Made by a program: the position numbers and the translations under genes. From a virus, in IMG/VR virus record IMGVR_UViG_3300021379_000628, positions 1 to 62,696 of that record: DNA of 62,696 nucleotides. One strand, written 5' to 3'. Numbering within the stretch: position 1 is the stretch's first letter; every line of letters starts with the position of its first letter. Below, one piece after another: positions 1 through 62,696 of this stretch. The notes beneath the pieces are model-generated. The model made no database searches. It was not told the DNA's origin and worked only from the letters and a program-made list of their open reading frames with translations.

Positions 1-139
1 TTCAGCAGAGTAGATAGCGTCTTTATCTATAAGTGCTCTACTAACTTTATTCTCTTGAAACACTGTTAGGTTTGTATCTTCAGCATATAACTTCTGTATA
101 CTACCATAGCCAGGGTCCACGCTTTTAGTTATAGCATCA
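1..139. repeat. Terminal direct repeat, left copy (circular overlap)
   Basis: Bases 1-139 are repeated at 62558-62696 with a single difference (A at 127, C at 62684). Both copies keep the same reading frame of a tail gene on the minus strand, and the difference is synonymous (Thr). This is what an assembly of a circular or circularly permuted genome gives, so the two ends join. Confidence 0.95.
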
Positions 140-453
140 CCAACTGAAAACACGTTAGAATTGTTAACACCTGTTTTTGAATTGAATATACCAGAATATA
201 TAAGACCATTTTTTAATTGTTGAGAACTAGTATCATCTTCAACTATAGAAGCTCTAACACCGTAGTCTACGTTTGTATTATTATAACCACCGCGAATACG
301 AGCTTCTTCCAAATACCACATTACACCATCAGCATTAAGCGTACCTGAATTATTAGGAGAACCACCCAGCCAATTTGGAAATGTATTCACATTAGCAGCG
401 GTTTGTAGTCTTTTCAAAACGAAAGAATTAAAGTAAGGTACTTCTATCGCCAT
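1..453 (-). CDS. Tail hub-associated protein, N-terminal part (gene spans the junction)
   Basis: This is the 5' part of a gene that starts with ATG at 453, runs off the left edge, and continues at 62557 down to 61595 when the ends are joined, giving about 471 residues. The protein begins MAIEVPYFNSF and passes in frame through SVDPGYGSIQKLYAEDT into the right-end part. Its sequence is rich in beta-strand-like, Gly/Asn-rich stretches. From family memory it resembles the C-terminal portion of large stabilisation or tail-hub proteins of crAss-like and marine podophages. It lies 38 bases downstream of the 1394-residue hub gene. A structural tail role is inferred from similarity and position. Confidence 0.85.
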   Translation of the reverse strand, partial: MAIEVPYFNSFVLKRLQTAANVNTFPNWLGGSPNNSGTLNADGVMWYLEEARIRGGYNNTNVDYGVRASIVEDDTSSQQLKNGLIYSGIFNSKTGVNNSNVFSVGDAITKSVDPGYGSIQKLYAEDTNLTVFQENKVSRALIDKDAIYSAE

Positions 454-491
454 AATTTATTATTACACTATTATATAAATTATTACTATTA

Positions 492-3400
492 TTAAGGACA
501 TGTGTAAGTAAAACCGCCAACATCTACAACATCTAGTTCTATTCTATCAAAACCGGTTCCGGAATCAGGATCATTTGGAGAACAAGTTCTATCAGAATCT
601 ATTTGATTTATAATAACTCTCCATTCGTAATAAGGATCTTGAGCAGTACCAGCTTGAGGATCTATAGCTGTTGTAGCTGAAGGTATATAAACAGATGTAC
701 TAGAGCTATCGCTTATTACTGATATACTTCCGCTTCCATTACCACCAGCGTAAGTTTGCCAAGTACTTGATGGCGCACCAACTTCTTTATATTGAATCCA
801 ATAGTCAGTGCTTAAGCCAGTGAACGTGCCAAAAGGATTTTCGCAGTCTGCAAACAATTGCAGTTTAAACCTCATTTGTCCTTTTTGATGCCCTTGTTCG
901 GTTCCATCAACATTGTTTCTATGTATACCTGTAACAAGCGAATAAGTGCCACTTGGCAAATTATTAGTATACTCAGCAGGATCACCTTCACCTGATGTAT
1001 TAGCACCAAAATATTGTACAAAAGTTCTATTTGGACTAGATGACGTTGTAACAAGACCTCCCCATGGATTTGGACAAGGTTTAATATTTAAACTATCATC
1101 ACCTATTTGTATTTCTATATCAGGGGTTGTAGCTGATAAAGATCCAACACCTAAATTAGCGTCTTCAACTTTCACTTGGATAGTATATTCTTCACCTTCT
1201 AAACCTTCAACATTTTTAGTTAAAACACCAGTTGTTGAGTTTACAGAGAAAACATTAGTATTAGAACCATCATAGCTCCAAATCTCTTTAACTTTAGTAA
1301 ACACAAGTTGTTGTTTTTGTTCTGAAGTTATAGCGGATCCATTAGATGTGCCGGCAGCTGATAAAAAGTCGTATATATCTGTGTCAGCATCTTCAATGTT
1401 TAAAGCACCTGGATCTTGAATAGTTGGCGTTATATTTTGTAAAAATCCTGTAGAAGTTATAACGCTTTCATAAACATCACCACCACCTTTATCTAAAGTA
1501 ACATTATAAGTAAATGTAAAATCGAATTTTTCACTACTATCTTGAATATATGTAAAGTTCTTTGATGTAAATAAATTAAATGTATTATCTAAATTATCTA
1601 CTAAATAAAAACCGTGGAATGGGACATTATCACCATTAGCATCTTTAACACTAACAAGCTCAGCGGTTACAGTTCCAATACCAACTGTTATAGGTCCTTC
1701 TGAATTAACAAAGTACCAAGGCGTTGTGGTACAGTTGAACGGAGATAAAACTGAAGCAGCATCATCTTCACTTAAACTAAATGAATATGTGGTGTTATCA
1801 ACACCAATAGCTCCATCAAATTGATTTAAAGCGTCTAAATTTAAATCACTTAGCAAACCAGTTGCTGATGTTTCCCAAAATATATCTAACAAAGATATTG
1901 TAGGGTTTGTTTCATATACAGATAAATTTTGTGTTATCGACGTTGTACTATTAGGAAGTCTACCTAAAGTTTCTGTTGATCCAGATGGTGCAAGAGATGA
2001 TATTGTTAGTATTGAAGGATTAGTATTTTGATTATACATACCAAAATAAAAACCTGTAGCAGCACTAGGACTTTGCGGGTAATCAACATCGTAACCAGAG
2101 TCTATAGCTGTAGCTATTTTACTAACTTGATCTGATGCGATACTTGGATACCATTGTATGTTATTCGTAGCTCCAGTAGCTCTCTCTGGTGCAACTCTAC
2201 CAAATAATTTAACGTCACTGCTATATTGCTTTTGATCAGGACCAACTTCAGATAAGTTTCTAGGTACTTTATTTATATTATCATTAATTAAAACACTTTG
2301 TGCTAATTCATCTTGATCATCACTAGTTGATGGTGTGCCGGTATTTAAAAGATAACCACCATTTATAACTAAAGGTAAATAAACATTATAATATTCTTGT
2401 TCGTTTTGTTTTACGACTATTTTATAAGAATACCAACCAAGAGTGTTTATCTCGTAAGCTTCTCTAATAACTGAACTAGATACTGTTTCAGTGTAAATAT
2501 CAGAAATTTCTTCTTCCGTGGTTATAATTGTATTTGGAGAACTCCAAGTAACATCAGTTACTTTAGTATAGTCAATGTATTTACCTCTTAAGTAATCACC
2601 TTCTAATACTTTAGAGCTAATGTTTTGGTTTATAGTATACGTGGTCGAAGTTTTACTTGTTACATAAGGAGTAGAACTGCCAGTATTGTATAAATCCCAA
2701 GATTTGTTACCATTATTTGAACTAGCATATAAACCAGGATAGTCGCTCTGTGCGTTGGTTTCTATAGGAGAGTCTAGCGTAAATCTTAACGCATCACCTT
2801 CCCACCACTCAACTGGGTTTCCTTCGTAAGTTACCCCATCTACATCTGTAAAAAATATACTATTTTTATAACTATTAAAAACAGTAGAACCAGCACCATC
2901 AGTTTGAGCATCTTTACGAGATAATAAAACAGAAGTACTTCTACCATACCTATCGGAAAGTATAAGTCCTACCTGGTAAGTTCTATTTTGTTTTAAGCTA
3001 TGACTTGGATACTGTGCTGTTGTAGTAAATCTAGCAAAGTCTTTCGGTAAAGCAGAAACATAATAATCTGGTAAAGCTGTTGGAGGATTGTTTTTATCTT
3101 TATAATTACCATAAACAACTCTATTACTTATAACCTCTTGAGTTTTAGCTGTTATAGGCACTCTATCGTATACTCTAACTATTTCTTTTTCTGGAAGAGT
3201 TTTATATGGTTTTTTCGATGTATAATTAAATGTATACAAATTATCTTCTCCAACTATACTGCTTGACGTAATATTTGAAGATACTATAGTACTCATTACT
3301 TTTAAAGCTAATGAATCAGACTCTTTGTATAGAATATCTATTTCTTTAATTTTAAACCTATTACTACCCCAGTTGTCATCGCCTTCTGTATTAGAAGGTA

Positions 3401-4676
3401 ATGGTATCCTAAGACCAACTTCTTGTATAAAGTTTTCAAAAAAGCTAACTACAGATGACTTGTAGGTTTGCGTCTCATCATCTACTTGGAAATAACCAAA
3501 TTGCTTTGGTATAAAAATAGGTTGAGTAAACGGCGCTATTAATGAATATTGATTATCATCAAATTTAAATCTATAACTAAATCTTATAAATTTATCTTCA
3601 AGAAAATCAGAATCACCTTGCCATGTACTATCGTAATTAGGATTTTGAATAGAGCCTGTTGATTTGTTGTAACTATCTAAAAACTCTTCAGTTCTATTGA
3701 TCATTGTAGATCTTCTAAATACTACTTCATCGCCGTTTGCCATGATAGTATTAGCGTTAAAAGCTCTATCTAAAGTTACCGTTGGATTAGCAAACGATTT
3801 TACTCTACCAACCTGCTTAGTTCCAGAAACAACATAATCACCTACTTTAATATCGTGAGGTGGCGCTACAGTGAAAGTAATATCACCAACAGCTATAGAA
3901 GCACTAGTCACTGTTGTTTCATGCTCTTCTAATAAACTTATAGGTTTAAATGGAGCAAACTTAGCTACAGAAACATGGTCTTCATTAGTGTAGTAAGTAT
4001 ATGGTTTAGATACGTTTAAAACTCTAGGTTGGTTTCTGTTGTCAGTGAAGAATAATAAATCCTCAAGTAGGTTTACACCACTAATAAAATTTTGTTTTGA
4101 GAAGTTTAAAAAAGCGCCTTCAGCTTTCTTGGTTATCGGTGAAGAGTCTGAAAAGTTATATGTATGAATAAAACAATTTGCGTATGGATCTACTTGAGTA
4201 CCCACAGGCACATCTTGATCTGTTGAGAATATATATAAATTGTTTGTAGCTTCATCTGAATAATAACCTATAATATCTACAACAGGTCTAAATTCTACCG
4301 TATCACCAGGATTACCCACAGCTGTTCTATCTATTATTACATCAAAATCACCAGGAAGATATTCAACTACAATACCTATAAGAACATCATTGATATAAAC
4401 CTCATCACCAGCTTTTATACCAACTGGAGCTGTTGTAATATATATATCAGTTGTATCACAGTAATCAACAGTAGCTGTTATAAGCAAACTTTCTTCTTCA
4501 AAAATATCAAATAAAAGTTCGTTACCTTTTATATTTTCTACAGCTCCTACGTCAGCACCTTCAGATTTGCTGATTGAAACGTTCATTGCATCTCTATATT
4601 CTCCAGACGGCAATAATCTTGCGTCCAGGTCCTTATTCATCTTAGACTTGATGAAAGCGTTTTTTACTTCAGCCAT
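492..4676 (-). CDS. Large tail hub/stabilization protein (P22 gp10-like family)
   Basis: A 1394-residue virion protein. The N-terminus (residues 5-45, with KSKMNKDLDARLLPSGEYR and SKSEGADVGAVEN) is a signature I associate with stabilisation or tail-hub proteins of crAss-like and marine podophages, which close the portal channel. The body is rich in beta-strand, Tyr and Asn. Residues about 1120-1195 look like a cadherin/Ig-like module, with a hydrophobic strand, an STTGVLT turn, an acidic YTIQVKVEDAN strand and a closing strand. Such a module could bind host surface glycans or other tail proteins. The gene follows the connector genes with a 6-base gap and precedes the junction-spanning tail gene. 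The family call is from recognition, not a search. Confidence 0.8.
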   Translation of the reverse strand: MAEVKNAFIKSKMNKDLDARLLPSGEYRDAMNVSISKSEGADVGAVENIKGNELLFDIFEEESLLITATVDYCDTTDIYITTAPVGIKAGDEVYINDVLIGIVVEYLPGDFDVIIDRTAVGNPGDTVEFRPVVDIIGYYSDEATNNLYIFSTDQDVPVGTQVDPYANCFIHTYNFSDSSPITKKAEGAFLNFSKQNFISGVNLLEDLLFFTDNRNQPRVLNVSKPYTYYTNEDHVSVAKFAPFKPISLLEEHETTVTSASIAVGDITFTVAPPHDIKVGDYVVSGTKQVGRVKSFANPTVTLDRAFNANTIMANGDEVVFRRSTMINRTEEFLDSYNKSTGSIQNPNYDSTWQGDSDFLEDKFIRFSYRFKFDDNQYSLIAPFTQPIFIPKQFGYFQVDDETQTYKSSVVSFFENFIQEVGLRIPLPSNTEGDDNWGSNRFKIKEIDILYKESDSLALKVMSTIVSSNITSSSIVGEDNLYTFNYTSKKPYKTLPEKEIVRVYDRVPITAKTQEVISNRVVYGNYKDKNNPPTALPDYYVSALPKDFARFTTTAQYPSHSLKQNRTYQVGLILSDRYGRSTSVLLSRKDAQTDGAGSTVFNSYKNSIFFTDVDGVTYEGNPVEWWEGDALRFTLDSPIETNAQSDYPGLYASSNNGNKSWDLYNTGSSTPYVTSKTSTTYTINQNISSKVLEGDYLRGKYIDYTKVTDVTWSSPNTIITTEEEISDIYTETVSSSVIREAYEINTLGWYSYKIVVKQNEQEYYNVYLPLVINGGYLLNTGTPSTSDDQDELAQSVLINDNINKVPRNLSEVGPDQKQYSSDVKLFGRVAPERATGATNNIQWYPSIASDQVSKIATAIDSGYDVDYPQSPSAATGFYFGMYNQNTNPSILTISSLAPSGSTETLGRLPNSTTSITQNLSVYETNPTISLLDIFWETSATGLLSDLNLDALNQFDGAIGVDNTTYSFSLSEDDAASVLSPFNCTTTPWYFVNSEGPITVGIGTVTAELVSVKDANGDNVPFHGFYLVDNLDNTFNLFTSKNFTYIQDSSEKFDFTFTYNVTLDKGGGDVYESVITSTGFLQNITPTIQDPGALNIEDADTDIYDFLSAAGTSNGSAITSEQKQQLVFTKVKEIWSYDGSNTNVFSVNSTTGVLTKNVEGLEGEEYTIQVKVEDANLGVGSLSATTPDIEIQIGDDSLNIKPCPNPWGGLVTTSSSPNRTFVQYFGANTSGEGDPAEYTNNLPSGTYSLVTGIHRNNVDGTEQGHQKGQMRFKLQLFADCENPFGTFTGLSTDYWIQYKEVGAPSSTWQTYAGGNGSGSISVISDSSSTSVYIPSATTAIDPQAGTAQDPYYEWRVIINQIDSDRTCSPNDPDSGTGFDRIELDVVDVGGFTYTCP

Positions 4677-4682
4677 TTAATT

Positions 4683-5885
4683 TTAGTGTTTAATCCATTT
4701 AGATTTACCACGCATAGTTTGGATAAGCTCATTAAGTTTAATATTTGAAAGTCTAAGTTTAGCGTTTCTAATCTTAGCGCTTTTCTCTTTCTTAAGTCTT
4801 TGAACTATATACTCAGGTTGATTTATTCTTGTAGATATAATAGCATGCAATATCGATGCATACATTGCTTCTTCAGCGAGTTTAGGCACTTTGGTATCTA
4901 GGTCAGTTGATAAACCATCAGAGATGTATTCAAAAGTAATTAGTTTGCCAACTAGATTAGCAGAGAAAGATATTTTACCTTCTCTATCATTTATAGTAAA
5001 ATAACCATTTGCATTAGCGTATCTTGGGTCCATACCATATTGTTGTCCATAAAATGGATCACCCCAGCCATAACCGTACTCCCATGTTTCAATAATGTTA
5101 TCGATGTTTCTTTCTTCACCAAGTACATTATCTCGCCATCTTAGCTCGGCTATAGAAGTACCACTAGTATTATTATCGAAGTTATCCTGCATAGGTATAC
5201 CTTCAGAATCTTGAAGCGGTTGGGTGTATGGGTTGCTAGTTAGGTTTGTTGGTAGTATAATATGCTTAACGCCCTGGTTATCAAACCAATAGAAGTTAAC
5301 ATAGTTAACATAATCTTGGGGCATAACAACGCTTAAGTTGTGTGGTATGTTTAGCTCTTGAGATTTTATAGCTTTAAGTGTATCATAGCTAAGTTCTTGC
5401 ATAGCACGCTTAGCATGGAATATAACATCAGTTCTTTTTACAGATGGTATTAATTTATCTTGACCTACATAAGCTATCAAGAAATTGTTAATAATATCAT
5501 CTAACTTAGTATAAGCATAAGATCCATAGTTTTGCTCAACTACAGAACCATAGGCTTTATCTTGAGTAGTGTTACCATATTGACCACCATCTAATCTTCT
5601 TAACTGAACAACTATAAAAAGTCCGTCAGTTGGAGCAGTGTCAAATGTTATAATATTATTTGCAACTGAATAATCAGCTACAACTTCAGTCCAAGTACCA
5701 GGTATACCATTTGGACTAGTATATAACTTAAAGTTATTTCTTTGATAGTTTACATCAGTTTGCTCTGCAGCTCCAAAAACTAAATCAGTATCAAATGTAG
5801 CTGTAAAACTAACAGTTGTTCCATCGCCTCTAAAGCCCTGAGCGCCTTCGTAATATTGTCTATTGTTTTCTGTTAGTAAAGCCAT
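4683..5885 (-). CDS. Head-tail connector/tail tube-type protein (400 aa)
   Basis: A 400-residue structural protein lying between the 254-residue connector and the hub gene, the position of P22 gp4-like or T7 tail-tubular-A-like proteins. Residues 1-110 have a repeated Gly/Thr-rich beta pattern (QYYEGAQGFRGDGTTVSFTA) like the adaptor domains that begin many podophage tail proteins. Residues about 120-200 are more helical. The C-terminal 60 residues are basic (KKEKSAKIRNAKLRLSNIK). The start is ATG at 5885, three bases after the upstream stop, with an A/T-rich leader and no Shine-Dalgarno. The role is inferred from order and recognition of the family. Confidence 0.7.
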   Translation of the reverse strand: MALLTENNRQYYEGAQGFRGDGTTVSFTATFDTDLVFGAAEQTDVNYQRNNFKLYTSPNGIPGTWTEVVADYSVANNIITFDTAPTDGLFIVVQLRRLDGGQYGNTTQDKAYGSVVEQNYGSYAYTKLDDIINNFLIAYVGQDKLIPSVKRTDVIFHAKRAMQELSYDTLKAIKSQELNIPHNLSVVMPQDYVNYVNFYWFDNQGVKHIILPTNLTSNPYTQPLQDSEGIPMQDNFDNNTSGTSIAELRWRDNVLGEERNIDNIIETWEYGYGWGDPFYGQQYGMDPRYANANGYFTINDREGKISFSANLVGKLITFEYISDGLSTDLDTKVPKLAEEAMYASILHAIISTRINQPEYIVQRLKKEKSAKIRNAKLRLSNIKLNELIQTMRGKSKWIKH

Positions 5886-5888
5886 TTA

Positions 5889-6653
5889 TTAACTTTTTTG
5901 ATTCATTTCGTTTTGTGCTATTTCACTAGCAGCAGCTTGTACTATTTGTGGGTCTCTTATAACTATACCAGAGTATTGTAGTATTCTTAATATAACTTCA
6001 ACTTGCTCTGATGGTAATAATTCAAAACTTGTAGATGTTGTTGAGTTGTAGGTATATTGACCTAAACTACCAACAGTGTATCCCCAAACAACGTCTTTAG
6101 GTTTACGTACAAATGAAGCAACTATATCACTTTGTATAGACGTAGGTCTTACAGTTATTTTACCTCCTTCGTATAAGTAAGTTGGGAAAGATGTCGTTGA
6201 TTTTGTTAGTTGTGATTTTTGTATATTGTAAAAATCAAACCTTTGAAGTCGCTGTAATTCTATAGGATCAGTATTTGTAGGTTCATAAGTTACAGCACCT
6301 AATTTATAAAAAGAAACTTGATCGCTACTTGCTGGAGCATCATTATATATTATAGTAAGCCCAGAAATATCATCAAGTGTTGGTAATGAAAAACTTCCAG
6401 CTGAATAAGTACAAGAACCAATACCTTTGAATGTAGCTAGTTTTTCATCTATAGAACTTTGTCTATCAGCGTAATCAATGTCAACCTGTGGAACACGTAG
6501 TTGTTGATTTAAATCATCAAAGTATTGTTCAAATATATCTAATTGAACCTGTGTTGCTGTTTTATTGAACTCGTTAGGTGTCATATAACCTCTCTGTTCT
6601 TTGTTCAATATAAGCAAAACGGTTTGATACACATTGTTTACGTTTATTGCCAT
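5889..6653 (-). CDS. Head-tail connector/neck protein (254 aa)
   Basis: A 254-residue structural protein. The helical N-terminus (VYQTVLLILNKEQRGYMTP, then NEFNKTATQVQLDIFEQYF) is a recurring start in a connector family of marine and crAss-like podophages. The C-terminal third (VEVILRILQYSGIVIRDPQIV) is also helical. The gene lies between the 256-residue head gene and the 400-residue tail connector gene, so it probably forms a neck ring. The ATG at 6653 follows a hairpin and an A/T-rich leader. The exact ring position cannot be read from sequence. Confidence 0.7.
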   Translation of the reverse strand: MAINVNNVYQTVLLILNKEQRGYMTPNEFNKTATQVQLDIFEQYFDDLNQQLRVPQVDIDYADRQSSIDEKLATFKGIGSCTYSAGSFSLPTLDDISGLTIIYNDAPASSDQVSFYKLGAVTYEPTNTDPIELQRLQRFDFYNIQKSQLTKSTTSFPTYLYEGGKITVRPTSIQSDIVASFVRKPKDVVWGYTVGSLGQYTYNSTTSTSFELLPSEQVEVILRILQYSGIVIRDPQIVQAAASEIAQNEMNQKS

Positions 6654-6674
6654 TTATATTTTTATTTAAATATA

Positions 6675-6696
6675 AGGGCCCGAGTGAACGAGCCCT
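6675..6696 (-). terminator. Hairpin downstream of the 256-aa head gene
   Basis: AGGGC-C-CG and CG-A-GCCCT form a seven-pair stem with one mismatch around a short loop. On the minus strand it follows the stop at 6715 and is followed by an A/T-rich stretch leading to the next start at 6653. It is probably a partial terminator or processing site inside the late operon. The T-run is weak, so most transcription may read through. Confidence 0.5.
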
Positions 6697-6714
6697 ATAT
6701 ACTATTGTTACATG

Positions 6715-7485
6715 TTATTTAAGTTTTTTCTCTATAGACTTAAAGACTTCTACACCTTCATCAGTCTTAAAGAAAGCAGCCATCGCTGAGTATGGATTTT
6801 CATCAAATGGTACATTCATAAGTTTCTTACCATTAGATGACCACATGAACGATCTTTGATCATCAGCTAGCGAAATAATCTTAGCTTCAGTTGCTTTGAT
6901 AGCAAAGTTTCTAAGCTGTACATTGTCATCGTTTGCAAGTTCTATAAACAATGCTGGATTTTTCCTGGCAAATATTAATAGATCTCGTTTAACTTCTTTA
7001 GAAGACATTTGATTTACTTTACTTCCAACTTCAACTCTTAGTATAGCTTCTGCTTGATCAATATCCATAGTTCTAGCAGCGTTAAGAGCATCAATCTGAA
7101 GTTCCATAACATCTAGTTCGTCTTCAGCTTCTACTACAGCATTATATTCTGTATATCGTATGTTTTTTAACGGGTGATATAATGAAAGTAGTTTTTGTAG
7201 TGCTTGATGTTCTTTTGAAACAAACAAAGCACCGTCTTTAAATAAAATAGTACCTAATGTAACTTCACCATATTGATCTTCAACAAACGGAGAAGACATA
7301 TTTGTAGCGTACCTTAATTCTTTTTGTTCGTTAGTTTCGGGATCAAACCACAATAATGGAAACTTTCTACTGTGTCTAGCCGGTATCCTAAGAGTTAGTG
7401 GTTTATATTTTCCTTTAACGAAGTATGTTCTATCTTTAATTTCCCAGCCTTGTTCAACGCTAGGAACTTCTTTTGTTTTTGCCAT
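6715..7485 (-). CDS. Conserved head protein downstream of the capsid gene (256 aa)
   Basis: A 256-residue protein immediately after the major capsid gene and bracketed by two hairpins (7523-7547 and 6675-6696). The N-terminal half is beta-rich (YFVKGKYKPLTLRIPARHS, PLLWFDPETNEQ). Residues 115-220 are helical and charged. I recognise a conserved structural family of crAss-like and marine podophages next to the capsid gene, but no enzymatic motif is visible. It could be a head completion or capsid-associated protein. The start ATG at 7485 has an upstream A/T-rich leader. Confidence 0.6.
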   Translation of the reverse strand: MAKTKEVPSVEQGWEIKDRTYFVKGKYKPLTLRIPARHSRKFPLLWFDPETNEQKELRYATNMSSPFVEDQYGEVTLGTILFKDGALFVSKEHQALQKLLSLYHPLKNIRYTEYNAVVEAEDELDVMELQIDALNAARTMDIDQAEAILRVEVGSKVNQMSSKEVKRDLLIFARKNPALFIELANDDNVQLRNFAIKATEAKIISLADDQRSFMWSSNGKKLMNVPFDENPYSAMAAFFKTDEGVEVFKSIEKKLK

Positions 7486-7522
7486 GATATAATATAATAA
7501 AAATGTTAATAAAAGTAAGAAT

Positions 7523-7547
7523 TACCCCCGTCGATAAGACGAGGGTA
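7523..7547 (-). terminator. Hairpin after the major capsid gene
   Basis: On the plus strand ACCCCCGTC and GACGAGGGT form a nine-base stem with one mismatch around a GATAA loop. On the minus strand the hairpin lies 26 bases beyond the capsid stop (7573) and is followed by a T-rich segment (AATTCTTACTTTTATT). It is a plausible attenuating terminator that would make capsid mRNA the 3' end of many transcripts. Confidence 0.6.
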
Positions 7548-7572
7548 AAAACTTACATAATTTACCTACTTA

Positions 7573-9033
7573 CTAGGCAGCTGTAAACAACACAAAGTTG
7601 TTAGCACCTTGTACACATAAACATCTTTCAGAAAGGAAGTTTACTTCCATAGCGTCAAGATCAGATGTAGCAGCACCACCAACAGATCCAGTCAACCAAG
7701 ACTTCATACGACGATCGTCAGTTTGAGACGCTCTATATCGTACGTGTAAGAATGGGCGACGGATGTTAGTACCAAGAATTTGATCGTAAACAGTTGAAGT
7801 ACCAGCAGGAACTAGTACACCATCGATAGCGTAAACAGGAGCGGCAGTTGCAGCAGCTTCAACAAAACCTCCACGAGTAGAAGCATCGTTCAAGTATTTC
7901 CAGTCAGTTTTGTAGAAATCGTAAGAACCACGACGGAAACCAGAGAAACCTAGGTTAAGAGCCATGTCTTCAGAGTTTTCAAACAAACCGTAAGCAGAAC
8001 CAGCACCAGCGTTACCACCGTTCAAACCAGCAAGCATATCGTCGATAGTCAAAGAAGTTTCACGATTCAAGAAAAGCATGTTTTCTTCAATAGCTCCTTG
8101 AGTATCTAGGTTTTTAAGGATAAGGTCAAACTGAGCAAGAGCGTTAGCAGAAGTTAATCCAGCAAATCCAGTTTCAACGTTACCACGAGAGTTAACGGCA
8201 GCGAAGAGACCTTCAGTACCTTTGTACCCAGCAGTTTCAGCACCAGAAGAACCAGCAGCTAATTCACCTTCAACAACACTCATTTCAAGATAATCTTCGA
8301 AACGTAAACGAGTTTCAGACTCAGCTTTCAAATACCAAAGGTATCCAGAAGTTCCGTCTTCAGTAGCAACTTCAACCCAACCGATTTGAGCAGCATCAGA
8401 ACCAGAAACAACATATTTGTTACGGATAATGATTGGAGAGTTAGAGTATTGAGTGAAATCAGGGTCAATACTTACATAACCGTTAAATGCTCCAGTTGTA
8501 GCAGTGTTATTAGGAGTAGAAGAACCTTTAGCATATTCAGATCCATAAACGAAGATCTTAACAGTAGCAGCCAAACCAGATAGATCAGCAGATCCGTAAG
8601 GAGCTACAGTCAAAACACCAGTAGTTTGGTTTGATCCGGTAACAACAGCTTTAGCTTCAGCTCCAAGAGCATCTACAATTACGATTGTTTGACCAACTGA
8701 GATTACGTTTCTTACTGTAGCAGAAACAGGGATAGTTACAGTGTTAGCAACACCACCGTTAGTACAGTCAGAATAAGAGATATGCAAACGATTTTGCTCA
8801 GACCAGATAACTTGGTCAGAAGTCATAGGCATTTCAGCACCTACCATACGCAAGAATCCAGAGAGAGTACGGTTTCCGTAACGCTCTACTTCAGCAGCGT
8901 ATACTTCAGGTAGATATTGTTGAGCGAAAGTGTCAGTACCACTAGCGCTGTCGTTAAACTTTAGATAGTTGCTATCCAAAAGTTGTTGTTTTTGAGATGG
9001 GACGATGTCACCAAATAAAGGACTTAAAGCCAT
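7573..9033 (-). CDS. Major capsid protein
   Basis: A 486-residue protein placed after portal and scaffold, the usual position of the capsid gene. The N-terminal segment (ALSPLFGDIVPSQKQQLLDS, then TFAQQYLPEVYAAEVERYGN and SDQVIWSEQ) matches what I know of HK97-fold capsid proteins of crAss-like and marine podophages. Residues about 95-165 are Val/Thr/Gly-rich and look like an inserted beta domain. The C-terminus (HVRYRASQTDDRRMKSW) returns to the conserved core. It uses more G/C-ending codons than its neighbours, as expected for strong expression. The ATG at 9033 follows an A/T leader without Shine-Dalgarno. Confidence 0.88.
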   Translation of the reverse strand: MALSPLFGDIVPSQKQQLLDSNYLKFNDSASGTDTFAQQYLPEVYAAEVERYGNRTLSGFLRMVGAEMPMTSDQVIWSEQNRLHISYSDCTNGGVANTVTIPVSATVRNVISVGQTIVIVDALGAEAKAVVTGSNQTTGVLTVAPYGSADLSGLAATVKIFVYGSEYAKGSSTPNNTATTGAFNGYVSIDPDFTQYSNSPIIIRNKYVVSGSDAAQIGWVEVATEDGTSGYLWYLKAESETRLRFEDYLEMSVVEGELAAGSSGAETAGYKGTEGLFAAVNSRGNVETGFAGLTSANALAQFDLILKNLDTQGAIEENMLFLNRETSLTIDDMLAGLNGGNAGAGSAYGLFENSEDMALNLGFSGFRRGSYDFYKTDWKYLNDASTRGGFVEAAATAAPVYAIDGVLVPAGTSTVYDQILGTNIRRPFLHVRYRASQTDDRRMKSWLTGSVGGAATSDLDAMEVNFLSERCLCVQGANNFVLFTAA

Positions 9034-9051
9034 TGTAATAAATTTTTAAAG

Positions 9052-10263
9052 TTATTTTCTAGTTTTTATTTTTAACCTTGAAGAATCAACACCGTTAATA
9101 GCCTTTACCCTAAAACCTCCAATCGAAATATCACCAGCAGCGGTTGCTCGTGGTTCAGTTGAAATGTTTTTTGATTTAGCAACTACATCTTTAACAGCAT
9201 CAGCTTTGCCTTGCTCGTAAAAATGTTGCGCTATAGTATCAGCATTTCTGGCTGCGTATAAAGCTTTGTGGTATCCTTGCATATCTGTTATTTCATTTTT
9301 TTCATTCAAGAACGTCTTGATAAAATTTGTAATATCAGATTGAGCATCTGCCACTTGACTTGGGTTTTTAATACCGTATCTAAACTTCTTCTCTCCGACA
9401 TTGAAATCAAAACCTTTGAAATCATCGTTTAGAAGACTCTTTGTACGATTAATAAAACTCTCGTGTTGTTGCTTTACAGCTTGTTGCTCTTCATTATATC
9501 TATTGAAAAAGTCCATCGCTTTTTGTTGGTCTTGAGTTACGCCTGGTCTCAACTTGATCTCATCGTAGTATTTACTCTTTAAACCATCTAAAAAGTTACG
9601 GGCTTTTGCAACTTCTTCTTTAAACGCAAGTTTTGCCCTGCGTATATCTTTCTCATCATCTAGCTCTTCATCATATGAAAAATCTTCTAGTAGAATATTC
9701 ACATCTTCAGCATCTAAATGAGGTTTAGTTTGTTTATAATATTCTCTAAGTAGTGTTGTACCATCTATATTAGAGTAATCAGCATTTAGTCGAACGTAAT
9801 CTTCGACTGTACCACCAGTTTCCTCCATAAAAGAAACTAGTTTTTCAATATTTTCAGGAAGAGGTTTACCTGTTTGTTGACTTTCTTTTACAGCTTCAAC
9901 AACTTGTTTTTCAGTTACTTCTTCTTCTTGCAGATCTTCGATAGCGGTGAGGGGAGACTCGACATTTGAGTCGGAGGCCCGTACTTCTTCAACCACTTCT
10001 TTGCTGTCGCTACTGTTTTCGGGTTGTCCGACAGTATCATCGCTTGCATCTGCGATTCGTTTTTGAACGGCATTTTCTTCTTCTTCTTTTTTATCTATTT
10101 GTACTTTAATAACTTCAGGATCTACTTCTCCTTGAGCTTCTTTAGCTGTATTTGGTATTTCTACCTTTGTCATAGATTCTGAAGCTTTACTTAAGTCTTT
10201 AGGTTTTTTTACAGTTTTACCTTTAAGAGAAAACTCCCCTTCTTTTTTTACTTCTTCTGACAT
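9052..10263 (-). CDS. Scaffolding-like acidic protein (403 aa)
   Basis: A 403-residue, highly charged protein between portal and capsid genes. The first 140 residues are low-complexity and rich in Glu, Lys and Ser (KKEEEENAVQKRIADASDD). The middle (residues 190-270) is helical with coiled-coil character (IRRAKLAFKEEVAKARNFL), and the C-terminal end is basic. This composition and location are typical of podophage scaffolding proteins that organise the procapsid and are then removed. No protease motif is visible in it. The assignment rests on context and composition. Confidence 0.65.
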   Translation of the reverse strand: MSEEVKKEGEFSLKGKTVKKPKDLSKASESMTKVEIPNTAKEAQGEVDPEVIKVQIDKKEEEENAVQKRIADASDDTVGQPENSSDSKEVVEEVRASDSNVESPLTAIEDLQEEEVTEKQVVEAVKESQQTGKPLPENIEKLVSFMEETGGTVEDYVRLNADYSNIDGTTLLREYYKQTKPHLDAEDVNILLEDFSYDEELDDEKDIRRAKLAFKEEVAKARNFLDGLKSKYYDEIKLRPGVTQDQQKAMDFFNRYNEEQQAVKQQHESFINRTKSLLNDDFKGFDFNVGEKKFRYGIKNPSQVADAQSDITNFIKTFLNEKNEITDMQGYHKALYAARNADTIAQHFYEQGKADAVKDVVAKSKNISTEPRATAAGDISIGGFRVKAINGVDSSRLKIKTRK

Positions 10264-10296
10264 GATATGATAATATAAAATTAATAAAAATTATTT

Positions 10297-12720
10297 TTAA
10301 CGAGGTTCAAACTGCTCTAGTCCAAATCCTCCTAATGAATCAAAACCTGCGCTTTCAAAGTTTTTAGGTAGTTCATCATTTTTTCTTTGAGATATTAGTT
10401 CAGATTGCTGCGTAGCTTGTATTCTAGTGCGCTCGTCCTTTCTATCTTCTATATTTTTTAGTTTATCAGCTTCTGCTTTAGCTCTAGCTTGTGCGAGTTG
10501 AATATTATAATTAAACTCTTCAGCCATTAATTGCTTTTTAATCTCAGCCTCTGTTTGCATACGTTGTATTTCAAACTGAGATTTACCTTGCTCTATTTGT
10601 AATTGAGTTTCAGCTAAAGCTTGTTGTTTTTGCATTTCAGCTAAAGCAGCTTGTTCTGAGGCTTGAGCGTTTGCTTGTGCTTGAGCTTGAATATTAGCCA
10701 TTTGGGCTTGCTGATCTCTTTGTTGTTTTTGCTTACGTTTTATTTTAAGCAATTGATTAGCCAACTTAATGTTATTAATCTCTCTTAGATCTATTACATC
10801 TTCTAAATCAATTTGACCAGTTTGAAGAGCTACTTGTATATTTTGTTCCAATACTTGTTTGTCTTGCTCTTCTGGTTCTAATTCTAAGAAAATACCAAAC
10901 TCATGCATGTTTAGTTTTTCCATTTGCTCAAGCGTATTTACATTGAAAGTACTAATACTATTCATCAACGCTTGCTTTGTTAATGGGAAACTAACCATAT
11001 CCGCAGCTCTCAAGCTGATATTTTCAGCATTACGTACCGTTAAGTACATAAGAGACTGTAGTATGTGTTTTGTAGCTGTATTTGAAGCAGCTGCAGCAAG
11101 TTTTTGTAAACCAACTAAAGAATCTTTGCTAGGCTGACTACCGTCTCTAGCTTCATTTAGTCCCGTTACATCACGTATCATTTGTAAATAATATTGATAC
11201 GTCTGTGTAAGAGCTTGTATTTTAGCAATACCAGAAGATGATTGTAACTCTTGAATAGGTATCATACCTCTGTTACCATCACCATCTTGTGTCATACTTC
11301 TACCAACGATACTACCTGTTTGGAAATACATGTTAAGTGCTTCCTGCGGGTTGTATGTGGTACCATTACCAAGATCAACTTCAGCTAAACCGTCAACATC
11401 TACAAAAACACCATCAGGAACCATTCTAGATAATACCTGTTGTATTTTAAGATGCGTTAGTTGAATCATATCGGCAAAACCAATACATTTGCTTACTAAG
11501 CTTTCGATGCGTCCCTTATACATTCTAGGAGCAACGATATTGTAATTCATTCTAACCTTAGTCTGATCGCTATATGGACGAGTCATATTTTCAGCTAACT
11601 CCCATTTAAGCATTTTTTCGTGACCAAGTATTTTAGCACCGCTATATAAAACTTCTATAGCTCTATGAACTTTTTCAAAATTATCACTTTCTGGAGCATC
11701 TAAAAAAGTATCTGGTTTTTCTAAAGCTTTTTCTAAACCTTGTTCAGTATACTTAATTTTAAATACTTGATTATTATAAGTCTTATATTCAAAGAATAAA
11801 ACCTGAACTTGACTATAATCATCGTCATTTCCAGCAGCGTTCCTAGTATAATTAATATTACCTGGATATTTCTCTATTTCCTTTAATTCACTATCAGTTA
11901 AATAAGGAAATAACTTCTTAAGCTCTTCTAATGTAATACTTTTTACTTCGCCTACATAATATATATCTTCGAAGTTAGGATCTTCTGTATATGAATATAC
12001 TAAGTTCGCTGGATCTACATATTTAACTTCAATACCATTTGCTAGATTAAAATCAGTTTTACTAGCAGCTATACCAAGTACTGTTAAATCGTAAGCTAAT
12101 CGTTTCTTTGTTTCTTCGTATTTATTAAAACTAAATACATTTTCTATAAGTTCTTCTTCAGCTATTTCAATCGCTTGCTTGTAAGTAAGCTGCATGTGAA
12201 GCTCTAACTCTTCTTTGGTTGTTGGCAACTGATCTTCTGGTACATTACTTCTTTTTAAGTCTACACCAAGAAGATCTTTAGTTTGAGCCATTAAATCTTT
12301 TGCGAAAGCATCTTGTGCTATAGCTGTGGCATGTGCAGTTCTTTCTTTTGTTGCAAATGGATCTGTAGCAAATGAATTTATCTTATAACCTTTATCTGTC
12401 ATACCATTTACTACAATATCTACAAATTTAGATAAAACAGCAACTGGCTTCCAGTCTAAATTAAGATAAGACAAGTCACCATTAATAGACAACTCATCTT
12501 TATATTTTTGAACGTTTTGTTCACCTCTAGCGTAAAGTCTTAGCTGATGAAATCTTTGCCAGCTATTACCAAATCTACCACCTATATTAGTTCCTCTATC
12601 ACCTCTGAACCATTCATTCTCGATAGCTCTTCCTACAGCTAAGCCGTAGTCGTACGTTGATTTCTCTTCATCAGGTACTACCTGACTTGGGAAAGAACTG
12701 TTAACGTTAGTATAAATCAT
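10297..12720 (-). CDS. Portal protein
   Basis: An 807-residue protein directly after the large terminase gene (3-base gap). The N-terminal region (GDLSYLNLDWKPVAVLSKFVDIVVNGM) and the stretch near residue 490 (VTGLNEARDGSQPSKDSLVGLQKLA) are recognisable portal signatures of crAss-like and related podophages. Residues about 650-760 form a very long Gln/Ala/Lys-rich coiled coil (QAQMANIQAQAQANAQASE), consistent with the C-terminal barrel of P22-like portals. It would form the dodecameric DNA entry channel. The ATG at 12720 is preceded by an A/T leader. Confidence 0.85.
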   Translation of the reverse strand: MIYTNVNSSFPSQVVPDEEKSTYDYGLAVGRAIENEWFRGDRGTNIGGRFGNSWQRFHQLRLYARGEQNVQKYKDELSINGDLSYLNLDWKPVAVLSKFVDIVVNGMTDKGYKINSFATDPFATKERTAHATAIAQDAFAKDLMAQTKDLLGVDLKRSNVPEDQLPTTKEELELHMQLTYKQAIEIAEEELIENVFSFNKYEETKKRLAYDLTVLGIAASKTDFNLANGIEVKYVDPANLVYSYTEDPNFEDIYYVGEVKSITLEELKKLFPYLTDSELKEIEKYPGNINYTRNAAGNDDDYSQVQVLFFEYKTYNNQVFKIKYTEQGLEKALEKPDTFLDAPESDNFEKVHRAIEVLYSGAKILGHEKMLKWELAENMTRPYSDQTKVRMNYNIVAPRMYKGRIESLVSKCIGFADMIQLTHLKIQQVLSRMVPDGVFVDVDGLAEVDLGNGTTYNPQEALNMYFQTGSIVGRSMTQDGDGNRGMIPIQELQSSSGIAKIQALTQTYQYYLQMIRDVTGLNEARDGSQPSKDSLVGLQKLAAAASNTATKHILQSLMYLTVRNAENISLRAADMVSFPLTKQALMNSISTFNVNTLEQMEKLNMHEFGIFLELEPEEQDKQVLEQNIQVALQTGQIDLEDVIDLREINNIKLANQLLKIKRKQKQQRDQQAQMANIQAQAQANAQASEQAALAEMQKQQALAETQLQIEQGKSQFEIQRMQTEAEIKKQLMAEEFNYNIQLAQARAKAEADKLKNIEDRKDERTRIQATQQSELISQRKNDELPKNFESAGFDSLGGFGLEQFEPR

Positions 12721-12723
12721 CTA

Positions 12724-14946
12724 TTATATTATTTTTGAACTATATCCACTGTTGTTATATTTCTTAAATGAAAGATTAACAGGTTGTTTTTTAATATTGT
12801 AAACTGGTGCGTATTTATTTTTATTACACGCCATGATAGCTAAGCCAGAGCTAATAGAAGCATCGTGCTTTGTTCTATTGTTTATATTAAACGCTGCCCA
12901 ATCTTCTAACGTTCTTTGAAAATACATTTGACCATAAGTATCATTATTAATACCAACGTGATCTTCGATGTAACTTTCAATAGCAGCCGCGTGAGCTTGT
13001 TTAATATCTTCTGAGGAGTTTGGTATACCTCCTATATCTTTTTCAGTAACTGATAGTTTGTTATAAACTTTATCAGGTCTATTTATTGAGAAGTTTCTAT
13101 AACCTCTTCTTTTTAAATAGTATAATAATCTAGGTTTGTTATTTTCTGCAAGTATTGGCATACCGTAAAAATGTAATGCCATAAGTACATCTTCAAAAAA
13201 TATTTCAGCGGTTTCAGGTCTTGCAATATATTCTAAGAAAAACATATTAGCTGGAGCATTTTCCATACTAAACTTTGTTAGTCCATGCAAAGATCCTTTT
13301 GAACCTCTTTTGTCAACAGTACCAGATATATCATAAGAGTCACAACCAAATGCTCCCACGTGTTCATTACCTGGATACTTTAACCCATTCTTTATTATCA
13401 CACGATTTTGCATTTCCGCAGGTGGAACCCAAGAAACTAAAAATCTACCGTTTTTATTTGGTACAAATCTTACTCTAGTATCTCTTGTTTCACCTTCCCA
13501 CTGAAAGCTTCCACGTGTAACTAATACTTGATTTTTTATATCTTCATTATAATCTATCTGTTCGTATATCTTAGTTAGATTAAATAAAGACTCTTTTGTT
13601 TCATCTCTAAACGCGTGTTTTTCTGTACGCGGAAATTGACGATAATACTCATTTAAACCGTCTTGGTCGTTTTTAAGACCATCTACCTCGTTTTCCCAAT
13701 GTTCTATAACACCAACTCTTATTAAATCTCCGTTGGCATCTCTGACTGTTCCTGTTGGTGTTTCGAATACAGGGTATCCATAAGCATCAATGAATCCCTC
13801 GTAATTCCACTCCATAGGTATAAACAAAGAGTATAATCCCGAAGCAGTCTGTCCATTGCGGTTGCGTTTAGTAACGTCTGAATCTTCGTATAATTTTTTA
13901 AAGTTTGCCCCACCTTTATCTAATGCGTTAGAGGTCGAGCCCATCATACATTTTCCAACTACTCTAGCACCAAGTCTTAATGTAGTTTTTGTTACTCGCC
14001 AGTTATTTAATATATTGTCGGGTTTTTCCCATTTTCCACTTTCGTCGTGAACAAGGAGCTTAAGCTTTTCACCGTCGTAGCTGTTGTCCCCTGTGTTTTT
14101 CCAGTCGATGGTTGTATCAAGTCCTTCAAGCTGTTCAGCTGCTTCTCCATCATCAAACTTTCTTCTAGTAAGTTTAGACGCTGGTATTCTGTAAGCAAGC
14201 TCTGTCTTTGGGCGATCCATTCCGTCCTGTATTGGTTTGAAAAAGAACGGGTAGTTAATCGATATTGGTACAACTTTATCGGTAAACATTTTCTTTGCAT
14301 CAGCTCCAGTCTTCGATAATATGCCAAATCTAGAGTCGCTTGATATTGTCGCTTGGTTAACTGTTTCTCCAGACGCCATAAAGGAGAAACCAGACCGTCT
14401 GTTTTTGAGGTAGCACATACCATAACATCTTTGGTCTGCTTTGCAAGCCTCCCAGAATATAAAGAATAATCTGTTTGATTCCCTATAATCTGGTGCCCCA
14501 ACATCAATTTTGGACCACTGCAAGTACATGTAATGAGTACCAGTAATGTAAGTTGGAGTACCGTTGTTATAAAACCAAAAACCTTCATCTCTTTTAGTAA
14601 ACTCATTATCTATGTAATCATACCATTTTTCCTTAAAACTTAATGGAAATCTTTCCCACTCAAATCTACTTTTAATTTTATCTAACTCTTGTGGGTAATC
14701 AAGTTTTTGCCACATTTGCTCTTCTTGTTTATCAGAGCAAGCGTATACATTTTCAGGAATAGCTGGTAAAGCTATAGTTAAATTTTGTATTTCTATAATC
14801 TCACCTATAGTGCCGTCTTTACTAATAATAACTACATCATGCTCGGGATCATATCCATACTCCCATTTTTTGTATCTATTATTCTTTTTTAGTATAGATG
14901 GTTTAATGTGGTCATGTACTGTTCTTACTAAAGTTTGTTCGTACAT
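12724..14946 (-). CDS. Terminase large subunit
   Basis: A 740-residue DNA-packaging ATPase/nuclease. Residues 165-195 (FWEACKADQRCYGMCYLKNRRSGFS) hold an atypical Walker A-like Arg/Gly/Ser segment. Residues 297-302 (LLVHDE) are a Walker B with catalytic Glu. The C-terminal half carries acidic nuclease-type positions in FGCDSYDISGTVDKRGS. The extended N-terminal 100 residues and this arrangement match TerL of crAss-like and marine podophages as I know them. It overlaps the preceding small gene by one base (TAATG-type junction), suggesting translational coupling. It sits directly upstream of portal. Confidence 0.85.
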   Translation of the reverse strand: MYEQTLVRTVHDHIKPSILKKNNRYKKWEYGYDPEHDVVIISKDGTIGEIIEIQNLTIALPAIPENVYACSDKQEEQMWQKLDYPQELDKIKSRFEWERFPLSFKEKWYDYIDNEFTKRDEGFWFYNNGTPTYITGTHYMYLQWSKIDVGAPDYRESNRLFFIFWEACKADQRCYGMCYLKNRRSGFSFMASGETVNQATISSDSRFGILSKTGADAKKMFTDKVVPISINYPFFFKPIQDGMDRPKTELAYRIPASKLTRRKFDDGEAAEQLEGLDTTIDWKNTGDNSYDGEKLKLLVHDESGKWEKPDNILNNWRVTKTTLRLGARVVGKCMMGSTSNALDKGGANFKKLYEDSDVTKRNRNGQTASGLYSLFIPMEWNYEGFIDAYGYPVFETPTGTVRDANGDLIRVGVIEHWENEVDGLKNDQDGLNEYYRQFPRTEKHAFRDETKESLFNLTKIYEQIDYNEDIKNQVLVTRGSFQWEGETRDTRVRFVPNKNGRFLVSWVPPAEMQNRVIIKNGLKYPGNEHVGAFGCDSYDISGTVDKRGSKGSLHGLTKFSMENAPANMFFLEYIARPETAEIFFEDVLMALHFYGMPILAENNKPRLLYYLKRRGYRNFSINRPDKVYNKLSVTEKDIGGIPNSSEDIKQAHAAAIESYIEDHVGINNDTYGQMYFQRTLEDWAAFNINNRTKHDASISSGLAIMACNKNKYAPVYNIKKQPVNLSFKKYNNSGYSSKII

Positions 14947-15221
14947 TACTTAGATCTTCCTTCAGCAAAACCTCTAAACGTTTTTTGTTCAGTTTTATTG
15001 TCTTCAGATTTCAAGGTATTCTCCTCTTCTTCGATACGCATCAATATTTCAAAAGCATCGAATATAGCTAGCTTTTTAGTTGCAGCAGCGTTTTTAAGTC
15101 TATCAGCAGAAACATCATCATCAGTGTTTGTAATAATTTTCTCTTCTGCTACTTTGATAAGCTCATCTACTGCTTTCCGCCCAGCTTGGATTATATTCTT
15201 CCTCGTTTCCTTTGAACTCAT
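14946..15221 (-). CDS. Putative small terminase subunit or terminase-linked protein
   Basis: A 91-residue helical, charged protein located just upstream of and overlapping TerL. The N-terminal helix (ETRKNIIQAGRKAVDELIKV) and the central segment (ADRLKNAAATKKLAIFDAF) are conserved in a small family that precedes TerL in related marine phages. Size and position suit a small terminase, but no clear helix-turn-helix is visible, so a packaging accessory is equally possible. The start overlaps the preceding gene by 59 bases. Confidence 0.55.
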   Translation of the reverse strand: MSSKETRKNIIQAGRKAVDELIKVAEEKIITNTDDDVSADRLKNAAATKKLAIFDAFEILMRIEEEENTLKSEDNKTEQKTFRGFAEGRSK

Positions 15222-15771
15222 GTTTCACTAATATATCATTTGATTCCATACAATAAAGTCTTTGACCGTCGATCAAAAACTCAAATTCCCTGTTAGATTT
15301 AAAGCCAACTAGATCACCCTCGTTTATTTCTAGCGTCTCTAGTGTCTTATTACCAATCTTGACTATACCTATGTTCTTTCTTTCTTTTTCTAATGACCAG
15401 GGATCATTATTTTTTATAGGCATTACAAAGCATCTTTCGCCTATTGTTTTCCAACTATCACCGTCTTTGCGAGCATATATTTGATCTATACCGCAAACAA
15501 ACTCATTATCGTTAAATAGTCTACTACTATCTTTTTGTACGCCTTGGTGGTTATAATATCTTCTAAAAACATTATGGTGAATAATTATTGTATCACCTTT
15601 TTTTATATCTGTTTTAAAAGCTGTTGGTGTTGCTATTACAATCGCTTCTCTACTTACAAACTTATGATCTTCTATACCAGAGTTTAAAATAAGATTGTTT
15701 CCATCTATGGAAACTTCGTTGTCATATCGTTTGTTTGAAGGTTTTATTATAAAGTCAAAAACGCTTCTCAT
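15163..15771 (-). CDS. Tandem GroES-like (cpn10-fold) protein
   Basis: A 202-residue protein that looks like two cpn10-like halves. Residues about 2-100 contain a GDTIIIHHNVFRRYY strand and an ending NEFVCGIDQIYARK. Residues about 110-190 contain INEGDLVGFKSNREFEFLID and then GQRLYCMESNDILVKHE, which closely parallel the GDxVLF... IDGExY...EDDILA end of GroES. In many marine phages this family is labelled co-chaperonin or hypothetical. It lies in the late arm, separate from the true groES. It may modify chaperonin specificity or be a virion protein using the fold. The fold call is from pattern recognition. Confidence 0.6.
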   Translation of the reverse strand: MRSVFDFIIKPSNKRYDNEVSIDGNNLILNSGIEDHKFVSREAIVIATPTAFKTDIKKGDTIIIHHNVFRRYYNHQGVQKDSSRLFNDNEFVCGIDQIYARKDGDSWKTIGERCFVMPIKNNDPWSLEKERKNIGIVKIGNKTLETLEINEGDLVGFKSNREFEFLIDGQRLYCMESNDILVKHEFKGNEEEYNPSWAESSR

Positions 15772-15998
15772 TAATATTCTAAATCATATTCAACGGATAC
15801 CGCCATGTTAGAATTAAATTTCTTCCATGGCAATACCTCGCCGTTTTTCTTTATAAATATGTTATAAGAACCGTCTTGGTCTTCAAATAATATATGCGAT
15901 ATTTCATGACCGCCGTAAACCTGTTGGCCTAACGCATAGTGCATCGCATCATTTTTATAATCAGAGCCAATACTGATTTTTCTTATAACAGCAGACAT
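15771..15998 (-). CDS. Hypothetical protein (75 aa)
   Basis: A 75-residue protein of unknown function. It is mostly beta-rich, with a GGHEISHILFEDQDGSYNIFI centre and an acidic C-terminus. It shares single-base stop/start overlaps with both neighbours (15998 and 15771), so it is a genuine translated member of the late operon between the coiled-coil gene and the tandem cpn10-like gene. Confidence 0.65.
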   Translation of the reverse strand: MSAVIRKISIGSDYKNDAMHYALGQQVYGGHEISHILFEDQDGSYNIFIKKNGEVLPWKKFNSNMAVSVEYDLEY

Positions 15999-16243
15999 TA
16001 CTCAGATTTTTCTTCAGCTTTAATTTCTTCGTATTCACCAGTTTCTAGGTTAATACTAATAGAACCGTATTTGTCCTCTAAAGCTTTTTTAGTTTCCTCA
16101 AGCCTACCGTTCATATCAGCAACTTGATGTAATAGTGAATGTTTCTGAGTTTCTAAAACTCCGATATTAGCAACCGCGTTATTTAATTCCGCCTGTTGTT
16201 TTTTGATAAGTTCAAGCTCTTCAGCTGTAATTGAATTTGCCAT
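15998..16243 (-). CDS. Small coiled-coil protein (81 aa)
   Basis: An 81-residue protein dominated by a heptad-type helix (residues 5-60: EELELIKKQQAELNNAVANI, then QVADMNGRLEETKKALEDKY) and a short acidic tail. This type of small coiled-coil protein is common between holin and terminase genes in marine phages. The function is unknown; a structural or assembly accessory is possible. The ATG at 16243 has an A/T-rich leader. Confidence 0.65.
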   Translation of the reverse strand: MANSITAEELELIKKQQAELNNAVANIGVLETQKHSLLHQVADMNGRLEETKKALEDKYGSISINLETGEYEEIKAEEKSE

Positions 16244-16284
16244 TTAATTTAATTTAAGTTAATTTACTATTTTATAGTCACTTA

Positions 16285-16731
16285 TTAATCTTTGTTTTTC
16301 CTTATTGCAGAGCCAAAGAAGTAACCAAATATAGAAAGTACAATACCTTCACATATACCAATTAAGTGTATCCATACTTCTTGATTATTTTCTGGTATTT
16401 CTAAATACACAATAGCGTATATAATAAACGCAAAAGCCGCTAAGCCAGTCAAACCGGTTAGGTTAAACATTAAATCAAACCCACCAGTTTTAGCTTTTTC
16501 TACTTCACGTTTTCTTGCTGAATCACGATCTGCAACTTCAAGCTCGTATAATTGTACAAGCTCTTGATGCATCTGCGCTTTCTCTTCAGGTGTAATTTTA
16601 GGATCGTTATCTATAAGATTTTTAACTACACCTAAAACTCCACTATCAGGTAATGTACCAGCAACAAAGCCAGGAAGCTTATCTAATATAAACTTCCCAA
16701 CTTTAGTTTCTTTAAAAGGTTTTTTTGGCAT
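16285..16731 (-). CDS. Holin-like membrane protein (3TM holin family candidate)
   Basis: A 148-residue protein with a soluble N-terminal half containing a conserved ITPEEKAQMHQELVQLYELE then DRDSARKREV segment. Two hydrophobic segments follow at residues about 88-110 and 118-138, and the C-terminus is basic (RKNKD). This layout fits the holin family known from gene-transfer agents and marine phages (holin of 3TMs). It would permeabilise the inner membrane. It is far from the endolysin gene (50.5 kb), so the lysis function is an inference. It overlaps the upstream gene by one base. Confidence 0.65.
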   Translation of the reverse strand: MPKKPFKETKVGKFILDKLPGFVAGTLPDSGVLGVVKNLIDNDPKITPEEKAQMHQELVQLYELEVADRDSARKREVEKAKTGGFDLMFNLTGLTGLAAFAFIIYAIVYLEIPENNQEVWIHLIGICEGIVLSIFGYFFGSAIRKNKD

Positions 16732-17117
16732 TATTTATCTACAGTTACTTTAAGGTATGTTTTGCCTATTTTTTCAGATGGGATAGCACCTTTGTATTTT
16801 ATATGTTTAGCAGCTGGGTTTTCTTTTTCCATGATTCTAGTTAGTTTGCGCCCAGCTCCTTTTATTTCCTTACCTTCAATATCTCTAACAGTTGGATAAC
16901 TAATACCATAACCATGGTCTCCAAATTTTATAGGCTCAGAACTAACTTTCCTAACTGTTCCTGTTACACCTGGAGCATCCGCTTTAAAATCTTCTGGAGC
17001 ACCAGGGTCTTGAAATGGTTGTGGTTTTTTATCAGGATCTAAATGTAAAGCTGACATATATCCAACAGCTTTATTTTTCATTTGTACTGGCGCGAAATTT
17101 TTAGGTTGTTTAGCCAT
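16731..17117 (-). CDS. Hypothetical late protein (128 aa)
   Basis: A 128-residue protein that I cannot assign. It is Pro/Lys/Gly-rich, with a motif FGDHGYGISYPTVRDIEGKE and a basic C-terminus (GKTYLKVTVDK). It overlaps the holin-like gene by one base and lies in a run of small basic proteins between GroES and terminase. It may be a minor virion component. Confidence 0.6.
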   Translation of the reverse strand: MAKQPKNFAPVQMKNKAVGYMSALHLDPDKKPQPFQDPGAPEDFKADAPGVTGTVRKVSSEPIKFGDHGYGISYPTVRDIEGKEIKGAGRKLTRIMEKENPAAKHIKYKGAIPSEKIGKTYLKVTVDK

Positions 17118-17149
17118 TTTGTTTTTTTATTATTAATACTTAATTAAAA

Positions 17150-17515
17150 CTAAGAGCTATAAACTCTCAATACGTTACCAACTATTTTAGCACCACCACG
17201 ACCTCTTTCTTTTATAGCCGCTTTAAGCACGTTTTCTTTTTGAGATTGACTAACATTTTCTCCAAAAGTAAATTCTTTACCTTGTCTCTTCCCACTTGGA
17301 TCTTGAAATTGAGATCCTGGTGTTATGTATCCAACATCTTGATATTTACCTAAAAATTTACCTTTTTTTTGTGCTGGTAGATCTACATTAGATAAGCTTA
17401 CTTCTTTAGTTTCTTCTTTTTCTCCAGTTGGGTCTAAATAAGCAGCGGAATCTTTCATCATTAAAGATCCTTTGCCATGTTTTTTAACCATTTTGTTTGG
17501 TGAATTGTATGCCAT
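17150..17515 (-). CDS. Hypothetical late protein (121 aa)
   Basis: A 121-residue Lys/Gly-rich protein with no recognised domain. Its N-terminus (MAYNSPNKMVKKHGKGSLMM) resembles the short Lys-rich leaders of other small proteins in this block, and the C-terminus (AKIVGNVLRVYSS) is beta-like. Spacing to both neighbours is short and A/T-rich. The function is unknown. Confidence 0.6.
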   Translation of the reverse strand: MAYNSPNKMVKKHGKGSLMMKDSAAYLDPTGEKEETKEVSLSNVDLPAQKKGKFLGKYQDVGYITPGSQFQDPSGKRQGKEFTFGENVSQSQKENVLKAAIKERGRGGAKIVGNVLRVYSS

Positions 17516-17523
17516 TTTTTAAA

Positions 17524-17844
17524 TTATTTAAATTGTTTATTAACTTTCCAAGCTTCTTTTTCCCAAGGCAAGTTTTTTGCCCCTTCTTTTATACTAGATC
17601 TAGGTATTACTTTACCTTTCCAATATACATTATCATCATCGTAATCAAGATCACCTCTACGCATTTGGTTTATATGAACCATCTCGTGAGCAATAATCTC
17701 TTTCTGCATTTCAACAGGAGCGTCTTTATTTACAATAATAGTACCGTTATTATTAGCTTTGCCTAGCACACCATTTTCCATATCAACTTGATATATAGGA
17801 GTAGGTTCTACTGAATATGGTGGATTTGTTAGTTTAAAAGCCAT
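17524..17844 (-). CDS. Small HExxH metallopeptidase-like protein (106 aa)
   Basis: A 106-residue protein carrying IIAHEMVHINQMRRGDLDYD at residues about 49-68. HEMVH is a canonical zincin HExxH motif, and the acidic DLDYDDDN just downstream could supply the third ligand. The N-terminal part (residues 1-45) is beta-rich. It starts MAFKLTNPPYS, like the MAFKMTPFHLA start of the 242-residue protein at 18817-19545. Context among virion genes suggests a virion-associated peptidase or a fold relic. Activity is not proven by the motif alone. Confidence 0.6.
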   Translation of the reverse strand: MAFKLTNPPYSVEPTPIYQVDMENGVLGKANNNGTIIVNKDAPVEMQKEIIAHEMVHINQMRRGDLDYDDDNVYWKGKVIPRSSIKEGAKNLPWEKEAWKVNKQFK

Positions 17845-17999
17845 TATTGTTTGTATGGGAATTTATCGTTAAACCAAGCTTGTCTATTAGCACAACCGCA
17901 TGGTATATTAAGACCTTCTGAAACTTTATCAACTATAGATTTAATACCTGTAGCTTTGGTAAATTTCGCTATATCGTCTCCTAAACCTTTTGATTTCAT
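17844..17999 (-). CDS. Small conserved Cys-containing phage protein (51 aa)
   Basis: A 51-residue protein starting ATG at 17999 and ending at 17844. It contains KGLGDDIAKFTKATGIKSIV, a CGC motif (residues about 35-37), and ends FPYKQ. I know this pattern (amphipathic helix, CGC, FPYK end) as a small conserved family of marine and Bacteroidota phages without a known function. It overlaps the upstream stop and downstream start by one base each, which supports translation. Confidence 0.7.
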   Translation of the reverse strand: MKSKGLGDDIAKFTKATGIKSIVDKVSEGLNIPCGCANRQAWFNDKFPYKQ

Positions 18000-18274
18000 T
18001 ACCACTTAACTTTATCAGCCCAATATGCGGCTGACATTTTACCTTTCTTAATATTCTTAGCATGACGTGCTTTGAAACTAGCACGCTTAGCTTTCATTTT
18101 GTCAGACTCACCTGCTTTTGGTTTACCAGCTGTTTTAGCACCTTGCTCACCAAATCTAATGAGTTTTTCTACTCCACCAGAGCAAGCCTTAACAATATGA
18201 GACTTTTTAGGGTGGTTAGGTGTTCTACGAGGCGTATTACACTTTAGACTTTTTTTGTCTACCCTAGCAGCCAT
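17999..18274 (-). CDS. Conserved basic phage protein (DUF6321-like)
   Basis: A 91-residue, strongly basic protein. The stretch LIRFGEQGAKTAGKPKAGES and the end ARHAKNIKKGKMSAAYWADKVKW are characteristic of a family widespread in marine phages (I believe DUF6321). Two Cys residues in the N-terminal part (KCNTPRRTPNHPKK and VKACSGG) could bind metal. It may bind DNA or be a virion minor component; the function is unknown. Tight spacing to both neighbours marks it as a member of the late operon. Confidence 0.75.
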   Translation of the reverse strand: MAARVDKKSLKCNTPRRTPNHPKKSHIVKACSGGVEKLIRFGEQGAKTAGKPKAGESDKMKAKRASFKARHAKNIKKGKMSAAYWADKVKW

Positions 18275-18275
18275 G

Positions 18276-18482
18276 TTAAGATCTTTGTTTAGCTATTTCA
18301 GTGATAGGTAGACCAGATACTGGATCGCAAGGGTATTTTTTAATTTGCATTCCGTTTTTACCAGAGCTACTACCTTTACCCATTGGGAAACCAGTTACAT
18401 CTAAAGGCCCGTCCCATAAATGAGATTCACCTACTTGACCTTCAAGATATGGTTTGTCGATAATTGATTTACGTTTATCCAT
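18276..18482 (-). CDS. Hypothetical late protein (68 aa)
   Basis: A 68-residue protein, Gly/Lys/Pro-rich (HLWDGPLDVTGFPMGKGSSS), without recognised motifs. It is separated by only one base from the DUF6321-like gene and by 10 bases from the Cys-rich upstream gene, so it is probably co-translated with them. The function is unknown. Confidence 0.55.
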   Translation of the reverse strand: MDKRKSIIDKPYLEGQVGESHLWDGPLDVTGFPMGKGSSSGKNGMQIKKYPCDPVSGLPITEIAKQRS

Positions 18483-18492
18483 GTTTGTGTAT

Positions 18493-18810
18493 TTATTTTT
18501 TATAACCTTCTATACGAGCTTTTATAACGTCAGCTTGTGTTATTTTCCCATCACCCGTTTGATCTTTAAAGAACACAGGAGCATCGGGCATAGACATTTG
18601 TCTTTGCTCTGTAGTTCCAAATATACTTTCAGCTGAAGCTTGCGCCATTGGATTAAACAATGGTTTAGCATTACCTTTTTGATTGCTTTGAAGAGGTAAG
18701 TCTTTTGTTACTTGAGGATCTAATCCCACTGATGCCATTTCTGGGTCAATCATATGATTTGGTGATCCACACATACAAGCTACTGAACCACATTTACTAC
18801 ATTTTGCCAT
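18493..18810 (-). CDS. Small protein with N-terminal Cys cluster and EF-hand-like loop
   Basis: A 105-residue protein. Residues 1-20 (KCSKCGSVACMCGSPNHM) hold a CxxC plus CxC cluster that could bind zinc. Residues about 82-97 (FKDQTGDGKITQADVIKARI) match a calcium-binding EF-hand or dockerin loop, with Asp, Thr, Asp, Lys and Asp in the 1-3-5-7-12 pattern. It lies among late virion genes. The combination is unusual for a phage protein and suggests metal-stabilised assembly. The biochemical role is unknown. Confidence 0.6.
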   Translation of the reverse strand: MAKCSKCGSVACMCGSPNHMIDPEMASVGLDPQVTKDLPLQSNQKGNAKPLFNPMAQASAESIFGTTEQRQMSMPDAPVFFKDQTGDGKITQADVIKARIEGYKK

Positions 18811-18816
18811 AATTAT

Positions 18817-19545
18817 TTATCTTTTAACAGATCTGTCTCTAGATTCTTTTTCACCAAAAACTCCTAAGTTAGCTTTCATTTGAGCTGGAGTAATTGTAAA
18901 TGTTTGTCCTTCAAAAGGATTTGTTCCACTAGCAGCGGGAGCAGTACCAGTAGTATCAATTGGAGCTTGAGCAGCTACAGTACCAGCTTCAGCAGGAGCA
19001 GCGCCAACAGCGGTCTCCATACCGAAATCTCCTAACGACTGCCTTCTTTTTATTTCTTTTTCATAAATGCCAGCTATTGGTCTAAAAAAACCACCTCTTC
19101 CAGACATTTGATCGTATTTAGCTCTTAAATCAGCATCAGACATACTTCTAAAATCAAGTTGATTAGGAGAACCTTTACCAACTTGCATAGCAAAAGCAGA
19201 ATCAGGCTGTACAACTTCTATTTCACCAGGTTTAAAATCTTTAAATTTATTAAGCTTAACGCTAACGTCTTCAAAAGCATTATCAGAAGAATTTGTTTTT
19301 AACTCTTCTTCAATAGCTTCTTCATTTATTTTTGGCTCTTCCTTTGGCTTTTCCTTTGGCTTTTCTTTTTTAACCTCATCTTTCTTAGCTTCAGCGTAAG
19401 TAGTTATGAAGTTGTTAACACCTGATTGTATGCCAGCACCTAAAATTTCAGCGCTCCTGTCTATAATTGTAGCAGGGTTTCTATAGTTACCACCTTGCAC
19501 CTTATCGGGTTGCGCTAAGTGGAATGGTGTCATTTTAAAAGCCAT
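18817..19545 (-). CDS. Virion-type protein sharing an N-terminal motif with the 570-aa internal protein
   Basis: A 242-residue protein. Residues about 20-50 (YRNPATIIDRSAEILGAGIQ) share a motif with the start of the protein at 58701-60413 (YRNPQIILDRSAEFMVEGFQ). Residues 50-90 are a Lys/Pro/Glu repeat (KKEKPKEKPKEEPK). The C-terminal third is Ala/Pro/Thr-rich. It may be a virion protein directed by the shared N-terminal segment to the same partner. The function is otherwise unknown. Confidence 0.6.
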   Translation of the reverse strand: MAFKMTPFHLAQPDKVQGGNYRNPATIIDRSAEILGAGIQSGVNNFITTYAEAKKDEVKKEKPKEKPKEEPKINEEAIEEELKTNSSDNAFEDVSVKLNKFKDFKPGEIEVVQPDSAFAMQVGKGSPNQLDFRSMSDADLRAKYDQMSGRGGFFRPIAGIYEKEIKRRQSLGDFGMETAVGAAPAEAGTVAAQAPIDTTGTAPAASGTNPFEGQTFTITPAQMKANLGVFGEKESRDRSVKR

Positions 19546-19546
19546 A

Positions 19547-19987
19547 TTATCTATTTTTATCGCTATTTACGTTTTTTATGGAAGTTATTAAAACTTTATC
19601 TATATAACTCCCACCTTTCATTATTTTATTTCGTCTAGTGCTAGTTGGTATATCTTCTTCACCAAGCATTATCCTATATACTCTTTGTATAAGTTGCTTG
19701 CATTTAAATGAAACTTGATATACATTAAATCTTCCTTCTTGTTCTCTAGTCTTAAATACAACTATCCAACCTTCTTTAAGCAATCTATTCCATCTTCTAT
19801 TGTCCCAACTATACGAATAAGACCCTAACTCAAAATCTCTTTTACTAAACAATCCTAGACAATCTAAATAGATTAATAGTTCAAGATCAGCATCGTTAAG
19901 CCCATTGTTCTTACAAGCCCACTTCCTTATTATACGATAGTGTTTTAATAAGTTAAGGTCTTTTATATCGCTAGCACTTAATCTCAT
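19547..19987 (-). CDS. Winged-helix/MarR-like protein (146 aa)
   Basis: A 146-residue protein with an alpha/beta pattern like a winged helix. The helix KHYRIIRKWACKNNGL is followed by LNDADLELLIYLDCLGLFSKRDF, then a recognition-helix candidate (SWDNRRWNRLLKEGWIVVF) and a wing (TREQEGRFNVYQVS). I place it with MarR-like proteins of marine phages. It overlaps groES by four bases. It could be a late regulator or use the fold structurally; no operator is evident nearby. Confidence 0.6.
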   Translation of the reverse strand: MRLSASDIKDLNLLKHYRIIRKWACKNNGLNDADLELLIYLDCLGLFSKRDFELGSYSYSWDNRRWNRLLKEGWIVVFKTREQEGRFNVYQVSFKCKQLIQRVYRIMLGEEDIPTSTRRNKIMKGGSYIDKVLITSIKNVNSDKNR

Positions 19988-20247
19988 AAAACAACTACAA
20001 CGTCGTGATTTGTAATAACATGATAAACTTCTTTATCAATCTCTAATCTGTGAGCGTGTGTTCTATCGAAATAAACGGTATCACCTTCTTTAATACCTTG
20101 AACGTCACTACCACAGTTTAGAACTTTAGCTTGTTTATATCTAACATCAACTCTTTGTGAGTTAGCAAGCATAAGACCTCCATCAGTTTTTTTGATGTTA
20201 TCTTCTTTTTCTATTTCTATAACTATATTTCTACCTATTGCTTTCAT
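19984..20247 (-). CDS. groES: Co-chaperonin GroES
   Basis: An 87-residue cpn10 protein beginning [13 protein letters not shown]. It caps the GroEL ring. Residues 17-32 (NIKKTDGGLMLANSQR) are the mobile loop, with the hydrophobic contact LML in place of the usual IVL. IKEGDTVYFDRTHAHRLEID is the roof-proximal strand pair. The reading frame is open upstream through GTG and TTG codons, but ATG at 20247 gives the family's normal start. It overlaps the end of groEL by 17 bases, the reverse of the usual bacterial groES-groEL order. Confidence 0.9.
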   Translation of the reverse strand: MKAIGRNIVIEIEKEDNIKKTDGGLMLANSQRVDVRYKQAKVLNCGSDVQGIKEGDTVYFDRTHAHRLEIDKEVYHVITNHDVVVVL

Positions 20248-21787
20248 CACCAACTCTTAAATTATTGATTACACAATCTGTAGATAAAATAGTAGTAGCT
20301 ACTGAAGCCGCGTTTCTAAGTGCGCTTTTAGTTACTAACAGTGGGTCAATGATTCCGTTTTTAACCATATTGACAAACTTACCTGTAATAACATCAACGC
20401 CATAACCAGTTTTGGGCGTACCATCGTTCTCAAGTCCAGCATTTTTAAGTATAGTATTAAATGGTGCCTTTATTGCTTCAAGTAGTATTTCTTCACCAAC
20501 ACTTTTAGCTTTAATCTTTTTAGAAGCATCAAAAAGCGCTATACCACCACCAGAAACTATACCTTCTTTTACCGCGGCTTTAGTAGCACAGATAGCATCT
20601 TCAACTCTATCTGCTTTCTCTTTTAATTCAATTTCTGAGTTTGCTCCAACTTTTACCACTGCAACTTTAGCAGATAGTCTAGCTAAACGTTTTTCTAATC
20701 TGATTACCTCACCTGGAGACTTAGCTTTATCAAGTTGTTCTTTAACACTTTCTATTAAAGCTTTAACTTGCTCTGTGTCGGTATCAACTTGTATAATTGT
20801 TGATTCGTTATTTGTTGTTGCTTTATCACAGTGACCTAAAAACTCAGGGCGTATAACATCTAAATCATCACCTAAATCTTCGTTGATAACTGTAGCACCT
20901 GTTAAAACAGCAAGATCACTCAGTGTATCTTTTTTGTTAATACCATATACAGGGGCTTCAACAACGTTAACTTTTAAGTTACCTTTAGCTTTATTCATTG
21001 CTAGCGTAGCTAATACTGGCTGTTCTAAATCACCAATAATAAGTAAAGGTTTCTTTTCTTTTATAACGTACTCAAGTACGCTTTGTATTTTTCTAACTGA
21101 TTCAACTCTTGATTCTAATATGAGTACAAGAGCATTTTCTAGTTCAGCTACATTCTTTTCGATGTTTGTAATAAAGTGTGGATTAGATAATCCTTTATCA
21201 TATTCAACACCATCTACAAGCTCAAAATAAGTTTTATCATCTTGAGTTGATTCCATTGTAACAACACCGTTTTCACCTACAGTTCTAAAAGCTTTGCCAA
21301 TTATGCTACCAAGCTCTTCATCGTTATTACAACTAATTGTAGCAACATCATTCAGCATTGTACCTTCAACAGGTATACTAACTTTCTGTAGATAATTTAT
21401 AGTTTTTTCTACAGCTGAATTAATGCCATTTTTAATATTTCTCGGATTATCTTCTTTAGATCTTTTGTAGGCTTCTGTTAAAATTGAGTGCGCTAGCACT
21501 GTAGCCGTTGTTGTTCCATCGCCAGCTTCTTTTACAGTTTTCCTAGCTGCTTCCTTTAAAAGCGTTGCACCCATGTTTTCTACAGGATCTAAAAGTATAA
21601 CCGAGTCAGCAACCGTTACACCATCTTTAGTGATAACAGGTTTTCCTTGATCATTTTCTAAGATTACACATTGACCGCTAGCCCCAAGTGTGGAGCTAAC
21701 GGCTTTTGTGAGTTTTTGTATTCCTTCAAATACTTTGTCTCTGGCTTCGTCGCCAAAGTTTAAATTCTTAACAATTGCGTCAGACAT
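20231..21787 (-). CDS. groEL: Chaperonin GroEL
   Basis: A 518-residue group I chaperonin that folds proteins in an ATP-driven ring. ITKDGVTVA (residues 53-61) and [10 protein letters not shown] (89-98) form the nucleotide site. [15 protein letters not shown] (395-409) carries the Asp equivalent to catalytic Asp398 of E. coli. SGGGIALF follows. The apical domain lies at about 185-370. The C-terminus ends [11 protein letters not shown], without the Gly-Gly-Met tail, so it is about 30 residues shorter than E. coli GroEL. It is co-transcribed with groES in the virion gene block, which suggests help in folding capsid or tail proteins. Confidence 0.95.
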
Positions 21788-21822
21788 ATTGGATTTAATT
21801 AAATTTGATTTATAGTTTGTGC

Positions 21823-22119
21823 CTATTCAAATGTTTTTACAACTATTGGTCCTTTGGCAAAGTCCAAACGTTTTTCGTAGTGTTCAATCGAAGCATCAAT
21901 CGCTGATTCAGCACCACCTACAGTTTCCCTTCGCGTAACGTCAACCCAGTCGTTTTCTTTTTTAGGATTGAGGTATTCGGTTTGGTAATACCCATTTGGT
22001 AGTTGTACAATTCTCCAGTTTTTCTTTTCAACTAAATGTTTCCAGAAATCTAGATCCTCTTCGGTTACACCAGGAGTATTTGCGTTACCCCAAGTGTAGG
22101 TTCTGTAATACAGTGTCAT
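21823..22119 (-). CDS. Hypothetical protein upstream of groEL (98 aa)
   Basis: A 98-residue protein with an alpha/beta pattern (TEEDLDFWKHLVEKKNWRIV, then GGAESAIDASIEHYEKRLDF) and no recognised motif. It lies 35 bases upstream of groEL. The Tyr/Trp-rich start (TLYYRTYTWGNANTPG) resembles other small late proteins of this genome only loosely. The function is unknown. Confidence 0.6.
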   Translation of the reverse strand: MTLYYRTYTWGNANTPGVTEEDLDFWKHLVEKKNWRIVQLPNGYYQTEYLNPKKENDWVDVTRRETVGGAESAIDASIEHYEKRLDFAKGPIVVKTFE

Positions 22120-22169
22120 TGGTTTTGGTTTTAAAAATTAATAATTGGTTTTGCCCTTCCTGGGCCAGG

Positions 22170-22409
22170 TTATCTTTTACCTTCTTTTTTGGTTCCGTTG
22201 CCGTCGTTTCCGCGGTTTCTCTTCACAGACTCAAAATGTCCGTCTTCGTGGTCGTAGTCTTTTCCTTTTATGTTCTTGCCTTCTTTTATGGCTTTCCTAC
22301 GTAGTCTTTGGTTTTCTGCTTTCTTTTTTCTCCTATCAGGAGTCATGGCAAACTTTTTGTCTCGCGCTTTTTTAGCTATGCGGGCTTTCAATGATAACTT
22401 TTGTGCCAT
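22170..22409 (-). CDS. Conserved basic phage protein (79 aa)
   Basis: A 79-residue, very basic protein. MTPDRRKKKAENQRLRRKA followed by GKDYDHEDGHFESVKRNRGN and an end GNDGNGTKKEGKR is a pattern I recognise from small conserved marine-phage proteins near fibre genes. It probably binds nucleic acid or packs in the virion. A small GC-rich hairpin (22153-22165) lies just past its stop. Confidence 0.7.
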   Translation of the reverse strand: MAQKLSLKARIAKKARDKKFAMTPDRRKKKAENQRLRRKAIKEGKNIKGKDYDHEDGHFESVKRNRGNDGNGTKKEGKR

Positions 22410-22439
22410 ATCTTATATATCACTTGTTTTTAGTGATTT

Positions 22440-22784
22440 TTACACTAGCCAAGGAGCATCTAATGCCACTGAATCTGGAGTAATTAACTTTTCAATTTGT
22501 AAATCTAAACTTGCTTTTAAACCAGCTACATCTAAATCACTTGCTTCTAACCAACCTTCAACGTCAGCTTGTGTTAAGCTTTCAAACGCTGTGAAGTTAG
22601 ATGGATCAGGCGTTGACACAATTTGCACCCCAATATTAGTAGCTGAATAAGCGTTACCATCAGCATCAGTTTGGTCAGAAGTGGCTGTATATCCCCAATG
22701 AATATTATAAACTACATTTGATAATGAATCTTGAGTTGGACGTACGTCAAGTTTGTTTATTGTCCAATTATAAGTATTAGCCAT
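22440..22784 (-). CDS. Conserved fibre-linked protein (DUF7936-like)
   Basis: A 114-residue beta-rich protein. The start ANTYNWTINKLDVRPTQDSL, the centre NVVYNIHWGYTAT, and the end LTQADVEGWLEASDLDVAGL form a pattern found repeatedly after tail-fibre genes in marine phages (I believe DUF7936). It overlaps the end of the 1063-residue fibre by eight bases. It may be a fibre accessory or capsid decoration; no assay-level role is known to me. Confidence 0.7.
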   Translation of the reverse strand: MANTYNWTINKLDVRPTQDSLSNVVYNIHWGYTATSDQTDADGNAYSATNIGVQIVSTPDPSNFTAFESLTQADVEGWLEASDLDVAGLKASLDLQIEKLITPDSVALDAPWLV

Positions 22785-25700
22785 TTTTTAGCGTATTTAT
22801 TTCTTGTTCTAAAGTTTGCACTTTTTCATTTAATTCTTTTATTGCATTAATCATTGCAAACGTAATAGCTTGGAAGTCGACGTTGTATAATTCTGTTTTC
22901 TCAGCGTCTGTTTCTTCAAGCTTAGCTTGATATGTATTTATTGCCTCAGGGAATATGCCTATTGTTTCTTGTGCAATAATACCAATATTATCTACAACGC
23001 TAGCATCAAATCCAGCCTTACCATTATAGTCGTAAAGTTTAGGCTGTAGTTGGATAACTTCAGCTAATCCTTTTTCATAGGGTCTTATATTTGTTTTTAC
23101 TCTTTCGTCAGATGTTGTTGTCCAATATATTGAGGTTGGTTTAGCTGCGGAGTTGTATTGCAAATGTAAATTATAGCTAGGCGTTATATTTCCTAAAGAA
23201 AAACCTTGACTATCACCATCAAACATTGCAAATCTATTACCGCCACTATCTTTAACCATTAATTGCCCATAGCTTGTTCCACTAGCTTCAATATACATAT
23301 TGTCATAGTCACCCTCAAACCATATTTTTTCACCACTACCAACATAAGTGTTAGGGCCTAAATAAGTGCTTCCGCTTAAAAAAGTAGTGCTATTAAAATA
23401 CGCTGTGCTTGTAGCTCTAAACGTACCGTTTACGTCTAAAGTATATGAAGGTGTTGTGTCGTTAATACCAACACGAGATAGCCCATTGTCTATATAAACC
23501 TTAGTGCTTGTTGTAGTACCAAGTTCAATATCTCCATTCGTGCTATAAGTTTGTAATTTTAAATCGTAAGTATAGTCAGTATATATTCTTGAATTACTCA
23601 CACCATTTGTTTGGAATAAAATCTGATTATTCCCAATACCACTTGGGTAATTAAAAGTCAGAGTACCAGCTGAAATGGTTTTAGAACCAGAAATTGTTTG
23701 GCTTGTATTTGTTGTAACAGCATTAGAACTTGCCTGAGCTCCAATGTCACTTAGCACCTGTGACCCAGTTCTGTATTTGAGAACTCCGCTATCTGAAACA
23801 ACAAACTTATCTGTATCTATAGTAGCTGCAGTCTCAGTCATTTTAATGTTACCGTTTACATCAAGAGTTGTTGCCGGAGAATCTGTTCTAATACCAACCC
23901 TACTGCTATCACTAACAAATAAATCAGGCGTTCCAGACGCTGTTGCTCCTCTACCAATATGAAGACCATCACCACCACCGGAGGTCCAGTTAGCTATATG
24001 GAATAAATCATTGTCGTAATCTTCAAAGACTAAATTCTGCCCACCTGGTATTCTAGCGCCTGAATTTAAATAAGACACACCTGTTGCTCTAAATGTACCG
24101 TTAACATCTAAACTATAAGATGGACTTGTGTCGTAAATACCCACACCACTAGTTGCAGAAAGAGTAATTACAGGATTGTCATTTTGTCTTATATAAACAG
24201 GTATGTCAAGCGCGTTATAATCACCGTAATCTATTTGAGTAGCATTACCATTCACATCCAATGGAGCTGAAGCTATTTCAGTATTACCTATAGCGAAAGC
24301 ATAAGTAGCACTTGATTTTGATTCACCAGCATAAACCCAACCTTGGCCGTTAATATCACTTGTTACCGTTAGTATACCAGTTAACGTATCTGTTGTGTCA
24401 AGTAAATACCTACCGTCTAAATCCGTTGTAACTGTACCGGCGTCGTTTCTGGTTAGCGTTAACACACCGTTTCCAGTGTTAAAACTAGCAGAAGTTACAT
24501 ATGTATTATTGTCAGCAGGTAATGTCGCCCAAGTGTTATCGCCTCTAAGATAAGTTGAAGAACTTGGGGTTCCAGTAGCGCTTAATGAATAAGTTAATGA
24601 TCCAGTGGTTGTGATAGGACCTCCAGACCCACTTATAAATGTTGAGTTTCCTGTACCTACACTTGTAACCGTACCAGTATATTGATCAGATGAATTTATT
24701 GTGATTGTATCTGTAGTTGCATTGGTAGTTATAGTAACATTTGAACCTGCGACTAGAGTTAAAGTGTCATTATTGCTATCAGCAACCACGGTTGTTTGTC
24801 CTGATACTGCAAAGTTTTTAAATATAGCTTGAGACGATCCTCGATCGGAATTAGTTACAGTTATAGTTCCACTGGTTGTAATTGGAGATCCGGTTACGCT
24901 AATACCGGAACCAGCGCTAACACCTACACTTGTAACAGTACCTGTGTTTGAAGTTTTATTATTGAAAGTATTCCAATCAGTGGAACTTAAATAACCGTCA
25001 GTAGAGGTCGTTGCTTGTGTAATACCAATAGTTCCAGTTGACGTAATTGTGCCGCCTGTAATTGGTGCAGTTGTTGCTACACTGGTAACCCCACTAGTAT
25101 AATCTGTCCAACTAGCTGTAATTGTTCCAGCGTCTTGCTGTGTAAGCGTAAGTGTTTTTGTAGTTGTACCAGTAACAACAGCTGAAACTATAGAATTATC
25201 ATAAGCAGTATTCCACTCTGTTGAATTTCCTCCAGTAGCTGTTATTACTCCAGATACATCTAATTTAGTGCTTGGACTAGCTGTTCCAATCCCAATTCTA
25301 CCATTAGTATAATCGGATATTATAGTATCATCATTAAACCAAACACCAGTAGTATTATTCCACACTAGAAATTCACCATCTGCCTGCGTACCTATATTAG
25401 TATCATGTAGTTGGTGTATGCCTTCGTTAGCTTGTACTCTAATTTGTATTTTACCTTGGGTGGATGCTTTTAAAACAAATGCAGCTGGAATTTTTACGTT
25501 TGGTCCATCTGGTTCTGTAATTGTGAAATCACCAGCAGAATCTGGATCACACCACAAAACATCGCCACCAGTCCAAGTTTCTCCATTTTGGCCGGTAGTA
25601 TTAAACTGATCTAGTTCACCAAAAGATATAGCTCTTTTAATTTCACCGTTCGCTATATCTTCCTCCATAAGACCTAGGAAGTATCTAGCTTCAACAGTGC

Positions 25701-25968
25701 CGTCAGCCACCATTTCATCTACAAGTATATGACCAGAGTTACCATCGGTTCCGACTGCCATAACTCCTTTGCCTTTTGAAATAGTAACACCAGTAGAATT
25801 TTTTACGTAATAAAACATAAAGTCAGAGGTGGCGACTACACTAGATTGCGGTATCCACTCAACACCAGTTCCTGTAGAAGATAATACATCACCGGCATCA
25901 CCGTTTACGTCGTTATTATCTACAAGGCCTGCGTCAAGTTCTATATCAGTTAAAAACTTATTAGCCAT
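22777..25968 (-). CDS. Tail fibre with C-terminal S74 intramolecular chaperone
   Basis: A 1063-residue receptor-binding-type fibre. The N-terminus (residues 1-150) is likely to attach to the virion. Residues 230-900 are Thr/Gly/Ser-rich beta repeats, including repeated SVGTG and SRVGI..DTSPSYSLDVNGT units. From about residue 954 (SDERVKTNIRPYEKGLAEVI, then YDYNGKAGFDASVVDNIGII) it is a peptidase S74 chaperone that trimerises the fibre and normally cuts itself off at the Ser-Asp. The last 20 residues form a coiled coil. It shares modules with the 431- and 354-residue fibres. Confidence 0.88.
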   Translation of the reverse strand: MANKFLTDIELDAGLVDNNDVNGDAGDVLSSTGTGVEWIPQSSVVATSDFMFYYVKNSTGVTISKGKGVMAVGTDGNSGHILVDEMVADGTVEARYFLGLMEEDIANGEIKRAISFGELDQFNTTGQNGETWTGGDVLWCDPDSAGDFTITEPDGPNVKIPAAFVLKASTQGKIQIRVQANEGIHQLHDTNIGTQADGEFLVWNNTTGVWFNDDTIISDYTNGRIGIGTASPSTKLDVSGVITATGGNSTEWNTAYDNSIVSAVVTGTTTKTLTLTQQDAGTITASWTDYTSGVTSVATTAPITGGTITSTGTIGITQATTSTDGYLSSTDWNTFNNKTSNTGTVTSVGVSAGSGISVTGSPITTSGTITVTNSDRGSSQAIFKNFAVSGQTTVVADSNNDTLTLVAGSNVTITTNATTDTITINSSDQYTGTVTSVGTGNSTFISGSGGPITTTGSLTYSLSATGTPSSSTYLRGDNTWATLPADNNTYVTSASFNTGNGVLTLTRNDAGTVTTDLDGRYLLDTTDTLTGILTVTSDINGQGWVYAGESKSSATYAFAIGNTEIASAPLDVNGNATQIDYGDYNALDIPVYIRQNDNPVITLSATSGVGIYDTSPSYSLDVNGTFRATGVSYLNSGARIPGGQNLVFEDYDNDLFHIANWTSGGGDGLHIGRGATASGTPDLFVSDSSRVGIRTDSPATTLDVNGNIKMTETAATIDTDKFVVSDSGVLKYRTGSQVLSDIGAQASSNAVTTNTSQTISGSKTISAGTLTFNYPSGIGNNQILFQTNGVSNSRIYTDYTYDLKLQTYSTNGDIELGTTTSTKVYIDNGLSRVGINDTTPSYTLDVNGTFRATSTAYFNSTTFLSGSTYLGPNTYVGSGEKIWFEGDYDNMYIEASGTSYGQLMVKDSGGNRFAMFDGDSQGFSLGNITPSYNLHLQYNSAAKPTSIYWTTTSDERVKTNIRPYEKGLAEVIQLQPKLYDYNGKAGFDASVVDNIGIIAQETIGIFPEAINTYQAKLEETDAEKTELYNVDFQAITFAMINAIKELNEKVQTLEQEINTLKNG

Positions 25969-25984
25969 GAATTTTATTTAATTA

Positions 25985-27280
25985 TTATCCGATTTTTTGT
26001 ACTAGCACTCTAATACTATTTGTTGGAGTAGCGGCAAATGTAATTGTTGCTTGAGATGTTGAAATTCTATCTACATCAGCATATACTGTTTCATATGTTA
26101 CCGTATCGTATAATTGTATAATTACATCTTGCGTGCCTAAGCTATGTGTAATTGTAGCTGTATCTGAAATTGTTGTAGCGTACGTATTATCAGAGTTTGT
26201 ATCTATGTTTGTTACTGTTGCGGTACCAGATGAATAAGAAACACTAATTCCAGTTCCAGCGTTTACGTTTCCAAGACCAACAGTTGTTAGTGTAGCTAAA
26301 TCTACGTTATTTTGAACAGTTGTCCAGTCGCTTAAAGTAGTTGGTGAATCAATCTCCGCGATAAGTACATCACCTACTCTAACTTGTTCTGTGAAGAATA
26401 AACCATCAGCGGTTACAGTCCACATGAATCCTTTATCAATAGTGATAGTAGGGGAGTTGTCTAGGTTAGGCGTATTTGTCGCAGCGTCATACCCACCTTG
26501 ATAATAAACACCGCCAGCAACAGAGTTATCAATATATGTTTTAACATCAGCTAAAGCCTCTACCGGTATATTACCTAAAGTAGTTTGCTTAACCTCGTTA
26601 TCATCGCTATCACTAAAGTTGATTATATCTGTAGAAGCTGCAGTCGTTGCAGCTCCAGCTGATAGCAAGTAGTTATCAGCACCTGAGTAATCTATATTTA
26701 CAGTAGGGTTAACTGTAGAAGTTCCTGTTATTACAATACCATCACCTCCAGAAACAGATGTTACTGTTCCTACGTATTGATCGTTAGATGTAATCGTTAT
26801 CGTGTTAGTACTTTGCGTTACGGTGGTTGTTCCAGCGCCTGTAATAGCAACTTGGTCAGTTGTGGCATCGCTACCTATTAATTGAATACCAGCAGTACCA
26901 TTTGTAGAACCATAACCTGATAAATCGTATGTAGTATCAGTATCTACAACAGCAGCCCAAGTGTTATCACCTCTTAAATATGTAGAAGAGCTAGGCGTTC
27001 CAGTTGCAGAAAGCTCAACAGTAACAGTTTGCTTGGCATCTGTAGAGTTTGTGTCAGCTTTTGTTACAGTTATAAACGTATCACCAGTGAAACCATACTC
27101 GCTTAGCGTCACCCATTGGTCTGTAGCGTTGGAATAATACTTAGCTGCCTCTACACCTGTGGTACTATCAAAGTATATTTGTGCCGCGGCGGCAGTTGGA
27201 GCTGATGACGTTACATGCAATTTAGCATTTTGCAGCTGATTGTCGTCGAGATTTATATTATTAAGAAACGGTATTGCCAT
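25985..27280 (-). CDS. Tail fibre protein (431 aa)
   Basis: A 431-residue Thr/Ser/Gly-rich fibre protein. Residues about 90-115 contain SATGTPSSSTYLRGDNTWA, a module also present in the 1063-residue fibre. The end (ITHSLGTQDVIIQLYDTVT, then SIRVLVQKIG) is a familiar C-terminal beta-sandwich of phage fibre or adhesin proteins. It has no S74 domain, so it probably trimerises by its own tip. It lies between two other fibre genes. Confidence 0.8.
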   Translation of the reverse strand: MAIPFLNNINLDDNQLQNAKLHVTSSAPTAAAAQIYFDSTTGVEAAKYYSNATDQWVTLSEYGFTGDTFITVTKADTNSTDAKQTVTVELSATGTPSSSTYLRGDNTWAAVVDTDTTYDLSGYGSTNGTAGIQLIGSDATTDQVAITGAGTTTVTQSTNTITITSNDQYVGTVTSVSGGDGIVITGTSTVNPTVNIDYSGADNYLLSAGAATTAASTDIINFSDSDDNEVKQTTLGNIPVEALADVKTYIDNSVAGGVYYQGGYDAATNTPNLDNSPTITIDKGFMWTVTADGLFFTEQVRVGDVLIAEIDSPTTLSDWTTVQNNVDLATLTTVGLGNVNAGTGISVSYSSGTATVTNIDTNSDNTYATTISDTATITHSLGTQDVIIQLYDTVTYETVYADVDRISTSQATITFAATPTNSIRVLVQKIG

Positions 27281-27282
27281 AA

Positions 27283-27978
27283 TTAATTGATATATGCTTT
27301 ACCGGTTTCAGCTCCGGCAAATGTTATTGTTAAAGTATTTTCATCTATATATTGTATATCACCATATCCTTTCTGCCCAGTGGATAAAACCATAGTTGCA
27401 GCGGCATATTTGTCTAGATTGTGGTTAACAGTCCAAGTTACAGCTGGAGTATCTTGCGTATGAACGTAATTTTTATCACCTTCAATACTATTCATATCCA
27501 TTGTAATAGAATAGTACTGTAAAGCTGTTAAAAGTAGGTTACCTTGTATAAATGTTAGTGCCATTCTATAAACTGGACCACTAACTTGTGTAAGTGCTGT
27601 TAATCTAAATACGCCAAATCTAGCAATATCTTTCCTATCTTCAAAAACGATTACCTCACCAACTAATCTTTCCAAATATGGTAGCGCATTATTAGCCGCT
27701 GGCATATCTGTCATGATGTCGATGTATGTCATTGTACTCCAATCGGTACCAGGACCTCCGTAACCGTCGAAAAATATAGTACCTTCTTCAGTGGGTTCTG
27801 GTGATGGATCTACAACTACAAACTTCCAACTGATTTTTTCCAAATACAAATTAATCATTGCATTGGAAAGACCAGCTACGTTAAAGTTTTTCGTCTGATT
27901 TTTAGAAACATCAGTTCCGATAACTATATCTGATGGCTCTACCTCGTTATTTACAATATACGAAGATATTATAGGCAT
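27283..27978 (-). CDS. Tail fibre-associated protein (231 aa)
   Basis: A 231-residue protein within the fibre cluster. The C-terminal 55 residues (TWTVNHNLDKYAAATMVLS, then DENTLTITFAGAETGKAYIN) are the NHNL...GKAY-type beta module common at the ends of phage fibre proteins. The middle is mixed alpha/beta with a Pro-rich linker (VVDPSPEPTEEGT). It could be a fibre tip or adaptor. It is separated from its neighbours by 2 and 13 bases. Confidence 0.7.
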   Translation of the reverse strand: MPIISSYIVNNEVEPSDIVIGTDVSKNQTKNFNVAGLSNAMINLYLEKISWKFVVVDPSPEPTEEGTIFFDGYGGPGTDWSTMTYIDIMTDMPAANNALPYLERLVGEVIVFEDRKDIARFGVFRLTALTQVSGPVYRMALTFIQGNLLLTALQYYSITMDMNSIEGDKNYVHTQDTPAVTWTVNHNLDKYAAATMVLSTGQKGYGDIQYIDENTLTITFAGAETGKAYIN

Positions 27979-27991
27979 GTGTTATTTTTTA

Positions 27992-29056
27992 TTATGCGTT
28001 TTCTAAGGCTTCGATTCTAGCGATAGCTTCTTGTAGAGCTGCAGTAAGTAGTGGGACTAGTTTAGATTTGTCAATGCCTTGATAAATAGCTTCGCCGCTA
28101 TCGTTTACTTCATCTTTCGTTCCTGTTACAGCCTCTGGCACGACACTCTGCACTTCGTGAGCAATAAATCCGTCAACAGTGTTGCTATCTCCTATGAAAT
28201 TAAATCTACTTGGGTTTAGTTGTTTTACTTTATCTATTGCACCAGTGATTCCTACTATATTTTCTTTTAAACGGTAGTCAGAGGTTTCGTTATATGCAGT
28301 ACCAGTACCACTCAAGGATATAGTTCCTTTTGTCACATTAGCTATTTGGAAGCGTATAGCTACGTCACTGTTTTGCTGATTAATTATAAAACTGTCATTA
28401 GAATCAGATTCATTGTTTTCTAAATATAACGCTGGAGCAGATTCATATATAGCGTCTCTTACAATCTCCATTGTTGATCCAGTGTGTACAATGCTAGTAC
28501 TATTTACCAACACTTGGTTGTAAAGACCCTCTATGTATATTGGTGAATCAGCTAATGCTGTTGAGCTACTCATTTTAGGAATATACTGAGCGCTTGATGT
28601 GCTTGTAACTGTACCTGTTCCAGCCCCGATGTCACTTCGTAATTGTGTACCGGTTCTATATTTAATAACACCAGAATCTAGTACAGCGAACTTATCTGTA
28701 TCAACCGTAGCAGCAGTCTCTGGTATTGTAACATCACCTGTAACACCTAAAGTTCCACCCACCGTAGCATTTGAAGTAACAGCTAGTGTAACACCTGAAG
28801 ATACTGTCAAAGATGTTGGGGCTGAAGTACTATCTTGTTTTAACACTGAATCTACAGTATGTGTAGCCGTGTCATACACTGGAATATATGTCGCTGTACC
28901 ATCGTGAAGGCTTGTGTAAATAGCGTCACGCAGTGTCTCGAAAGTTATTGAGTTAGTCTGAAATGCTCCTACGCCTGCAGAAGGCGCCACACTTAAGACA
29001 AACTGGTCTGTTGTTTTGACCGTTTCTGTTATAGGGTAAGAGTATAATATAGCCAT
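27992..29056 (-). CDS. Tail fibre with S74 intramolecular chaperone (first gene of late arm)
   Basis: A 354-residue fibre and the promoter-proximal gene of the minus-strand arm. Residues 75-150 hold the module PETAATVDTDKFAVLDSGVI then KYRTGTQLRSDIGA, which is repeated in the 1063-residue fibre. From about residue 255 (SDYRLKENIVGITGAIDKVK, then FNFIGDSNTVDGFIAHEVQS) it is a peptidase S74 chaperone. The last 25 residues are a coiled coil. The N-terminus (YSYPITETVKTTDQFVLS) may be the virion-binding part. The ATG at 29056 opens onto the divergent control region. Confidence 0.85.
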   Translation of the reverse strand: MAILYSYPITETVKTTDQFVLSVAPSAGVGAFQTNSITFETLRDAIYTSLHDGTATYIPVYDTATHTVDSVLKQDSTSAPTSLTVSSGVTLAVTSNATVGGTLGVTGDVTIPETAATVDTDKFAVLDSGVIKYRTGTQLRSDIGAGTGTVTSTSSAQYIPKMSSSTALADSPIYIEGLYNQVLVNSTSIVHTGSTMEIVRDAIYESAPALYLENNESDSNDSFIINQQNSDVAIRFQIANVTKGTISLSGTGTAYNETSDYRLKENIVGITGAIDKVKQLNPSRFNFIGDSNTVDGFIAHEVQSVVPEAVTGTKDEVNDSGEAIYQGIDKSKLVPLLTAALQEAIARIEALENA

Positions 29057-29127
29057 AGCTTTTTAAAATTCGTTTATATGATATATACTTACAGATTATA
29101 GTGAATTTTTACATAAGCATTGAAACA

Positions 29128-29172
29128 GTGACAATAGCCTGTTACTTATACTACTTATAAGGCTAATGTCAT
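29128..29172. promoter_or_regulatory. Imperfect inverted repeat, operator candidate
   Basis: GTGACAATAGCCT (29128-29140) and AGGCTAATGTCAT (29160-29172) are inverted copies with two mismatches, 19 bases apart. The same pair recurs at 37628-37671 across the start of an HTH gene. It lies about 70-115 bases upstream of the first late gene. A T-run follows on the plus strand, so a terminator reading is possible, but the repeat elsewhere favours a protein-binding site. Confidence 0.5.
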
Positions 29173-29334
29173 ACTTTTTTTGACGTTAGATATATAGGAG
29201 TATGGGGTTACCCCCTATCCCACTGATAATCAATCAATTACAAAACACGTTTTAATTTAGCGGGTCCCCCTTTTTCTCAGAATTTACGTTTATATACCCT
29301 TGGTTTTCAATGCGTTACGCGTATACATATTGAC

Positions 29335-29348
29335 ATTTTGTACAAAAT
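29335..29348. promoter_or_regulatory. 14-base perfect palindrome
   Basis: ATTTTGTACAAAAT is a perfect palindrome in the divergent control region, about 25 bases left of the first early promoter-like element and overlapping a minus-strand TAATTTTG. It is a candidate dimer-binding operator. A second short palindrome, GTTTAAAC, lies 10 bases to its right. Confidence 0.35.
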
Positions 29349-29371
29349 TACTATACTGTTTAAACTTTTTT

Positions 29372-29404
29372 ACAGACAAAATATAATTTAGTTTGGATAA
29401 TATA
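29372..29404 (+). promoter_or_regulatory. Repeated early promoter-like element, copy 1
   Basis: ACAGACAAAA, 11 bases, TTGGATAATATA. This is the first of five plus-strand copies with identical spacing. The right box contains a GATAAT similar to a sigma-70 -10 box, about 18 bases from the left box. A small reading frame starts 19 bases past the element. Confidence 0.7.
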
Positions 29405-29422
29405 TATGTAAGTAAATTAATA

Positions 29423-29488
29423 ATGAAACAAATAAAATACTTTACTGTAAGCAAAGAGAAAGAGTGTTATACTTCTCTAACAAATTAA
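29423..29488 (+). CDS. Possible 21-aa peptide
   Basis: An ATG at 29423 opens 21 codons (MKQIKYFTVSKEKECYTSLTN) and a stop. It is placed between two copies of the promoter-like element, at the distance seen for the other copies' genes. It is too short to judge by composition alone and could be a leader peptide or chance. Confidence 0.3.
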   Translation: MKQIKYFTVSKEKECYTSLTN

Positions 29489-29513
29489 ACTAATAAACAA
29501 TAATACACTTATT

Positions 29514-29546
29514 ACAGACAAAATAATTAACTAACTGGATAATATA
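29514..29546 (+). promoter_or_regulatory. Repeated early promoter-like element, copy 2
   Basis: ACAGACAAAA, 11 bases, CTGGATAATATA. It lies 41 bases upstream of the start of the 76-residue gene at 29588. Geometry is identical to the other copies. Confidence 0.7.
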
Positions 29547-29587
29547 ATAAACTAAATATAACATATAAATCTTTTAAATTAAATACT

Positions 29588-29818
29588 ATGCAAAATTCAA
29601 TTCAATCAAAACGCTTTGTTATTCGTCAATCTCTCGTAGGCCAAAATCAAATCATTGAAGTCACTTTCAAAAATGGCAAAACTTTCAAATATAATCATGA
29701 CAAAGCATTTGAACTAATGAAGTCAAATCTTGAAAAACTAAACTGTTTTCAAAAATATAAATCATACACTTCATCTACTTCAATTCCAAAAGTATTACAA
29801 AATGCTGAAGTTATCTAA
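29588..29818 (+). CDS. Early small protein (76 aa)
   Basis: A 76-residue protein of unknown function and the first substantial gene of the early arm. A beta-hairpin-like centre (QIIEVTFKNGKTFKYNHDKA) is followed by a helix (FELMKSNLEKLNCFQKY) and a Ser/Thr-rich end. Its position behind two promoter-like elements suggests immediate-early expression and perhaps host takeover, which is inference only. Confidence 0.65.
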   Translation: MQNSIQSKRFVIRQSLVGQNQIIEVTFKNGKTFKYNHDKAFELMKSNLEKLNCFQKYKSYTSSTSIPKVLQNAEVI

Positions 29819-29886
29819 TCAATAACTTTATTACAAAAGTGGGCGTTGAAATGTGTTCTCTCCACTATAAATAAAGTTGAACAGAT

Positions 29887-29928
29887 TAGTCACAATGGTT
29901 AATAGTGGTTCGATTCCACTCGTGACTA
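29887..29928 (+). ncRNA. Mini tRNA-like element (acceptor stem plus T-arm only)
   Basis: TAGTCAC (29887-29893) pairs perfectly with GTGACTA (29922-29928). Inside lies ATGGTTAAT, which resembles a D-loop with its GG, then a perfect T-arm AGTGG-TTCGATT-CCACT. There is no anticodon arm. The sequence continues CTA rather than CCA. About 45 bases upstream, GGGCGTTGAAATG (29841-29853) resembles the 5' end of the two larger tRNA-like RNAs at 31853 and 33441, so the element may be a degenerate relative. Confidence 0.4.
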
Positions 29929-29943
29929 CTAATACAAATAATT

Positions 29944-30099
29944 ATGAGAAAGTTTCAACACACAAATCTACTTGAAGTAGTATTAAAACTCTACGCCTTT
30001 TCACTCGCTGGTTTATCAGTAATTGGAGCGTTATCACTAATAATTGGTTTAGTAACAGGCGAAATAGTAGTACCAGAATCCGCTTTCGGTACTTACTAA
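29944..30099 (+). CDS. Small membrane protein (51 aa)
   Basis: An ATG at 29944 opens 51 codons. The protein has a basic N-terminus (MRKFQHTNLL) and one hydrophobic segment (residues about 14-39: KLYAFSLAGLSVIGALSLII), and ends PESAFGTY. It is probably an inner-membrane peptide made early in infection. The function is unknown. Confidence 0.55.
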   Translation: MRKFQHTNLLEVVLKLYAFSLAGLSVIGALSLIIGLVTGEIVVPESAFGTY

Positions 30100-30101
30100 T
30101 C

Positions 30102-30134
30102 ACAAACAAAACATTACACTAACTGGATAATAAT
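30102..30134 (+). promoter_or_regulatory. Repeated early promoter-like element, copy 3
   Basis: ACAAACAAAA, 11 bases, CTGGATAATAAT. It ends 15 bases before the ATG of the 44-residue gene at 30150. The right box differs from the others only at the last two positions. Confidence 0.65.
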
Positions 30135-30149
30135 ATAAAATAATATACT

Positions 30150-30284
30150 ATGCAATTTATACTAACTTGTCAAAACGGTAAACAAATAGATATGTCTTCA
30201 TATATACTATCTCAAATGAAAGGTGAGATGACTCGTGAAGAAGTTCAAACTCGTATTGACTACTACAAATCAAATAATCTATGA
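30150..30284 (+). CDS. Early small protein (44 aa)
   Basis: A 44-residue protein starting MQFILTCQNGKQIDMSSYIL and ending in a charged helix (TREEVQTRIDYYKSNNL). It follows promoter-like copy 3, and its stop overlaps the next start in an ATGA junction, which supports real translation. The function is unknown. Confidence 0.6.
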   Translation: MQFILTCQNGKQIDMSSYILSQMKGEMTREEVQTRIDYYKSNNL

Positions 30285-30538
30285 AACACAGAGGCGTAAA
30301 ATACAACTACAAAGAGTGGATCACTTGGAATGGTAAGATAGTTAGCGGTTATGACTGTGACCATTTTAACTTCTCACCATATTATGTAGCAAGTTTTGCC
30401 ACTAAGACTGAAGCCGAGATGATCGCTCGTATAGATGATTATCTTGACAATGTAGACGAATACACTCGTCGTCGTGAACTAAATAACAAAGCAGCTCAAG
30501 AATTCTACGATTCAATGGGCGAATATAAAGGAGATTAA
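30281..30538 (+). CDS. Early hypothetical protein (85 aa)
   Basis: An 85-residue protein. The beta-rich N-terminal half (YNYKEWITWNGKIVSGYDCD) is followed by an acidic helix (TEAEMIARIDDYLDNVDEYT). It is coupled to the preceding gene by an ATGA overlap and is two bases from the next gene. The function is unknown. Confidence 0.65.
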   Translation: MKHRGVKYNYKEWITWNGKIVSGYDCDHFNFSPYYVASFATKTEAEMIARIDDYLDNVDEYTRRRELNNKAAQEFYDSMGEYKGD

Positions 30539-30540
30539 CT

Positions 30541-30744
30541 ATGGGATACAAAAGACTTTACTGTAATGAAGAAACAATTGACACGCTCGTTGAAGTAGCA
30601 AAGCAAGACGGGTGGGATGTAATGGTGAAAGATGCTTTCATGATAGTCGAGAAATTCGCTGACTATGAAAATATGGAAGACAGATTTAACCAAACTAGAT
30701 CACTAATAAGTGAAGTTGGTTACAAGATTACAAACAAAATATAA
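30541..30744 (+). CDS. Early hypothetical protein (67 aa)
   Basis: A 67-residue acidic protein with an alpha/beta pattern (ETIDTLVEVAKQDGWDVMVK). Its last codons (ITNKI) and stop lie inside promoter-like copy 4, so the end of the gene is shared with the next gene's control element. The function is unknown. Confidence 0.6.
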   Translation: MGYKRLYCNEETIDTLVEVAKQDGWDVMVKDAFMIVEKFADYENMEDRFNQTRSLISEVGYKITNKI

Positions 30745-30762
30745 TATCCTTTGGATAATATA
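30730..30762 (+). promoter_or_regulatory. Repeated early promoter-like element, copy 4
   Basis: ACAAACAAAA, 11 bases, TTGGATAATATA. It overlaps the 3' end of the preceding gene and ends 23 bases before the ATG at 30786. Right box and flank (TTGGATAATATATATG) match copy 1 exactly. Confidence 0.7.
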
Positions 30763-30785
30763 TATGAACATTTAAATAATTAACT

Positions 30786-30995
30786 ATGCAATCAATAAAA
30801 TTCAAGTCAGATAAGACTATTAAAATCAATGGCGAGATCTATAAACCATACTTAGTTGGCGATCTTCCACCAAGTTTTGGCTTCAAATATCAAGACAATG
30901 GTGATGGTACTTTCACTGAAGGCCACTCAGAATGGTTCAATTACAAAGGTTTAACTTATCTTAAAAAGAAAGAAGGTTGGTATGATGCACTCTAA
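30786..30995 (+). CDS. Early hypothetical protein (69 aa)
   Basis: A 69-residue beta-rich protein (MQSIKFKSDKTIKINGEIYK; FKYQDNGDGTFTEGHSEWF). No family is recognised. The gene is controlled by promoter-like copy 4, and its end overlaps the next gene by 14 bases. Confidence 0.6.
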   Translation: MQSIKFKSDKTIKINGEIYKPYLVGDLPPSFGFKYQDNGDGTFTEGHSEWFNYKGLTYLKKKEGWYDAL

Positions 30996-31236
30996 TCCAA
31001 CTACAATGGCGGAACTATGCGCTTACGTCAAACAAGAAAGAATCAAGCGAGCTGCGGAGCATAGACGCAGATTCGCCACAGAAGGCAGATGTCGTGGACT
31101 TACTGACAAAGAGTATATGAATTTAACTCATAAACAAAAGTCAAGCTTTGCTAAAGCTCGTAAGTTCACTCATCATGCCATGTGGAAAGAGACGCATGAG
31201 AAATGGGATTTAAAACTAATGACTAAGAAGAAATGA
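30982..31236 (+). CDS. Early basic protein (84 aa)
   Basis: An 84-residue strongly basic, helical protein (CAYVKQERIKRAAEHRRRFA; KQKSSFAKARKFTHHAMWKE). It probably binds nucleic acid or an acidic partner. ATG at 30982 is followed immediately by a second ATG (30985), either of which could be used. It overlaps the next gene by four bases. Confidence 0.6.
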   Translation: MMHSNPTTMAELCAYVKQERIKRAAEHRRRFATEGRCRGLTDKEYMNLTHKQKSSFAKARKFTHHAMWKETHEKWDLKLMTKKK

Positions 31237-31592
31237 GTAAATTTGGTTTAGTAATAATGAACGAGCTTGAAAGAAATGTATTACAAATAGCACTTGATCA
31301 CTTTGAAGAGCATTTAACAAGTATTAGTGATGAAGTTGATGTAACAGATAGATTAAAAGCTTGTAGAGATTTAAAAAAAAACAATAAAATGAGTAAAACA
31401 AAAGAACTAGAAGAAATAGCCGCGTGGATTGCTGATTCTATTGATGATACTATTATGTCAAATGCGGAATGGTCTATGGATGGGAGTAGCTTTGAAGATC
31501 TTGAAGGTGACGATTACTATGAAGCGCAAGAAGCTATTGCAGCAAAAACAGTGGAAATACTGTATAACAGGTGGTTCACAAACAAAAAATAA
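31233..31592 (+). CDS. Early hypothetical protein, possibly a two-part fusion (119 aa)
   Basis: A 119-residue protein. Residues 1-48 form a helical domain (ERNVLQIALDHFEEHLTSIS). After an A9 run in DNA (around 31373-31381) and an ATG at 31389, residues 53-119 form an acidic helical domain (TKELEEIAAWIADSIDDTIM). The DNA before the internal ATG looks like a normal phage start context, so two products are possible. The 3' end overlaps promoter-like copy 5. Confidence 0.55.
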   Translation: MSKFGLVIMNELERNVLQIALDHFEEHLTSISDEVDVTDRLKACRDLKKNNKMSKTKELEEIAAWIADSIDDTIMSNAEWSMDGSSFEDLEGDDYYEAQEAIAAKTVEILYNRWFTNKK

Positions 31593-31610
31593 TAACCTCT
31601 GGATAATATA
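31578..31610 (+). promoter_or_regulatory. Repeated early promoter-like element, copy 5
   Basis: ACAAACAAAA, 11 bases, CTGGATAATATA. It ends 20 bases before the ATG at 31631. The right box and flank (CTGGATAATATAATAAAC) match copy 2. This is the last copy I found. Confidence 0.7.
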
Positions 31611-31630
31611 ATAAACAAAAATAAACAAAT

Positions 31631-31819
31631 ATGTATTGTAGATGCGGAAAATCTGTGCACCCTGTGCGAATAAATTTAGGTTACAAAAGTTGTGTAGACT
31701 GTTCAACTATGCAGACTTATAGTTATGTACCTATCATTGAGCATAAGACAGGCAATACTATTCAAATCGTTAGCCAAGAAGTATCAGCAAGTGTTCACAG
31801 AGCTTGGCGGCGTAAGTAG
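31631..31819 (+). CDS. Small zinc-ribbon-like protein (62 aa)
   Basis: A 62-residue protein with Cys at residues 3 and 5 (MYCRCGKSV) and a CVDC pair at about 22-25. This is a four-Cys arrangement able to bind zinc. The remainder is beta-rich and ends in a basic WRRK. It lies behind promoter-like copy 5 and ahead of a tRNA-like RNA. The function is unknown. Confidence 0.6.
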   Translation: MYCRCGKSVHPVRINLGYKSCVDCSTMQTYSYVPIIEHKTGNTIQIVSQEVSASVHRAWRRK

Positions 31820-31852
31820 CTGGAAGGTGCTGCTGTTAGCGGCAGGCTACTA

Positions 31853-31945
31853 GGGCGTGAAATGGTTGGCGAGACAGTATCTGTGAGGCGTGTAAGACCT
31901 CTAACGACAGTATCTCAAACGCAGGTTCGATTCCTGCCACGTCCA
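31853..31945 (+). ncRNA. tRNA/tmRNA-like RNA, copy A (about 93 nt)
   Basis: GGGCGTG (31853-31859) pairs over seven bases with CACGTCC (31938-31944, one G-U). AATGGTT follows as a D-loop-like stretch without a D-stem. A perfect T-arm GCAGG-TTCGATT-CCTGC lies at 31921-31937, directly joined to the 3' strand, followed by A and CTA (not CCA). The centre has a GAGA/TCTC helix and a GAGG/CCTC hairpin whose loop contains TGTAA. No normal D or anticodon arm forms. The 5' and 3' ends resemble a tmRNA tRNA-like domain. Confidence 0.55.
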
Positions 31946-31960
31946 CTAAAATTATAAAAT

Positions 31961-32215
31961 ATGAGTGAAATGAAAACACTTTACGAAAGGTTAAAGCCTG
32001 AAATTAAAGACAAACTATTGCAACAAGACAGAAAGTACAGTGAAAGTGTTCGTAACATTATCGCTAAACTTGACAGTAACAAGTTTGTTTCTGAATTAAC
32101 GCTAAGTGATGTTAGAAATATTCATATATTTTCTGACACTGACTACATGGACCAATCCGCTTACGAGCTAATGTGGTGTGAAAAATTATTTGAAGATGAC
32201 AAAGGAAACGATTAA
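31961..32215 (+). CDS. Early hypothetical protein (84 aa)
   Basis: An 84-residue charged helical protein (MKTLYERLKPEIKDKLLQQD; SVRNIIAKLDSNKFVSELTL) ending in an acidic tail. It begins 15 bases after the tRNA-like RNA. No family is recognised. Confidence 0.6.
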   Translation: MSEMKTLYERLKPEIKDKLLQQDRKYSESVRNIIAKLDSNKFVSELTLSDVRNIHIFSDTDYMDQSAYELMWCEKLFEDDKGND

Positions 32216-32444
32216 ATTACGAGCGCATGATAAGGCAATGGCACAAATCCATGCTAATCAATTGAAAGTCAGAAAGTTAAAGTATGATGTGGAAAGAGAA
32301 AACACAGGTGTTATAACTATGCATGAGTTAGAGATCTGTTTAGAGTCAGCTAAACGAGAACTTGAAACTTGGAATTATATAATGAAACTAATAGAATTAG
32401 ACTATGGAAAACACGATTACGCTGATGAAATACTTGGGCATTGA
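32196..32444 (+). CDS. Early hypothetical helical protein (82 aa)
   Basis: An 82-residue protein, mostly helix (TKETIKLRAHDKAMAQIHAN; ELEICLESAKRELETWNYIM). ATG at 32196 is preferred; a GTG at 32178 would add six residues. It overlaps the preceding gene by 20 bases and the following one by 41 bases. The function is unknown. Confidence 0.6.
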   Translation: MTKETIKLRAHDKAMAQIHANQLKVRKLKYDVERENTGVITMHELEICLESAKRELETWNYIMKLIELDYGKHDYADEILGH

Positions 32445-32757
32445 AGAGATTACAACGCCTAAACAAAAGTTAAATGGTACTAGAAATTTTGCTTTACCTT
32501 ATTATATAAGAGGTAAGCGGGTGACAATAGCCTCTTATCAAACGGGTTATGTTAGAATTGACAGAAACTGTCATAGTGCTTATCAAGTAAATCCTACATA
32601 CAAAGTACCTTACAAAGTAATTGGTAGAGATGGTAAACTTAGAACTTGGACAAGTACAAAACGCATAATGATATACGGAGAAGAAAGTCGTATTGATTTT
32701 ATATTTAACTACGTATTAAAAAACTTTTATAAAAAACAATGGAAAACAATAAACTAA
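32404..32757 (+). CDS. Early hypothetical protein (117 aa)
   Basis: A 117-residue basic, beta-rich protein (RNFALPYYIRGKRVTIASYQ; YKVIGRDGKLRTWTSTKRIM). It may bind nucleic acid. Its coding sequence contains an exact 13-base copy (32521-32533) of the left arm of the operator-like repeat at 29128. It overlaps both neighbours. No family is recognised. Confidence 0.6.
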   Translation: MENTITLMKYLGIEEITTPKQKLNGTRNFALPYYIRGKRVTIASYQTGYVRIDRNCHSAYQVNPTYKVPYKVIGRDGKLRTWTSTKRIMIYGEESRIDFIFNYVLKNFYKKQWKTIN

Positions 32758-33209
32758 CTCAAGAATTACTTGAGCGATTATTAGCTGAAGATGGTGTGAC
32801 TGTAGCTGAAGATACAAGCTTTGCAGACATGTTAAGTAAAGCAAGTAATCATTTTGACTTTAAAATTACAGACGAGTGGAATGCTAACACAACATATTTT
32901 TTCTATACAGAGACAACTGCTGACGGATATGAGGTGTGGGTTGCCACCGATGATGACCAAAAACCTAGTATAAATGATGATATTTATTACTATGAAAGTG
33001 ATTGGCTTGAAAAAATGCAAGATGCTATGACAGATGGTAATAACATTTACTTTCAAGAACTGAATGATGAAAACCCCAACTTTGAAGAGGTTATCTTAAA
33101 TGTTTATGAAGAATATTATAACGATAAAAAACAAGAACTAGAAGAAAAATTAATTGATGATGGTTACGAATACGAAAACGAAGATGAAGCCGTTACCGAA
33201 GTGGTTTAA
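32739..33209 (+). CDS. Early acidic protein (156 aa)
   Basis: A 156-residue very acidic protein (Glu/Asp-rich throughout; ELEEKLIDDGYEYENEDEAV at the end). The middle is beta-rich with aromatic residues (TTYFFYTETTADGYEVWVAT). Acidic early phage proteins are often DNA mimics or inhibitors, but nothing specific supports that here. It overlaps neighbours on both sides. Confidence 0.6.
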   Translation: MENNKLTQELLERLLAEDGVTVAEDTSFADMLSKASNHFDFKITDEWNANTTYFFYTETTADGYEVWVATDDDQKPSINDDIYYYESDWLEKMQDAMTDGNNIYFQELNDENPNFEEVILNVYEEYYNDKKQELEEKLIDDGYEYENEDEAVTEVV

Positions 33210-33432
33210 TGGTGAAGTGTACCCAAAAGGTGATACAGTAAAAAACATATTTACAGGTATGCCAGCAGAGTTAAATGCTAATGAGCTTAGTATGTATGAC
33301 TTTATTATGGGTTGCAACATGATACTAGAACGTACTAATTTTGCATCTCAAAAGCTAATAAATGAAATGCGTAAAGGTATTGACTGGTTTAGATCAGCTA
33401 ATCCTTCAGCGTATATGACACTATTAGATTAG
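33184..33432 (+). CDS. Conserved small phage protein (82 aa)
   Basis: An 82-residue protein starting MKPLPKWFNGEVYPKGDTV, followed by FTGMPAELNANELSMYDFIM and WFRSANPSAYMTLLD. I recognise this WFNG...ELxxxELSMYDFI pattern from many phages of diverse hosts, without a known function. ATG at 33184 gives the family start; an in-frame ATG at 33154 would add ten atypical residues. It overlaps the preceding gene by 26 bases. Confidence 0.7.
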   Translation: MKPLPKWFNGEVYPKGDTVKNIFTGMPAELNANELSMYDFIMGCNMILERTNFASQKLINEMRKGIDWFRSANPSAYMTLLD

Positions 33433-33440
33433 TGTCTACT

Positions 33441-33543
33441 GGGCGTGAAATGGTTAGACAAATTGGGGAGGCGATGTAACTTCGTTCAGAAGTGAGCCCA
33501 CAGTGAACAATTTGTAACGCGGGTTCGAATCCCGCCGCGTCCA
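33441..33543 (+). ncRNA. tRNA/tmRNA-like RNA, copy B (about 103 nt)
   Basis: GGGCGTG (33441-33447) pairs with CGCGTCC (33536-33542, two G-U). AATGGTTAGACA follows, similar to the TGGTTxxGACA of tmRNA 5' ends. ACAAATTG and CAATTTGT make a perfect eight-pair helix that encloses GAGG/CTTC and GTTCA/TGAAC hairpins. A perfect T-arm GCGGG-TTCGAAT-CCCGC adjoins the 3' acceptor strand, followed by A and CTA. The layout of acceptor, stemless D-loop, long helix and T-arm is that of a tmRNA tRNA-like domain, with no room for a normal tag frame. Confidence 0.6.
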
Positions 33544-33564
33544 CTAACTTTAAAATTAATTATT

Positions 33565-33759
33565 ATGCCTAACATGAGTTATTGCCGTTTCGAAAACACG
33601 GTGAATGATATGCAAGATTGTTTAAACGCTATTGAAGAACGTGATACAAGCGAGCTAAGCAATTATGAGGTTCGAGCTCTTAAAGAGTTTTTAGAACTAG
33701 GACGTACTATTATAGAGTTTGAAAATGAAATCGAAGAAATACTAGAAGAATATGAATAG
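33565..33759 (+). CDS. Conserved small phage protein (64 aa)
   Basis: A 64-residue protein starting MPNMSYCRFENTVNDMQDCL and continuing as an acidic helix (EFLELGRTIIEFENEIEEIL). The MPNMSYCRFENT start is a widely recurring signature of a small phage family with no known function. It overlaps the next gene by eight bases. Confidence 0.75.
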   Translation: MPNMSYCRFENTVNDMQDCLNAIEERDTSELSNYEVRALKEFLELGRTIIEFENEIEEILEEYE

Positions 33760-33946
33760 AGATAAACACATATGGGAAGGTTGGACAGTCGGTGATTTCA
33801 TTGACGATATAGAACCTATATTTAATATGTGCGCTCCATTCCACGACAAGCAAAGTCTTAAACGTTGGGTTGCACAAGAACAACCTTACTATAAGAAACA
33901 TATACCAGAAGTATACAATTACTTCTTACAAAAATCAGGATTGTAA
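33752..33946 (+). CDS. Conserved small phage protein (64 aa)
   Basis: A 64-residue protein with WEGWTVGDFIDDIEPIFNM and a C-terminal QEQPYYKKHIPEVYNYF. I know this as a recurring small family in marine phages, often beside the MSYCRFENT gene as here. The function is unknown. Its stop and the next start overlap by one base. Confidence 0.75.
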   Translation: MNRDKHIWEGWTVGDFIDDIEPIFNMCAPFHDKQSLKRWVAQEQPYYKKHIPEVYNYFLQKSGL

Positions 33947-34101
33947 TGGGATTTAAAGAAACAAAATTTAAAACAATTAAACTAACAGAAGGCGACGCTA
34001 CATTTGTGCATTATGTACTACGAATGTACGCCCAGCAAACACCTGGGCTTGACAGCGATGACAAAGAAGAAATACGTGAAGTCGCAGCTAAATTTAAATA
34101 A
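33946..34101 (+). CDS. Early hypothetical protein (51 aa)
   Basis: A 51-residue charged protein (MGFKETKFKTIKLTEGDATF; DDKEEIREVAAKFK). One-base TAATG-type overlaps link it to both neighbours, which supports translation. No family or function is recognised. Confidence 0.65.
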   Translation: MGFKETKFKTIKLTEGDATFVHYVLRMYAQQTPGLDSDDKEEIREVAAKFK

Positions 34102-34547
34102 TGGGAACAAGATCACTAACACGAATTATACCGCGTCAAGAAGGTTTAGCTTATGACGATGGGCACAGGCGAGCAGAGCTTGCGCTTGTGAATATTTATC
34201 AGCAATATGATGGTTATCCTGAATATATGGCAGTAGAATATGCTAAATGGTTAAAAGATCTTAGTATTGGTAATGGCTTAGGTAAAGATCCAGAGCTTAA
34301 TAAATACGCAAATGGTGTAGGTTGTTTTGCCGCTCAGTTTATTAAACAATTTAAAGATCGACCAGGCGGTTTGTATTTACATCCAATAGATAATGAGATT
34401 GGTTGGATTGATTATATATATACTCTATACCCTAAAGAAGGTCACGATACTTACATGTCTATATACGATGCGTATAAAGAAAAAGTTATATTCGTAGGTA
34501 AACCAGATAAAGTATTAGAAAAATACGAACAAGAAGAAACGGTATGA
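34101..34547 (+). CDS. Conserved phage protein (MGTRSLT family, 148 aa)
   Basis: A 148-residue protein beginning MGTRSLTRII, with VNIYQQYDGYPEYMAVEYA, NGVGCFAAQFIKQFKD and a terminal VIFVGKPDKVLEKY. This is a family seen across many unrelated phages; its function is unknown to me. It overlaps the next gene by four bases. The length is normal for the family. Confidence 0.75.
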   Translation: MGTRSLTRIIPRQEGLAYDDGHRRAELALVNIYQQYDGYPEYMAVEYAKWLKDLSIGNGLGKDPELNKYANGVGCFAAQFIKQFKDRPGGLYLHPIDNEIGWIDYIYTLYPKEGHDTYMSIYDAYKEKVIFVGKPDKVLEKYEQEETV

Positions 34548-34765
34548 AAATAAATAATCATGTAGACCCCTTAGTAAAAAAAGCTTACAAAAATTATATT
34601 GAAGCTAAGAAAAATGGTGATGCAGAAAAAGAGTATAGGTATTATTCTAGAAAATTAAACAATACTTATTCTACTATAAACGATAGACGAGAAATAGAAT
34701 CAATTTTAAAAGAGGAATGTATCAAGAATTACAAAGCAAGAAGATTTAGTCCAAGCAATTTTTAA
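34544..34765 (+). CDS. Early hypothetical protein (73 aa)
   Basis: A 73-residue basic helical protein (DPLVKKAYKNYIEAKKNGDA; RREIESILKEECIKNYKARR). It has an ATGA overlap with the preceding gene. No family is recognised. Confidence 0.6.
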   Translation: MKINNHVDPLVKKAYKNYIEAKKNGDAEKEYRYYSRKLNNTYSTINDRREIESILKEECIKNYKARRFSPSNF

Positions 34766-34787
34766 AAACATTTAACTTTAAATAAAA

Positions 34788-35012
34788 ATGAAAACACCAC
34801 TGCAAGAGTTCTATAAGTATATGAAACAATATCAATACTTTATAGGTAATGATTTGTTTGATAAATACTATGAGATGCTTGAGAAAGAAAAAGAGGTAAT
34901 TATTACAGCTCATATTAATGGGCAATCAGAATTTGATACAGGAGCAAGGCGTGAAATAAATGATAAATATGCAGAGCAATACTATAACGAAACATTTAAC
35001 GCTAAACAATAG
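34788..35012 (+). CDS. Early hypothetical protein (74 aa)
   Basis: A 74-residue Tyr/Glu/Lys-rich helical protein (LQEFYKYMKQYQYFIGNDLF; DKYYEMLEKEKEVIITAHIN). It has an A-rich leader and is six bases from the next gene. No family is recognised. Confidence 0.6.
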   Translation: MKTPLQEFYKYMKQYQYFIGNDLFDKYYEMLEKEKEVIITAHINGQSEFDTGARREINDKYAEQYYNETFNAKQ

Positions 35013-35018
35013 AAAGAA

Positions 35019-35267
35019 ATGGTAACAGTAGAAGCATTTAACGACAAAAAGTTAATAAACATCAGAGTGGTCGGCGTTGAAAATGATTTTTACATAACAA
35101 AATCCGATTTTGACAAATTTGAAGAAGCAATTGGAGACTATGACAATGATTTGCTTCTTGATGGACATTGGTACAGATTTGCATTAAAACCAATGTACGA
35201 AGATGATGGAAGTGGTGCAATGAGGCTAGATTGGTACGATATTACTTCCGTTGTATGGTTACAATGA
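35019..35267 (+). CDS. Early hypothetical protein (82 aa)
   Basis: An 82-residue acidic, beta-rich protein (KKLINIRVVGVENDFYITKS; GHWYRFALKPMYEDDGSGAM). The ending DWYDITSVVWLQ suggests a small beta-sheet domain. The function is unknown. Confidence 0.6.
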   Translation: MVTVEAFNDKKLINIRVVGVENDFYITKSDFDKFEEAIGDYDNDLLLDGHWYRFALKPMYEDDGSGAMRLDWYDITSVVWLQ

Positions 35268-35289
35268 AACCTTTTAAAACAAAATAGAA

Positions 35290-35436
35290 ATGAAAATAAC
35301 AGTAGAACATTACGATGAAAAAATAAGTATTGAACTAGAACATAATGACCTTAGTTTAGATGACTTTATGGGGTATATAAACCGCATTGCGTCGGCAATA
35401 TATGATCCGAAATCAGTAGAAGATTATTGGAAATGA
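35290..35436 (+). CDS. Early hypothetical protein (48 aa)
   Basis: A 48-residue protein (MKITVEHYDEKISIELEHND; LDDFMGYINRIASAIYDP) with a beta-hairpin then helix pattern. Its stop overlaps the next start in an ATGA junction, which supports translation. The function is unknown. Confidence 0.6.
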   Translation: MKITVEHYDEKISIELEHNDLSLDDFMGYINRIASAIYDPKSVEDYWK

Positions 35437-35684
35437 AAGAACAAGATTTAATAGAATTAGGATTTAAAATTAACCATGAAACGGCAGAGTCTAGTGGTTA
35501 CCCAAATGACTGGCATTATTACACTTATGATTTTAAAGGTGGATTTTCTTTAATCAGTTGTGATAATGAAGAGGCAGAATTTAGCGGTTGGTATGTAAAA
35601 ATTTTTGACTATAAATGGATAAAATTTAAAACTATTAAAGAAGTAAAACAGTTAATTAATTTAGTAAATAACGCGTTAACGTGA
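35433..35684 (+). CDS. Early hypothetical protein (83 aa)
   Basis: An 83-residue protein starting MKEQDLIELGFKINHETAES, with an aromatic beta region (WHYYTYDFKGGFSLISCDNE) and a helical end. ATG at 35433 overlaps the preceding stop by four bases, so it is chosen over an upstream TTG at 35427. It overlaps the next gene in a GTGA junction. Confidence 0.65.
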   Translation: MKEQDLIELGFKINHETAESSGYPNDWHYYTYDFKGGFSLISCDNEEAEFSGWYVKIFDYKWIKFKTIKEVKQLINLVNNALT

Positions 35685-35845
35685 AATTAAAAATAGGCAA
35701 CTACCACAATTCCTGGGGTATAGGTATAAGTTATATATACTTTAATAATCCGTACCGATTAATTGTACTTCACTTAATATTTTTTTATATTGAGTGGGTT
35801 ATAACAGATTACCCAAAAGAATTGAAACCAAATGGAAGAATATGA
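35681..35845 (+). CDS. Small hydrophobic protein with GTG start (54 aa)
   Basis: A GTG at 35681 opens 54 codons (MKLKIGNYHNSWGIGISYIY, then a hydrophobic RLIVLHLIFFYIEWVI). GTGA and ATGA overlaps with both neighbours make this frame convincing despite its length. The central segment could be membrane-associated. It may be loosely related to the small gene at 45471. Confidence 0.6.
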   Translation: MKLKIGNYHNSWGIGISYIYFNNPYRLIVLHLIFFYIEWVITDYPKELKPNGRI

Positions 35846-36075
35846 CAGAACAAGAAATAGATTTATTAGCTGAAAAAATAGTTGAAAAGCTTTTTAGTAG
35901 TGGACATTTTCAAGTTGAAGAATATCCTGCTGCAACAGATGAAGAAATATACGTAGCAGAACTAGCAAGACTTATGACCCTATTGTCAGCGTATGAAGAG
36001 ACAGAGCAGTACGAGAAAGCTGCTATAATTAAAAATAAAATAGACAGAATACAACATCAATTAGATAGACTATGA
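35842..36075 (+). CDS. UvrB/UvrC-motif-like helical protein (77 aa)
   Basis: A 77-residue protein starting MTEQEIDLLAEKIVEKLFSS. The C-terminal part (ELARLMTLLSAYEETEQYEK, then AAIIKNKIDRIQHQL) follows the UVR-type helical hairpin pattern of short protein-interaction domains. ATG at 35842 overlaps the preceding stop, so it is preferred over one at 35794. It overlaps the ligase gene by four bases. Confidence 0.6.
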   Translation: MTEQEIDLLAEKIVEKLFSSGHFQVEEYPAATDEEIYVAELARLMTLLSAYEETEQYEKAAIIKNKIDRIQHQLDRL

Positions 36076-36902
36076 TTAAACCAATGTTAGCTCACAAGGT
36101 TAATGATAATAAAATTGACTTCAGTGAGAAAGTTTTTATACAACCAAAGCTTGATGGTGTTCGTTGTATATTTACTAAGGACGGGGCTTATTCTCGTACT
36201 GGTAAAAAGTTTTACAACTTACGTCATATCGAGTTAAGACTTGAAAATTTCTTCAAGTTACACCCTTTTACCGTGCTAGACGGCGAGTTGTATAATCATG
36301 CTCTAAGAGACGATTTCGAACAAATCATATCATTAGTAAGAAAACAAAAACCGACTGACGAGGACCGCCGAAACGCACAGCATTTAATACAATATCACGT
36401 GTACGACTGCATAGCTGAAGGTCCTGATTACAATGAAAGACTTAACTGGCTAAAGTCACAACGTAAATTATTTAACAACGTAGTTATTCCAGTTGAAACT
36501 TTACATGTGTACAGTTATAGAGACGCGACAGAAACGCATAAGTTATTTTTAAAGGAAGGTTATGAAGGTTCTATCTTACGTTTGAATCGTCCTTACGAAC
36601 AGAAACGTAGTTATAATCTTATGAAGTTCAAAGACTTCAGTGATGATGAAGCTACAATTATAGGTTATGAAGCTGGTAAAGGTAAACGCGCGGGTACGCT
36701 TGGTAAATTCTTTATGATAGATGATAAAGGTGTGGAGTTCGGTTGTCCTCCAGGTAAAGGTTTCAATTACAAAGACTTAGCTGATATACTAAATAATGTA
36801 CATGACTACGTAGGCAAGCGAGCAACCTTTACTTATTTCGAACGAACTAAAGCAGGTAGCTATCGTCACCCGCAATTTAAATGTATACGTGATTATGAGT
36901 AA
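36072..36902 (+). CDS. ATP-dependent DNA ligase
   Basis: A 276-residue nucleotidyltransferase that seals DNA nicks. Lys26 in IQPKLDGVRC is the adenylation nucleophile (motif I). YSRTGKKF is motif Ia-like, VLDGELYNH (about 68-76) is motif III, GYEGSILRL is motif IV and LMKFKDF is motif V. A short OB-like domain follows (residues 195-276: EAGKGKRAGTLGKFFMIDDK). It resembles compact T7- and Chlorella-virus-type ligases. It is the first recognisable replication gene of the early arm. Confidence 0.92.
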   Translation: MIKPMLAHKVNDNKIDFSEKVFIQPKLDGVRCIFTKDGAYSRTGKKFYNLRHIELRLENFFKLHPFTVLDGELYNHALRDDFEQIISLVRKQKPTDEDRRNAQHLIQYHVYDCIAEGPDYNERLNWLKSQRKLFNNVVIPVETLHVYSYRDATETHKLFLKEGYEGSILRLNRPYEQKRSYNLMKFKDFSDDEATIIGYEAGKGKRAGTLGKFFMIDDKGVEFGCPPGKGFNYKDLADILNNVHDYVGKRATFTYFERTKAGSYRHPQFKCIRDYE

Positions 36903-36981
36903 ACTTATTTGGAACCTTTATAATACTAATATGATTAGTTATGAAGTTGCTATGATATTATTAGATAAACATTATGAATAA
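36895..36981 (+). CDS. Possible 28-aa peptide
   Basis: An ATG at 36895 opens 28 codons (MSKLIWNLYNTNMISYEVAM and eight more), overlapping the ligase end by eight bases and the next start by one base. The two junctions are typical of real genes here, but the length is too short for more support. Confidence 0.4.
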   Translation: MSKLIWNLYNTNMISYEVAMILLDKHYE

Positions 36982-37481
36982 TGAATATATTTTATTTAGA
37001 TAAAGATCCATATAAAGCTGCTAGTTATTTTTATGACAAGCATAAAGTTAAAATGATATTGGAATCCGCTCAAATGCTTTGCACAGCTCATCATGTGTAT
37101 GGTAATCCTGACGATGTGCCATATAGGCAGGCGCACCTTAACCACCCATCAACGATATGGGCTAGAGAAAGCAGACCAAATTATTTTTGGTTATACGAGC
37201 ACATGATAGCGTTAGGGCAAGAGTATACTAAAAGATATGGTAAAGTCCATATGACTATAGATAAATGCAAACACGCATTAAGCTTTTGTCCTGACGGTAT
37301 TACTTCTGAAATATTTACAGAACCACCGCAGTGTATGCCTGATGAATACAAAGTAGAAGGTGATTCAGTATCAGCGTATTGGAATTATTATGAACAAGAA
37401 AAACATTTAGTTAGAAATAAAAATGAGCAGAAAATTATACGACCACATGACGCGAGTAAACTATATGAACTTAGCGCATAA
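36981..37481 (+). CDS. Conserved phage protein (166 aa), unknown function
   Basis: A 166-residue protein starting MNIFYLDKDPYKAASYFYDK, with KHKVKMILESAQMLCTAHHV, HLNHPSTIWARES and WLYEHMIALGQEYTKRYGKVH. I recognise a broadly distributed phage family with this conserved His/Trp/Arg-rich core. A nuclease or nucleotide-related role is sometimes suggested but I cannot confirm one. Clustered His, Glu and Arg residues look catalytic. Confidence 0.7.
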   Translation: MNIFYLDKDPYKAASYFYDKHKVKMILESAQMLCTAHHVYGNPDDVPYRQAHLNHPSTIWARESRPNYFWLYEHMIALGQEYTKRYGKVHMTIDKCKHALSFCPDGITSEIFTEPPQCMPDEYKVEGDSVSAYWNYYEQEKHLVRNKNEQKIIRPHDASKLYELSA

Positions 37482-37536
37482 GATTAAACAAAGTAGAAAA
37501 GCAAAACCAAAACCTAAAAATAATGGGGATAACTAA
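37423..37536 (+). CDS. Possible basic 37-aa protein overlapping its neighbour
   Basis: An ATG at 37423 opens 37 codons (MSRKLYDHMTRVNYMNLAHK, then a Lys/Pro-rich tail). It overlaps the preceding gene by 59 bases in another frame and the next small gene by 14 bases. Composition is basic and phage-like, but the overlap lowers confidence. Confidence 0.35.
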   Translation: MSRKLYDHMTRVNYMNLAHKIKQSRKAKPKPKNNGDN

Positions 37537-37657
37537 AGAATTATTTACAAGATTAAGGGAAGAAGAAATTCAAAATGAATTTTTAAAAAACCATATTATA
37601 TTTTGTACTTTAGAACCACAGGGGACCGTGACAACAGCCCCTAATATAAATAAGTAA
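37523..37657 (+). CDS. Early small protein (44 aa)
   Basis: An ATG at 37523 opens 44 codons (MGITKELFTRLREEEIQNEF; HIIFCTLEPQGTVTTAP). The helical N-terminal half is followed by a short beta-like end. Its 3' end overlaps the left arm of the operator-like repeat at 37628. The function is unknown. Confidence 0.5.
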   Translation: MGITKELFTRLREEEIQNEFLKNHIIFCTLEPQGTVTTAPNINK

Positions 37658-37671
37658 TAGGCTAATGTCAC
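37628..37671. promoter_or_regulatory. Imperfect inverted repeat over the HTH gene start
   Basis: GTGACAACAGCC (37628-37639) and GGCTAATGTCAC (37660-37671) are inverted with two mismatches and 20 bases between. The right arm contains the ATG (37665) of the HTH gene. The same pair occurs at 29128-29172. Binding here would block initiation of the HTH gene, so autoregulation is a natural reading. Confidence 0.5.
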
Positions 37672-38285
37672 ACGACAGAAATTTAAAGTTTCTTAACGAC
37701 AACCGCATCGTGTATAGACGATCACCAATTAAAGATAAGCCGGATGAGGTTTATCCTTGGGGTGAAGTATATACTAACGGTACGTACGAGTGCTATGAGT
37801 TGTTTCGTACTAAAGCTAAGATAACAACTTATAAATCTCTTAAGTGGCATCTGCTAGTTATATGGTATTTAAATCCACAGCTTGATCAAGATAATTTTGA
37901 AAACGTAGCTAGACATATTGTAAACAAGAATAATGGTTTTGTAACGTTTAATGTTTCAGAGCAGTTATTCAACAATATTATCTACGATGTTAGCATGTAT
38001 GATCTTGAAGCTGCACCCAAAAATAAACTACGTAAAGTTATATTCAAAGATGGTTGTAAATTAACTGTTAATGAAAAACTTAGTATTGTAGGTCAGATCA
38101 TGGGTAAGGGTAAAGCTGTTGATGAAGAAGCTATATACGAATGTATGATAGAAATAAATGATAATAATGATAAGATAACTATTAGTCGTTTAGCTGAATC
38201 ATTAAACTGTTCAGAGCGAACAATACACAGAAATATGAGTAACGAACTTAAAAAAGAAAAAGAACTTTTAAACTCACAATTATGA
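37665..38285 (+). CDS. Helix-turn-helix regulator candidate (206 aa)
   Basis: A 206-residue protein. The C-terminal part (residues about 165-200: NDKITISRLAESLNCSERTI then HRNMSNELKKEKELL) is a clear HTH, with a conserved Ser-Glu-Arg-Thr recognition helix. The N-terminal 130 residues are mixed alpha/beta with aromatic residues (WHLLVIWYLNPQLDQDNF) and could bind ligand or partner. An operator-like inverted repeat covers its start codon and recurs in the divergent control region. It lies two genes before the sigma factor. Confidence 0.7.
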   Translation: MSHDRNLKFLNDNRIVYRRSPIKDKPDEVYPWGEVYTNGTYECYELFRTKAKITTYKSLKWHLLVIWYLNPQLDQDNFENVARHIVNKNNGFVTFNVSEQLFNNIIYDVSMYDLEAAPKNKLRKVIFKDGCKLTVNEKLSIVGQIMGKGKAVDEEAIYECMIEINDNNDKITISRLAESLNCSERTIHRNMSNELKKEKELLNSQL

Positions 38286-38437
38286 ATTATCCAAACCCAG
38301 ACAAACACTTTTGGGCTAGCGTGACAAAGAGTGTTATAAGAGTAGTAGGCTATTGTCTCATACCTTTTAACTTAGAATTTGCTGTAGGAATATTAATAGC
38401 AAGCGAGGTTATAGGTGTATTAGAAGAACTAGTATGA
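38282..38437 (+). CDS. Small membrane protein (51 aa)
   Basis: A 51-residue protein starting MNYPNPDKHFWASVTKSVIR, with one hydrophobic stretch (residues about 19-45: VIRVVGYCLIPFNLEFAVGI). ATGA overlaps with both neighbours support translation. The function is unknown. Confidence 0.6.
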   Translation: MNYPNPDKHFWASVTKSVIRVVGYCLIPFNLEFAVGILIASEVIGVLEELV

Positions 38438-39195
38438 AGAAATATAACGTACAAAACTACGTAAGATTTAAGAACGACTTGAAGCAGTCAATAAATGCTA
38501 TACACACTAAGCACTTCTTAGACTATACGCGTGATGAATTAATTGTAAAGTTTATTCCACTTGTGGAAAATCTTGCTCGTAAATTTTCAACATCACAACA
38601 AGCATCTGGTGTGTTAAGTATAAACGATTTGATTCAAGATGGTTGCGAAGGTCTTATAAAAGCTGTAGATAAGTTAGAGTATAGTACTCTCTCTGATTCA
38701 GATGACATAGAAAAAACATTAAAGTCTTTCTTTTCAAAACGCATCAAAGGCGCTATTCGTAGACGTATCGATGCGGCTAGAGGTGATATGCGTATACCAG
38801 AACATAAAATGAATGAGATACGTAAAAACCCTAAAGATAAGAAAATGGTTGAAATGTTTTTTAACTCTATGTTTTTATCTATCGATGCTCAGCCTTCAAA
38901 TGATGAAGGCGAAACGATGATACATCAGATACAAGATAAGTCTGAGCCATATAACATAGCTCTACTTAATATGTATCTAAAAAGCTTATTACAAAAGCAT
39001 CTAAATGAAAAAGAATATCAGGTGTTACGTTTAAGCTATGGACTAGACTGCGACAAGCATTCAGCTAAACAAATCGCGGATATTTTAGACATTGAAGGTA
39101 CAAGTAATTATGTGCGTGTAAGTGAGCTAAAAAAGCAAGCAGTGCAGAAATTAATAGACAGCGTTGATCACTCACAAGTGATTGATTATCTATAG
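38434..39195 (+). CDS. RNA polymerase sigma factor (sigma-70 family)
   Basis: A 253-residue sigma factor. Residues 40-75 (IPLVENLARKFSTSQQASGV then SINDLIQDGCEGLIKAVDKL) are region 2, which binds core polymerase and the -10 box. Residues about 195-240 (LNEKEYQVLRLSYGLDCDKH then AKQIADILDIEG) are region 4, with an HTH for -35 contact. The central part is shortened compared with housekeeping sigma. It would redirect host RNA polymerase, probably to late genes, since no phage polymerase is present. It overlaps the preceding gene by four bases. Confidence 0.9.
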   Translation: MKKYNVQNYVRFKNDLKQSINAIHTKHFLDYTRDELIVKFIPLVENLARKFSTSQQASGVLSINDLIQDGCEGLIKAVDKLEYSTLSDSDDIEKTLKSFFSKRIKGAIRRRIDAARGDMRIPEHKMNEIRKNPKDKKMVEMFFNSMFLSIDAQPSNDEGETMIHQIQDKSEPYNIALLNMYLKSLLQKHLNEKEYQVLRLSYGLDCDKHSAKQIADILDIEGTSNYVRVSELKKQAVQKLIDSVDHSQVIDYL

Positions 39196-39258
39196 GTTAG
39201 TATGTAAAACTGTATTTTTATGTGTAATTATATTAATAAGTAAACCCACAAAACCGAT

Positions 39259-39825
39259 ATGACTTTAAACGAAAAGTTAGCAACAATTCAAACTAAATTT
39301 AAATCTAAAAAATCTAGATTTAATTCGTTCGGCAAATACTACTTCAGATCAGCCGAAGACATTCTCGAAGCAACAAAACCCTATCTATTAGAGTTGGGAG
39401 TAACAGTAACCATTAAAGAAAAGCTAGTAAAAGATTTATTTGGTGATAAGCAAGGTTATCCACCTATGATAAAATCTATAGCTACAATTAGTGATGGTGA
39501 AAATGCTATAAAAGCAACCGCAATAGTTGGTGTAGATTTAAACCAGAAAGGTATGCAAGTACCTCAACAGTTCGGATCTGCTTCGAGCTACGGTAAGAAA
39601 TATGCTTTAGGTAATTTATTTCTTATCGACGATACGCAAGACAGCGATGCTACAAATGATCACGGATCAGGTAAAACAGTAAAGCCAACACTTGCAACAA
39701 AAACTCAAGCGTTTGAAAAAGCTCTTGAATATGTTAAATCTGGTGGTAAATTAGAAGCTATTAACCAGAAATATAAAATGACGCCAGAGGCAAAGGCTGA
39801 ATTAAAGTCTGCGTCTCTGCAATAA
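39259..39825 (+). CDS. ERF-family single-strand annealing protein
   Basis: A 188-residue protein. FNSFGKYYFRSAEDILEATK is the ERF start motif, and QQFGSASSYGKKYALGNLFL with IDDTQDSDAT is the core signature of the family. Such proteins pair complementary single strands in phage recombination, repair and genome circularisation. It is followed by a PD-(D/E)xK exonuclease four bases downstream, the usual partner. The C-terminal 40 residues form a separate helical tail. Confidence 0.88.
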   Translation: MTLNEKLATIQTKFKSKKSRFNSFGKYYFRSAEDILEATKPYLLELGVTVTIKEKLVKDLFGDKQGYPPMIKSIATISDGENAIKATAIVGVDLNQKGMQVPQQFGSASSYGKKYALGNLFLIDDTQDSDATNDHGSGKTVKPTLATKTQAFEKALEYVKSGGKLEAINQKYKMTPEAKAELKSASLQ

Positions 39826-39828
39826 GAG

Positions 39829-40560
39829 ATGGATAAAAAACAAATAATAAAAAAGTTAAGAAACGATGAAGATTATTACGGAGAGTTTGGTAAGAAATAC
39901 ATTAGTAATTCAGATATACGAGCTCTTCTTAGTAATCCTCTTGCTTTCGGCCAACCCTCTCAACCTTCAGCTGCTTTCTTAGTAGGTGGTTATTTTCACA
40001 CAGCTATACTTGAGCCAGATAAGCTTAAGAAATACAAAGTGATAAAATCATCTACAAGAAACACGAAGGATTACAAAGAGATGTCAGGCGGTGAGTTGTG
40101 CTTACTACAACACGAAGTTGATAAGATCGAATTAATGACTGATAAAGTCTTAAGCAACGAAGTTTGCGAAGGTCTTATACGTGGAGAGAACGTCGAGTAT
40201 GAAGTGCCTGGCATTGCTGAGATCGGAACCAATATGTGGAAAGGTAAAGCTGATATAATTAATCACGATGAAAAACTTGTGATTGATTTGAAGACTACTA
40301 GTGACCTTGATGGTTTTAGATGGTCAGCTAATAAATATAACTACGATAGTCAAGCTTATATCTATGGTAAATTATTTGGATATGAAATGCTGTTTATAGT
40401 TATAGATAAAGATACTCACCAAATAGGTATATTCGATTGCTCGCCTGAATTTTATGAGCGTGGCGCTGATAAAGTGCAAAGAGCTAATGCTGCTTATGAT
40501 TTGTTTTATAAGCAAGAGGACTTCGACCCCTCACAATATTTTATTTCAAAAACCCTTTAA
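39829..40560 (+). CDS. PD-(D/E)xK exonuclease (RecE/YqaJ-like)
   Basis: A 243-residue nuclease. Residues 140-165 carry WKGKADIINHDEKLVIDLKTT: the Asp of KADI and the Asp-x-Lys of DLKTT are the catalytic PD-(D/E)xK set, and YDSQAYIYGKLFG follows as the conserved QxxxY helix. FLVGGYFHTAILEPDKLKKY near residue 45 is also typical of phage exonucleases with this fold. It would resect double-strand ends to feed the ERF protein encoded just upstream. Confidence 0.85.
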   Translation: MDKKQIIKKLRNDEDYYGEFGKKYISNSDIRALLSNPLAFGQPSQPSAAFLVGGYFHTAILEPDKLKKYKVIKSSTRNTKDYKEMSGGELCLLQHEVDKIELMTDKVLSNEVCEGLIRGENVEYEVPGIAEIGTNMWKGKADIINHDEKLVIDLKTTSDLDGFRWSANKYNYDSQAYIYGKLFGYEMLFIVIDKDTHQIGIFDCSPEFYERGADKVQRANAAYDLFYKQEDFDPSQYFISKTL

Positions 40561-40569
40561 ACCCGTAAT

Positions 40570-40749
40570 ATGGCTAGAACAAGAAAAGCGCAAACTAAAG
40601 TTTGTACAGTAACAGGAATTGAAACCGATGTAAATAATTTTTACGCTAATCAAAATCATGTAAAAGCTGTAGATAATCTTAGACGTAATAGTAATGCGAC
40701 TAAAGATCAGTTACAGCGTATGTTTAACCAAATTAATTCTTACGTATAA
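40570..40749 (+). CDS. Small basic protein (59 aa)
   Basis: A 59-residue protein (MARTRKAQTKVCTVTGIETD; KAVDNLRRNSNATKDQLQRM). It is basic and helical at the end, with two Thr/Val/Thr-Cys strands at the start. Its stop overlaps the SSB-like gene's ATG by one base. It is probably a small recombination or replication accessory by context only. Confidence 0.6.
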   Translation: MARTRKAQTKVCTVTGIETDVNNFYANQNHVKAVDNLRRNSNATKDQLQRMFNQINSYV

Positions 40750-41069
40750 TGGCTAGTATTATAGCAACAAGTATTGATCTTACTAAAATCCCAAAGAATA
40801 AGATCATTGATGGAAAAAAGGGTAAGTATTTACCTATTACAATAACTTTAAATGATGAGGTAGATCAATTCGGAAACAACGGTCCAGTTATCGTAACACA
40901 ATCTAAAGAAGAACGTGATGCGAAACAAGATAAAGTATATCTTGGTAATGTGAAAGTTGTATGGACTAATGGCGAGAATGTAGCCGCAGCACCACGTGAT
41001 GGACAGCCTGCACAAGCAGCACCAGCAATGGCAGCGGCTCCAGCTCCTGAAGACGATCTACCGTTTTAA
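40749..41069 (+). CDS. Single-strand DNA-binding-like protein
   Basis: A 106-residue protein. Residues 1-75 form a short beta-rich region (KGKYLPITITLNDEVDQFGN; VYLGNVKVVW) compatible with a small OB fold. Residues 78-100 are an Ala/Pro-rich linker. The end EDDLPF is the acidic tip used by bacterial SSB to recruit partners. It lies between exonuclease and primase-helicase genes. The fold is inferred, but tip and context are convincing. Confidence 0.75.
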   Translation: MASIIATSIDLTKIPKNKIIDGKKGKYLPITITLNDEVDQFGNNGPVIVTQSKEERDAKQDKVYLGNVKVVWTNGENVAAAPRDGQPAQAAPAMAAAPAPEDDLPF

Positions 41070-41072
41070 TTT

Positions 41073-42782
41073 ATGCAGACAACAGAGATCAATGGATTCT
41101 TGATTGACACGTTCAATCAATATGGTCTAGAAGAAGGTAAAACGCAGGGGATTTGTCCCCTGTGTTCGTCTGATAGACAACCCAAAAACCAGAAAGCAAA
41201 ATGTGCTTCATACGATTGGGAACGTGGTCTTGGTACTTGTCATAATTGTAATACAACTTTTCAGTTACATAGTTATCAACGTAAAGGTGCTAGTGAAAAG
41301 GTTTATGTTAGACCTGAAGAAACTCATTATCCACCAGTTAAAGATAAGGTAACTGAATGGTTTGAAAATCGTGGTATATCACAAAGGACTCTTGACGATC
41401 TTAAGGTTAGTCAAGGTCCTGAGTGGATGCCGCAGACTGGTAAGACCGAGAATACCATACAGTTTAATTATTTAATGGGCGATCAACTTATTAATATTAA
41501 ATACCGAGACGGCAGGAAAAACTTTAAACTATATAAAGGTGCTGAAAAAGTATTTTACAATATTAATAGTATTGTTGGTTATAAAGATTGTATAATTACT
41601 GAAGGTGAAATGGATGTACTAGCTTTTCATGAAGCTGGTGTTAAAAACGTAGTATCAGTTCCAAATGGCGCTACACTTACAAATAATAATTTAGATTACT
41701 TAGATAATTGTATTGATTATTTCGAAGATAAAGAAAGAATATTACTTGCAGTTGATTCAGATGAAGCTGGACAGATGTTACAGCAAGAGCTTATTCGTAG
41801 GCTTGGAGCTGAAGTTTGTTTTCTAATAGACTTTGATGAGTGTAAAGATGCTAATGAATACTTAATTAAATATGGAAAAGACGAGCTGGCAAAGCGTGTT
41901 ACAAAAGCAAGACCAGTACCACTGGAAAATGTTACAACTTTCAAAGACATCGAAGGCGAGATTACTGACTTCGTTACTAACGGATTCAAGCCGGGATACC
42001 AAGTTGGCCTTCCGAATTTTGATGACATATTTTCGACTTATACTGGTCAATTCATTACTGTTACTGGCATTCCGTCCAGCGGTAAGTCAGACTTTGTTGA
42101 CCAAATGGTGGTTGGCTATAATTCGAACTATGGGTGGAAAACAGCATTTGCTTCGCCAGAAAATGCTCCGACTTATTTACACGCACATAAGTTAATGCGT
42201 AAAGTATGGGGTGACATGCCTAATAAATCAGATATTGGTGGTGATAAATGGAAGCAGGTTGCTGAGCATGTAAACGACAATTTCTTTTTTATAGACATGG
42301 AACGTTATACCCTTGAATCTGTATTACGTAAAGGTGCTGAACTTGTGAAACGTAAAGGTATTAAGTGTTTGGTTATTGATCCATTTAATAAAGTACGAGA
42401 TGTTGATGCTAAAACAGAAGACATAAACAGATACACAATGGATTATTTACAGAAGATAGAAATGTTCTGTAAGAAATATGATGTACTTGTTTTTATTGTA
42501 GCGCATCCAACTAAAATGTATAAAGATAAAGATGGAAATATCGAAGAGCCGACGATGTATAATATTAAGGGCGGTGGTGAATGGTATGATGCTAGTTATC
42601 ACGGTTTATTAGTACATCGCAATTACGAAGAGAAAACAGTTAAAGCTAAAGTTCTTAAGGTTAAGTTTCAAAACCTTGGTGAAAACGGTGCTGAAGCACA
42701 TTTCAAATGGGAACCAAAGTCAGGTTGTTTTCTTCCTCACGTACCTATGGTTACAGATCTTGAGCCAATGCCTTGGGAATAA
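41073..42782 (+). CDS. DNA primase-helicase (T7 gp4-like)
   Basis: A 569-residue bifunctional replication protein. Cys at 28, 31, 56 and 59 form the zinc-binding domain for template recognition. IITEGEMD (175-181) and AVDSDEAG (226-233) are TOPRIM catalytic motifs. GIPSSGKS (332-339) is the Walker A of the RecA-like DnaB-family helicase, and CLVIDPFNKVRD (about 430) is its Walker B. It unwinds DNA and makes primers at the fork. No DNA polymerase gene accompanies it, so the host enzyme probably elongates. Confidence 0.93.
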   Translation: MQTTEINGFLIDTFNQYGLEEGKTQGICPLCSSDRQPKNQKAKCASYDWERGLGTCHNCNTTFQLHSYQRKGASEKVYVRPEETHYPPVKDKVTEWFENRGISQRTLDDLKVSQGPEWMPQTGKTENTIQFNYLMGDQLINIKYRDGRKNFKLYKGAEKVFYNINSIVGYKDCIITEGEMDVLAFHEAGVKNVVSVPNGATLTNNNLDYLDNCIDYFEDKERILLAVDSDEAGQMLQQELIRRLGAEVCFLIDFDECKDANEYLIKYGKDELAKRVTKARPVPLENVTTFKDIEGEITDFVTNGFKPGYQVGLPNFDDIFSTYTGQFITVTGIPSSGKSDFVDQMVVGYNSNYGWKTAFASPENAPTYLHAHKLMRKVWGDMPNKSDIGGDKWKQVAEHVNDNFFFIDMERYTLESVLRKGAELVKRKGIKCLVIDPFNKVRDVDAKTEDINRYTMDYLQKIEMFCKKYDVLVFIVAHPTKMYKDKDGNIEEPTMYNIKGGGEWYDASYHGLLVHRNYEEKTVKAKVLKVKFQNLGENGAEAHFKWEPKSGCFLPHVPMVTDLEPMPWE

Positions 42783-43051
42783 TGGCAGCGGCTTGGAATA
42801 AGAAAAAGAACGAATGGAATATGGGTGAGCATAACCCAACAGAAGAGCAAGTAGAAGCTCGACTGTGGTGTATCAAAAATGCTATACACATTTCTCCTCT
42901 CGCTAAGGAACCAGGTAAATGGTGGATTGATATAACAATAAACGGAAAAACAAACAGATCTCCTTACGCTTACATAGCAGGCGACATTTGGAAAAAGGTC
43001 TACGAATACTACGAATATTATTATGAGAAATATTTTCGAAACAGCAAATGA
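42782..43051 (+). CDS. Hypothetical protein (89 aa)
   Basis: An 89-residue protein starting MAAAWNKKKNEWNMGEHNPT. The middle (KWWIDITINGKTNRSPYAYI) is beta-rich and the end is Tyr-rich (YEYYEYYYEKYF). ATG at 42782 overlaps the primase-helicase stop by one base; a TTG at 42773 would add three residues. It overlaps the next gene by 29 bases. The function is unknown. Confidence 0.6.
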   Translation: MAAAWNKKKNEWNMGEHNPTEEQVEARLWCIKNAIHISPLAKEPGKWWIDITINGKTNRSPYAYIAGDIWKKVYEYYEYYYEKYFRNSK

Positions 43052-43664
43052 AGCTTACGAGTATTACCACAATGAGATCATTGTAAATGGTATCTCGTTT
43101 GGCGATACTAAAGCTTTATTTAATATTGGTTTTACAATAACAAATCCAAGTGACAAAATAATCACAAATAAAGAACGTGATTGGAATCACAGATATGCGG
43201 AAGCTGAATGGAAATGGTATTTATCTGGAAACCCTAGTATTAAGAAACTAGGTGAACTATATGGTAGTATACCACCAATTTGGCAACGTATGGCAGATGA
43301 TAAAGGTAAAGTTAATTCAAACTACGGTTGGCAATGGAAACGTAAAGACCAATTGCATAACGTAATAGAGTTATTAAAAAAGCAGAAAGACACTAGACAG
43401 GCAGCTATAACAATTTATGATGCTAAGGAAATGTGGAAATATGAACATGACACACCTTGTACGTATGCTGTTCAATTTACAGTTGTAAATAATAAACTGT
43501 ATATGTCAGTCTATATGCGTTCTAATGATCTCTGGTACGGTTTCTGTAATGATCAATATCAATTTGCATCATTACAACAATTAGTTGCAGAAAAGCTATC
43601 TATTGAAACAGGTAGTTATTATCATCACGCACACAATTTACACTTATATAACAATAAACTTTAA
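43023..43664 (+). CDS. Thymidylate synthase-family enzyme, predicted dCMP-specific
   Basis: A 213-residue thymidylate synthase-fold enzyme. Cys146 in DTPCTYAV is the catalytic nucleophile. An ungapped match of RSNDLWYGFCND (166-177) to E. coli ThyA RSCDVFLGLPFN puts Asp177 where ThyA has Asn177. This Asn-to-Asp change is known to switch specificity from dUMP to dCMP in T4 dCMP hydroxymethylase. HNLHLYNNKL is the usual end motif; the protein lacks the last ~50 residues of ThyA. Two MazG-like genes follow, which could supply dCMP. A plain thymidylate synthase remains possible. Confidence 0.75.
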   Translation: MRNIFETANEAYEYYHNEIIVNGISFGDTKALFNIGFTITNPSDKIITNKERDWNHRYAEAEWKWYLSGNPSIKKLGELYGSIPPIWQRMADDKGKVNSNYGWQWKRKDQLHNVIELLKKQKDTRQAAITIYDAKEMWKYEHDTPCTYAVQFTVVNNKLYMSVYMRSNDLWYGFCNDQYQFASLQQLVAEKLSIETGSYYHHAHNLHLYNNKL

Positions 43665-44450
43665 ATGTATTATTTATATCACATACCGGGTAAAAAGATC
43701 GGCATTACGCGTGATCTTAATACTCGGGTTACTCTTGTACAAGGTTACAAGGAGGGAGAGTATGAAGTTCTTGAGCAGTCAGACGATATAGATTATATAT
43801 CAGACCGCGAAATAGAACTTCAACAGTCTTATGGCTATAAGGTTGATAGAAAATTATATAAAAATCTTTTTAATAAAATGCGAATAAATCCAACAGAGCA
43901 AACATCAACATTCCCAGTACCCGTTGCTAAACTCAAAGGCAACTTATTGGATAACAAAGGTTTAACATGGCACACTCCACACGGACAATTTGAAATTAAT
44001 GACCAAACCATACCATGGATCTTGGCTAATGTAAAAACGTCTATGTACGATAATAATCGTTGCTATATTTATAATAAAGCTTTTTACGAAGCGTTCATAG
44101 CTGAACCAGCATATGAAAAAACTAAACACGTAAAGAAAAGTAATTGGGATGCAGTCTCAGTGTTTGGTAATATTCGTAATTGGGCTGATAAAAGAGGAAT
44201 ATATGAAAATGGAGATGTTAAAACGCAGTATATCAAACTTATGGAAGAAGTCGGCGAGCTCGCAAAAGCAATTCTCAAAGACGATAAAGATGAGTTCGTT
44301 GATGCTATTGGTGATGCCGTTGTGGTACTTACCAATCTTGCCACTTTGGGTGGTTTCGATATTGAACATTGTATTGATAGTGCCTACAGCGAAATCAGCA
44401 ATAGAACTGGATCTATGGTAAACGGAACATTTGTTAAAGATGAAAATTAA
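43665..44450 (+). CDS. GIY-YIG-like / MazG-like fusion protein
   Basis: A 261-residue two-part protein. Residues 1-60 (YYLYHIPGKKIGITRDLNTR then VTLVQGYKEG) resemble a GIY-YIG nuclease start, with the YIG position reading KIGIT. Residues 60-160 are a linker with aromatic segments. Residues 175-245 (KLMEEVGELAKAILKDDKDE then FVDAIGDAVVVLTNLA) are a MazG-type pyrophosphohydrolase with the EExxE and ExxD metal-binding pairs. It probably hydrolyses (d)NTPs. It starts right after the TS-family gene's stop. Confidence 0.75.
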   Translation: MYYLYHIPGKKIGITRDLNTRVTLVQGYKEGEYEVLEQSDDIDYISDREIELQQSYGYKVDRKLYKNLFNKMRINPTEQTSTFPVPVAKLKGNLLDNKGLTWHTPHGQFEINDQTIPWILANVKTSMYDNNRCYIYNKAFYEAFIAEPAYEKTKHVKKSNWDAVSVFGNIRNWADKRGIYENGDVKTQYIKLMEEVGELAKAILKDDKDEFVDAIGDAVVVLTNLATLGGFDIEHCIDSAYSEISNRTGSMVNGTFVKDEN

Positions 44451-44784
44451 AACTAAAGACGAAATTGTACGCAGAGTGCTTGCTAAAATGGACGAACGTA
44501 GTTTAGTTGGTCAGAAAAAGTACGGAGCTACAATGATGGGTGAAATTGAAAACCAGGTCAAGGACTTAAATAGGTTTTTAGTAGATGTTCAAGAAGAACT
44601 AATGGATGCATTATTATATATCGAAGCAGCAAAAACTTGTTTGCAAGATGAAATTGAAGAAGCTATGTTAAAACGCATGAACATAATAGGTCAAAATGGA
44701 AACGATGGTTTACATTATGATTTAAGTCCATGCGCTAACTATGAGCTTTATAACATGGAAGTTAATGATCAAGAAACCTTATAA
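44440..44784 (+). CDS. MazG-like nucleotide pyrophosphohydrolase candidate
   Basis: A 114-residue helical protein. KYGATMMGEIENQVKDLNRF is followed by VDVQEELMDALLYIEAAK, an EExxD-type motif of all-alpha NTP pyrophosphohydrolases. ATG at 44440 overlaps the preceding gene by 11 bases and is preferred to a TTG at 44431. Together with the fusion upstream it makes a second possible dNTP-hydrolysing enzyme beside the TS-family gene. Confidence 0.55.
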   Translation: MKIKTKDEIVRRVLAKMDERSLVGQKKYGATMMGEIENQVKDLNRFLVDVQEELMDALLYIEAAKTCLQDEIEEAMLKRMNIIGQNGNDGLHYDLSPCANYELYNMEVNDQETL

Positions 44785-45229
44785 AAAAAGAAGCAAAAAA
44801 CGCGGGCCAGTGCAAGCAAAGAAAATATCATATGATGGTATTAACTTTGCTTCAGGCCTTGAGCGTTATATGTATATGGCTCTTAAAAAAGCAAAAATTA
44901 AAGCTAAATACGAGGGAGAAACTTTTGTACTAGTAAACGGTTTTCATTTTGAAAACGAATGTTACGCTAGGCAAGCTAATGGTAAAGGTGGTTTTCAAAA
45001 CAGAGGAGGTAAACGTATACTACCAATAAAGTATACACCAGATTTTATCGGCGACAACTTTATAATTGAATGTAAAGGTCGCGCTAATGAATCTTTTCCG
45101 ATGCGTTGGAAACTATTTAAAAAGCTAGTAACAGAACAATTTCCTAATATTACTTTATATAAACCACAAAATCAAGCAGAATGCGACGCGACTATAAAGC
45201 TAATTCAAAATCAGGCAAACACTCTTTAA
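44765..45229 (+). CDS. PD-(D/E)xK endonuclease (DUF1064/T7 endo I-like)
   Basis: A 154-residue protein with a basic start. GLERYMYMALKKAKIKAKYE is a helix-Glu motif, PIKYTPDFIGDNFIIECKGR contains the PD and ECK catalytic set, and MRWKLFKKLVTEQFP follows. This fits phage resolvase-like nucleases of the DUF1064 and T7 endonuclease I type that cut branched DNA before packaging. ATG at 44765 is chosen since the upstream ATG at 44741 lies within the previous gene and adds unrelated residues. Confidence 0.75.
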   Translation: MIKKPYKKRSKKRGPVQAKKISYDGINFASGLERYMYMALKKAKIKAKYEGETFVLVNGFHFENECYARQANGKGGFQNRGGKRILPIKYTPDFIGDNFIIECKGRANESFPMRWKLFKKLVTEQFPNITLYKPQNQAECDATIKLIQNQANTL

Positions 45230-45375
45230 GCATTGCTAAACAAGTAGCAAGACAAAAATATGCCGAACGACAAATTGACAAGTGGGTTAAATGGAGTATA
45301 GAAAATAGAGGTAAACTAATATATAAAGAATTAGTAGAAATGCAAACTAAATATGGAATAAAATGTTATGGCTAA
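45181..45375 (+). CDS. Small basic protein (64 aa)
   Basis: A 64-residue basic helical protein (MRRDYKANSKSGKHSLSIAK; QKYAERQIDKWVKWSIENRG). It overlaps the nuclease gene by 49 bases and the next small gene by eight. It probably binds nucleic acid. No family is recognised. Confidence 0.55.
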   Translation: MRRDYKANSKSGKHSLSIAKQVARQKYAERQIDKWVKWSIENRGKLIYKELVEMQTKYGIKCYG

Positions 45376-45502
45376 ATTAATATTAGGTAATTATTTAAAA
45401 AAGCCAAAGGTTAGAAGACCTGGTACACACGCTAAAACAAAAACTAGTAATTTAAAACAAAGTAAAAATTATGTCAAAAAATATAGAGGACAAGGAAAGT
45501 AA
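45368..45502 (+). CDS. Conserved very basic small phage protein (44 aa)
   Basis: A 44-residue protein (MAKLILGNYLKKPKVRRPGT; SKNYVKKYRGQGK). The RPGxHAKTKxS...SKNYxKxYRGQG pattern is one I recognise as a tiny conserved protein of marine phages near nucleotide-metabolism genes. It is presumably nucleic-acid-binding. It overlaps both neighbours, which fits the tight gene packing here. Confidence 0.7.
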   Translation: MAKLILGNYLKKPKVRRPGTHAKTKTSNLKQSKNYVKKYRGQGK

Positions 45503-45635
45503 ACCAAACTGGACATTATCATTTGGGTTTTACCCTGGTATTTTATTAGGTATTAGAACTTATGAAGAAGATGAGCAAACAGCTTACGTTTTATATCTTC
45601 CTTTTATTGACATTGCTCTTGAAGTTTATCACTAA
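45471..45635 (+). CDS. Conserved small phage protein (54 aa)
   Basis: A 54-residue protein (MSKNIEDKESKPNWTLSFGF; YPGILLGIRTYEEDEQTAYV; LYLPFIDIALEVYH). The YPGILLGIR...LYLPFIDIALE pattern recurs in marine phages beside ribonucleotide reductase genes. It may be membrane-associated. Its stop overlaps the nrdB start by one base. Confidence 0.7.
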   Translation: MSKNIEDKESKPNWTLSFGFYPGILLGIRTYEEDEQTAYVLYLPFIDIALEVYH

Positions 45636-46603
45636 TGGGATTGTTTGATGAGCGCGTGGCGTACAAACCGTTTGAATATCCAGATTACTATACCGAAGGT
45701 TGGTTGAAACAAGCACAAGCTTTTTGGTTGCACACTGAAATACCAATGCAAGGTGATATTAAGGACTGGAAAGAGAAACTTACACCAGCTGAAAAGAACC
45801 TAGTAGGAAATATCTTACTAGGTTTTGCTCAGACCGAGTGTGCTGTTTCAGATTATTGGACACAAAAAGTTGTTAGTTGGTTTCCTAAACATGAAATACA
45901 ACAAATGGCTATGATGTTTGGATCCCAAGAAACAATACATGCAGTTGCTTATAGTTATTTAAATGAAACACTCGGCCTTGAAGACTTTGAAGCGTTTTTA
46001 CACGACCCTGCTACTGCTGCACGTTTTGAGAATTTGGTTGCTTATAGTGGGGATAATCCTAAAGGAATTGGGACTAGTCTCGCTATCTTTTCAGCGTTTG
46101 CAGAAGGCGTGTCTTTATATTCTGCTTTTGCTGTGTTGTACAGCTTTCAGCTACGGAATCTACTTAAAGGCATCGGACAACAAATGAAATGGAGTGTACG
46201 TGATGAATCACTACACAGTAAAATGGGTTGTAAATTATTCAGAGACATGTGCGCTGAGAATAATCAGCTATTAGGTTTGTGTAGAGATGATATTATCAAA
46301 GCGGCTGAAACAATGGTAAAGCTAGAAACAGCTTACATTAAAAAGATGTTTGAAGCTGGTGATATTGAAGGCATTAGCGCAAATGATTTAATACATTTTA
46401 TAAAAAAGAGAGCAAATGAAAAACTCGTTGAACTCGGTTACCTCGATCTTGGATCGTATTTCCCATTTGACAAAGACGCAGCAAGTAATCTTGATTGGTT
46501 CTATCATCTTACCGGGGGGCACACTCATACTGATTTTTTCGCGATTCGGCCGACGGATTATTCGAAAGCTGGTGAAGGAGAGGATTTCGAAGACATTTGG
46601 TAA
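45635..46603 (+). CDS. nrdB: Ribonucleotide reductase class I small subunit
   Basis: A 322-residue radical-generating subunit. AQTECAVSDYW supplies a first Glu, SQETIHAVAYS (97-107) gives Glu99, His102 and the likely radical Tyr106, and RDESLHSKMG gives the second Glu/His pair. Together these form a dinuclear metal site. The C-terminal tail (DYSKAGEGEDFEDIW) is the segment that docks to NrdA. It provides dNTPs for phage synthesis with the large subunit encoded 1.3 kb downstream. Confidence 0.95.
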   Translation: MGLFDERVAYKPFEYPDYYTEGWLKQAQAFWLHTEIPMQGDIKDWKEKLTPAEKNLVGNILLGFAQTECAVSDYWTQKVVSWFPKHEIQQMAMMFGSQETIHAVAYSYLNETLGLEDFEAFLHDPATAARFENLVAYSGDNPKGIGTSLAIFSAFAEGVSLYSAFAVLYSFQLRNLLKGIGQQMKWSVRDESLHSKMGCKLFRDMCAENNQLLGLCRDDIIKAAETMVKLETAYIKKMFEAGDIEGISANDLIHFIKKRANEKLVELGYLDLGSYFPFDKDAASNLDWFYHLTGGHTHTDFFAIRPTDYSKAGEGEDFEDIW

Positions 46604-46629
46604 ACTTATAACTGAAAAAGAAATGAGAG

Positions 46630-47202
46630 ATGATTTATTTGGTAGATAATTTTTTACCAGCTAATTTATATAACGAACTTGTAACATATTGTGATAAGTT
46701 CAAAGAAGTTAAAACACCTGGTAAATCTTTCTGGATTAAAGAAGTTCCAAAAGAGCTAACTGATTATATCGTTGAATCACTAGAGAATTTTGAAGGACGT
46801 AAAATAAACTGTATACTTAGTTTTTTACGTGAAGCAAAAGAAGGTCAAGATAACGACTGGAGAATACATAATGATACTGTAATAGAAGGTCAACAACCTG
46901 ATAGAGCTATAGTATTATTTTTAAAGTCAAGTGAAGACAATATTCACGGTACAGCTTTTTGGGAGCACAACGATTATGGTTATACATATAGTAGTAGTGA
47001 TGTTAAAGAGTTTAATCGGATGCTTGAAGAAGATGCTAACGACAGAAGTAAATGGAAATTAAATTCAGTTATAGGTTATAGAGATAATAGACTATTGTCG
47101 TATCCTTCTGAATATTTTCACAGTAAGTATCCAAATGAATATAAAGATCAAAGAATAGTATTAGTAATGTTTTATAAATATGCAAGGACAGAAACAAAGT
47201 AG
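46630..47202 (+). CDS. 2OG-Fe(II) oxygenase-like protein
   Basis: A 190-residue protein. RIHNDTVIEG holds the His-x-Asp iron ligands and RLLSYPSEYFHSKYPNEYKD then QRIVLVMFYK holds the distal His and the Arg that binds 2-oxoglutarate. This is a prolyl-4-hydroxylase-like dioxygenase layout common in marine phages. The substrate is unknown (protein side chain or nucleobase). It sits between nrdB and nrdA and begins 26 bases after nrdB. Confidence 0.8.
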   Translation: MIYLVDNFLPANLYNELVTYCDKFKEVKTPGKSFWIKEVPKELTDYIVESLENFEGRKINCILSFLREAKEGQDNDWRIHNDTVIEGQQPDRAIVLFLKSSEDNIHGTAFWEHNDYGYTYSSSDVKEFNRMLEEDANDRSKWKLNSVIGYRDNRLLSYPSEYFHSKYPNEYKDQRIVLVMFYKYARTETK

Positions 47203-47416
47203 AGTTGATAATCTTGAAAAACGTATGGCAGCAGCTGTTAAAGTTATTCAAGCGTTAATAAATGAAACAGAAAATTTAAAGACCATGGTATTTGGTCAGC
47301 AAGAGTTGTTGAAACAGTTTAAAGAATATAATAAAGCTTTAGAAAAATTAAAGAATATAAATGAGGAAATGCAACAAGTGTCAGAAGGAGAAGCCAAATT
47401 GGAAGTTCCGGAATGA
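47180..47416 (+). CDS. Small coiled-coil protein (78 aa)
   Basis: A 78-residue protein that is almost entirely a charged helix (NLEKRMAAAVKVIQALINET; FKEYNKALEKLKNINEEMQQ). It overlaps the oxygenase gene by 23 bases and the next gene by 56. It may be a small scaffold or partner of its neighbours. The function is unknown. Confidence 0.6.
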   Translation: MQGQKQSRVDNLEKRMAAAVKVIQALINETENLKTMVFGQQELLKQFKEYNKALEKLKNINEEMQQVSEGEAKLEVPE

Positions 47417-47708
47417 CAAAAAAAAGACTTGCAAAAAATGTGAGTTTAGACTTAAACAAAGAATACTTAGATCTTTAGTACATAATAGAAGATTAACACC
47501 TGTTGAAAGAATAGCAAATAGATTAGGATATATGGGTTCGGCATTTATGATGACGAGCCCTCATCTTCTACCAGAGCCAATAGGTATTAAAACATATATA
47601 CTAGCTGGGCTGTTATCATTGCCTCAAGTAATTGTAGCAAAACAGTGGAACTTAGTGTTGGTAAATTTAAATGTAGCAATAGCATATACAATTTTATTTT
47701 TTAAATAA
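47361..47708 (+). CDS. Zinc-ribbon membrane protein (115 aa)
   Basis: A 115-residue protein. Residues 3-27 have two CxxC pairs (RKCNKCQKEK and KTCKKCEFR), an HNH- or zinc-ribbon-type binding site. Two hydrophobic segments follow, at about 73-92 and 96-114. A cytoplasmic metal-binding head anchored to the membrane is plausible. It overlaps the next gene by one base. No family is assigned. Confidence 0.6.
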   Translation: MRKCNKCQKEKPNWKFRNDKKKTCKKCEFRLKQRILRSLVHNRRLTPVERIANRLGYMGSAFMMTSPHLLPEPIGIKTYILAGLLSLPQVIVAKQWNLVLVNLNVAIAYTILFFK

Positions 47709-47917
47709 TGAAGAAAGCAACAGACATAATTTTAAGATTATATAAATCAGAATATATAACACAAGATGAAGTTCATATTTTGTTGGATGGTATTTGGGAT
47801 AGAAATTATCTTTACAATCCCCCAGTGTTGGATCCATATAAACCAAGTCAGGCTTATAAACCAGAATATAAACAATGGAATATAACAAGTAATAGCGATA
47901 ATACAAATGTGGAATAA
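47708..47917 (+). CDS. Hypothetical protein (69 aa)
   Basis: A 69-residue protein with an N-terminal helix (KKATDIILRLYKSEYITQDE) and a Pro/Tyr/Asn-rich tail (NYLYNPPVLDPYKPSQAYKP). It overlaps nrdA by 11 bases. The tail looks disordered and could bind a partner. The function is unknown. Confidence 0.6.
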   Translation: MKKATDIILRLYKSEYITQDEVHILLDGIWDRNYLYNPPVLDPYKPSQAYKPEYKQWNITSNSDNTNVE

Positions 47918-49676
47918 TGAATGGAAAAAAGGCGTTGATTACCCAACCTGGGGTGACACAGACGTATACAAGAAGACTATATCCGGGGGATATTTATTAT
48001 CAGGTGAATCACCAAGAGACGCATACCAACGAGTCGCAACAACAGTTGCAAGAAGATTATTTAAACCAGAATTAAGTGAAACGTTTTTTAACTATATTTG
48101 GAATGGTTGGTTAAACTTAGCATCACCAGTATTATCAAATACAGGAACTGATCGTGGATTACCTATAAGCTGTTTTGGTATCGATGTAGGTGATAGTATC
48201 GCTGAAATTGGTAATAAAAACTTAGAGATGATGCTGCTAGCTAAACACGGTGGGGGAGTTGGTATTGGCATTAATATGATACGTCCTGCCGGAGCTAAAA
48301 TAACAGGTAATGGAACATCAGACGGAGTTGTCCCTTTTTGTAAAATATATGACTCAACAATTCTTGCAACTAACCAAGGTTCTGTTAGAAGAGGAGCAGC
48401 AAGTGTTAACATCAACATTGAACATGATGATTTTGAAGAGTGGCTTGAAATTAGAGAACCTAAAGGAGATGTCAATAGACAATCGCTTAACCTTCATCAG
48501 TGCGCAGTTGTGGGCGACAAATTTATGCGTAAGCTTGAACAAGGAGATGCAGACGCTAGGAATAGATGGAGTAAACTTCTTAGAAAACGAAAGTCAACTG
48601 GAGAGCCGTATATTTTGTTTAAGGGAAATACTAATAAAGCGAATCCAGCAGCTTACAAAGACAATGCGCTAAAAGTACATATGACTAATATATGTAGTGA
48701 GATTACACTACATACAGATGAGTCTCATAGTTTTGTTTGTTGTTTATCATCAGTTAATTTAGCTAAATATGAAGAGTGGAAAAATACTAACCTTATTTAC
48801 GATGCCATTTGGTTTCTTGATGGAGTTCTTGAAGAGTTTATCCAGAAAGCTAAAGGGCTTAAAGGATTTGAGAACTCTATTCGTTCTGCAGAAAAAGGTA
48901 GAGCGTTGGGTCTGGGCGTTTTGGGGTGGCATACGTATCTACAGCAAAACGGTATCCCTTTCGAAGGGTTACAAGCACAGTTTGAAACTAGACGTATATT
49001 TTCACAAATCAAAATCGAAAGCGAACGTGCGAGTAGAGCACTTGCTGAAGTCTATGGGGAGCCTCTTTGGTGCCGCGGTACTGGCTTTAGGAATACTCAT
49101 CTTAGGGCTATTGCTCCTACTGTTAGTAATAGCAAGCTTGCTGGTAACGTTAGTCCTGGCATTGAGCCTTGGGCCGCTAATGTTTTCACGGAACAAAGTG
49201 CGAAGGGTACGTTCATTAGGAAAAACAAAGAGCTAATAAAAGTTTTACGTAAAATTGGTATTAATACTGATGAAACGTGGAATAAGATATTAGAAGACGG
49301 TGGAAGTATACAAGGTATTGATGAGCTTGATAACTGGGGATTTGTAGATCGTAGACTTACAAATATAAATGAGCAAACGGTAGATCTTGAATTGAAAGGA
49401 GTTGATATGGTTAAAGACGTATTTAAAACGTTTAAAGAAATTAATCAACTTGAGTTAGTTAATCAGGCTGGTATACGTCAGCAATATGTTGATCAATCAG
49501 TTTCATTAAACTTAGCTTTTCCAAATGAGGCTTCACCTAAATGGATTAACCAAGTTCATTTAGACGCATGGAAAAAAGGGGTTAAAACTTTATATTATAT
49601 GAGGACTGAATCAGTATTACGTGGAGACATTGCCGCAAAGGCTATGGATCCTGACTGTATTGCTTGTGACGGATAG
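47907..49676 (+). CDS. nrdA: Ribonucleotide reductase class I large subunit
   Basis: A 589-residue catalytic subunit. ISCFGIDV carries a first redox Cys, NICSEITL has the Asn-x-Cys-x-Glu active-site set with the thiyl Cys, and CCLSSVNL the second redox Cys. The C-terminal CIACDG is the thioredoxin-accessible Cys pair. It lacks an N-terminal ATP-cone, so dATP feedback inhibition is probably absent, common for phage enzymes. It is shorter than the roughly 760-residue E. coli NrdA. It is the last gene of the early arm. Confidence 0.95.
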   Translation: MWNNEWKKGVDYPTWGDTDVYKKTISGGYLLSGESPRDAYQRVATTVARRLFKPELSETFFNYIWNGWLNLASPVLSNTGTDRGLPISCFGIDVGDSIAEIGNKNLEMMLLAKHGGGVGIGINMIRPAGAKITGNGTSDGVVPFCKIYDSTILATNQGSVRRGAASVNINIEHDDFEEWLEIREPKGDVNRQSLNLHQCAVVGDKFMRKLEQGDADARNRWSKLLRKRKSTGEPYILFKGNTNKANPAAYKDNALKVHMTNICSEITLHTDESHSFVCCLSSVNLAKYEEWKNTNLIYDAIWFLDGVLEEFIQKAKGLKGFENSIRSAEKGRALGLGVLGWHTYLQQNGIPFEGLQAQFETRRIFSQIKIESERASRALAEVYGEPLWCRGTGFRNTHLRAIAPTVSNSKLAGNVSPGIEPWAANVFTEQSAKGTFIRKNKELIKVLRKIGINTDETWNKILEDGGSIQGIDELDNWGFVDRRLTNINEQTVDLELKGVDMVKDVFKTFKEINQLELVNQAGIRQQYVDQSVSLNLAFPNEASPKWINQVHLDAWKKGVKTLYYMRTESVLRGDIAAKAMDPDCIACDG

Positions 49677-49748
49677 TGCAATATATAACACTTTTGTTAT
49701 AAATGTAGGCGTATACGTTTACAAATTACATTAAAAGTGCAATATATA
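49675..49748 (+). repeat. Direct repeat pair AGTGCAATATATA
   Basis: The 13-base sequence AGTGCAATATATA occurs at 49675-49687 and 49736-49748, between the nrdA stop and the terminator. Between them lies the palindrome CGTATACG. It may be a regulatory site or a mark of a short duplication; no gene is present here. Confidence 0.5.
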
Positions 49749-49760
49749 GCATTACAAATA

Positions 49761-49800
49761 AAAAAAAGGGGGCTACTTTCGTAGCTCCCTTTCTTTATTA
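49761..49800. terminator. Bidirectional terminator between converging arms
   Basis: GGGGGCTAC-TTTC-GTAGCTCCC forms a nine-pair stem (one G-U) with a four-base loop at 49768-49789. An A-run on the left and a T-run on the right serve both directions. It separates nrdA (plus) from the lipoprotein gene (minus), the only place where the two arms meet. Confidence 0.88.
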
Positions 49801-49829
49801 GGAACGATTGGGTATGGTACGCCCAGTTT

Positions 49830-50093
49830 TTATTTGTTCCTTATTGTTTTCTTATTAATAGTTCTTTGACTTTTTCTTTGCATTATCTTAATATAGTCAG
49901 TCGTTAATTTTTTTTTGATAATGATTTCAATGTCATCATTAGTATAATACTTCTGTACTACATTAATTATTGGATTATCTTCAGATGAAGTTAACCAACT
50001 AGATTCTTTAGTTATATCTTTTGTGTATACTACTTTTGTGCTACCGCAACTAATAAATAGCGCGGTGACTGTAGCAATAATTATTTTCCGCAT
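49830..50093 (-). CDS. Small lipoprotein, end of late arm
   Basis: An 87-residue protein with a lipoprotein signal (RKIIIATVTALFISC; lipobox LFIS-C, Cys16) and a charged, helical mature part. Position among lysis genes suggests an outer-membrane spanin-type lipoprotein, but no matching inner-membrane partner pattern is certain; the TM/coiled-coil protein at 51280 is a candidate. It overlaps the upstream gene by 13 bases. Confidence 0.6.
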   Translation of the reverse strand: MRKIIIATVTALFISCGSTKVVYTKDITKESSWLTSSEDNPIINVVQKYYTNDDIEIIIKKKLTTDYIKIMQRKSQRTINKKTIRNK

Positions 50094-50356
50094 GGTTCTC
50101 CTGTTTTAACGTTGATCCAATTTTCTTTTTCAAACCAGTCACGTAACGTAGCTCCTTTCTTGCGAGTGCCTTTTATATTTGACTTACTTGATCTTCTGTA
50201 TTTACCTGACTTAGCAGCTGACTCCTTAGCTCTAATAACTTTTTCTTTTTCAGCCTTGCTCATTGATCTTACCTTTGAAGCAGGTAAACAAACCTTTTTA
50301 GTTCCACCACCTTTTACTTTAGATTTTTTTTGGAACGGTGAGTTTTGCGTATACAT
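50081..50356 (-). CDS. Conserved basic phage protein (DUF5872-like)
   Basis: A 91-residue Lys/Ser/Gly-rich protein. VCLPASKVRSMSKAEKEKVI and the end TLRDWFEKENWINVKTGEPC match a small family of marine phages (I believe DUF5872) whose C-terminus is W(I/V)(D/N)VKTGxPCG. It may bind nucleic acid or package in virions. Overlaps with both neighbours support translation. Confidence 0.7.
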   Translation of the reverse strand: MYTQNSPFQKKSKVKGGGTKKVCLPASKVRSMSKAEKEKVIRAKESAAKSGKYRRSSKSNIKGTRKKGATLRDWFEKENWINVKTGEPCGK

Positions 50357-50508
50357 TATTTTTTCTTTTTACCCATTTTGCTGGGTCCACCAGCTCTAGT
50401 ACATCTAACACCCCAACCTGAAGCGTATGCTGATGGCCACACTTTAAATTTCTTTTTTGCCGCAGCTTTGCACGGTGCGCTTATTTTTTCATATAACGGT
50501 GATCCCAT
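50356..50508 (-). CDS. Conserved small basic protein (50 aa)
   Basis: An ATG at 50508 opens 50 codons. AAAKKKFKVWPSAYASGWGV with a following RCTRAGGPSK and KKKK end is a familiar tiny basic family of marine phages (the FKVWPSAYAS signature). Its function is unknown and it often sits in the late arm. One-base stop/start overlap with the DUF5872-like gene supports it. Confidence 0.7.
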   Translation of the reverse strand: MGSPLYEKISAPCKAAAKKKFKVWPSAYASGWGVRCTRAGGPSKMGKKKK

Positions 50509-50518
50509 GTCTTTGTTT

Positions 50519-50986
50519 TTAAATTATGCTATACACACTTTTTCCTCCTTCTTTACTAGCTTTCAAGCAACGTCTACGATTTTCATCTGCAGATACGTAA
50601 CTCACGTGCACCCAATCAGGGTTTTCATCAGATCCAAATTCCCAAATCAATTGATCAAAGTCTAAATTGTTTTTAATGTAATTGTACATTTCTGCATTAG
50701 TCTTATGACCATACACGTCGTCAATATCAATCGCACGACCTTCACAATGTTGCGACTTTGAACTTCCACCAATTGCTTTGTTAAGCTCTACACTTCTAAA
50801 AAATGAATTAATTTTTATTGGACCACCAACCCACTCGCGTAATGGTTCAAACACGTTTTCAGCAACACCAACCATGTTTGTTAGTTGATAATCATTTGGC
50901 ATGTTTTCTATACCTTTTCTTTTAGCTGTGTATGATTCAATTGCCTCTCGCAAGCTGATATGCTTGCTTATCCCTTCTGATCGCAT
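50519..50986 (-). CDS. Endolysin, M15-family peptidase
   Basis: A 155-residue D-Ala-D-Ala carboxypeptidase-like endolysin. SQHCEGRAIDID gives His80 and Asp87 of the zinc site, and DWVHVSY gives His127; Glu116 in IWEFG is the likely catalytic acid. The N-terminal ISKHISLREAIESYTAKRKG is part of the family. It would cleave peptidoglycan cross-links. There is no signal peptide, so it needs a holin. It overlaps the thioredoxin-like gene by 50 bases. Confidence 0.88.
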   Translation of the reverse strand: MRSEGISKHISLREAIESYTAKRKGIENMPNDYQLTNMVGVAENVFEPLREWVGGPIKINSFFRSVELNKAIGGSSKSQHCEGRAIDIDDVYGHKTNAEMYNYIKNNLDFDQLIWEFGSDENPDWVHVSYVSADENRRRCLKASKEGGKSVYSII

Positions 50987-51278
50987 CCTCTATTTCTTTT
51001 ACAGTTAAATTTAATTTAAGACTTATTCCAGCTCTCCAAAACATAGCCACTTTACCATCTCTAAACAGTATAACAACTGGTACAGCTGAAATATCTTTTT
51101 TAAGGTTTTCGTGTTGATCTTCTAAATCCCCTTTTATAACTTTATATCCTAAAATCTGAAAAGGCAAATCAACGTCATTTCTTGCGTTCCAATGCGCGTT
51201 AATATGAGCTATAGTATATTCTTGAGAATAAGATATTGATGCAATTAATAATAATATTAAAGTGATTAAAGCTTTCAT
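50937..51278 (-). CDS. Secreted thioredoxin-fold-like protein without CxxC
   Basis: A 113-residue protein with a signal peptide (residues 1-18, ALITLILLLIASISYS). The mature part has a thioredoxin-like order: helix, strand GYKVIKGDLE, then AVPVVILFRDGKVAMFWRAG with the conserved cis-Pro and strand, and a final helix. The usual CxxC is replaced by HWNARNDV, so it is not a redox enzyme. It is encoded in the lysis block and may act in the periplasm; the function is unknown. Confidence 0.6.
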   Translation of the reverse strand: MKALITLILLLIASISYSQEYTIAHINAHWNARNDVDLPFQILGYKVIKGDLEDQHENLKKDISAVPVVILFRDGKVAMFWRAGISLKLNLTVKEIEDAIRRDKQAYQLARGN

Positions 51279-51279
51279 T

Positions 51280-51567
51280 TTAATTTTTCTTTTCGATTAT
51301 CTCATATAATTTCTCATCTATCTTATCCAGCTTTTTACTGTTCTCTTCAACTTTTTCTTGAGTATTCATAATTGTCTCGCGAATAAGTTGATCCTTAAGA
51401 TCGTACTCAGTTCTACTAATAGCGGGTTTTGGAAGTTCTTTAGCAATCTCAATATCTGCTTTCAATGTAAAATACATAGCGGCAAGTGATATTGCTCCAG
51501 CTATAACCATACCAATGGTCTTCAGATCCAATGTTACCTGAGTTTCTTCTCCTAATTTTGTGGCCAT
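51280..51567 (-). CDS. TM plus coiled-coil protein, lysis block (95 aa)
   Basis: A 95-residue protein with one transmembrane helix (residues about 17-38, IGMVIAGAISLAAMYFTLKA) and a long C-terminal coiled coil (IMNTQEKVEENSKKLDKIDE). This is the layout of an inner-membrane spanin or a phage holin-like accessory. It lies between the giant virion protein and the lysis genes. Confidence 0.6.
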   Translation of the reverse strand: MATKLGEETQVTLDLKTIGMVIAGAISLAAMYFTLKADIEIAKELPKPAISRTEYDLKDQLIRETIMNTQEKVEENSKKLDKIDEKLYEIIEKKN

Positions 51568-51570
51568 AAT

Positions 51571-54500
51571 TTATCTTGTAATTGTTCTTCTTTTTACTGT
51601 TTTTCTTCTCGTTGTTTTAGGTTTCGGCTTTTTGGCTTTTTCTTTTTCTTCTTCTTCTATACCTATTTGCCAGTCTTGCCAACCACCTAGTAATGCTAAG
51701 CGTTCCCAAGTTTCAAGATCGCTTTCAGTAGATTGAATAACATTGTTTACTTTTTTAATTGCTCTATCAAGCGGTATGTTTGTTGTAGCGGCAATTACAT
51801 TAGCACCAGCTAGATATGCTGGATTATCTAAACTCAAACCTTTTTCCATCATCTCGTCTTTATCCCATTGATAAGCTCTAGCAGCTTGATTTATCTTAGA
51901 TAATTTAGATGATACAGGAGGTGATATTTTTGTAAGTTCATACCCAACTTTTTCAAGTTTAGGTTGATCTTTTTCCATTTCACGCATGATACGTAATATA
52001 GCGTTTTTACCAACAGATATAGCAGCTCCACCAAGACCAGTACCGCGCAATACTGAATCAGCCATACCATTAGCTACGTCAACATATTTTTCTACTTTCT
52101 CTTCTTCTTCTGGTTCTTCATCACCAAAAGCAAAAGCAAATAAACCTTGTTGTAAAGCGTTAAATATAAGGTTTTGTGCTGTTGCGTAATAAATAATCTT
52201 ACTTATATGTGTCTTAGCGTCTCCTCGGCCAGCTACAAGATCTCTAACGGCTTTATCCATTATTCTAGTATACTGTGCTGGAGTATTGCTATAAGCTAAT
52301 ATAGGACGTCCTAATGGACCAGCTTGTTGTTGTGATATAAGATCAGGTCTACTTGATTGCTGAGATATTTCAGCTGTATCTCTAAAGTCTTCAAACGCCT
52401 TTGCTTCAGCTTCAGCTTGGGATAAACCTTGTTTCTTGTATGTATTAATTCTGTTACGATAGAACGTAGCTCCACCAGATGCAATAGCAAAACTATCTGC
52501 CATTTGCGTAGGTGTAAAACCAAATTGTAATATCTTACCAACAACAGCTTTTGGACCACCCTTCTTTGCCATGTCAGCAATATCAGATTCTGTTACGTCC
52601 ATACGTAAACCACCTCTTCTTGATTTTAAGAAATCTGAATTAAACAGATACATAAAATCTTTCCAGTATTGTGGTTGATTAGCAAATGCTTTACCAGCTT
52701 TGTATGGATTGTTATCTGAGAAGTTAACAAAGTTAGTTGCAGATAACGTTTGAAGTACGGCTGATCTGGTATTTAAGAACATTGTTACACCAATACTACC
52801 ATTTAACCAATCAGTAAATCTAGCAGTGAGCGAATCGTCAGAGTAATTCTTATTACGTCCAGTCTTCATACGGCGTAAACTATTTTCAATAGCTTTTCTA
52901 TATTTCTTACCGTATATAGCTTCTAATTTGTTTAGGTTTTTCTCAGAGAAAACAATATCAGCATTAGCTTGCCACTCTTGCAAGTATTCAGCACGTCTAC
53001 CAGTATTTAAACCTTCTAAAAGATCTGTTGTGATAGTTCCGCCTAACCAACCTTCACCAGGTTTAGCGTATTCTCTACCTTTTTGTATTGCTATTAGTTG
53101 ATCTGCAAATACTTGCAGCTCTGAATTATCTATTACATGCTTTGTAAGATCTTTAAGATCTGTTTTGCTAATACCAGGTATTTCCATACCTTGTTTATTC
53201 CAAATATAGACTCTTACAGCTTGCTCATTAGTAAATACTTCACCAGGTATTTTTTTACGTAAGTTTTTTGGTACAATACCTAAGCCTTTCTTTAAAGCTT
53301 TATAATCATTAGCCATTGCTACTCTAGCTCTATCGAGATTAGTCATAGCTCTAGAAAATGGTTTGAATAAAGTTTCTTCGTACCATTGTAACTGCTGCTC
53401 ACCTTTCTTACCTTTACTAAGCGTAGAGTACAATAAACCTGCAAAGTCTTGAGCAGAGTAAGGTATAAATCTAGGTAGCCTAAGTTTTTTACCAACAACT
53501 TCAGCTTTAGCTTTACTATATTCTTTTTCAGCCGCAATACCAGATTTATCTTCTAGTATTTTATTGAACTCAGCATCTATATTTTTAGAGAATTTAACTT
53601 TAGCTTGTTGTACTTTTGATTTAACATCAAACACACTTAAAGCATCTTTAACAGCTTTAACATTTTTAATAGCGTCATCAGCAAAATAAAAGTCATTATA
53701 ACCTTCAGCAGCTTTACTAGTAATCCATCTACCTTTTGCAGCAGCTGTACCATCACCTAGACCAATAATATTCTCTTGCTTGAACTCTATACCGTTAGCT
53801 TTCATAAACTCGTATATAGGTCCAGCCGCATCAGCAGGTCTAGCGGTTAGTATATAAAGATCTTCATTACCTCTTGCTTCGTTAATCTTTTTAGCAACTT
53901 CAAACAAAGGTCCTTTCTTACCTTCAATTACTTTACTAAATTCAGAGAAATCAAACTCAGCGCCTTGAGCTTGTAATTCCGCAGCTCTTTCAGCAAACTG
54001 TGTAGCGTTTAGTTTGCCAGTAGTACCATCAGGCATCTCATAAATAACTTGGCTTTTAGATCTTGCTAATGTGTCATCGAAATCAAACACTCTAATCTTT
54101 TTAATTGGAGCATCTATTTTTCTAGCGTTATCCATAGCCTTGTCTATGTTAGACATAACAGGTAATACACTTGGATTTGATTTACTTAGTTTTACTTTTT
54201 GTGTAGATACTAAAGTATTGTTATTTTTTTCAGCAGCTTTTTGCTCTGATTTATTCATTTCAACAGAAACCTTATGACCAGCGCTATTTATTCCGTAAGT
54301 TTCAAAAACAGTTTTACCGTTAGATAAAACTATATTATTAGGATCAATACCGAAATCATTTGTTGCTACATTTATATTGAAATATCTAGCCCAAATATTA
54401 TCTGTAACTTTCCAACCTTCTGGTGTCATAGCTGTATAGTTAAAAGGCTTACCATCTGGTTTTTTACCTTTTAATTTTTTATCATCAATTTTACCTAAAG

Positions 54501-57500
54501 CTCCTTGGAAATAATTATTCTGTATATTTTTAAAATCAGCGTCTACAGTTCCGTTTATAGCTGCCTTAAATAAATACTTAGCAACTAAACTAGCTGGCAT
54601 AGTATGTTCTTCTACTATACCACCTTCTAAGTTTTTAGAATAAAATTTAATTGGAGCAGACGTTCTAACAAAATGACCCATACCTTGGCTAGTGCTTCCA
54701 AGTAACGCTATAATGTATTTAGCGTTTTGATTATCTTCTTGGATCATTGTTTCAAATGTTTTGAATATCTTTTTCAAACCATTTAATTTAGCATCTTGCT
54801 CTTTTTTAAATTTATCGCTATTAAATTCGTTTAAAAAATTTTTACTTATATTACCTTGAGCACCTCCAGTAACGTAAGTTTTTCTAGTTACAGCACTAGC
54901 AATATCTAAATCTTCGTTAGCAAAAGCTGCATTTTCTAAAGCTGTGTTTATATCATCTATACTTGTAAAGAAAAAACCTCTTTTAGCAGCAGATATACCA
55001 GCATTTGCTAAAGTACCTTGTGTAAAAAATGATTTTGGTAGCCTTGGAGCTAATTCATTAACAACCCAATCACGCATCTCTTGTACATTTTCAGGGTTTT
55101 TAGAATCTATAAAATCTAAACCTAGTTTTTTAGATATAAATTTCCAAACTTTATTTTCAGCAGCTAATTCTTCTGCTGTTTTTTCAAACGTTTGGTTTTC
55201 TATAAACTCATTTGTTTCCTTTTTTTGAGATTGTGAAAACTTAGCACCAGCTCTCAATCTTTCCGCTTTAACAGGTATAAGGTTTTCAAGCATGCGGTTA
55301 CGTATATGAAGACCCATTAAGCCTCTAATGGTTTGACCTACTTTATCCCTGTAAATTGGTTTTGTAGGTTTTTCTTTGATAAGATCTATATAGTCTTTTA
55401 AAGTACCAGTTAACTGACCGTCGGTATACATAACGTTAAGTACATTGTTTGGAATAAACGTACCTTTACCAAAGTCATCTTTAGTTTTTGGAAGTCTAGC
55501 GTAGTCAGCTGAAGCGTTGTCAACTAAAAATTGTTTTGCTCTAGTTAAACCTTCAGCATCATATTTCTGATAGTTTCTCTTTTTATCTACAAAAGTTTGT
55601 GGATTAATACCAAACGCTTCACCGTATATCTCAGCTACAGACTCAGGTATATTTCTAGTTTCACCAAATCTAGTAATCTCTTGATCTTTAAAAGCGTCTT
55701 GAGTAGCTTTAGTTATTTTATCTTCTAACTGAGCTTTACTTTCAACTTTAGCATTGTTTAAAATAGTATTAGAATACTGAGTGCTTTCACTTGGTTTTCT
55801 AACTTCTCTTTTAGGTTTAGTTTCTACTTCCGTAACAGCTTCTTCCGTAACAACGCCTTTGGCTTCAGTAACGTCTTCAACAAACTCTTCTCCAAGAACT
55901 CTTTTAGAAGCTTCAATAGCTCTAGCTGGTAAATATTTATTTATATAAGCAGCAAGTGGAACGCCAGAGTCTGGATTATATTCTCTAATTAAATCGAACA
56001 AACCTCTATCTCCAGTCTCTATTTCATCTGTAAGTAATTGACGGTCAAAACCAGGAGCTTCACGTCTTTTATCTACTAACTTACTTACTATTGGTTTAAA
56101 TTGTTCTATAATATCAAAAGCCCCAGCTTCACCTTGTTCTTCGTATATCTGCTGTACTTTTTGAGAAGCTTCTTCAGATCTTGATTCTTTTACGATTTGC
56201 TCATCTGATTTAACTTTAGCTTCTTCAACTAATTTACCTTTAACACCTTTGGCAGCAGCTTCTACTTGAGCTAAACTAAGGTCTCCTTTTTCTATGCTTT
56301 TGTTATAATCTTTTATAAAGTTATAAACATCACGGCCAGTATTAAATTTAATTTTAACACCAAATCTTTGTAGTGTTCTACGAACTCTATCACCAAGCTT
56401 AGTAAATACGTTTTCTTCAAACTTTATATCGCCAGTAGCTAAAGCATCTGAAAATAAAGTAAGTGCTTCTTCCATTTGAATATCAACGTCCTGATCAGCG
56501 TAACGCTCCATTCTTTTTTTGAAGTTACTATCAGCTATTTTAGCAGCATCTATTTTATTTAATTCGTTTAATAGAGCATTTCCAAGACTTATAGCATTTT
56601 CAGGATTATCTTTTACTGTTTTATACAATATAACATGACCAAGTTCGTGACCGGCAATGTTCATAGCTTTTTCCCGAGCAGCAACCTCTCTATTTATAAT
56701 AATAGTTTGTTTACCTGTTTCAGGATTTTGTATAACAAAACCTTGTTGCTCTGAAGCTTTAGCGTCTAAATCTTTATCTAAACCTTGTTCTTTTAAGAAA
56801 TTATCTATTTCTTCTTTGTTGGCAAAATCTTGAAAATCTAAGTCACTAACATATTTACCAGCTTCTTTAGCTTTTCTTATATTGTTTACTAATATCTCAC
56901 CCTCGTTTCTAATATCATAAATCTCTTGTTGAGCTCTATTTCTAGCTTGCTCAATAGATTTAACCATTATATCTTTTTCCTCTTTAGAGAAATCTTGCGA
57001 GGCGTTTACTTCGTTTATTCTGCTAACTGACTCGGTTAAAAATTCAGAGTTTTCAGCTATTTTATTTATTTGATCTTCAGAAAGAGCAGAAACTAGAACA
57101 TCATTTTCATCAAATTGATTTTTTAAATTTGATATTATTTCCTGTTGAGAAGTGTTTATGGTTTCTAATTCTTGTACTGTTATATTATTTCTAGACTTAG
57201 CTTTTTCTAATGTAGTTAATTCATTTAAACTGTTTTGTATTCTTTGATTCTCTGTGGTTGTCCTAACAGCGTGGCTAGCGGTTAAGTATTTACCACCAAC
57301 GCTAGCACCAAGTGCACCAAACATACCTTTAAAGCCTTGCTCTAACCCTTCTTTAGACATCATAAACTTGCCGGCAGCTAAACCAGCTTCGTCTAAATCC
57401 ATGCCCTTAGCAAGATTAGTGTTAACCTCACCTATACCACCTTGAAACCACTCTTGAAAAAAGTTAGTACCTACAACAGAAAGTAAGTCATACATCTGCT

Positions 57501-58683
57501 TCTTGCTTGAAGTTGGCAAAGAGTTTATATAATTACCAATACCTTTTATTCTAGCTTTTTCAGATAACAACTCAATACCTGCTAAACCAGCTGGAACAAC
57601 ATACTCAGCTTGACCAGTGTTGAAAAGTTCTTCGACGCTAATACCAAGTTCATTAGCTTTAGTATCGTTAAAGTTTTTTATAGAATTACTAAATATTCTA
57701 ACACCTAATCCAACTGGTGTTGAAACAACAGATGTAAGAAGAGATCCAACACCATCTAAACCAGCAGCAATACCACCACCAATTTTATTTAAAACACCTT
57801 CTTTTTTTCCAACGTTGTAAAAAGCTTGTGTCGGTAGCATCATAGAGTTTGATTCGTCTATTTTAGCCATAGCGTTACCCATGCCAACTAGGTTTTCTTT
57901 GTAAACTTTGTCAGCATACTCTTTACCAAACATATTAGCATTGAAATCATAACCTGTTGTGCCTGCAAAATGATATAAATATTCAGCTTGGCTACCCAAC
58001 GATCTTAATCCTTCCAAACCATTTATTAAAGTTGCAAAAGTAGCTTGGCCAAAAGATAAATCTTCTTCTCCAGCAGCTACTCTAGCAGCTCTCTCTTGCT
58101 TTTGTTTTCTAAACTCCATTTCACCAGCGGATATTCTTTGAGTCTCTTCAAACTCTGTTATTGGTGAAATCTCTCCTTCTTTAGCTTTTTGAACTGCTAT
58201 TTCTTCTTGCGTTGGCTCTTGTAGTCCAGTTACTTGAAGCATTAATTTTCTAGCGGCTTCATTTTCTTCTTGCTGTTGTTTTTCTTTATACTGTTCAGCT
58301 GTTAATACAACTTCAGGTAGCATAACAGGAGCAAGCATACCTTCCTTAGGTTCAGCTAAAACTATAGAACCTTTTTCAGCATACTCTACACCCTCTCTTG
58401 TTTTTACATACTTACCTTTTTCAACGAACTTTGATGGTGGCACCAAGAAAGATTCTTCCGAGTTTGATTCCGTACTCTCGGGTGCTTGCCCGGTTTCCGA
58501 CACCGCAGGCGCACCCGTTTCCACAGTGTCGTTTGTCTTTCCCTTTACTGGTGGATCAGTTGGGTCAGTTGAAGTTTGCTCTAAGCCATATTCATTAACG
58601 TATTCGTCTACAGTTAAATTTTTGTCTTTAGCAGCTTGAGTTACTTCATCTAATGTATATTCAAAACCTTCGTATCTATACAT
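51571..58683 (-). CDS. Giant internal/ejection virion protein with HExxH and HAD motifs (2370 aa)
   Basis: A 2370-residue virion protein of the class ejected with podophage DNA. The N-terminal 130 residues look disordered. At about 675-682 AGHELGHVILYK is an HExxH metallopeptidase motif, and MEEALTLFSDAL offers a distal Glu. At about 1530-1670 RVFDFDDTLARSKS, DLYILTARPAD and FYFADDAIKNV are HAD phosphatase motifs I, II and IV. The C-terminal 500 residues (FLNTRSAVLQTLSATNF; AYSNTPAQYTRIM) are typical of these giant proteins. No RNA-polymerase motif (DxDGD-like) is seen. Confidence 0.85.
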   Translation of the reverse strand: MYRYEGFEYTLDEVTQAAKDKNLTVDEYVNEYGLEQTSTDPTDPPVKGKTNDTVETGAPAVSETGQAPESTESNSEESFLVPPSKFVEKGKYVKTREGVEYAEKGSIVLAEPKEGMLAPVMLPEVVLTAEQYKEKQQQEENEAARKLMLQVTGLQEPTQEEIAVQKAKEGEISPITEFEETQRISAGEMEFRKQKQERAARVAAGEEDLSFGQATFATLINGLEGLRSLGSQAEYLYHFAGTTGYDFNANMFGKEYADKVYKENLVGMGNAMAKIDESNSMMLPTQAFYNVGKKEGVLNKIGGGIAAGLDGVGSLLTSVVSTPVGLGVRIFSNSIKNFNDTKANELGISVEELFNTGQAEYVVPAGLAGIELLSEKARIKGIGNYINSLPTSSKKQMYDLLSVVGTNFFQEWFQGGIGEVNTNLAKGMDLDEAGLAAGKFMMSKEGLEQGFKGMFGALGASVGGKYLTASHAVRTTTENQRIQNSLNELTTLEKAKSRNNITVQELETINTSQQEIISNLKNQFDENDVLVSALSEDQINKIAENSEFLTESVSRINEVNASQDFSKEEKDIMVKSIEQARNRAQQEIYDIRNEGEILVNNIRKAKEAGKYVSDLDFQDFANKEEIDNFLKEQGLDKDLDAKASEQQGFVIQNPETGKQTIIINREVAAREKAMNIAGHELGHVILYKTVKDNPENAISLGNALLNELNKIDAAKIADSNFKKRMERYADQDVDIQMEEALTLFSDALATGDIKFEENVFTKLGDRVRRTLQRFGVKIKFNTGRDVYNFIKDYNKSIEKGDLSLAQVEAAAKGVKGKLVEEAKVKSDEQIVKESRSEEASQKVQQIYEEQGEAGAFDIIEQFKPIVSKLVDKRREAPGFDRQLLTDEIETGDRGLFDLIREYNPDSGVPLAAYINKYLPARAIEASKRVLGEEFVEDVTEAKGVVTEEAVTEVETKPKREVRKPSESTQYSNTILNNAKVESKAQLEDKITKATQDAFKDQEITRFGETRNIPESVAEIYGEAFGINPQTFVDKKRNYQKYDAEGLTRAKQFLVDNASADYARLPKTKDDFGKGTFIPNNVLNVMYTDGQLTGTLKDYIDLIKEKPTKPIYRDKVGQTIRGLMGLHIRNRMLENLIPVKAERLRAGAKFSQSQKKETNEFIENQTFEKTAEELAAENKVWKFISKKLGLDFIDSKNPENVQEMRDWVVNELAPRLPKSFFTQGTLANAGISAAKRGFFFTSIDDINTALENAAFANEDLDIASAVTRKTYVTGGAQGNISKNFLNEFNSDKFKKEQDAKLNGLKKIFKTFETMIQEDNQNAKYIIALLGSTSQGMGHFVRTSAPIKFYSKNLEGGIVEEHTMPASLVAKYLFKAAINGTVDADFKNIQNNYFQGALGKIDDKKLKGKKPDGKPFNYTAMTPEGWKVTDNIWARYFNINVATNDFGIDPNNIVLSNGKTVFETYGINSAGHKVSVEMNKSEQKAAEKNNNTLVSTQKVKLSKSNPSVLPVMSNIDKAMDNARKIDAPIKKIRVFDFDDTLARSKSQVIYEMPDGTTGKLNATQFAERAAELQAQGAEFDFSEFSKVIEGKKGPLFEVAKKINEARGNEDLYILTARPADAAGPIYEFMKANGIEFKQENIIGLGDGTAAAKGRWITSKAAEGYNDFYFADDAIKNVKAVKDALSVFDVKSKVQQAKVKFSKNIDAEFNKILEDKSGIAAEKEYSKAKAEVVGKKLRLPRFIPYSAQDFAGLLYSTLSKGKKGEQQLQWYEETLFKPFSRAMTNLDRARVAMANDYKALKKGLGIVPKNLRKKIPGEVFTNEQAVRVYIWNKQGMEIPGISKTDLKDLTKHVIDNSELQVFADQLIAIQKGREYAKPGEGWLGGTITTDLLEGLNTGRRAEYLQEWQANADIVFSEKNLNKLEAIYGKKYRKAIENSLRRMKTGRNKNYSDDSLTARFTDWLNGSIGVTMFLNTRSAVLQTLSATNFVNFSDNNPYKAGKAFANQPQYWKDFMYLFNSDFLKSRRGGLRMDVTESDIADMAKKGGPKAVVGKILQFGFTPTQMADSFAIASGGATFYRNRINTYKKQGLSQAEAEAKAFEDFRDTAEISQQSSRPDLISQQQAGPLGRPILAYSNTPAQYTRIMDKAVRDLVAGRGDAKTHISKIIYYATAQNLIFNALQQGLFAFAFGDEEPEEEEKVEKYVDVANGMADSVLRGTGLGGAAISVGKNAILRIMREMEKDQPKLEKVGYELTKISPPVSSKLSKINQAARAYQWDKDEMMEKGLSLDNPAYLAGANVIAATTNIPLDRAIKKVNNVIQSTESDLETWERLALLGGWQDWQIGIEEEEKEKAKKPKPKTTRRKTVKRRTITR

Positions 58684-58700
58684 AATTTAATTTTTATTTA

Positions 58701-60413
58701 CTAAGGTAATCTTTTTTTACGTCTTTCTTCTATAAGATTTCCTATTTCAGTTATAACTTTATCAGTAGTTGTATCTTTTCCGTATACACCTTCTTGAGAT
58801 AGTCTAGCCAAAGCGTAGACGTCATCTTTTCTGTTCATGTTAAAAACGTCTTCATTTTTAGTTCCTGGATATAAAGTTATAATCACATCTCCTTTATCAT
58901 TTTTAGATTCCTGAACTTGATCATTTTTAAATATACCACTTAAATATGACAATCTTCTTTTTGGGTTTAATATTTCATTTAAAGTAGTTTTCGCTCTATC
59001 TTCTATTTCTTTAGCTGTTTTTTCAGCTTGAGTAGGTTCTTTGGGCTCGCTATCTTTAATCTGCTTTTCTATTTGACTAGTGACATCAGTAGCTTTTTCT
59101 TTGTAATAAATATGTGTAGGTACTTTCAAACCATTGTAATCAGTTTCTAAATCTATTTCAATACCATTTTTTCTATAAAAATTAATATCTTCTTGTGTGA
59201 CTACTCTAGACTTATAATCAGCACCATATAGTCTATCTAAATCTTTTTGTTTTATAAGATCAGTAACGTAAGCTTTTTGACTAGCTGGATCTGCATTTAA
59301 AAACTTTTCTTTAGCTGCAGCACTAGAATCAGGTAGAGGTAAATTGTACTGCATGTATTTCCATATTTGATCCTCTGGCATATTCATAAAACCATCTACC
59401 TTAGCTTTAATAGCGTCGTTATAAACGCGATCATTCCAAAGCATGTCTGGATCAAAGTGAGTTTCTTCTATTTGAACTGTTTTAAGACCTCTCTTCTGAG
59501 GAGCTCTAACAATTGTTTCTTCTATTAAACCTTTTTTAGTTGGGTTGTTTTGATCATCTATATATTGTGAAGCTCTTAAAGCTTCGTTAGTATCCATATC
59601 AAACTCGTTAAGGTTTGTTAATAAAGAACCTCCTTCAGCAAACTTATCAACGTTTCTTTTCCATTCAAAACTTGCATCTGAATCTTTAAGTTCAGGATAC
59701 ATGGTTTTCATACGTTTCCATAGATCGCTATTAGTATCAAAGCTAGCAGATATACTCATGATGTTATCATAAGTACCATTGTCATTTGCAACTCTACTAA
59801 AGTTTTTATTAACTTTAACGCCTTCAGCGTCTCTATTTAATAAAGCGTTAGAAGCAACCATGTTTTGAAACTCTTCTATACCTGTACCAGCAAAATCAAA
59901 TTTAGTACCAATAGTATAAGGTGATTGATCTTCCAGTGGTTTTAAACCAGCTATAACAGCACCTGCGGCTTCTAACGTTTGTCTTTGAAATTGTTGCGAG
60001 TTACTTACGATCATAGAGTAAGCAGCTCTTTGATCTGAAGTTAAGTTTGGATTTAGCGCTAATTCAGTTTGAGCATCTATAGCACCTATCTTGTAATCAA
60101 CACCTTTGTATTTAAACAACTCACCAGTGGTCATTTGATCTATAGCAGTACCTTTAAATTGCTCTAAAAGACTTTTATCTTTTATACCAGAAGCAGCCGC
60201 TGTTTCGTCATATTGCTTTAAAAATTGTTGCAAAGCTTTATTGCTATATAGTTGTTTAGCTTGCAATTGTTTTTGTACAGCAGCTTTAGCTTCTCTCTGA
60301 CGATCTCTGTATTTAGTAAAAGCTGACAAAAAGTTTTCACCAGCTTTTTGAAAACCTTCAACCATAAACTCTGCAGAGCGATCTAAAATTATTTGTGGGT
60401 TTCTATAACTCAT
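58701..60413 (-). CDS. Internal virion-type protein (570 aa)
   Basis: A 570-residue structural protein upstream of the giant protein gene. The start YRNPQIILDRSAEFMVEGFQ is shared with the 242-residue protein at 18817-19545. The middle is helical and charged (KAAVQKQLQAKQLYSNKALQ). Its place between the Ala-rich internal protein and the giant protein fits a T7 gp15-like ejection component. The role is inferred from order. Confidence 0.7.
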   Translation of the reverse strand: MSYRNPQIILDRSAEFMVEGFQKAGENFLSAFTKYRDRQREAKAAVQKQLQAKQLYSNKALQQFLKQYDETAAASGIKDKSLLEQFKGTAIDQMTTGELFKYKGVDYKIGAIDAQTELALNPNLTSDQRAAYSMIVSNSQQFQRQTLEAAGAVIAGLKPLEDQSPYTIGTKFDFAGTGIEEFQNMVASNALLNRDAEGVKVNKNFSRVANDNGTYDNIMSISASFDTNSDLWKRMKTMYPELKDSDASFEWKRNVDKFAEGGSLLTNLNEFDMDTNEALRASQYIDDQNNPTKKGLIEETIVRAPQKRGLKTVQIEETHFDPDMLWNDRVYNDAIKAKVDGFMNMPEDQIWKYMQYNLPLPDSSAAAKEKFLNADPASQKAYVTDLIKQKDLDRLYGADYKSRVVTQEDINFYRKNGIEIDLETDYNGLKVPTHIYYKEKATDVTSQIEKQIKDSEPKEPTQAEKTAKEIEDRAKTTLNEILNPKRRLSYLSGIFKNDQVQESKNDKGDVIITLYPGTKNEDVFNMNRKDDVYALARLSQEGVYGKDTTTDKVITEIGNLIEERRKKRLP

Positions 60414-60433
60414 CTTTATATTTTATTTATTTT

Positions 60434-61177
60434 TTATCCACCAGGTTTAAAACCACCACCAGCGGCCGCACCAGCTATACTACCAAGACTACTAGCAACA
60501 CCACCCCAAGCAGCAGCTTTAGCTTGGTTAGCTGCGGCAGCCTGCGCTCTAGCAGCATCTTCTTTACCAGCGGCTCTGTCAAGATCAGCATTAAGTCTAT
60601 TTTCTTTTTGAGCAAACACAAAAGCTTTACCTTCAGCCTCAGCAGCTTGAACCCTTTGTCCTTCAGATATTTTAATACCTTGAATTCTTTGTTGTTCAGC
60701 CATTTTAAGCTGTTGCATTTGTTGTTCGCCTTGAGCTTTTAGTTTTTCGTTTTGAGCTTCCTGTTGTTCAATATTAGCTGAAATACCTTGTTTAGATTTT
60801 AAAGCCGCTTGAGCAAGGGCTGTAGCTCCACCAGCAGCTGCACCTGTAGCTCTCAATGTATCTAAGGTATTAGCTAATGCTATATCAGCTTCTTCAGCTT
60901 GCATTTCTGCAGCTTGAGTTGCTACACCAAGCTGAGCGTATGGGTTTCTAATCTGACCAGATAAGTCTTGTGCCATACTGCTAAGATCTTTTACTCCAGC
61001 GTAAGGATTTATAACTGCCTGCCTTTGTGATTTAAGCGCCTCTACTTCGGCTGCGGCAGCATTAGCTCTATTGTTTGCCCCCTTAGCCGCTTGCTTTGCT
61101 TGGTTAGCCGCTACAGCTCCACCTACGACGCTGGTAACTGCTGCTGCCCCAGCTACTATTGCTGATACTGCTGCCAT
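60434..61177 (-). CDS. Internal virion protein, T7 gp14-like (247 aa)
   Basis: A 247-residue Ala/Gln-rich helical protein. The N-terminal AVSAIVAGAAAVTSVVGGAV segment is hydrophobic and the rest is a long coiled coil (AEMQAEEADIALANTLDTLR). A glycine-rich tail (GSIAGAAAGGGFKPGG) ends it. This is the pattern of gp14-like ejection proteins that enter the outer membrane. It lies between the GNAT gene and the 570-residue gene. Confidence 0.75.
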   Translation of the reverse strand: MAAVSAIVAGAAAVTSVVGGAVAANQAKQAAKGANNRANAAAAEVEALKSQRQAVINPYAGVKDLSSMAQDLSGQIRNPYAQLGVATQAAEMQAEEADIALANTLDTLRATGAAAGGATALAQAALKSKQGISANIEQQEAQNEKLKAQGEQQMQQLKMAEQQRIQGIKISEGQRVQAAEAEGKAFVFAQKENRLNADLDRAAGKEDAARAQAAAANQAKAAAWGGVASSLGSIAGAAAGGGFKPGG

Positions 61178-61178
61178 A

Positions 61179-61589
61179 TTAATTTATTCTTTTAGTTATT
61201 TCATGGGACGTGCCTTTATCGACAGTCCAACCTAGTTTTTTATGAGTTTCTATTAAAGATTTTGATCTACCTATAGTAAACATGTAATTAACTCCATTAG
61301 CTTTACAAACATTTTCAGCTGCAACTATAAGAAGCTCTATAGCGTCTTTTCTGTCAGCTTCTTTATATTTTGGGTTAGATACAACCCACTCAAACAAAGC
61401 TCCTTTAGAGTTAGTATAATATATGAATCCTGCAACTATAGGTGTATCTTCTTTGTAAACCATAAGTCCACCAGTTCCGTTGTCAGGTAAAAAGTCTCTA
61501 GGTGGGTTAACCCAATCAGGCCAAGCTTCCCACCACGAACATAATGTCTCCCAGTCTTCTTCTTGAAGACGACGTATATTTAATTCCAT
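61179..61589 (-). CDS. GNAT-fold acetyltransferase-like protein (136 aa)
   Basis: A 136-residue protein with GNAT order: NIRRLQEEDWETLCSWWEAW, then VYKEDTPIVAGFIYYTNSKG, then KDAIELLIVAAENVCKANGV and TIGRSKSLIETHKKLGWTV. This fold occurs in virion genes of podophages next to internal proteins (T7 gp13-like). The acetyl-CoA loop is not strict, so activity is uncertain. It follows the junction-spanning tail gene by five bases. Confidence 0.7.
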   Translation of the reverse strand: MELNIRRLQEEDWETLCSWWEAWPDWVNPPRDFLPDNGTGGLMVYKEDTPIVAGFIYYTNSKGALFEWVVSNPKYKEADRKDAIELLIVAAENVCKANGVNYMFTIGRSKSLIETHKKLGWTVDKGTSHEITKRIN

Positions 61590-61594
61590 TTAAT

Positions 61595-62696
61595 TTAATA
61601 TGATGACTCTACGTACTCTGATGATACCGCAAATAATTCCTTGCCTCCACCAGCGTTTGTTGTAGCGTCTGTTTGTATTTGTGCTGTTAAGAAAAATCCT
61701 TTAACACCAGTCATTGAGTTTCCAAAAACAACCTCTTGTTCTCTTACAGGTGTTCCGTTTACTATATTAGCAAAATATTTATTTTCTTTTCTATTAAATC
61801 CAGCATGACTTATAGGTTGCGTTAATGATGCTGGGTATACATTACCATAATTATCGTAAGCACCTTCATTATAGCTGTATATTCTATTACCTATATCAAA
61901 AATAGGTTCTGTAAATCCTCTACCAGTATCTTTAGTTGTCAAAGATGTAATTTCCCAACCGTTAGAACCTTCATAGTTAATTGTCTTAAATACTTTGGAC
62001 ATGCTAACATTTGGATTTAATATAAATGTTATATTAGAATTAACAATACCTATATCGTAAAAATCTCCTCTGTCAACATTATTAGAATAATGTATATATA
62101 GTTTACCATTTACAAAACTAAAGAACTTATTTCTAATACTACCCATTAAAGTAGGTTTAAAACTTAAGAAACTAGTCCAACCGTTTATAGACTCATCAAA
62201 ATATAAGGTTTTAAAGCTATCAAGATACAAATAGTTGTTCTCGTAGGTTGTATTCCAAGTATTTGAGTTTTGTATAGATACCGTATATGTTTTGTTGTGT
62301 ATATCGTAAGCACCAACTATACCAGTTATAACACCGTTATTGAACTCGTCTCTAAACCAGTCTTTCATACCGTAGTTAGAGATTTCAGTTATACCGTCCA
62401 TAGATAATCTAAGAACAGCGTTACGCCTTGTGTCTGTAAAGTATTTTTGATAACCGTAAACAGCAAAGCTTTCTGGGTTGTTACTAATACCAAATTCACC
62501 AGCATAAGGAACTATCTGGCCTATAACAACGTTTGACGAAGTTACAGTACCTCCACCTTCAGCAGAGTAGATAGCGTCTTTATCTATAAGTGCTCTACTA
62601 ACTTTATTCTCTTGAAACACTGTTAGGTTTGTATCTTCAGCATATAACTTCTGTATACTACCATAGCCAGGGTCCACGCTTTTCGTTATAGCATCA
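61595..62696 (-). CDS. Tail hub-associated protein, C-terminal part (gene spans the junction)
   Basis: The continuation of the gene that starts at 453. The frame is open to the right edge, and removing the duplicated 139 bases gives one 471-residue protein. QENKVSRALIDKDAIYSAEG, GISNNPESFAVYGYQKYFTD, and LRLSMDGITEISNYGMKDWF are recognisable segments of tail hub/stabilisation proteins in marine and crAss-like podophages. It probably completes the tail hub formed by the 1394-residue protein. An ATG-like MDPGYG start at 62677 is an artefact of the cut. Confidence 0.85.
   Translation of the reverse strand, partial: DAITKSVDPGYGSIQKLYAEDTNLTVFQENKVSRALIDKDAIYSAEGGGTVTSSNVVIGQIVPYAGEFGISNNPESFAVYGYQKYFTDTRRNAVLRLSMDGITEISNYGMKDWFRDEFNNGVITGIVGAYDIHNKTYTVSIQNSNTWNTTYENNYLYLDSFKTLYFDESINGWTSFLSFKPTLMGSIRNKFFSFVNGKLYIHYSNNVDRGDFYDIGIVNSNITFILNPNVSMSKVFKTINYEGSNGWEITSLTTKDTGRGFTEPIFDIGNRIYSYNEGAYDNYGNVYPASLTQPISHAGFNRKENKYFANIVNGTPVREQEVVFGNSMTGVKGFFLTAQIQTDATTNAGGGKELFAVSSEYVESSY
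62558..62696. repeat. Terminal direct repeat, right copy (circular overlap)
   Basis: Identical to bases 1-139 except for C at 62684 against A at 127. Both encode Thr in the tail gene. It indicates that the window ends should be joined. Confidence 0.95.

Follow-up and report, generated by a model that had tools for sequence, protein, structure and literature searches.

Three stripped-down tRNA-like RNA elements lie between early genes of a marine flavobacterial phage, all on the + strand of the window, that is, the whole 62,696 nt stretch of DNA analysed. These are element C (29888-29931, a 44 nt type II minihelix), missed by the initial annotation, and the type Ia elements A (31853-31948) and B (33441-33546). 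Each follows a + strand ORF whose orthologues define the corresponding site in related phages (29588-29818 for site C; 31631-31819, 62 aa starting MYCRCG, for site A; 33154-33432 for site B, where genuine tRNA genes follow the orthologues in several relatives) and precedes another + strand ORF that starts 12 nt past C (29944-30099), 12 nt past A (31961-32215) or 18 nt past B (33565-33759). Between the upstream ORF and A, a short hairpin-like stretch (31820-31852, + strand) can be read from the sequence as part of a site-A RNA island. A candidate phage promoter, the motif TGGATAATATA(AT), is repeated upstream of early ORFs (29395, 29537, 30125, 30753 and 31601). The start of the 33565-33759 ORF has 84% DNA identity over 55 nt to a hypothetical gene of large Klebsiella phages. 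The phage also encodes a sigma-70-like protein (38434-39195) and a GroEL (phrog_5725, 20231-21787), the latter also present in related flavobacterial phages.

Elements A and B, first proposed as two paralogous tRNA-like RNAs, are indeed present at those places, with exact ends at 31948 and 33546 when the final ACTA is counted in. Both start with GGGCGTGAAATGGTT and have a 7-bp acceptor (31853-31859/31938-31944 in A; 33441-33447/33536-33542 in B) whose third pair is G.U (G3.U70), followed by AAATGGTT, the elbow of A, with its GG. A 5-bp T-arm with the loop TTCGANT (31921-31937 in A; 33519-33535 in B) leads to the discriminator A plus CTA (31945-31948 in A; ACTA at 33543-33546 in B). The D-stem is absent, and a single helix, P2, replaces both the D and anticodon arms: in A it begins with GAGA (31871-31874) paired to TCTC (31913-31916), and in B it comprises 8 bp, ACAAATTG (33458-33465) and CAATTTGT (33508-33515). 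The initial description was correct on the 5′ sequence, the acceptor, the T-arm, the absence of a D-stem and the helix of 8 bp in B. The internal GAGGCG(A)TGTAA, also pointed out at the time, is common to A and B but absent from the other 36 distinct copies. A tyrosine-anticodon mimic, suggested from the T-GTA-A loop, is rejected because this loop is not conserved beyond A and B and sits in an interior that is a swappable module.

Standard tools largely pass over these loci. ARAGORN reports no gene in the whole window, so that a cloverleaf complete with D arm and anticodon arm is absent, and no Rfam family reaches its curated threshold there. With an E-value threshold instead, B matches the Rfam tmRNA model at 38.9 bits (E=1.5e-13) and A gives a weak, truncated match of 15 bits. 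Searching phages with A by blastn returned matches of T-arm length only. Since single-sequence folding is weak (z of -1.1 and -1.7 for A and B), the case for the elements rests on covariation.

A scan of IMG/VR with the 15-mer GGGCGTGAAATGGTT alone retrieved 75 stretches, about 41 of them with a complete short element (type Ia, 38 distinct sequences). The roughly 40 copies belong to one lineage of ~60-kb marine flavobacterial podoviruses with TerL 66-84% identical; 27 of 28 tested contigs have a TerL 71-83% identical to that of the window, and the same holds at 66-84% for 25 of 28 contigs found via types II or III. The nearest named relatives are, at 63%, a Manatee Spring genome, then the Flavobacterium elemoviruses (46%) and podoviruses of Cellulophaga and Tenacibaculum (32-40%). 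An acceptor-relaxed pattern with the first bases dropped added no new loci in IMG/VR, and the 15-mer scan of genome contigs gave no tmRNA or short element among the matches listed, a result of little weight. A type I search of 397 Flavobacteriaceae species genomes found none, its three matches being ordinary tRNAs. Origin from a present-day flavobacterial host gene was considered and rejected, given that those 397 genomes yielded ordinary tRNAs only and that the single Mangrovimonas tmRNA examined differs in the acceptor 3′ strand. Three others of the 75 stretches, on viral contigs, are tmRNA-like genes of full length (about 290 nt) that share the type Ia acceptor (L036 at 7825, L053 at 2849 and L071 at 5669) and are possible donors of the frame.

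Compensatory changes in homologues, which the initial annotation had named as its own refutation check, were found. Across 28 distinct type Ia frames the acceptor, elbow and T-arm are nearly invariant, with G3.U70 in 28 of 28, A and B included. All five P2 pairs vary on both sides and covary while 96.4% of cells remain paired, with 62 double-change cells (18 in shuffles) and a covariation of 0.328 (0.080 in shuffles). As the 15-mer alone led to some 41 complete copies, and P2 covaries, we conclude that the elements are not chance. The suggestion of a new phage RNA class holds in the sense that the elements fall outside all Rfam families and form one covarying family in one phage lineage; in an Rfam scan of 135 kb of relatives, genuine tRNAs were the only known RNAs.

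Searching with a family model uncovered divergent frames: Ib (GGGAGTG/CACTTCC), Ic (GGGGGTG/CACCTCC), Id (AGGCGTG/CACGCCT) and Ie (GGACGTG/CACGTCC). G3.U70 is retained in Ia, Ib and Ic despite the changed pair 4:69, whereas Id and Ie have lost it. Yet another frame, type IV (AACTAGG...GAGGTTCGAATCCTCACTAGTTAC), occurs at site A of L051, L033, L021, L029 and L050 and is another tRNA top half with a swappable interior.

Element C consists of acceptor and T-arm only: AGTCAC (29888-29893) pairs with GTGACT (29922-29927) around ATGGTTAAT and a T-arm at 29904-29920, and ACTA follows at 29928-29931. Just 5′ of it, a stem-loop module on the + strand (29824-29878), again a reading of the bare sequence, has an outer stem of AACTTTATT (29824-29832) and AATAAAGTT (29870-29878) and an inner stem of AGTGG (29838-29842) and CCACT (29862-29866); comparable sequence lies ahead of elements in L074, L031, L059 and L067. 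With the C core as query and the acceptor left out, the type II scan returned 16 distinct contexts. Their acceptor pairs are standard in 96 of 96 cases, against a mean of 61 and a maximum of 78 in 2000 shuffles, and because they use ten different acceptor strands no single synthetase identity is kept. Nothing is present in type II beyond the features of a tRNA top half.

These regularities bear on whether the loci are simply mobile or recombination elements at the DNA level, with no role as RNA. Frames and modules are exchanged as a mosaic among relatives, as such elements would be, but stems are preserved by compensatory changes, the invariant G.U would be a mismatch in a DNA hairpin on either strand, and a near-identical frame contrasts with a TerL diverged to 66-84% identity; we regard this explanation as hardly credible.

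The likeness to tmRNA in its tRNA-like domain, noticed from the outset, is supported. Besides B, another six type Ia elements reach 35.1-40.4 bits with the Rfam tmRNA model, which is their best family of the tRNA clan and beats the tRNA model, whereas in four bacterial genomes no match outside a tmRNA gene exceeds 27.9 bits; B and these six stay below the curated tmRNA score of 47 bits. The features of that domain are present (elbow, acceptor, T-arm, absent D-stem and a P2 helix that links both halves and covaries in the 28 frames), as are the alanine-identity features G3.U70 and A73 in both A and B. The pseudoknot-rich message domain is absent, with interiors of 33-108 nt. No normal tag frame had been seen in the initial annotation, and the interiors agree: GCN-to-stop frames of at least 8 codons occur in 9 of 38 interiors and are no commoner than in shuffles (23%), with no resume codon or tag, and a hidden tag peptide is rejected for want of any excess over shuffles. 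A and B are not classed as tmRNAs since two defining features, both tested, are missing. By build they are the tRNA-like domain of tmRNA without its message, and they likely descend from tmRNA.

Type I elements might on this basis act as tag-less tmRNAs which, charged with alanine and bound by SmpB, would enter stalled ribosomes and rescue or block them without a tag. We consider this improbable. The best Rfam match is tmRNA (35-40 bits), pair 4:69 varies among Ia, Ib and Ic although all three retain G3.U70 and A73, and the jakobid mitochondrial tmRNAs with a lost message region offer a precedent; on the other hand, message, resume codon and tag are all absent, G3.U70 is gone in Id and Ie, and the type II elements and genuine tRNAs found at the same sites are left unexplained.

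The position of the elements is as regular as their structure. A same-strand ORF lies 3′ of the type Ia copy in 41 of 42 cases, the remaining copy being at a contig end. In 25 of 41 type Ia copies, 10-19 nt separate ACTA from the following ATG, and four copies contain ACTATGG, where the start codon overlaps the element end; element 3′ ends usually lie 10-24 nt before the next ATG. Such a fixed spacing could suggest a cis-regulatory leader, in which a tRNA mimic, bound by a tRNA-binding protein, would regulate the gene that follows, yet the genes downstream vary from copy to copy and genuine tRNAs substitute for the element, which makes this reading quite improbable.

To avoid locus-retrieval bias, the three sites were surveyed in contigs picked by a criterion independent of the site tested. 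Of 29 orthologues at site C, 12 are followed by an element (types II and III among others), rising to 11 of 13 when orthologues are at least 55% identical. At site A 12 of the 19 orthologues have one (a tRNA or type Ia, Ib, Ic, Id/e or IV), and at site B 8 of the 18 do (one Ia, one Id and six tRNAs), compared with 3.7% of random 420-nt windows of the surveyed contigs. At sites A and B genuine tRNAs swap with truncated elements at the same junction. What is conserved at the sites is the presence of some tRNA top half, whichever its type, located at the gene boundary and on the coding strand. In the cultured phage phi38:1 (KC821614), one operon contains a pair of identical, lone tRNA-Glu genes spaced 2 kb apart (28605-28676 and 30575-30646), which stand some 20-25 nt ahead of gp046 and gp050; each is followed by ACTAAT and an AT-rich leader, whereas its clustered tRNAs are without ACTAAT. 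In the Manatee Spring relative MW202828, a tRNA-Leu-like gene is followed by a second short tRNA-like element (about 523-690).

That genuine tRNAs and the elements take each other's place at these sites points to transcript processing, and the decoy or suppressor roles initially proposed for A and B are unsupported. We favour, tentatively and at slightly less than an even chance, the reading that A, B and C are tRNA-type processing marks, cut by RNase P and RNase Z as "punctuation" of an early polycistronic + strand transcript. The structure common to types I, II and III and genuine tRNAs is what RNase P and RNase Z recognise, and it is because all of them share it that punctuation is favoured. 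The host RNase P would cut at nucleotide 1 of the element and the host RNase Z, or an equivalent, 3′ of the discriminator base; these cuts would free the 3′ end of the upstream mRNA and give the downstream mRNA a short AU-rich leader starting with CUAA. The frame of A and B would be a tmRNA tRNA-like domain after loss of its message, in which P2 would join both ends and be capped by many different structured modules, and G3.U70 with A73 may let the host AlaRS charge them. tRNA punctuation is an established form of RNase P/Z processing of polycistronic transcripts in mitochondria (PMC4394434), where the tRNA-like t-elements are also established substrates of these enzymes (PMC4919922), and in bacteria pre-tmRNA and operon mRNAs are among the RNAs that RNase P processes (PMC4394434; PMC4919922).

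In favour of processing we count the covarying P2 (type Ia) and acceptor (type II), the placement 5′ of genes, the interchange at the three sites, the bare top half and varied acceptors of type II, and the lone tRNA-Glu genes of phi38:1. Several observations argue against it: the invariance of type Ia, together with G3.U70 in Ia, Ib and Ic, exceeds what RNase P and RNase Z need; tandem elements and tRNAs (L259, L014) are superfluous for punctuation; some orthologous sites are empty; and the recurrence of interior modules is unaccounted for.

Type I interiors are in fact non-random, as the same modules recur within frames and elsewhere in intergenic regions, capping stems of differing sequence. 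The module CAAAGTTCGAAAGTACACTA, for instance, sits on GCGAA/TTCGC within a type I element and, outside frames, on GTAGTTAA/TTAACTAC and on TAGCTAG/CTAGCTA. Modules can also be nested, a hairpin within one module of L033 giving way to a second module in L075 and to a third in L030. A module-flank shuffle test was convincing for M2 (2/1000) and M6 (12/1000) only, the others having few contexts. Recurrent structured modules without an Rfam match are found at L030 8533-8637, L033 4118-4245 and L075 685-836, in L029, L019 and L051, and in other intergenic regions.

Such modules bring to the fore the best rival, in which the excised RNA is itself the product: a stable, precisely ended tRNA-like scaffold displaying swappable modules that would act in trans (host-factor binding, decoys, counter-defence). 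The recurrence of modules in and outside frames on different compensated stems and their nesting, the tandem frames and those adjoining tRNAs, and the retention of P2 in every case all speak for it, while type II is too small for cargo and genuine tRNAs at the same sites are not predicted. We judge it unlikely overall, though not negligible; for type I, it and processing may both hold. It is likewise unlikely that the phages possess a modular RNA platform, in which a few tRNA-like frames, tag-less tmRNA domains among them, excised by host tRNA enzymes, would each carry one out of many swappable and nestable structured modules acting in trans, with counter-defence and host takeover as example roles and cassette-like shuffling between phages.

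If the elements do serve processing, tRNA punctuation as known from mitochondria would operate in a DNA phage, truncated and even tmRNA-derived elements would substitute for tRNAs, and the odd or duplicate tRNAs of phages, usually ascribed to codon usage, would have a new answer. The loci are also a natural, non-mitochondrial source of message-less tmRNA domains, and they bring to light shuffled RNA modules overlooked by annotation pipelines.

A search of the open-access literature returned no description of such elements, and several known systems invite comparison. The bacterial Y RNA YrlA is a non-coding RNA that joins a tRNA-like module to another structured part (PMC7790460), a layout that the elements share; they have no Rfam match, and a Pfam scan of 20 early-region proteins showed no Rsr/Ro60 domain. 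Phage tRNA genes occupy the same syntenic sites in the same 3′ context but, unlike A, B and C, have an anticodon arm. With tmRNA (ssrA, Rfam RF00023) type Ia elements share the G3.U70 acceptor, the elbow GG, P2 in place of the D and anticodon arms, the T-arm and the discriminator A, although they measure 77-152 nt rather than ~290-400 nt and lack message, pseudoknots and tag. The jakobid mitochondrial tmRNAs that Jacob and colleagues reportedly described in 2004 (cited in PMC6514570) kept the tRNA-like domain and lost the mRNA-like region, as here; the phage elements differ in belonging to a phage and in their several interchangeable frames, swappable P2 modules and conserved place before genes, and the likeness is one of description. 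Mitochondrial tRNA punctuation and t-elements likewise place tRNA or tRNA-like structures at the gene boundaries of polycistronic transcripts, whereas here the setting is a bacterial DNA phage, many truncated types interchange and cleavage is putative. Message-less tmRNAs and t-elements are thus already known in mitochondria, and the phage elements are a variant of those.
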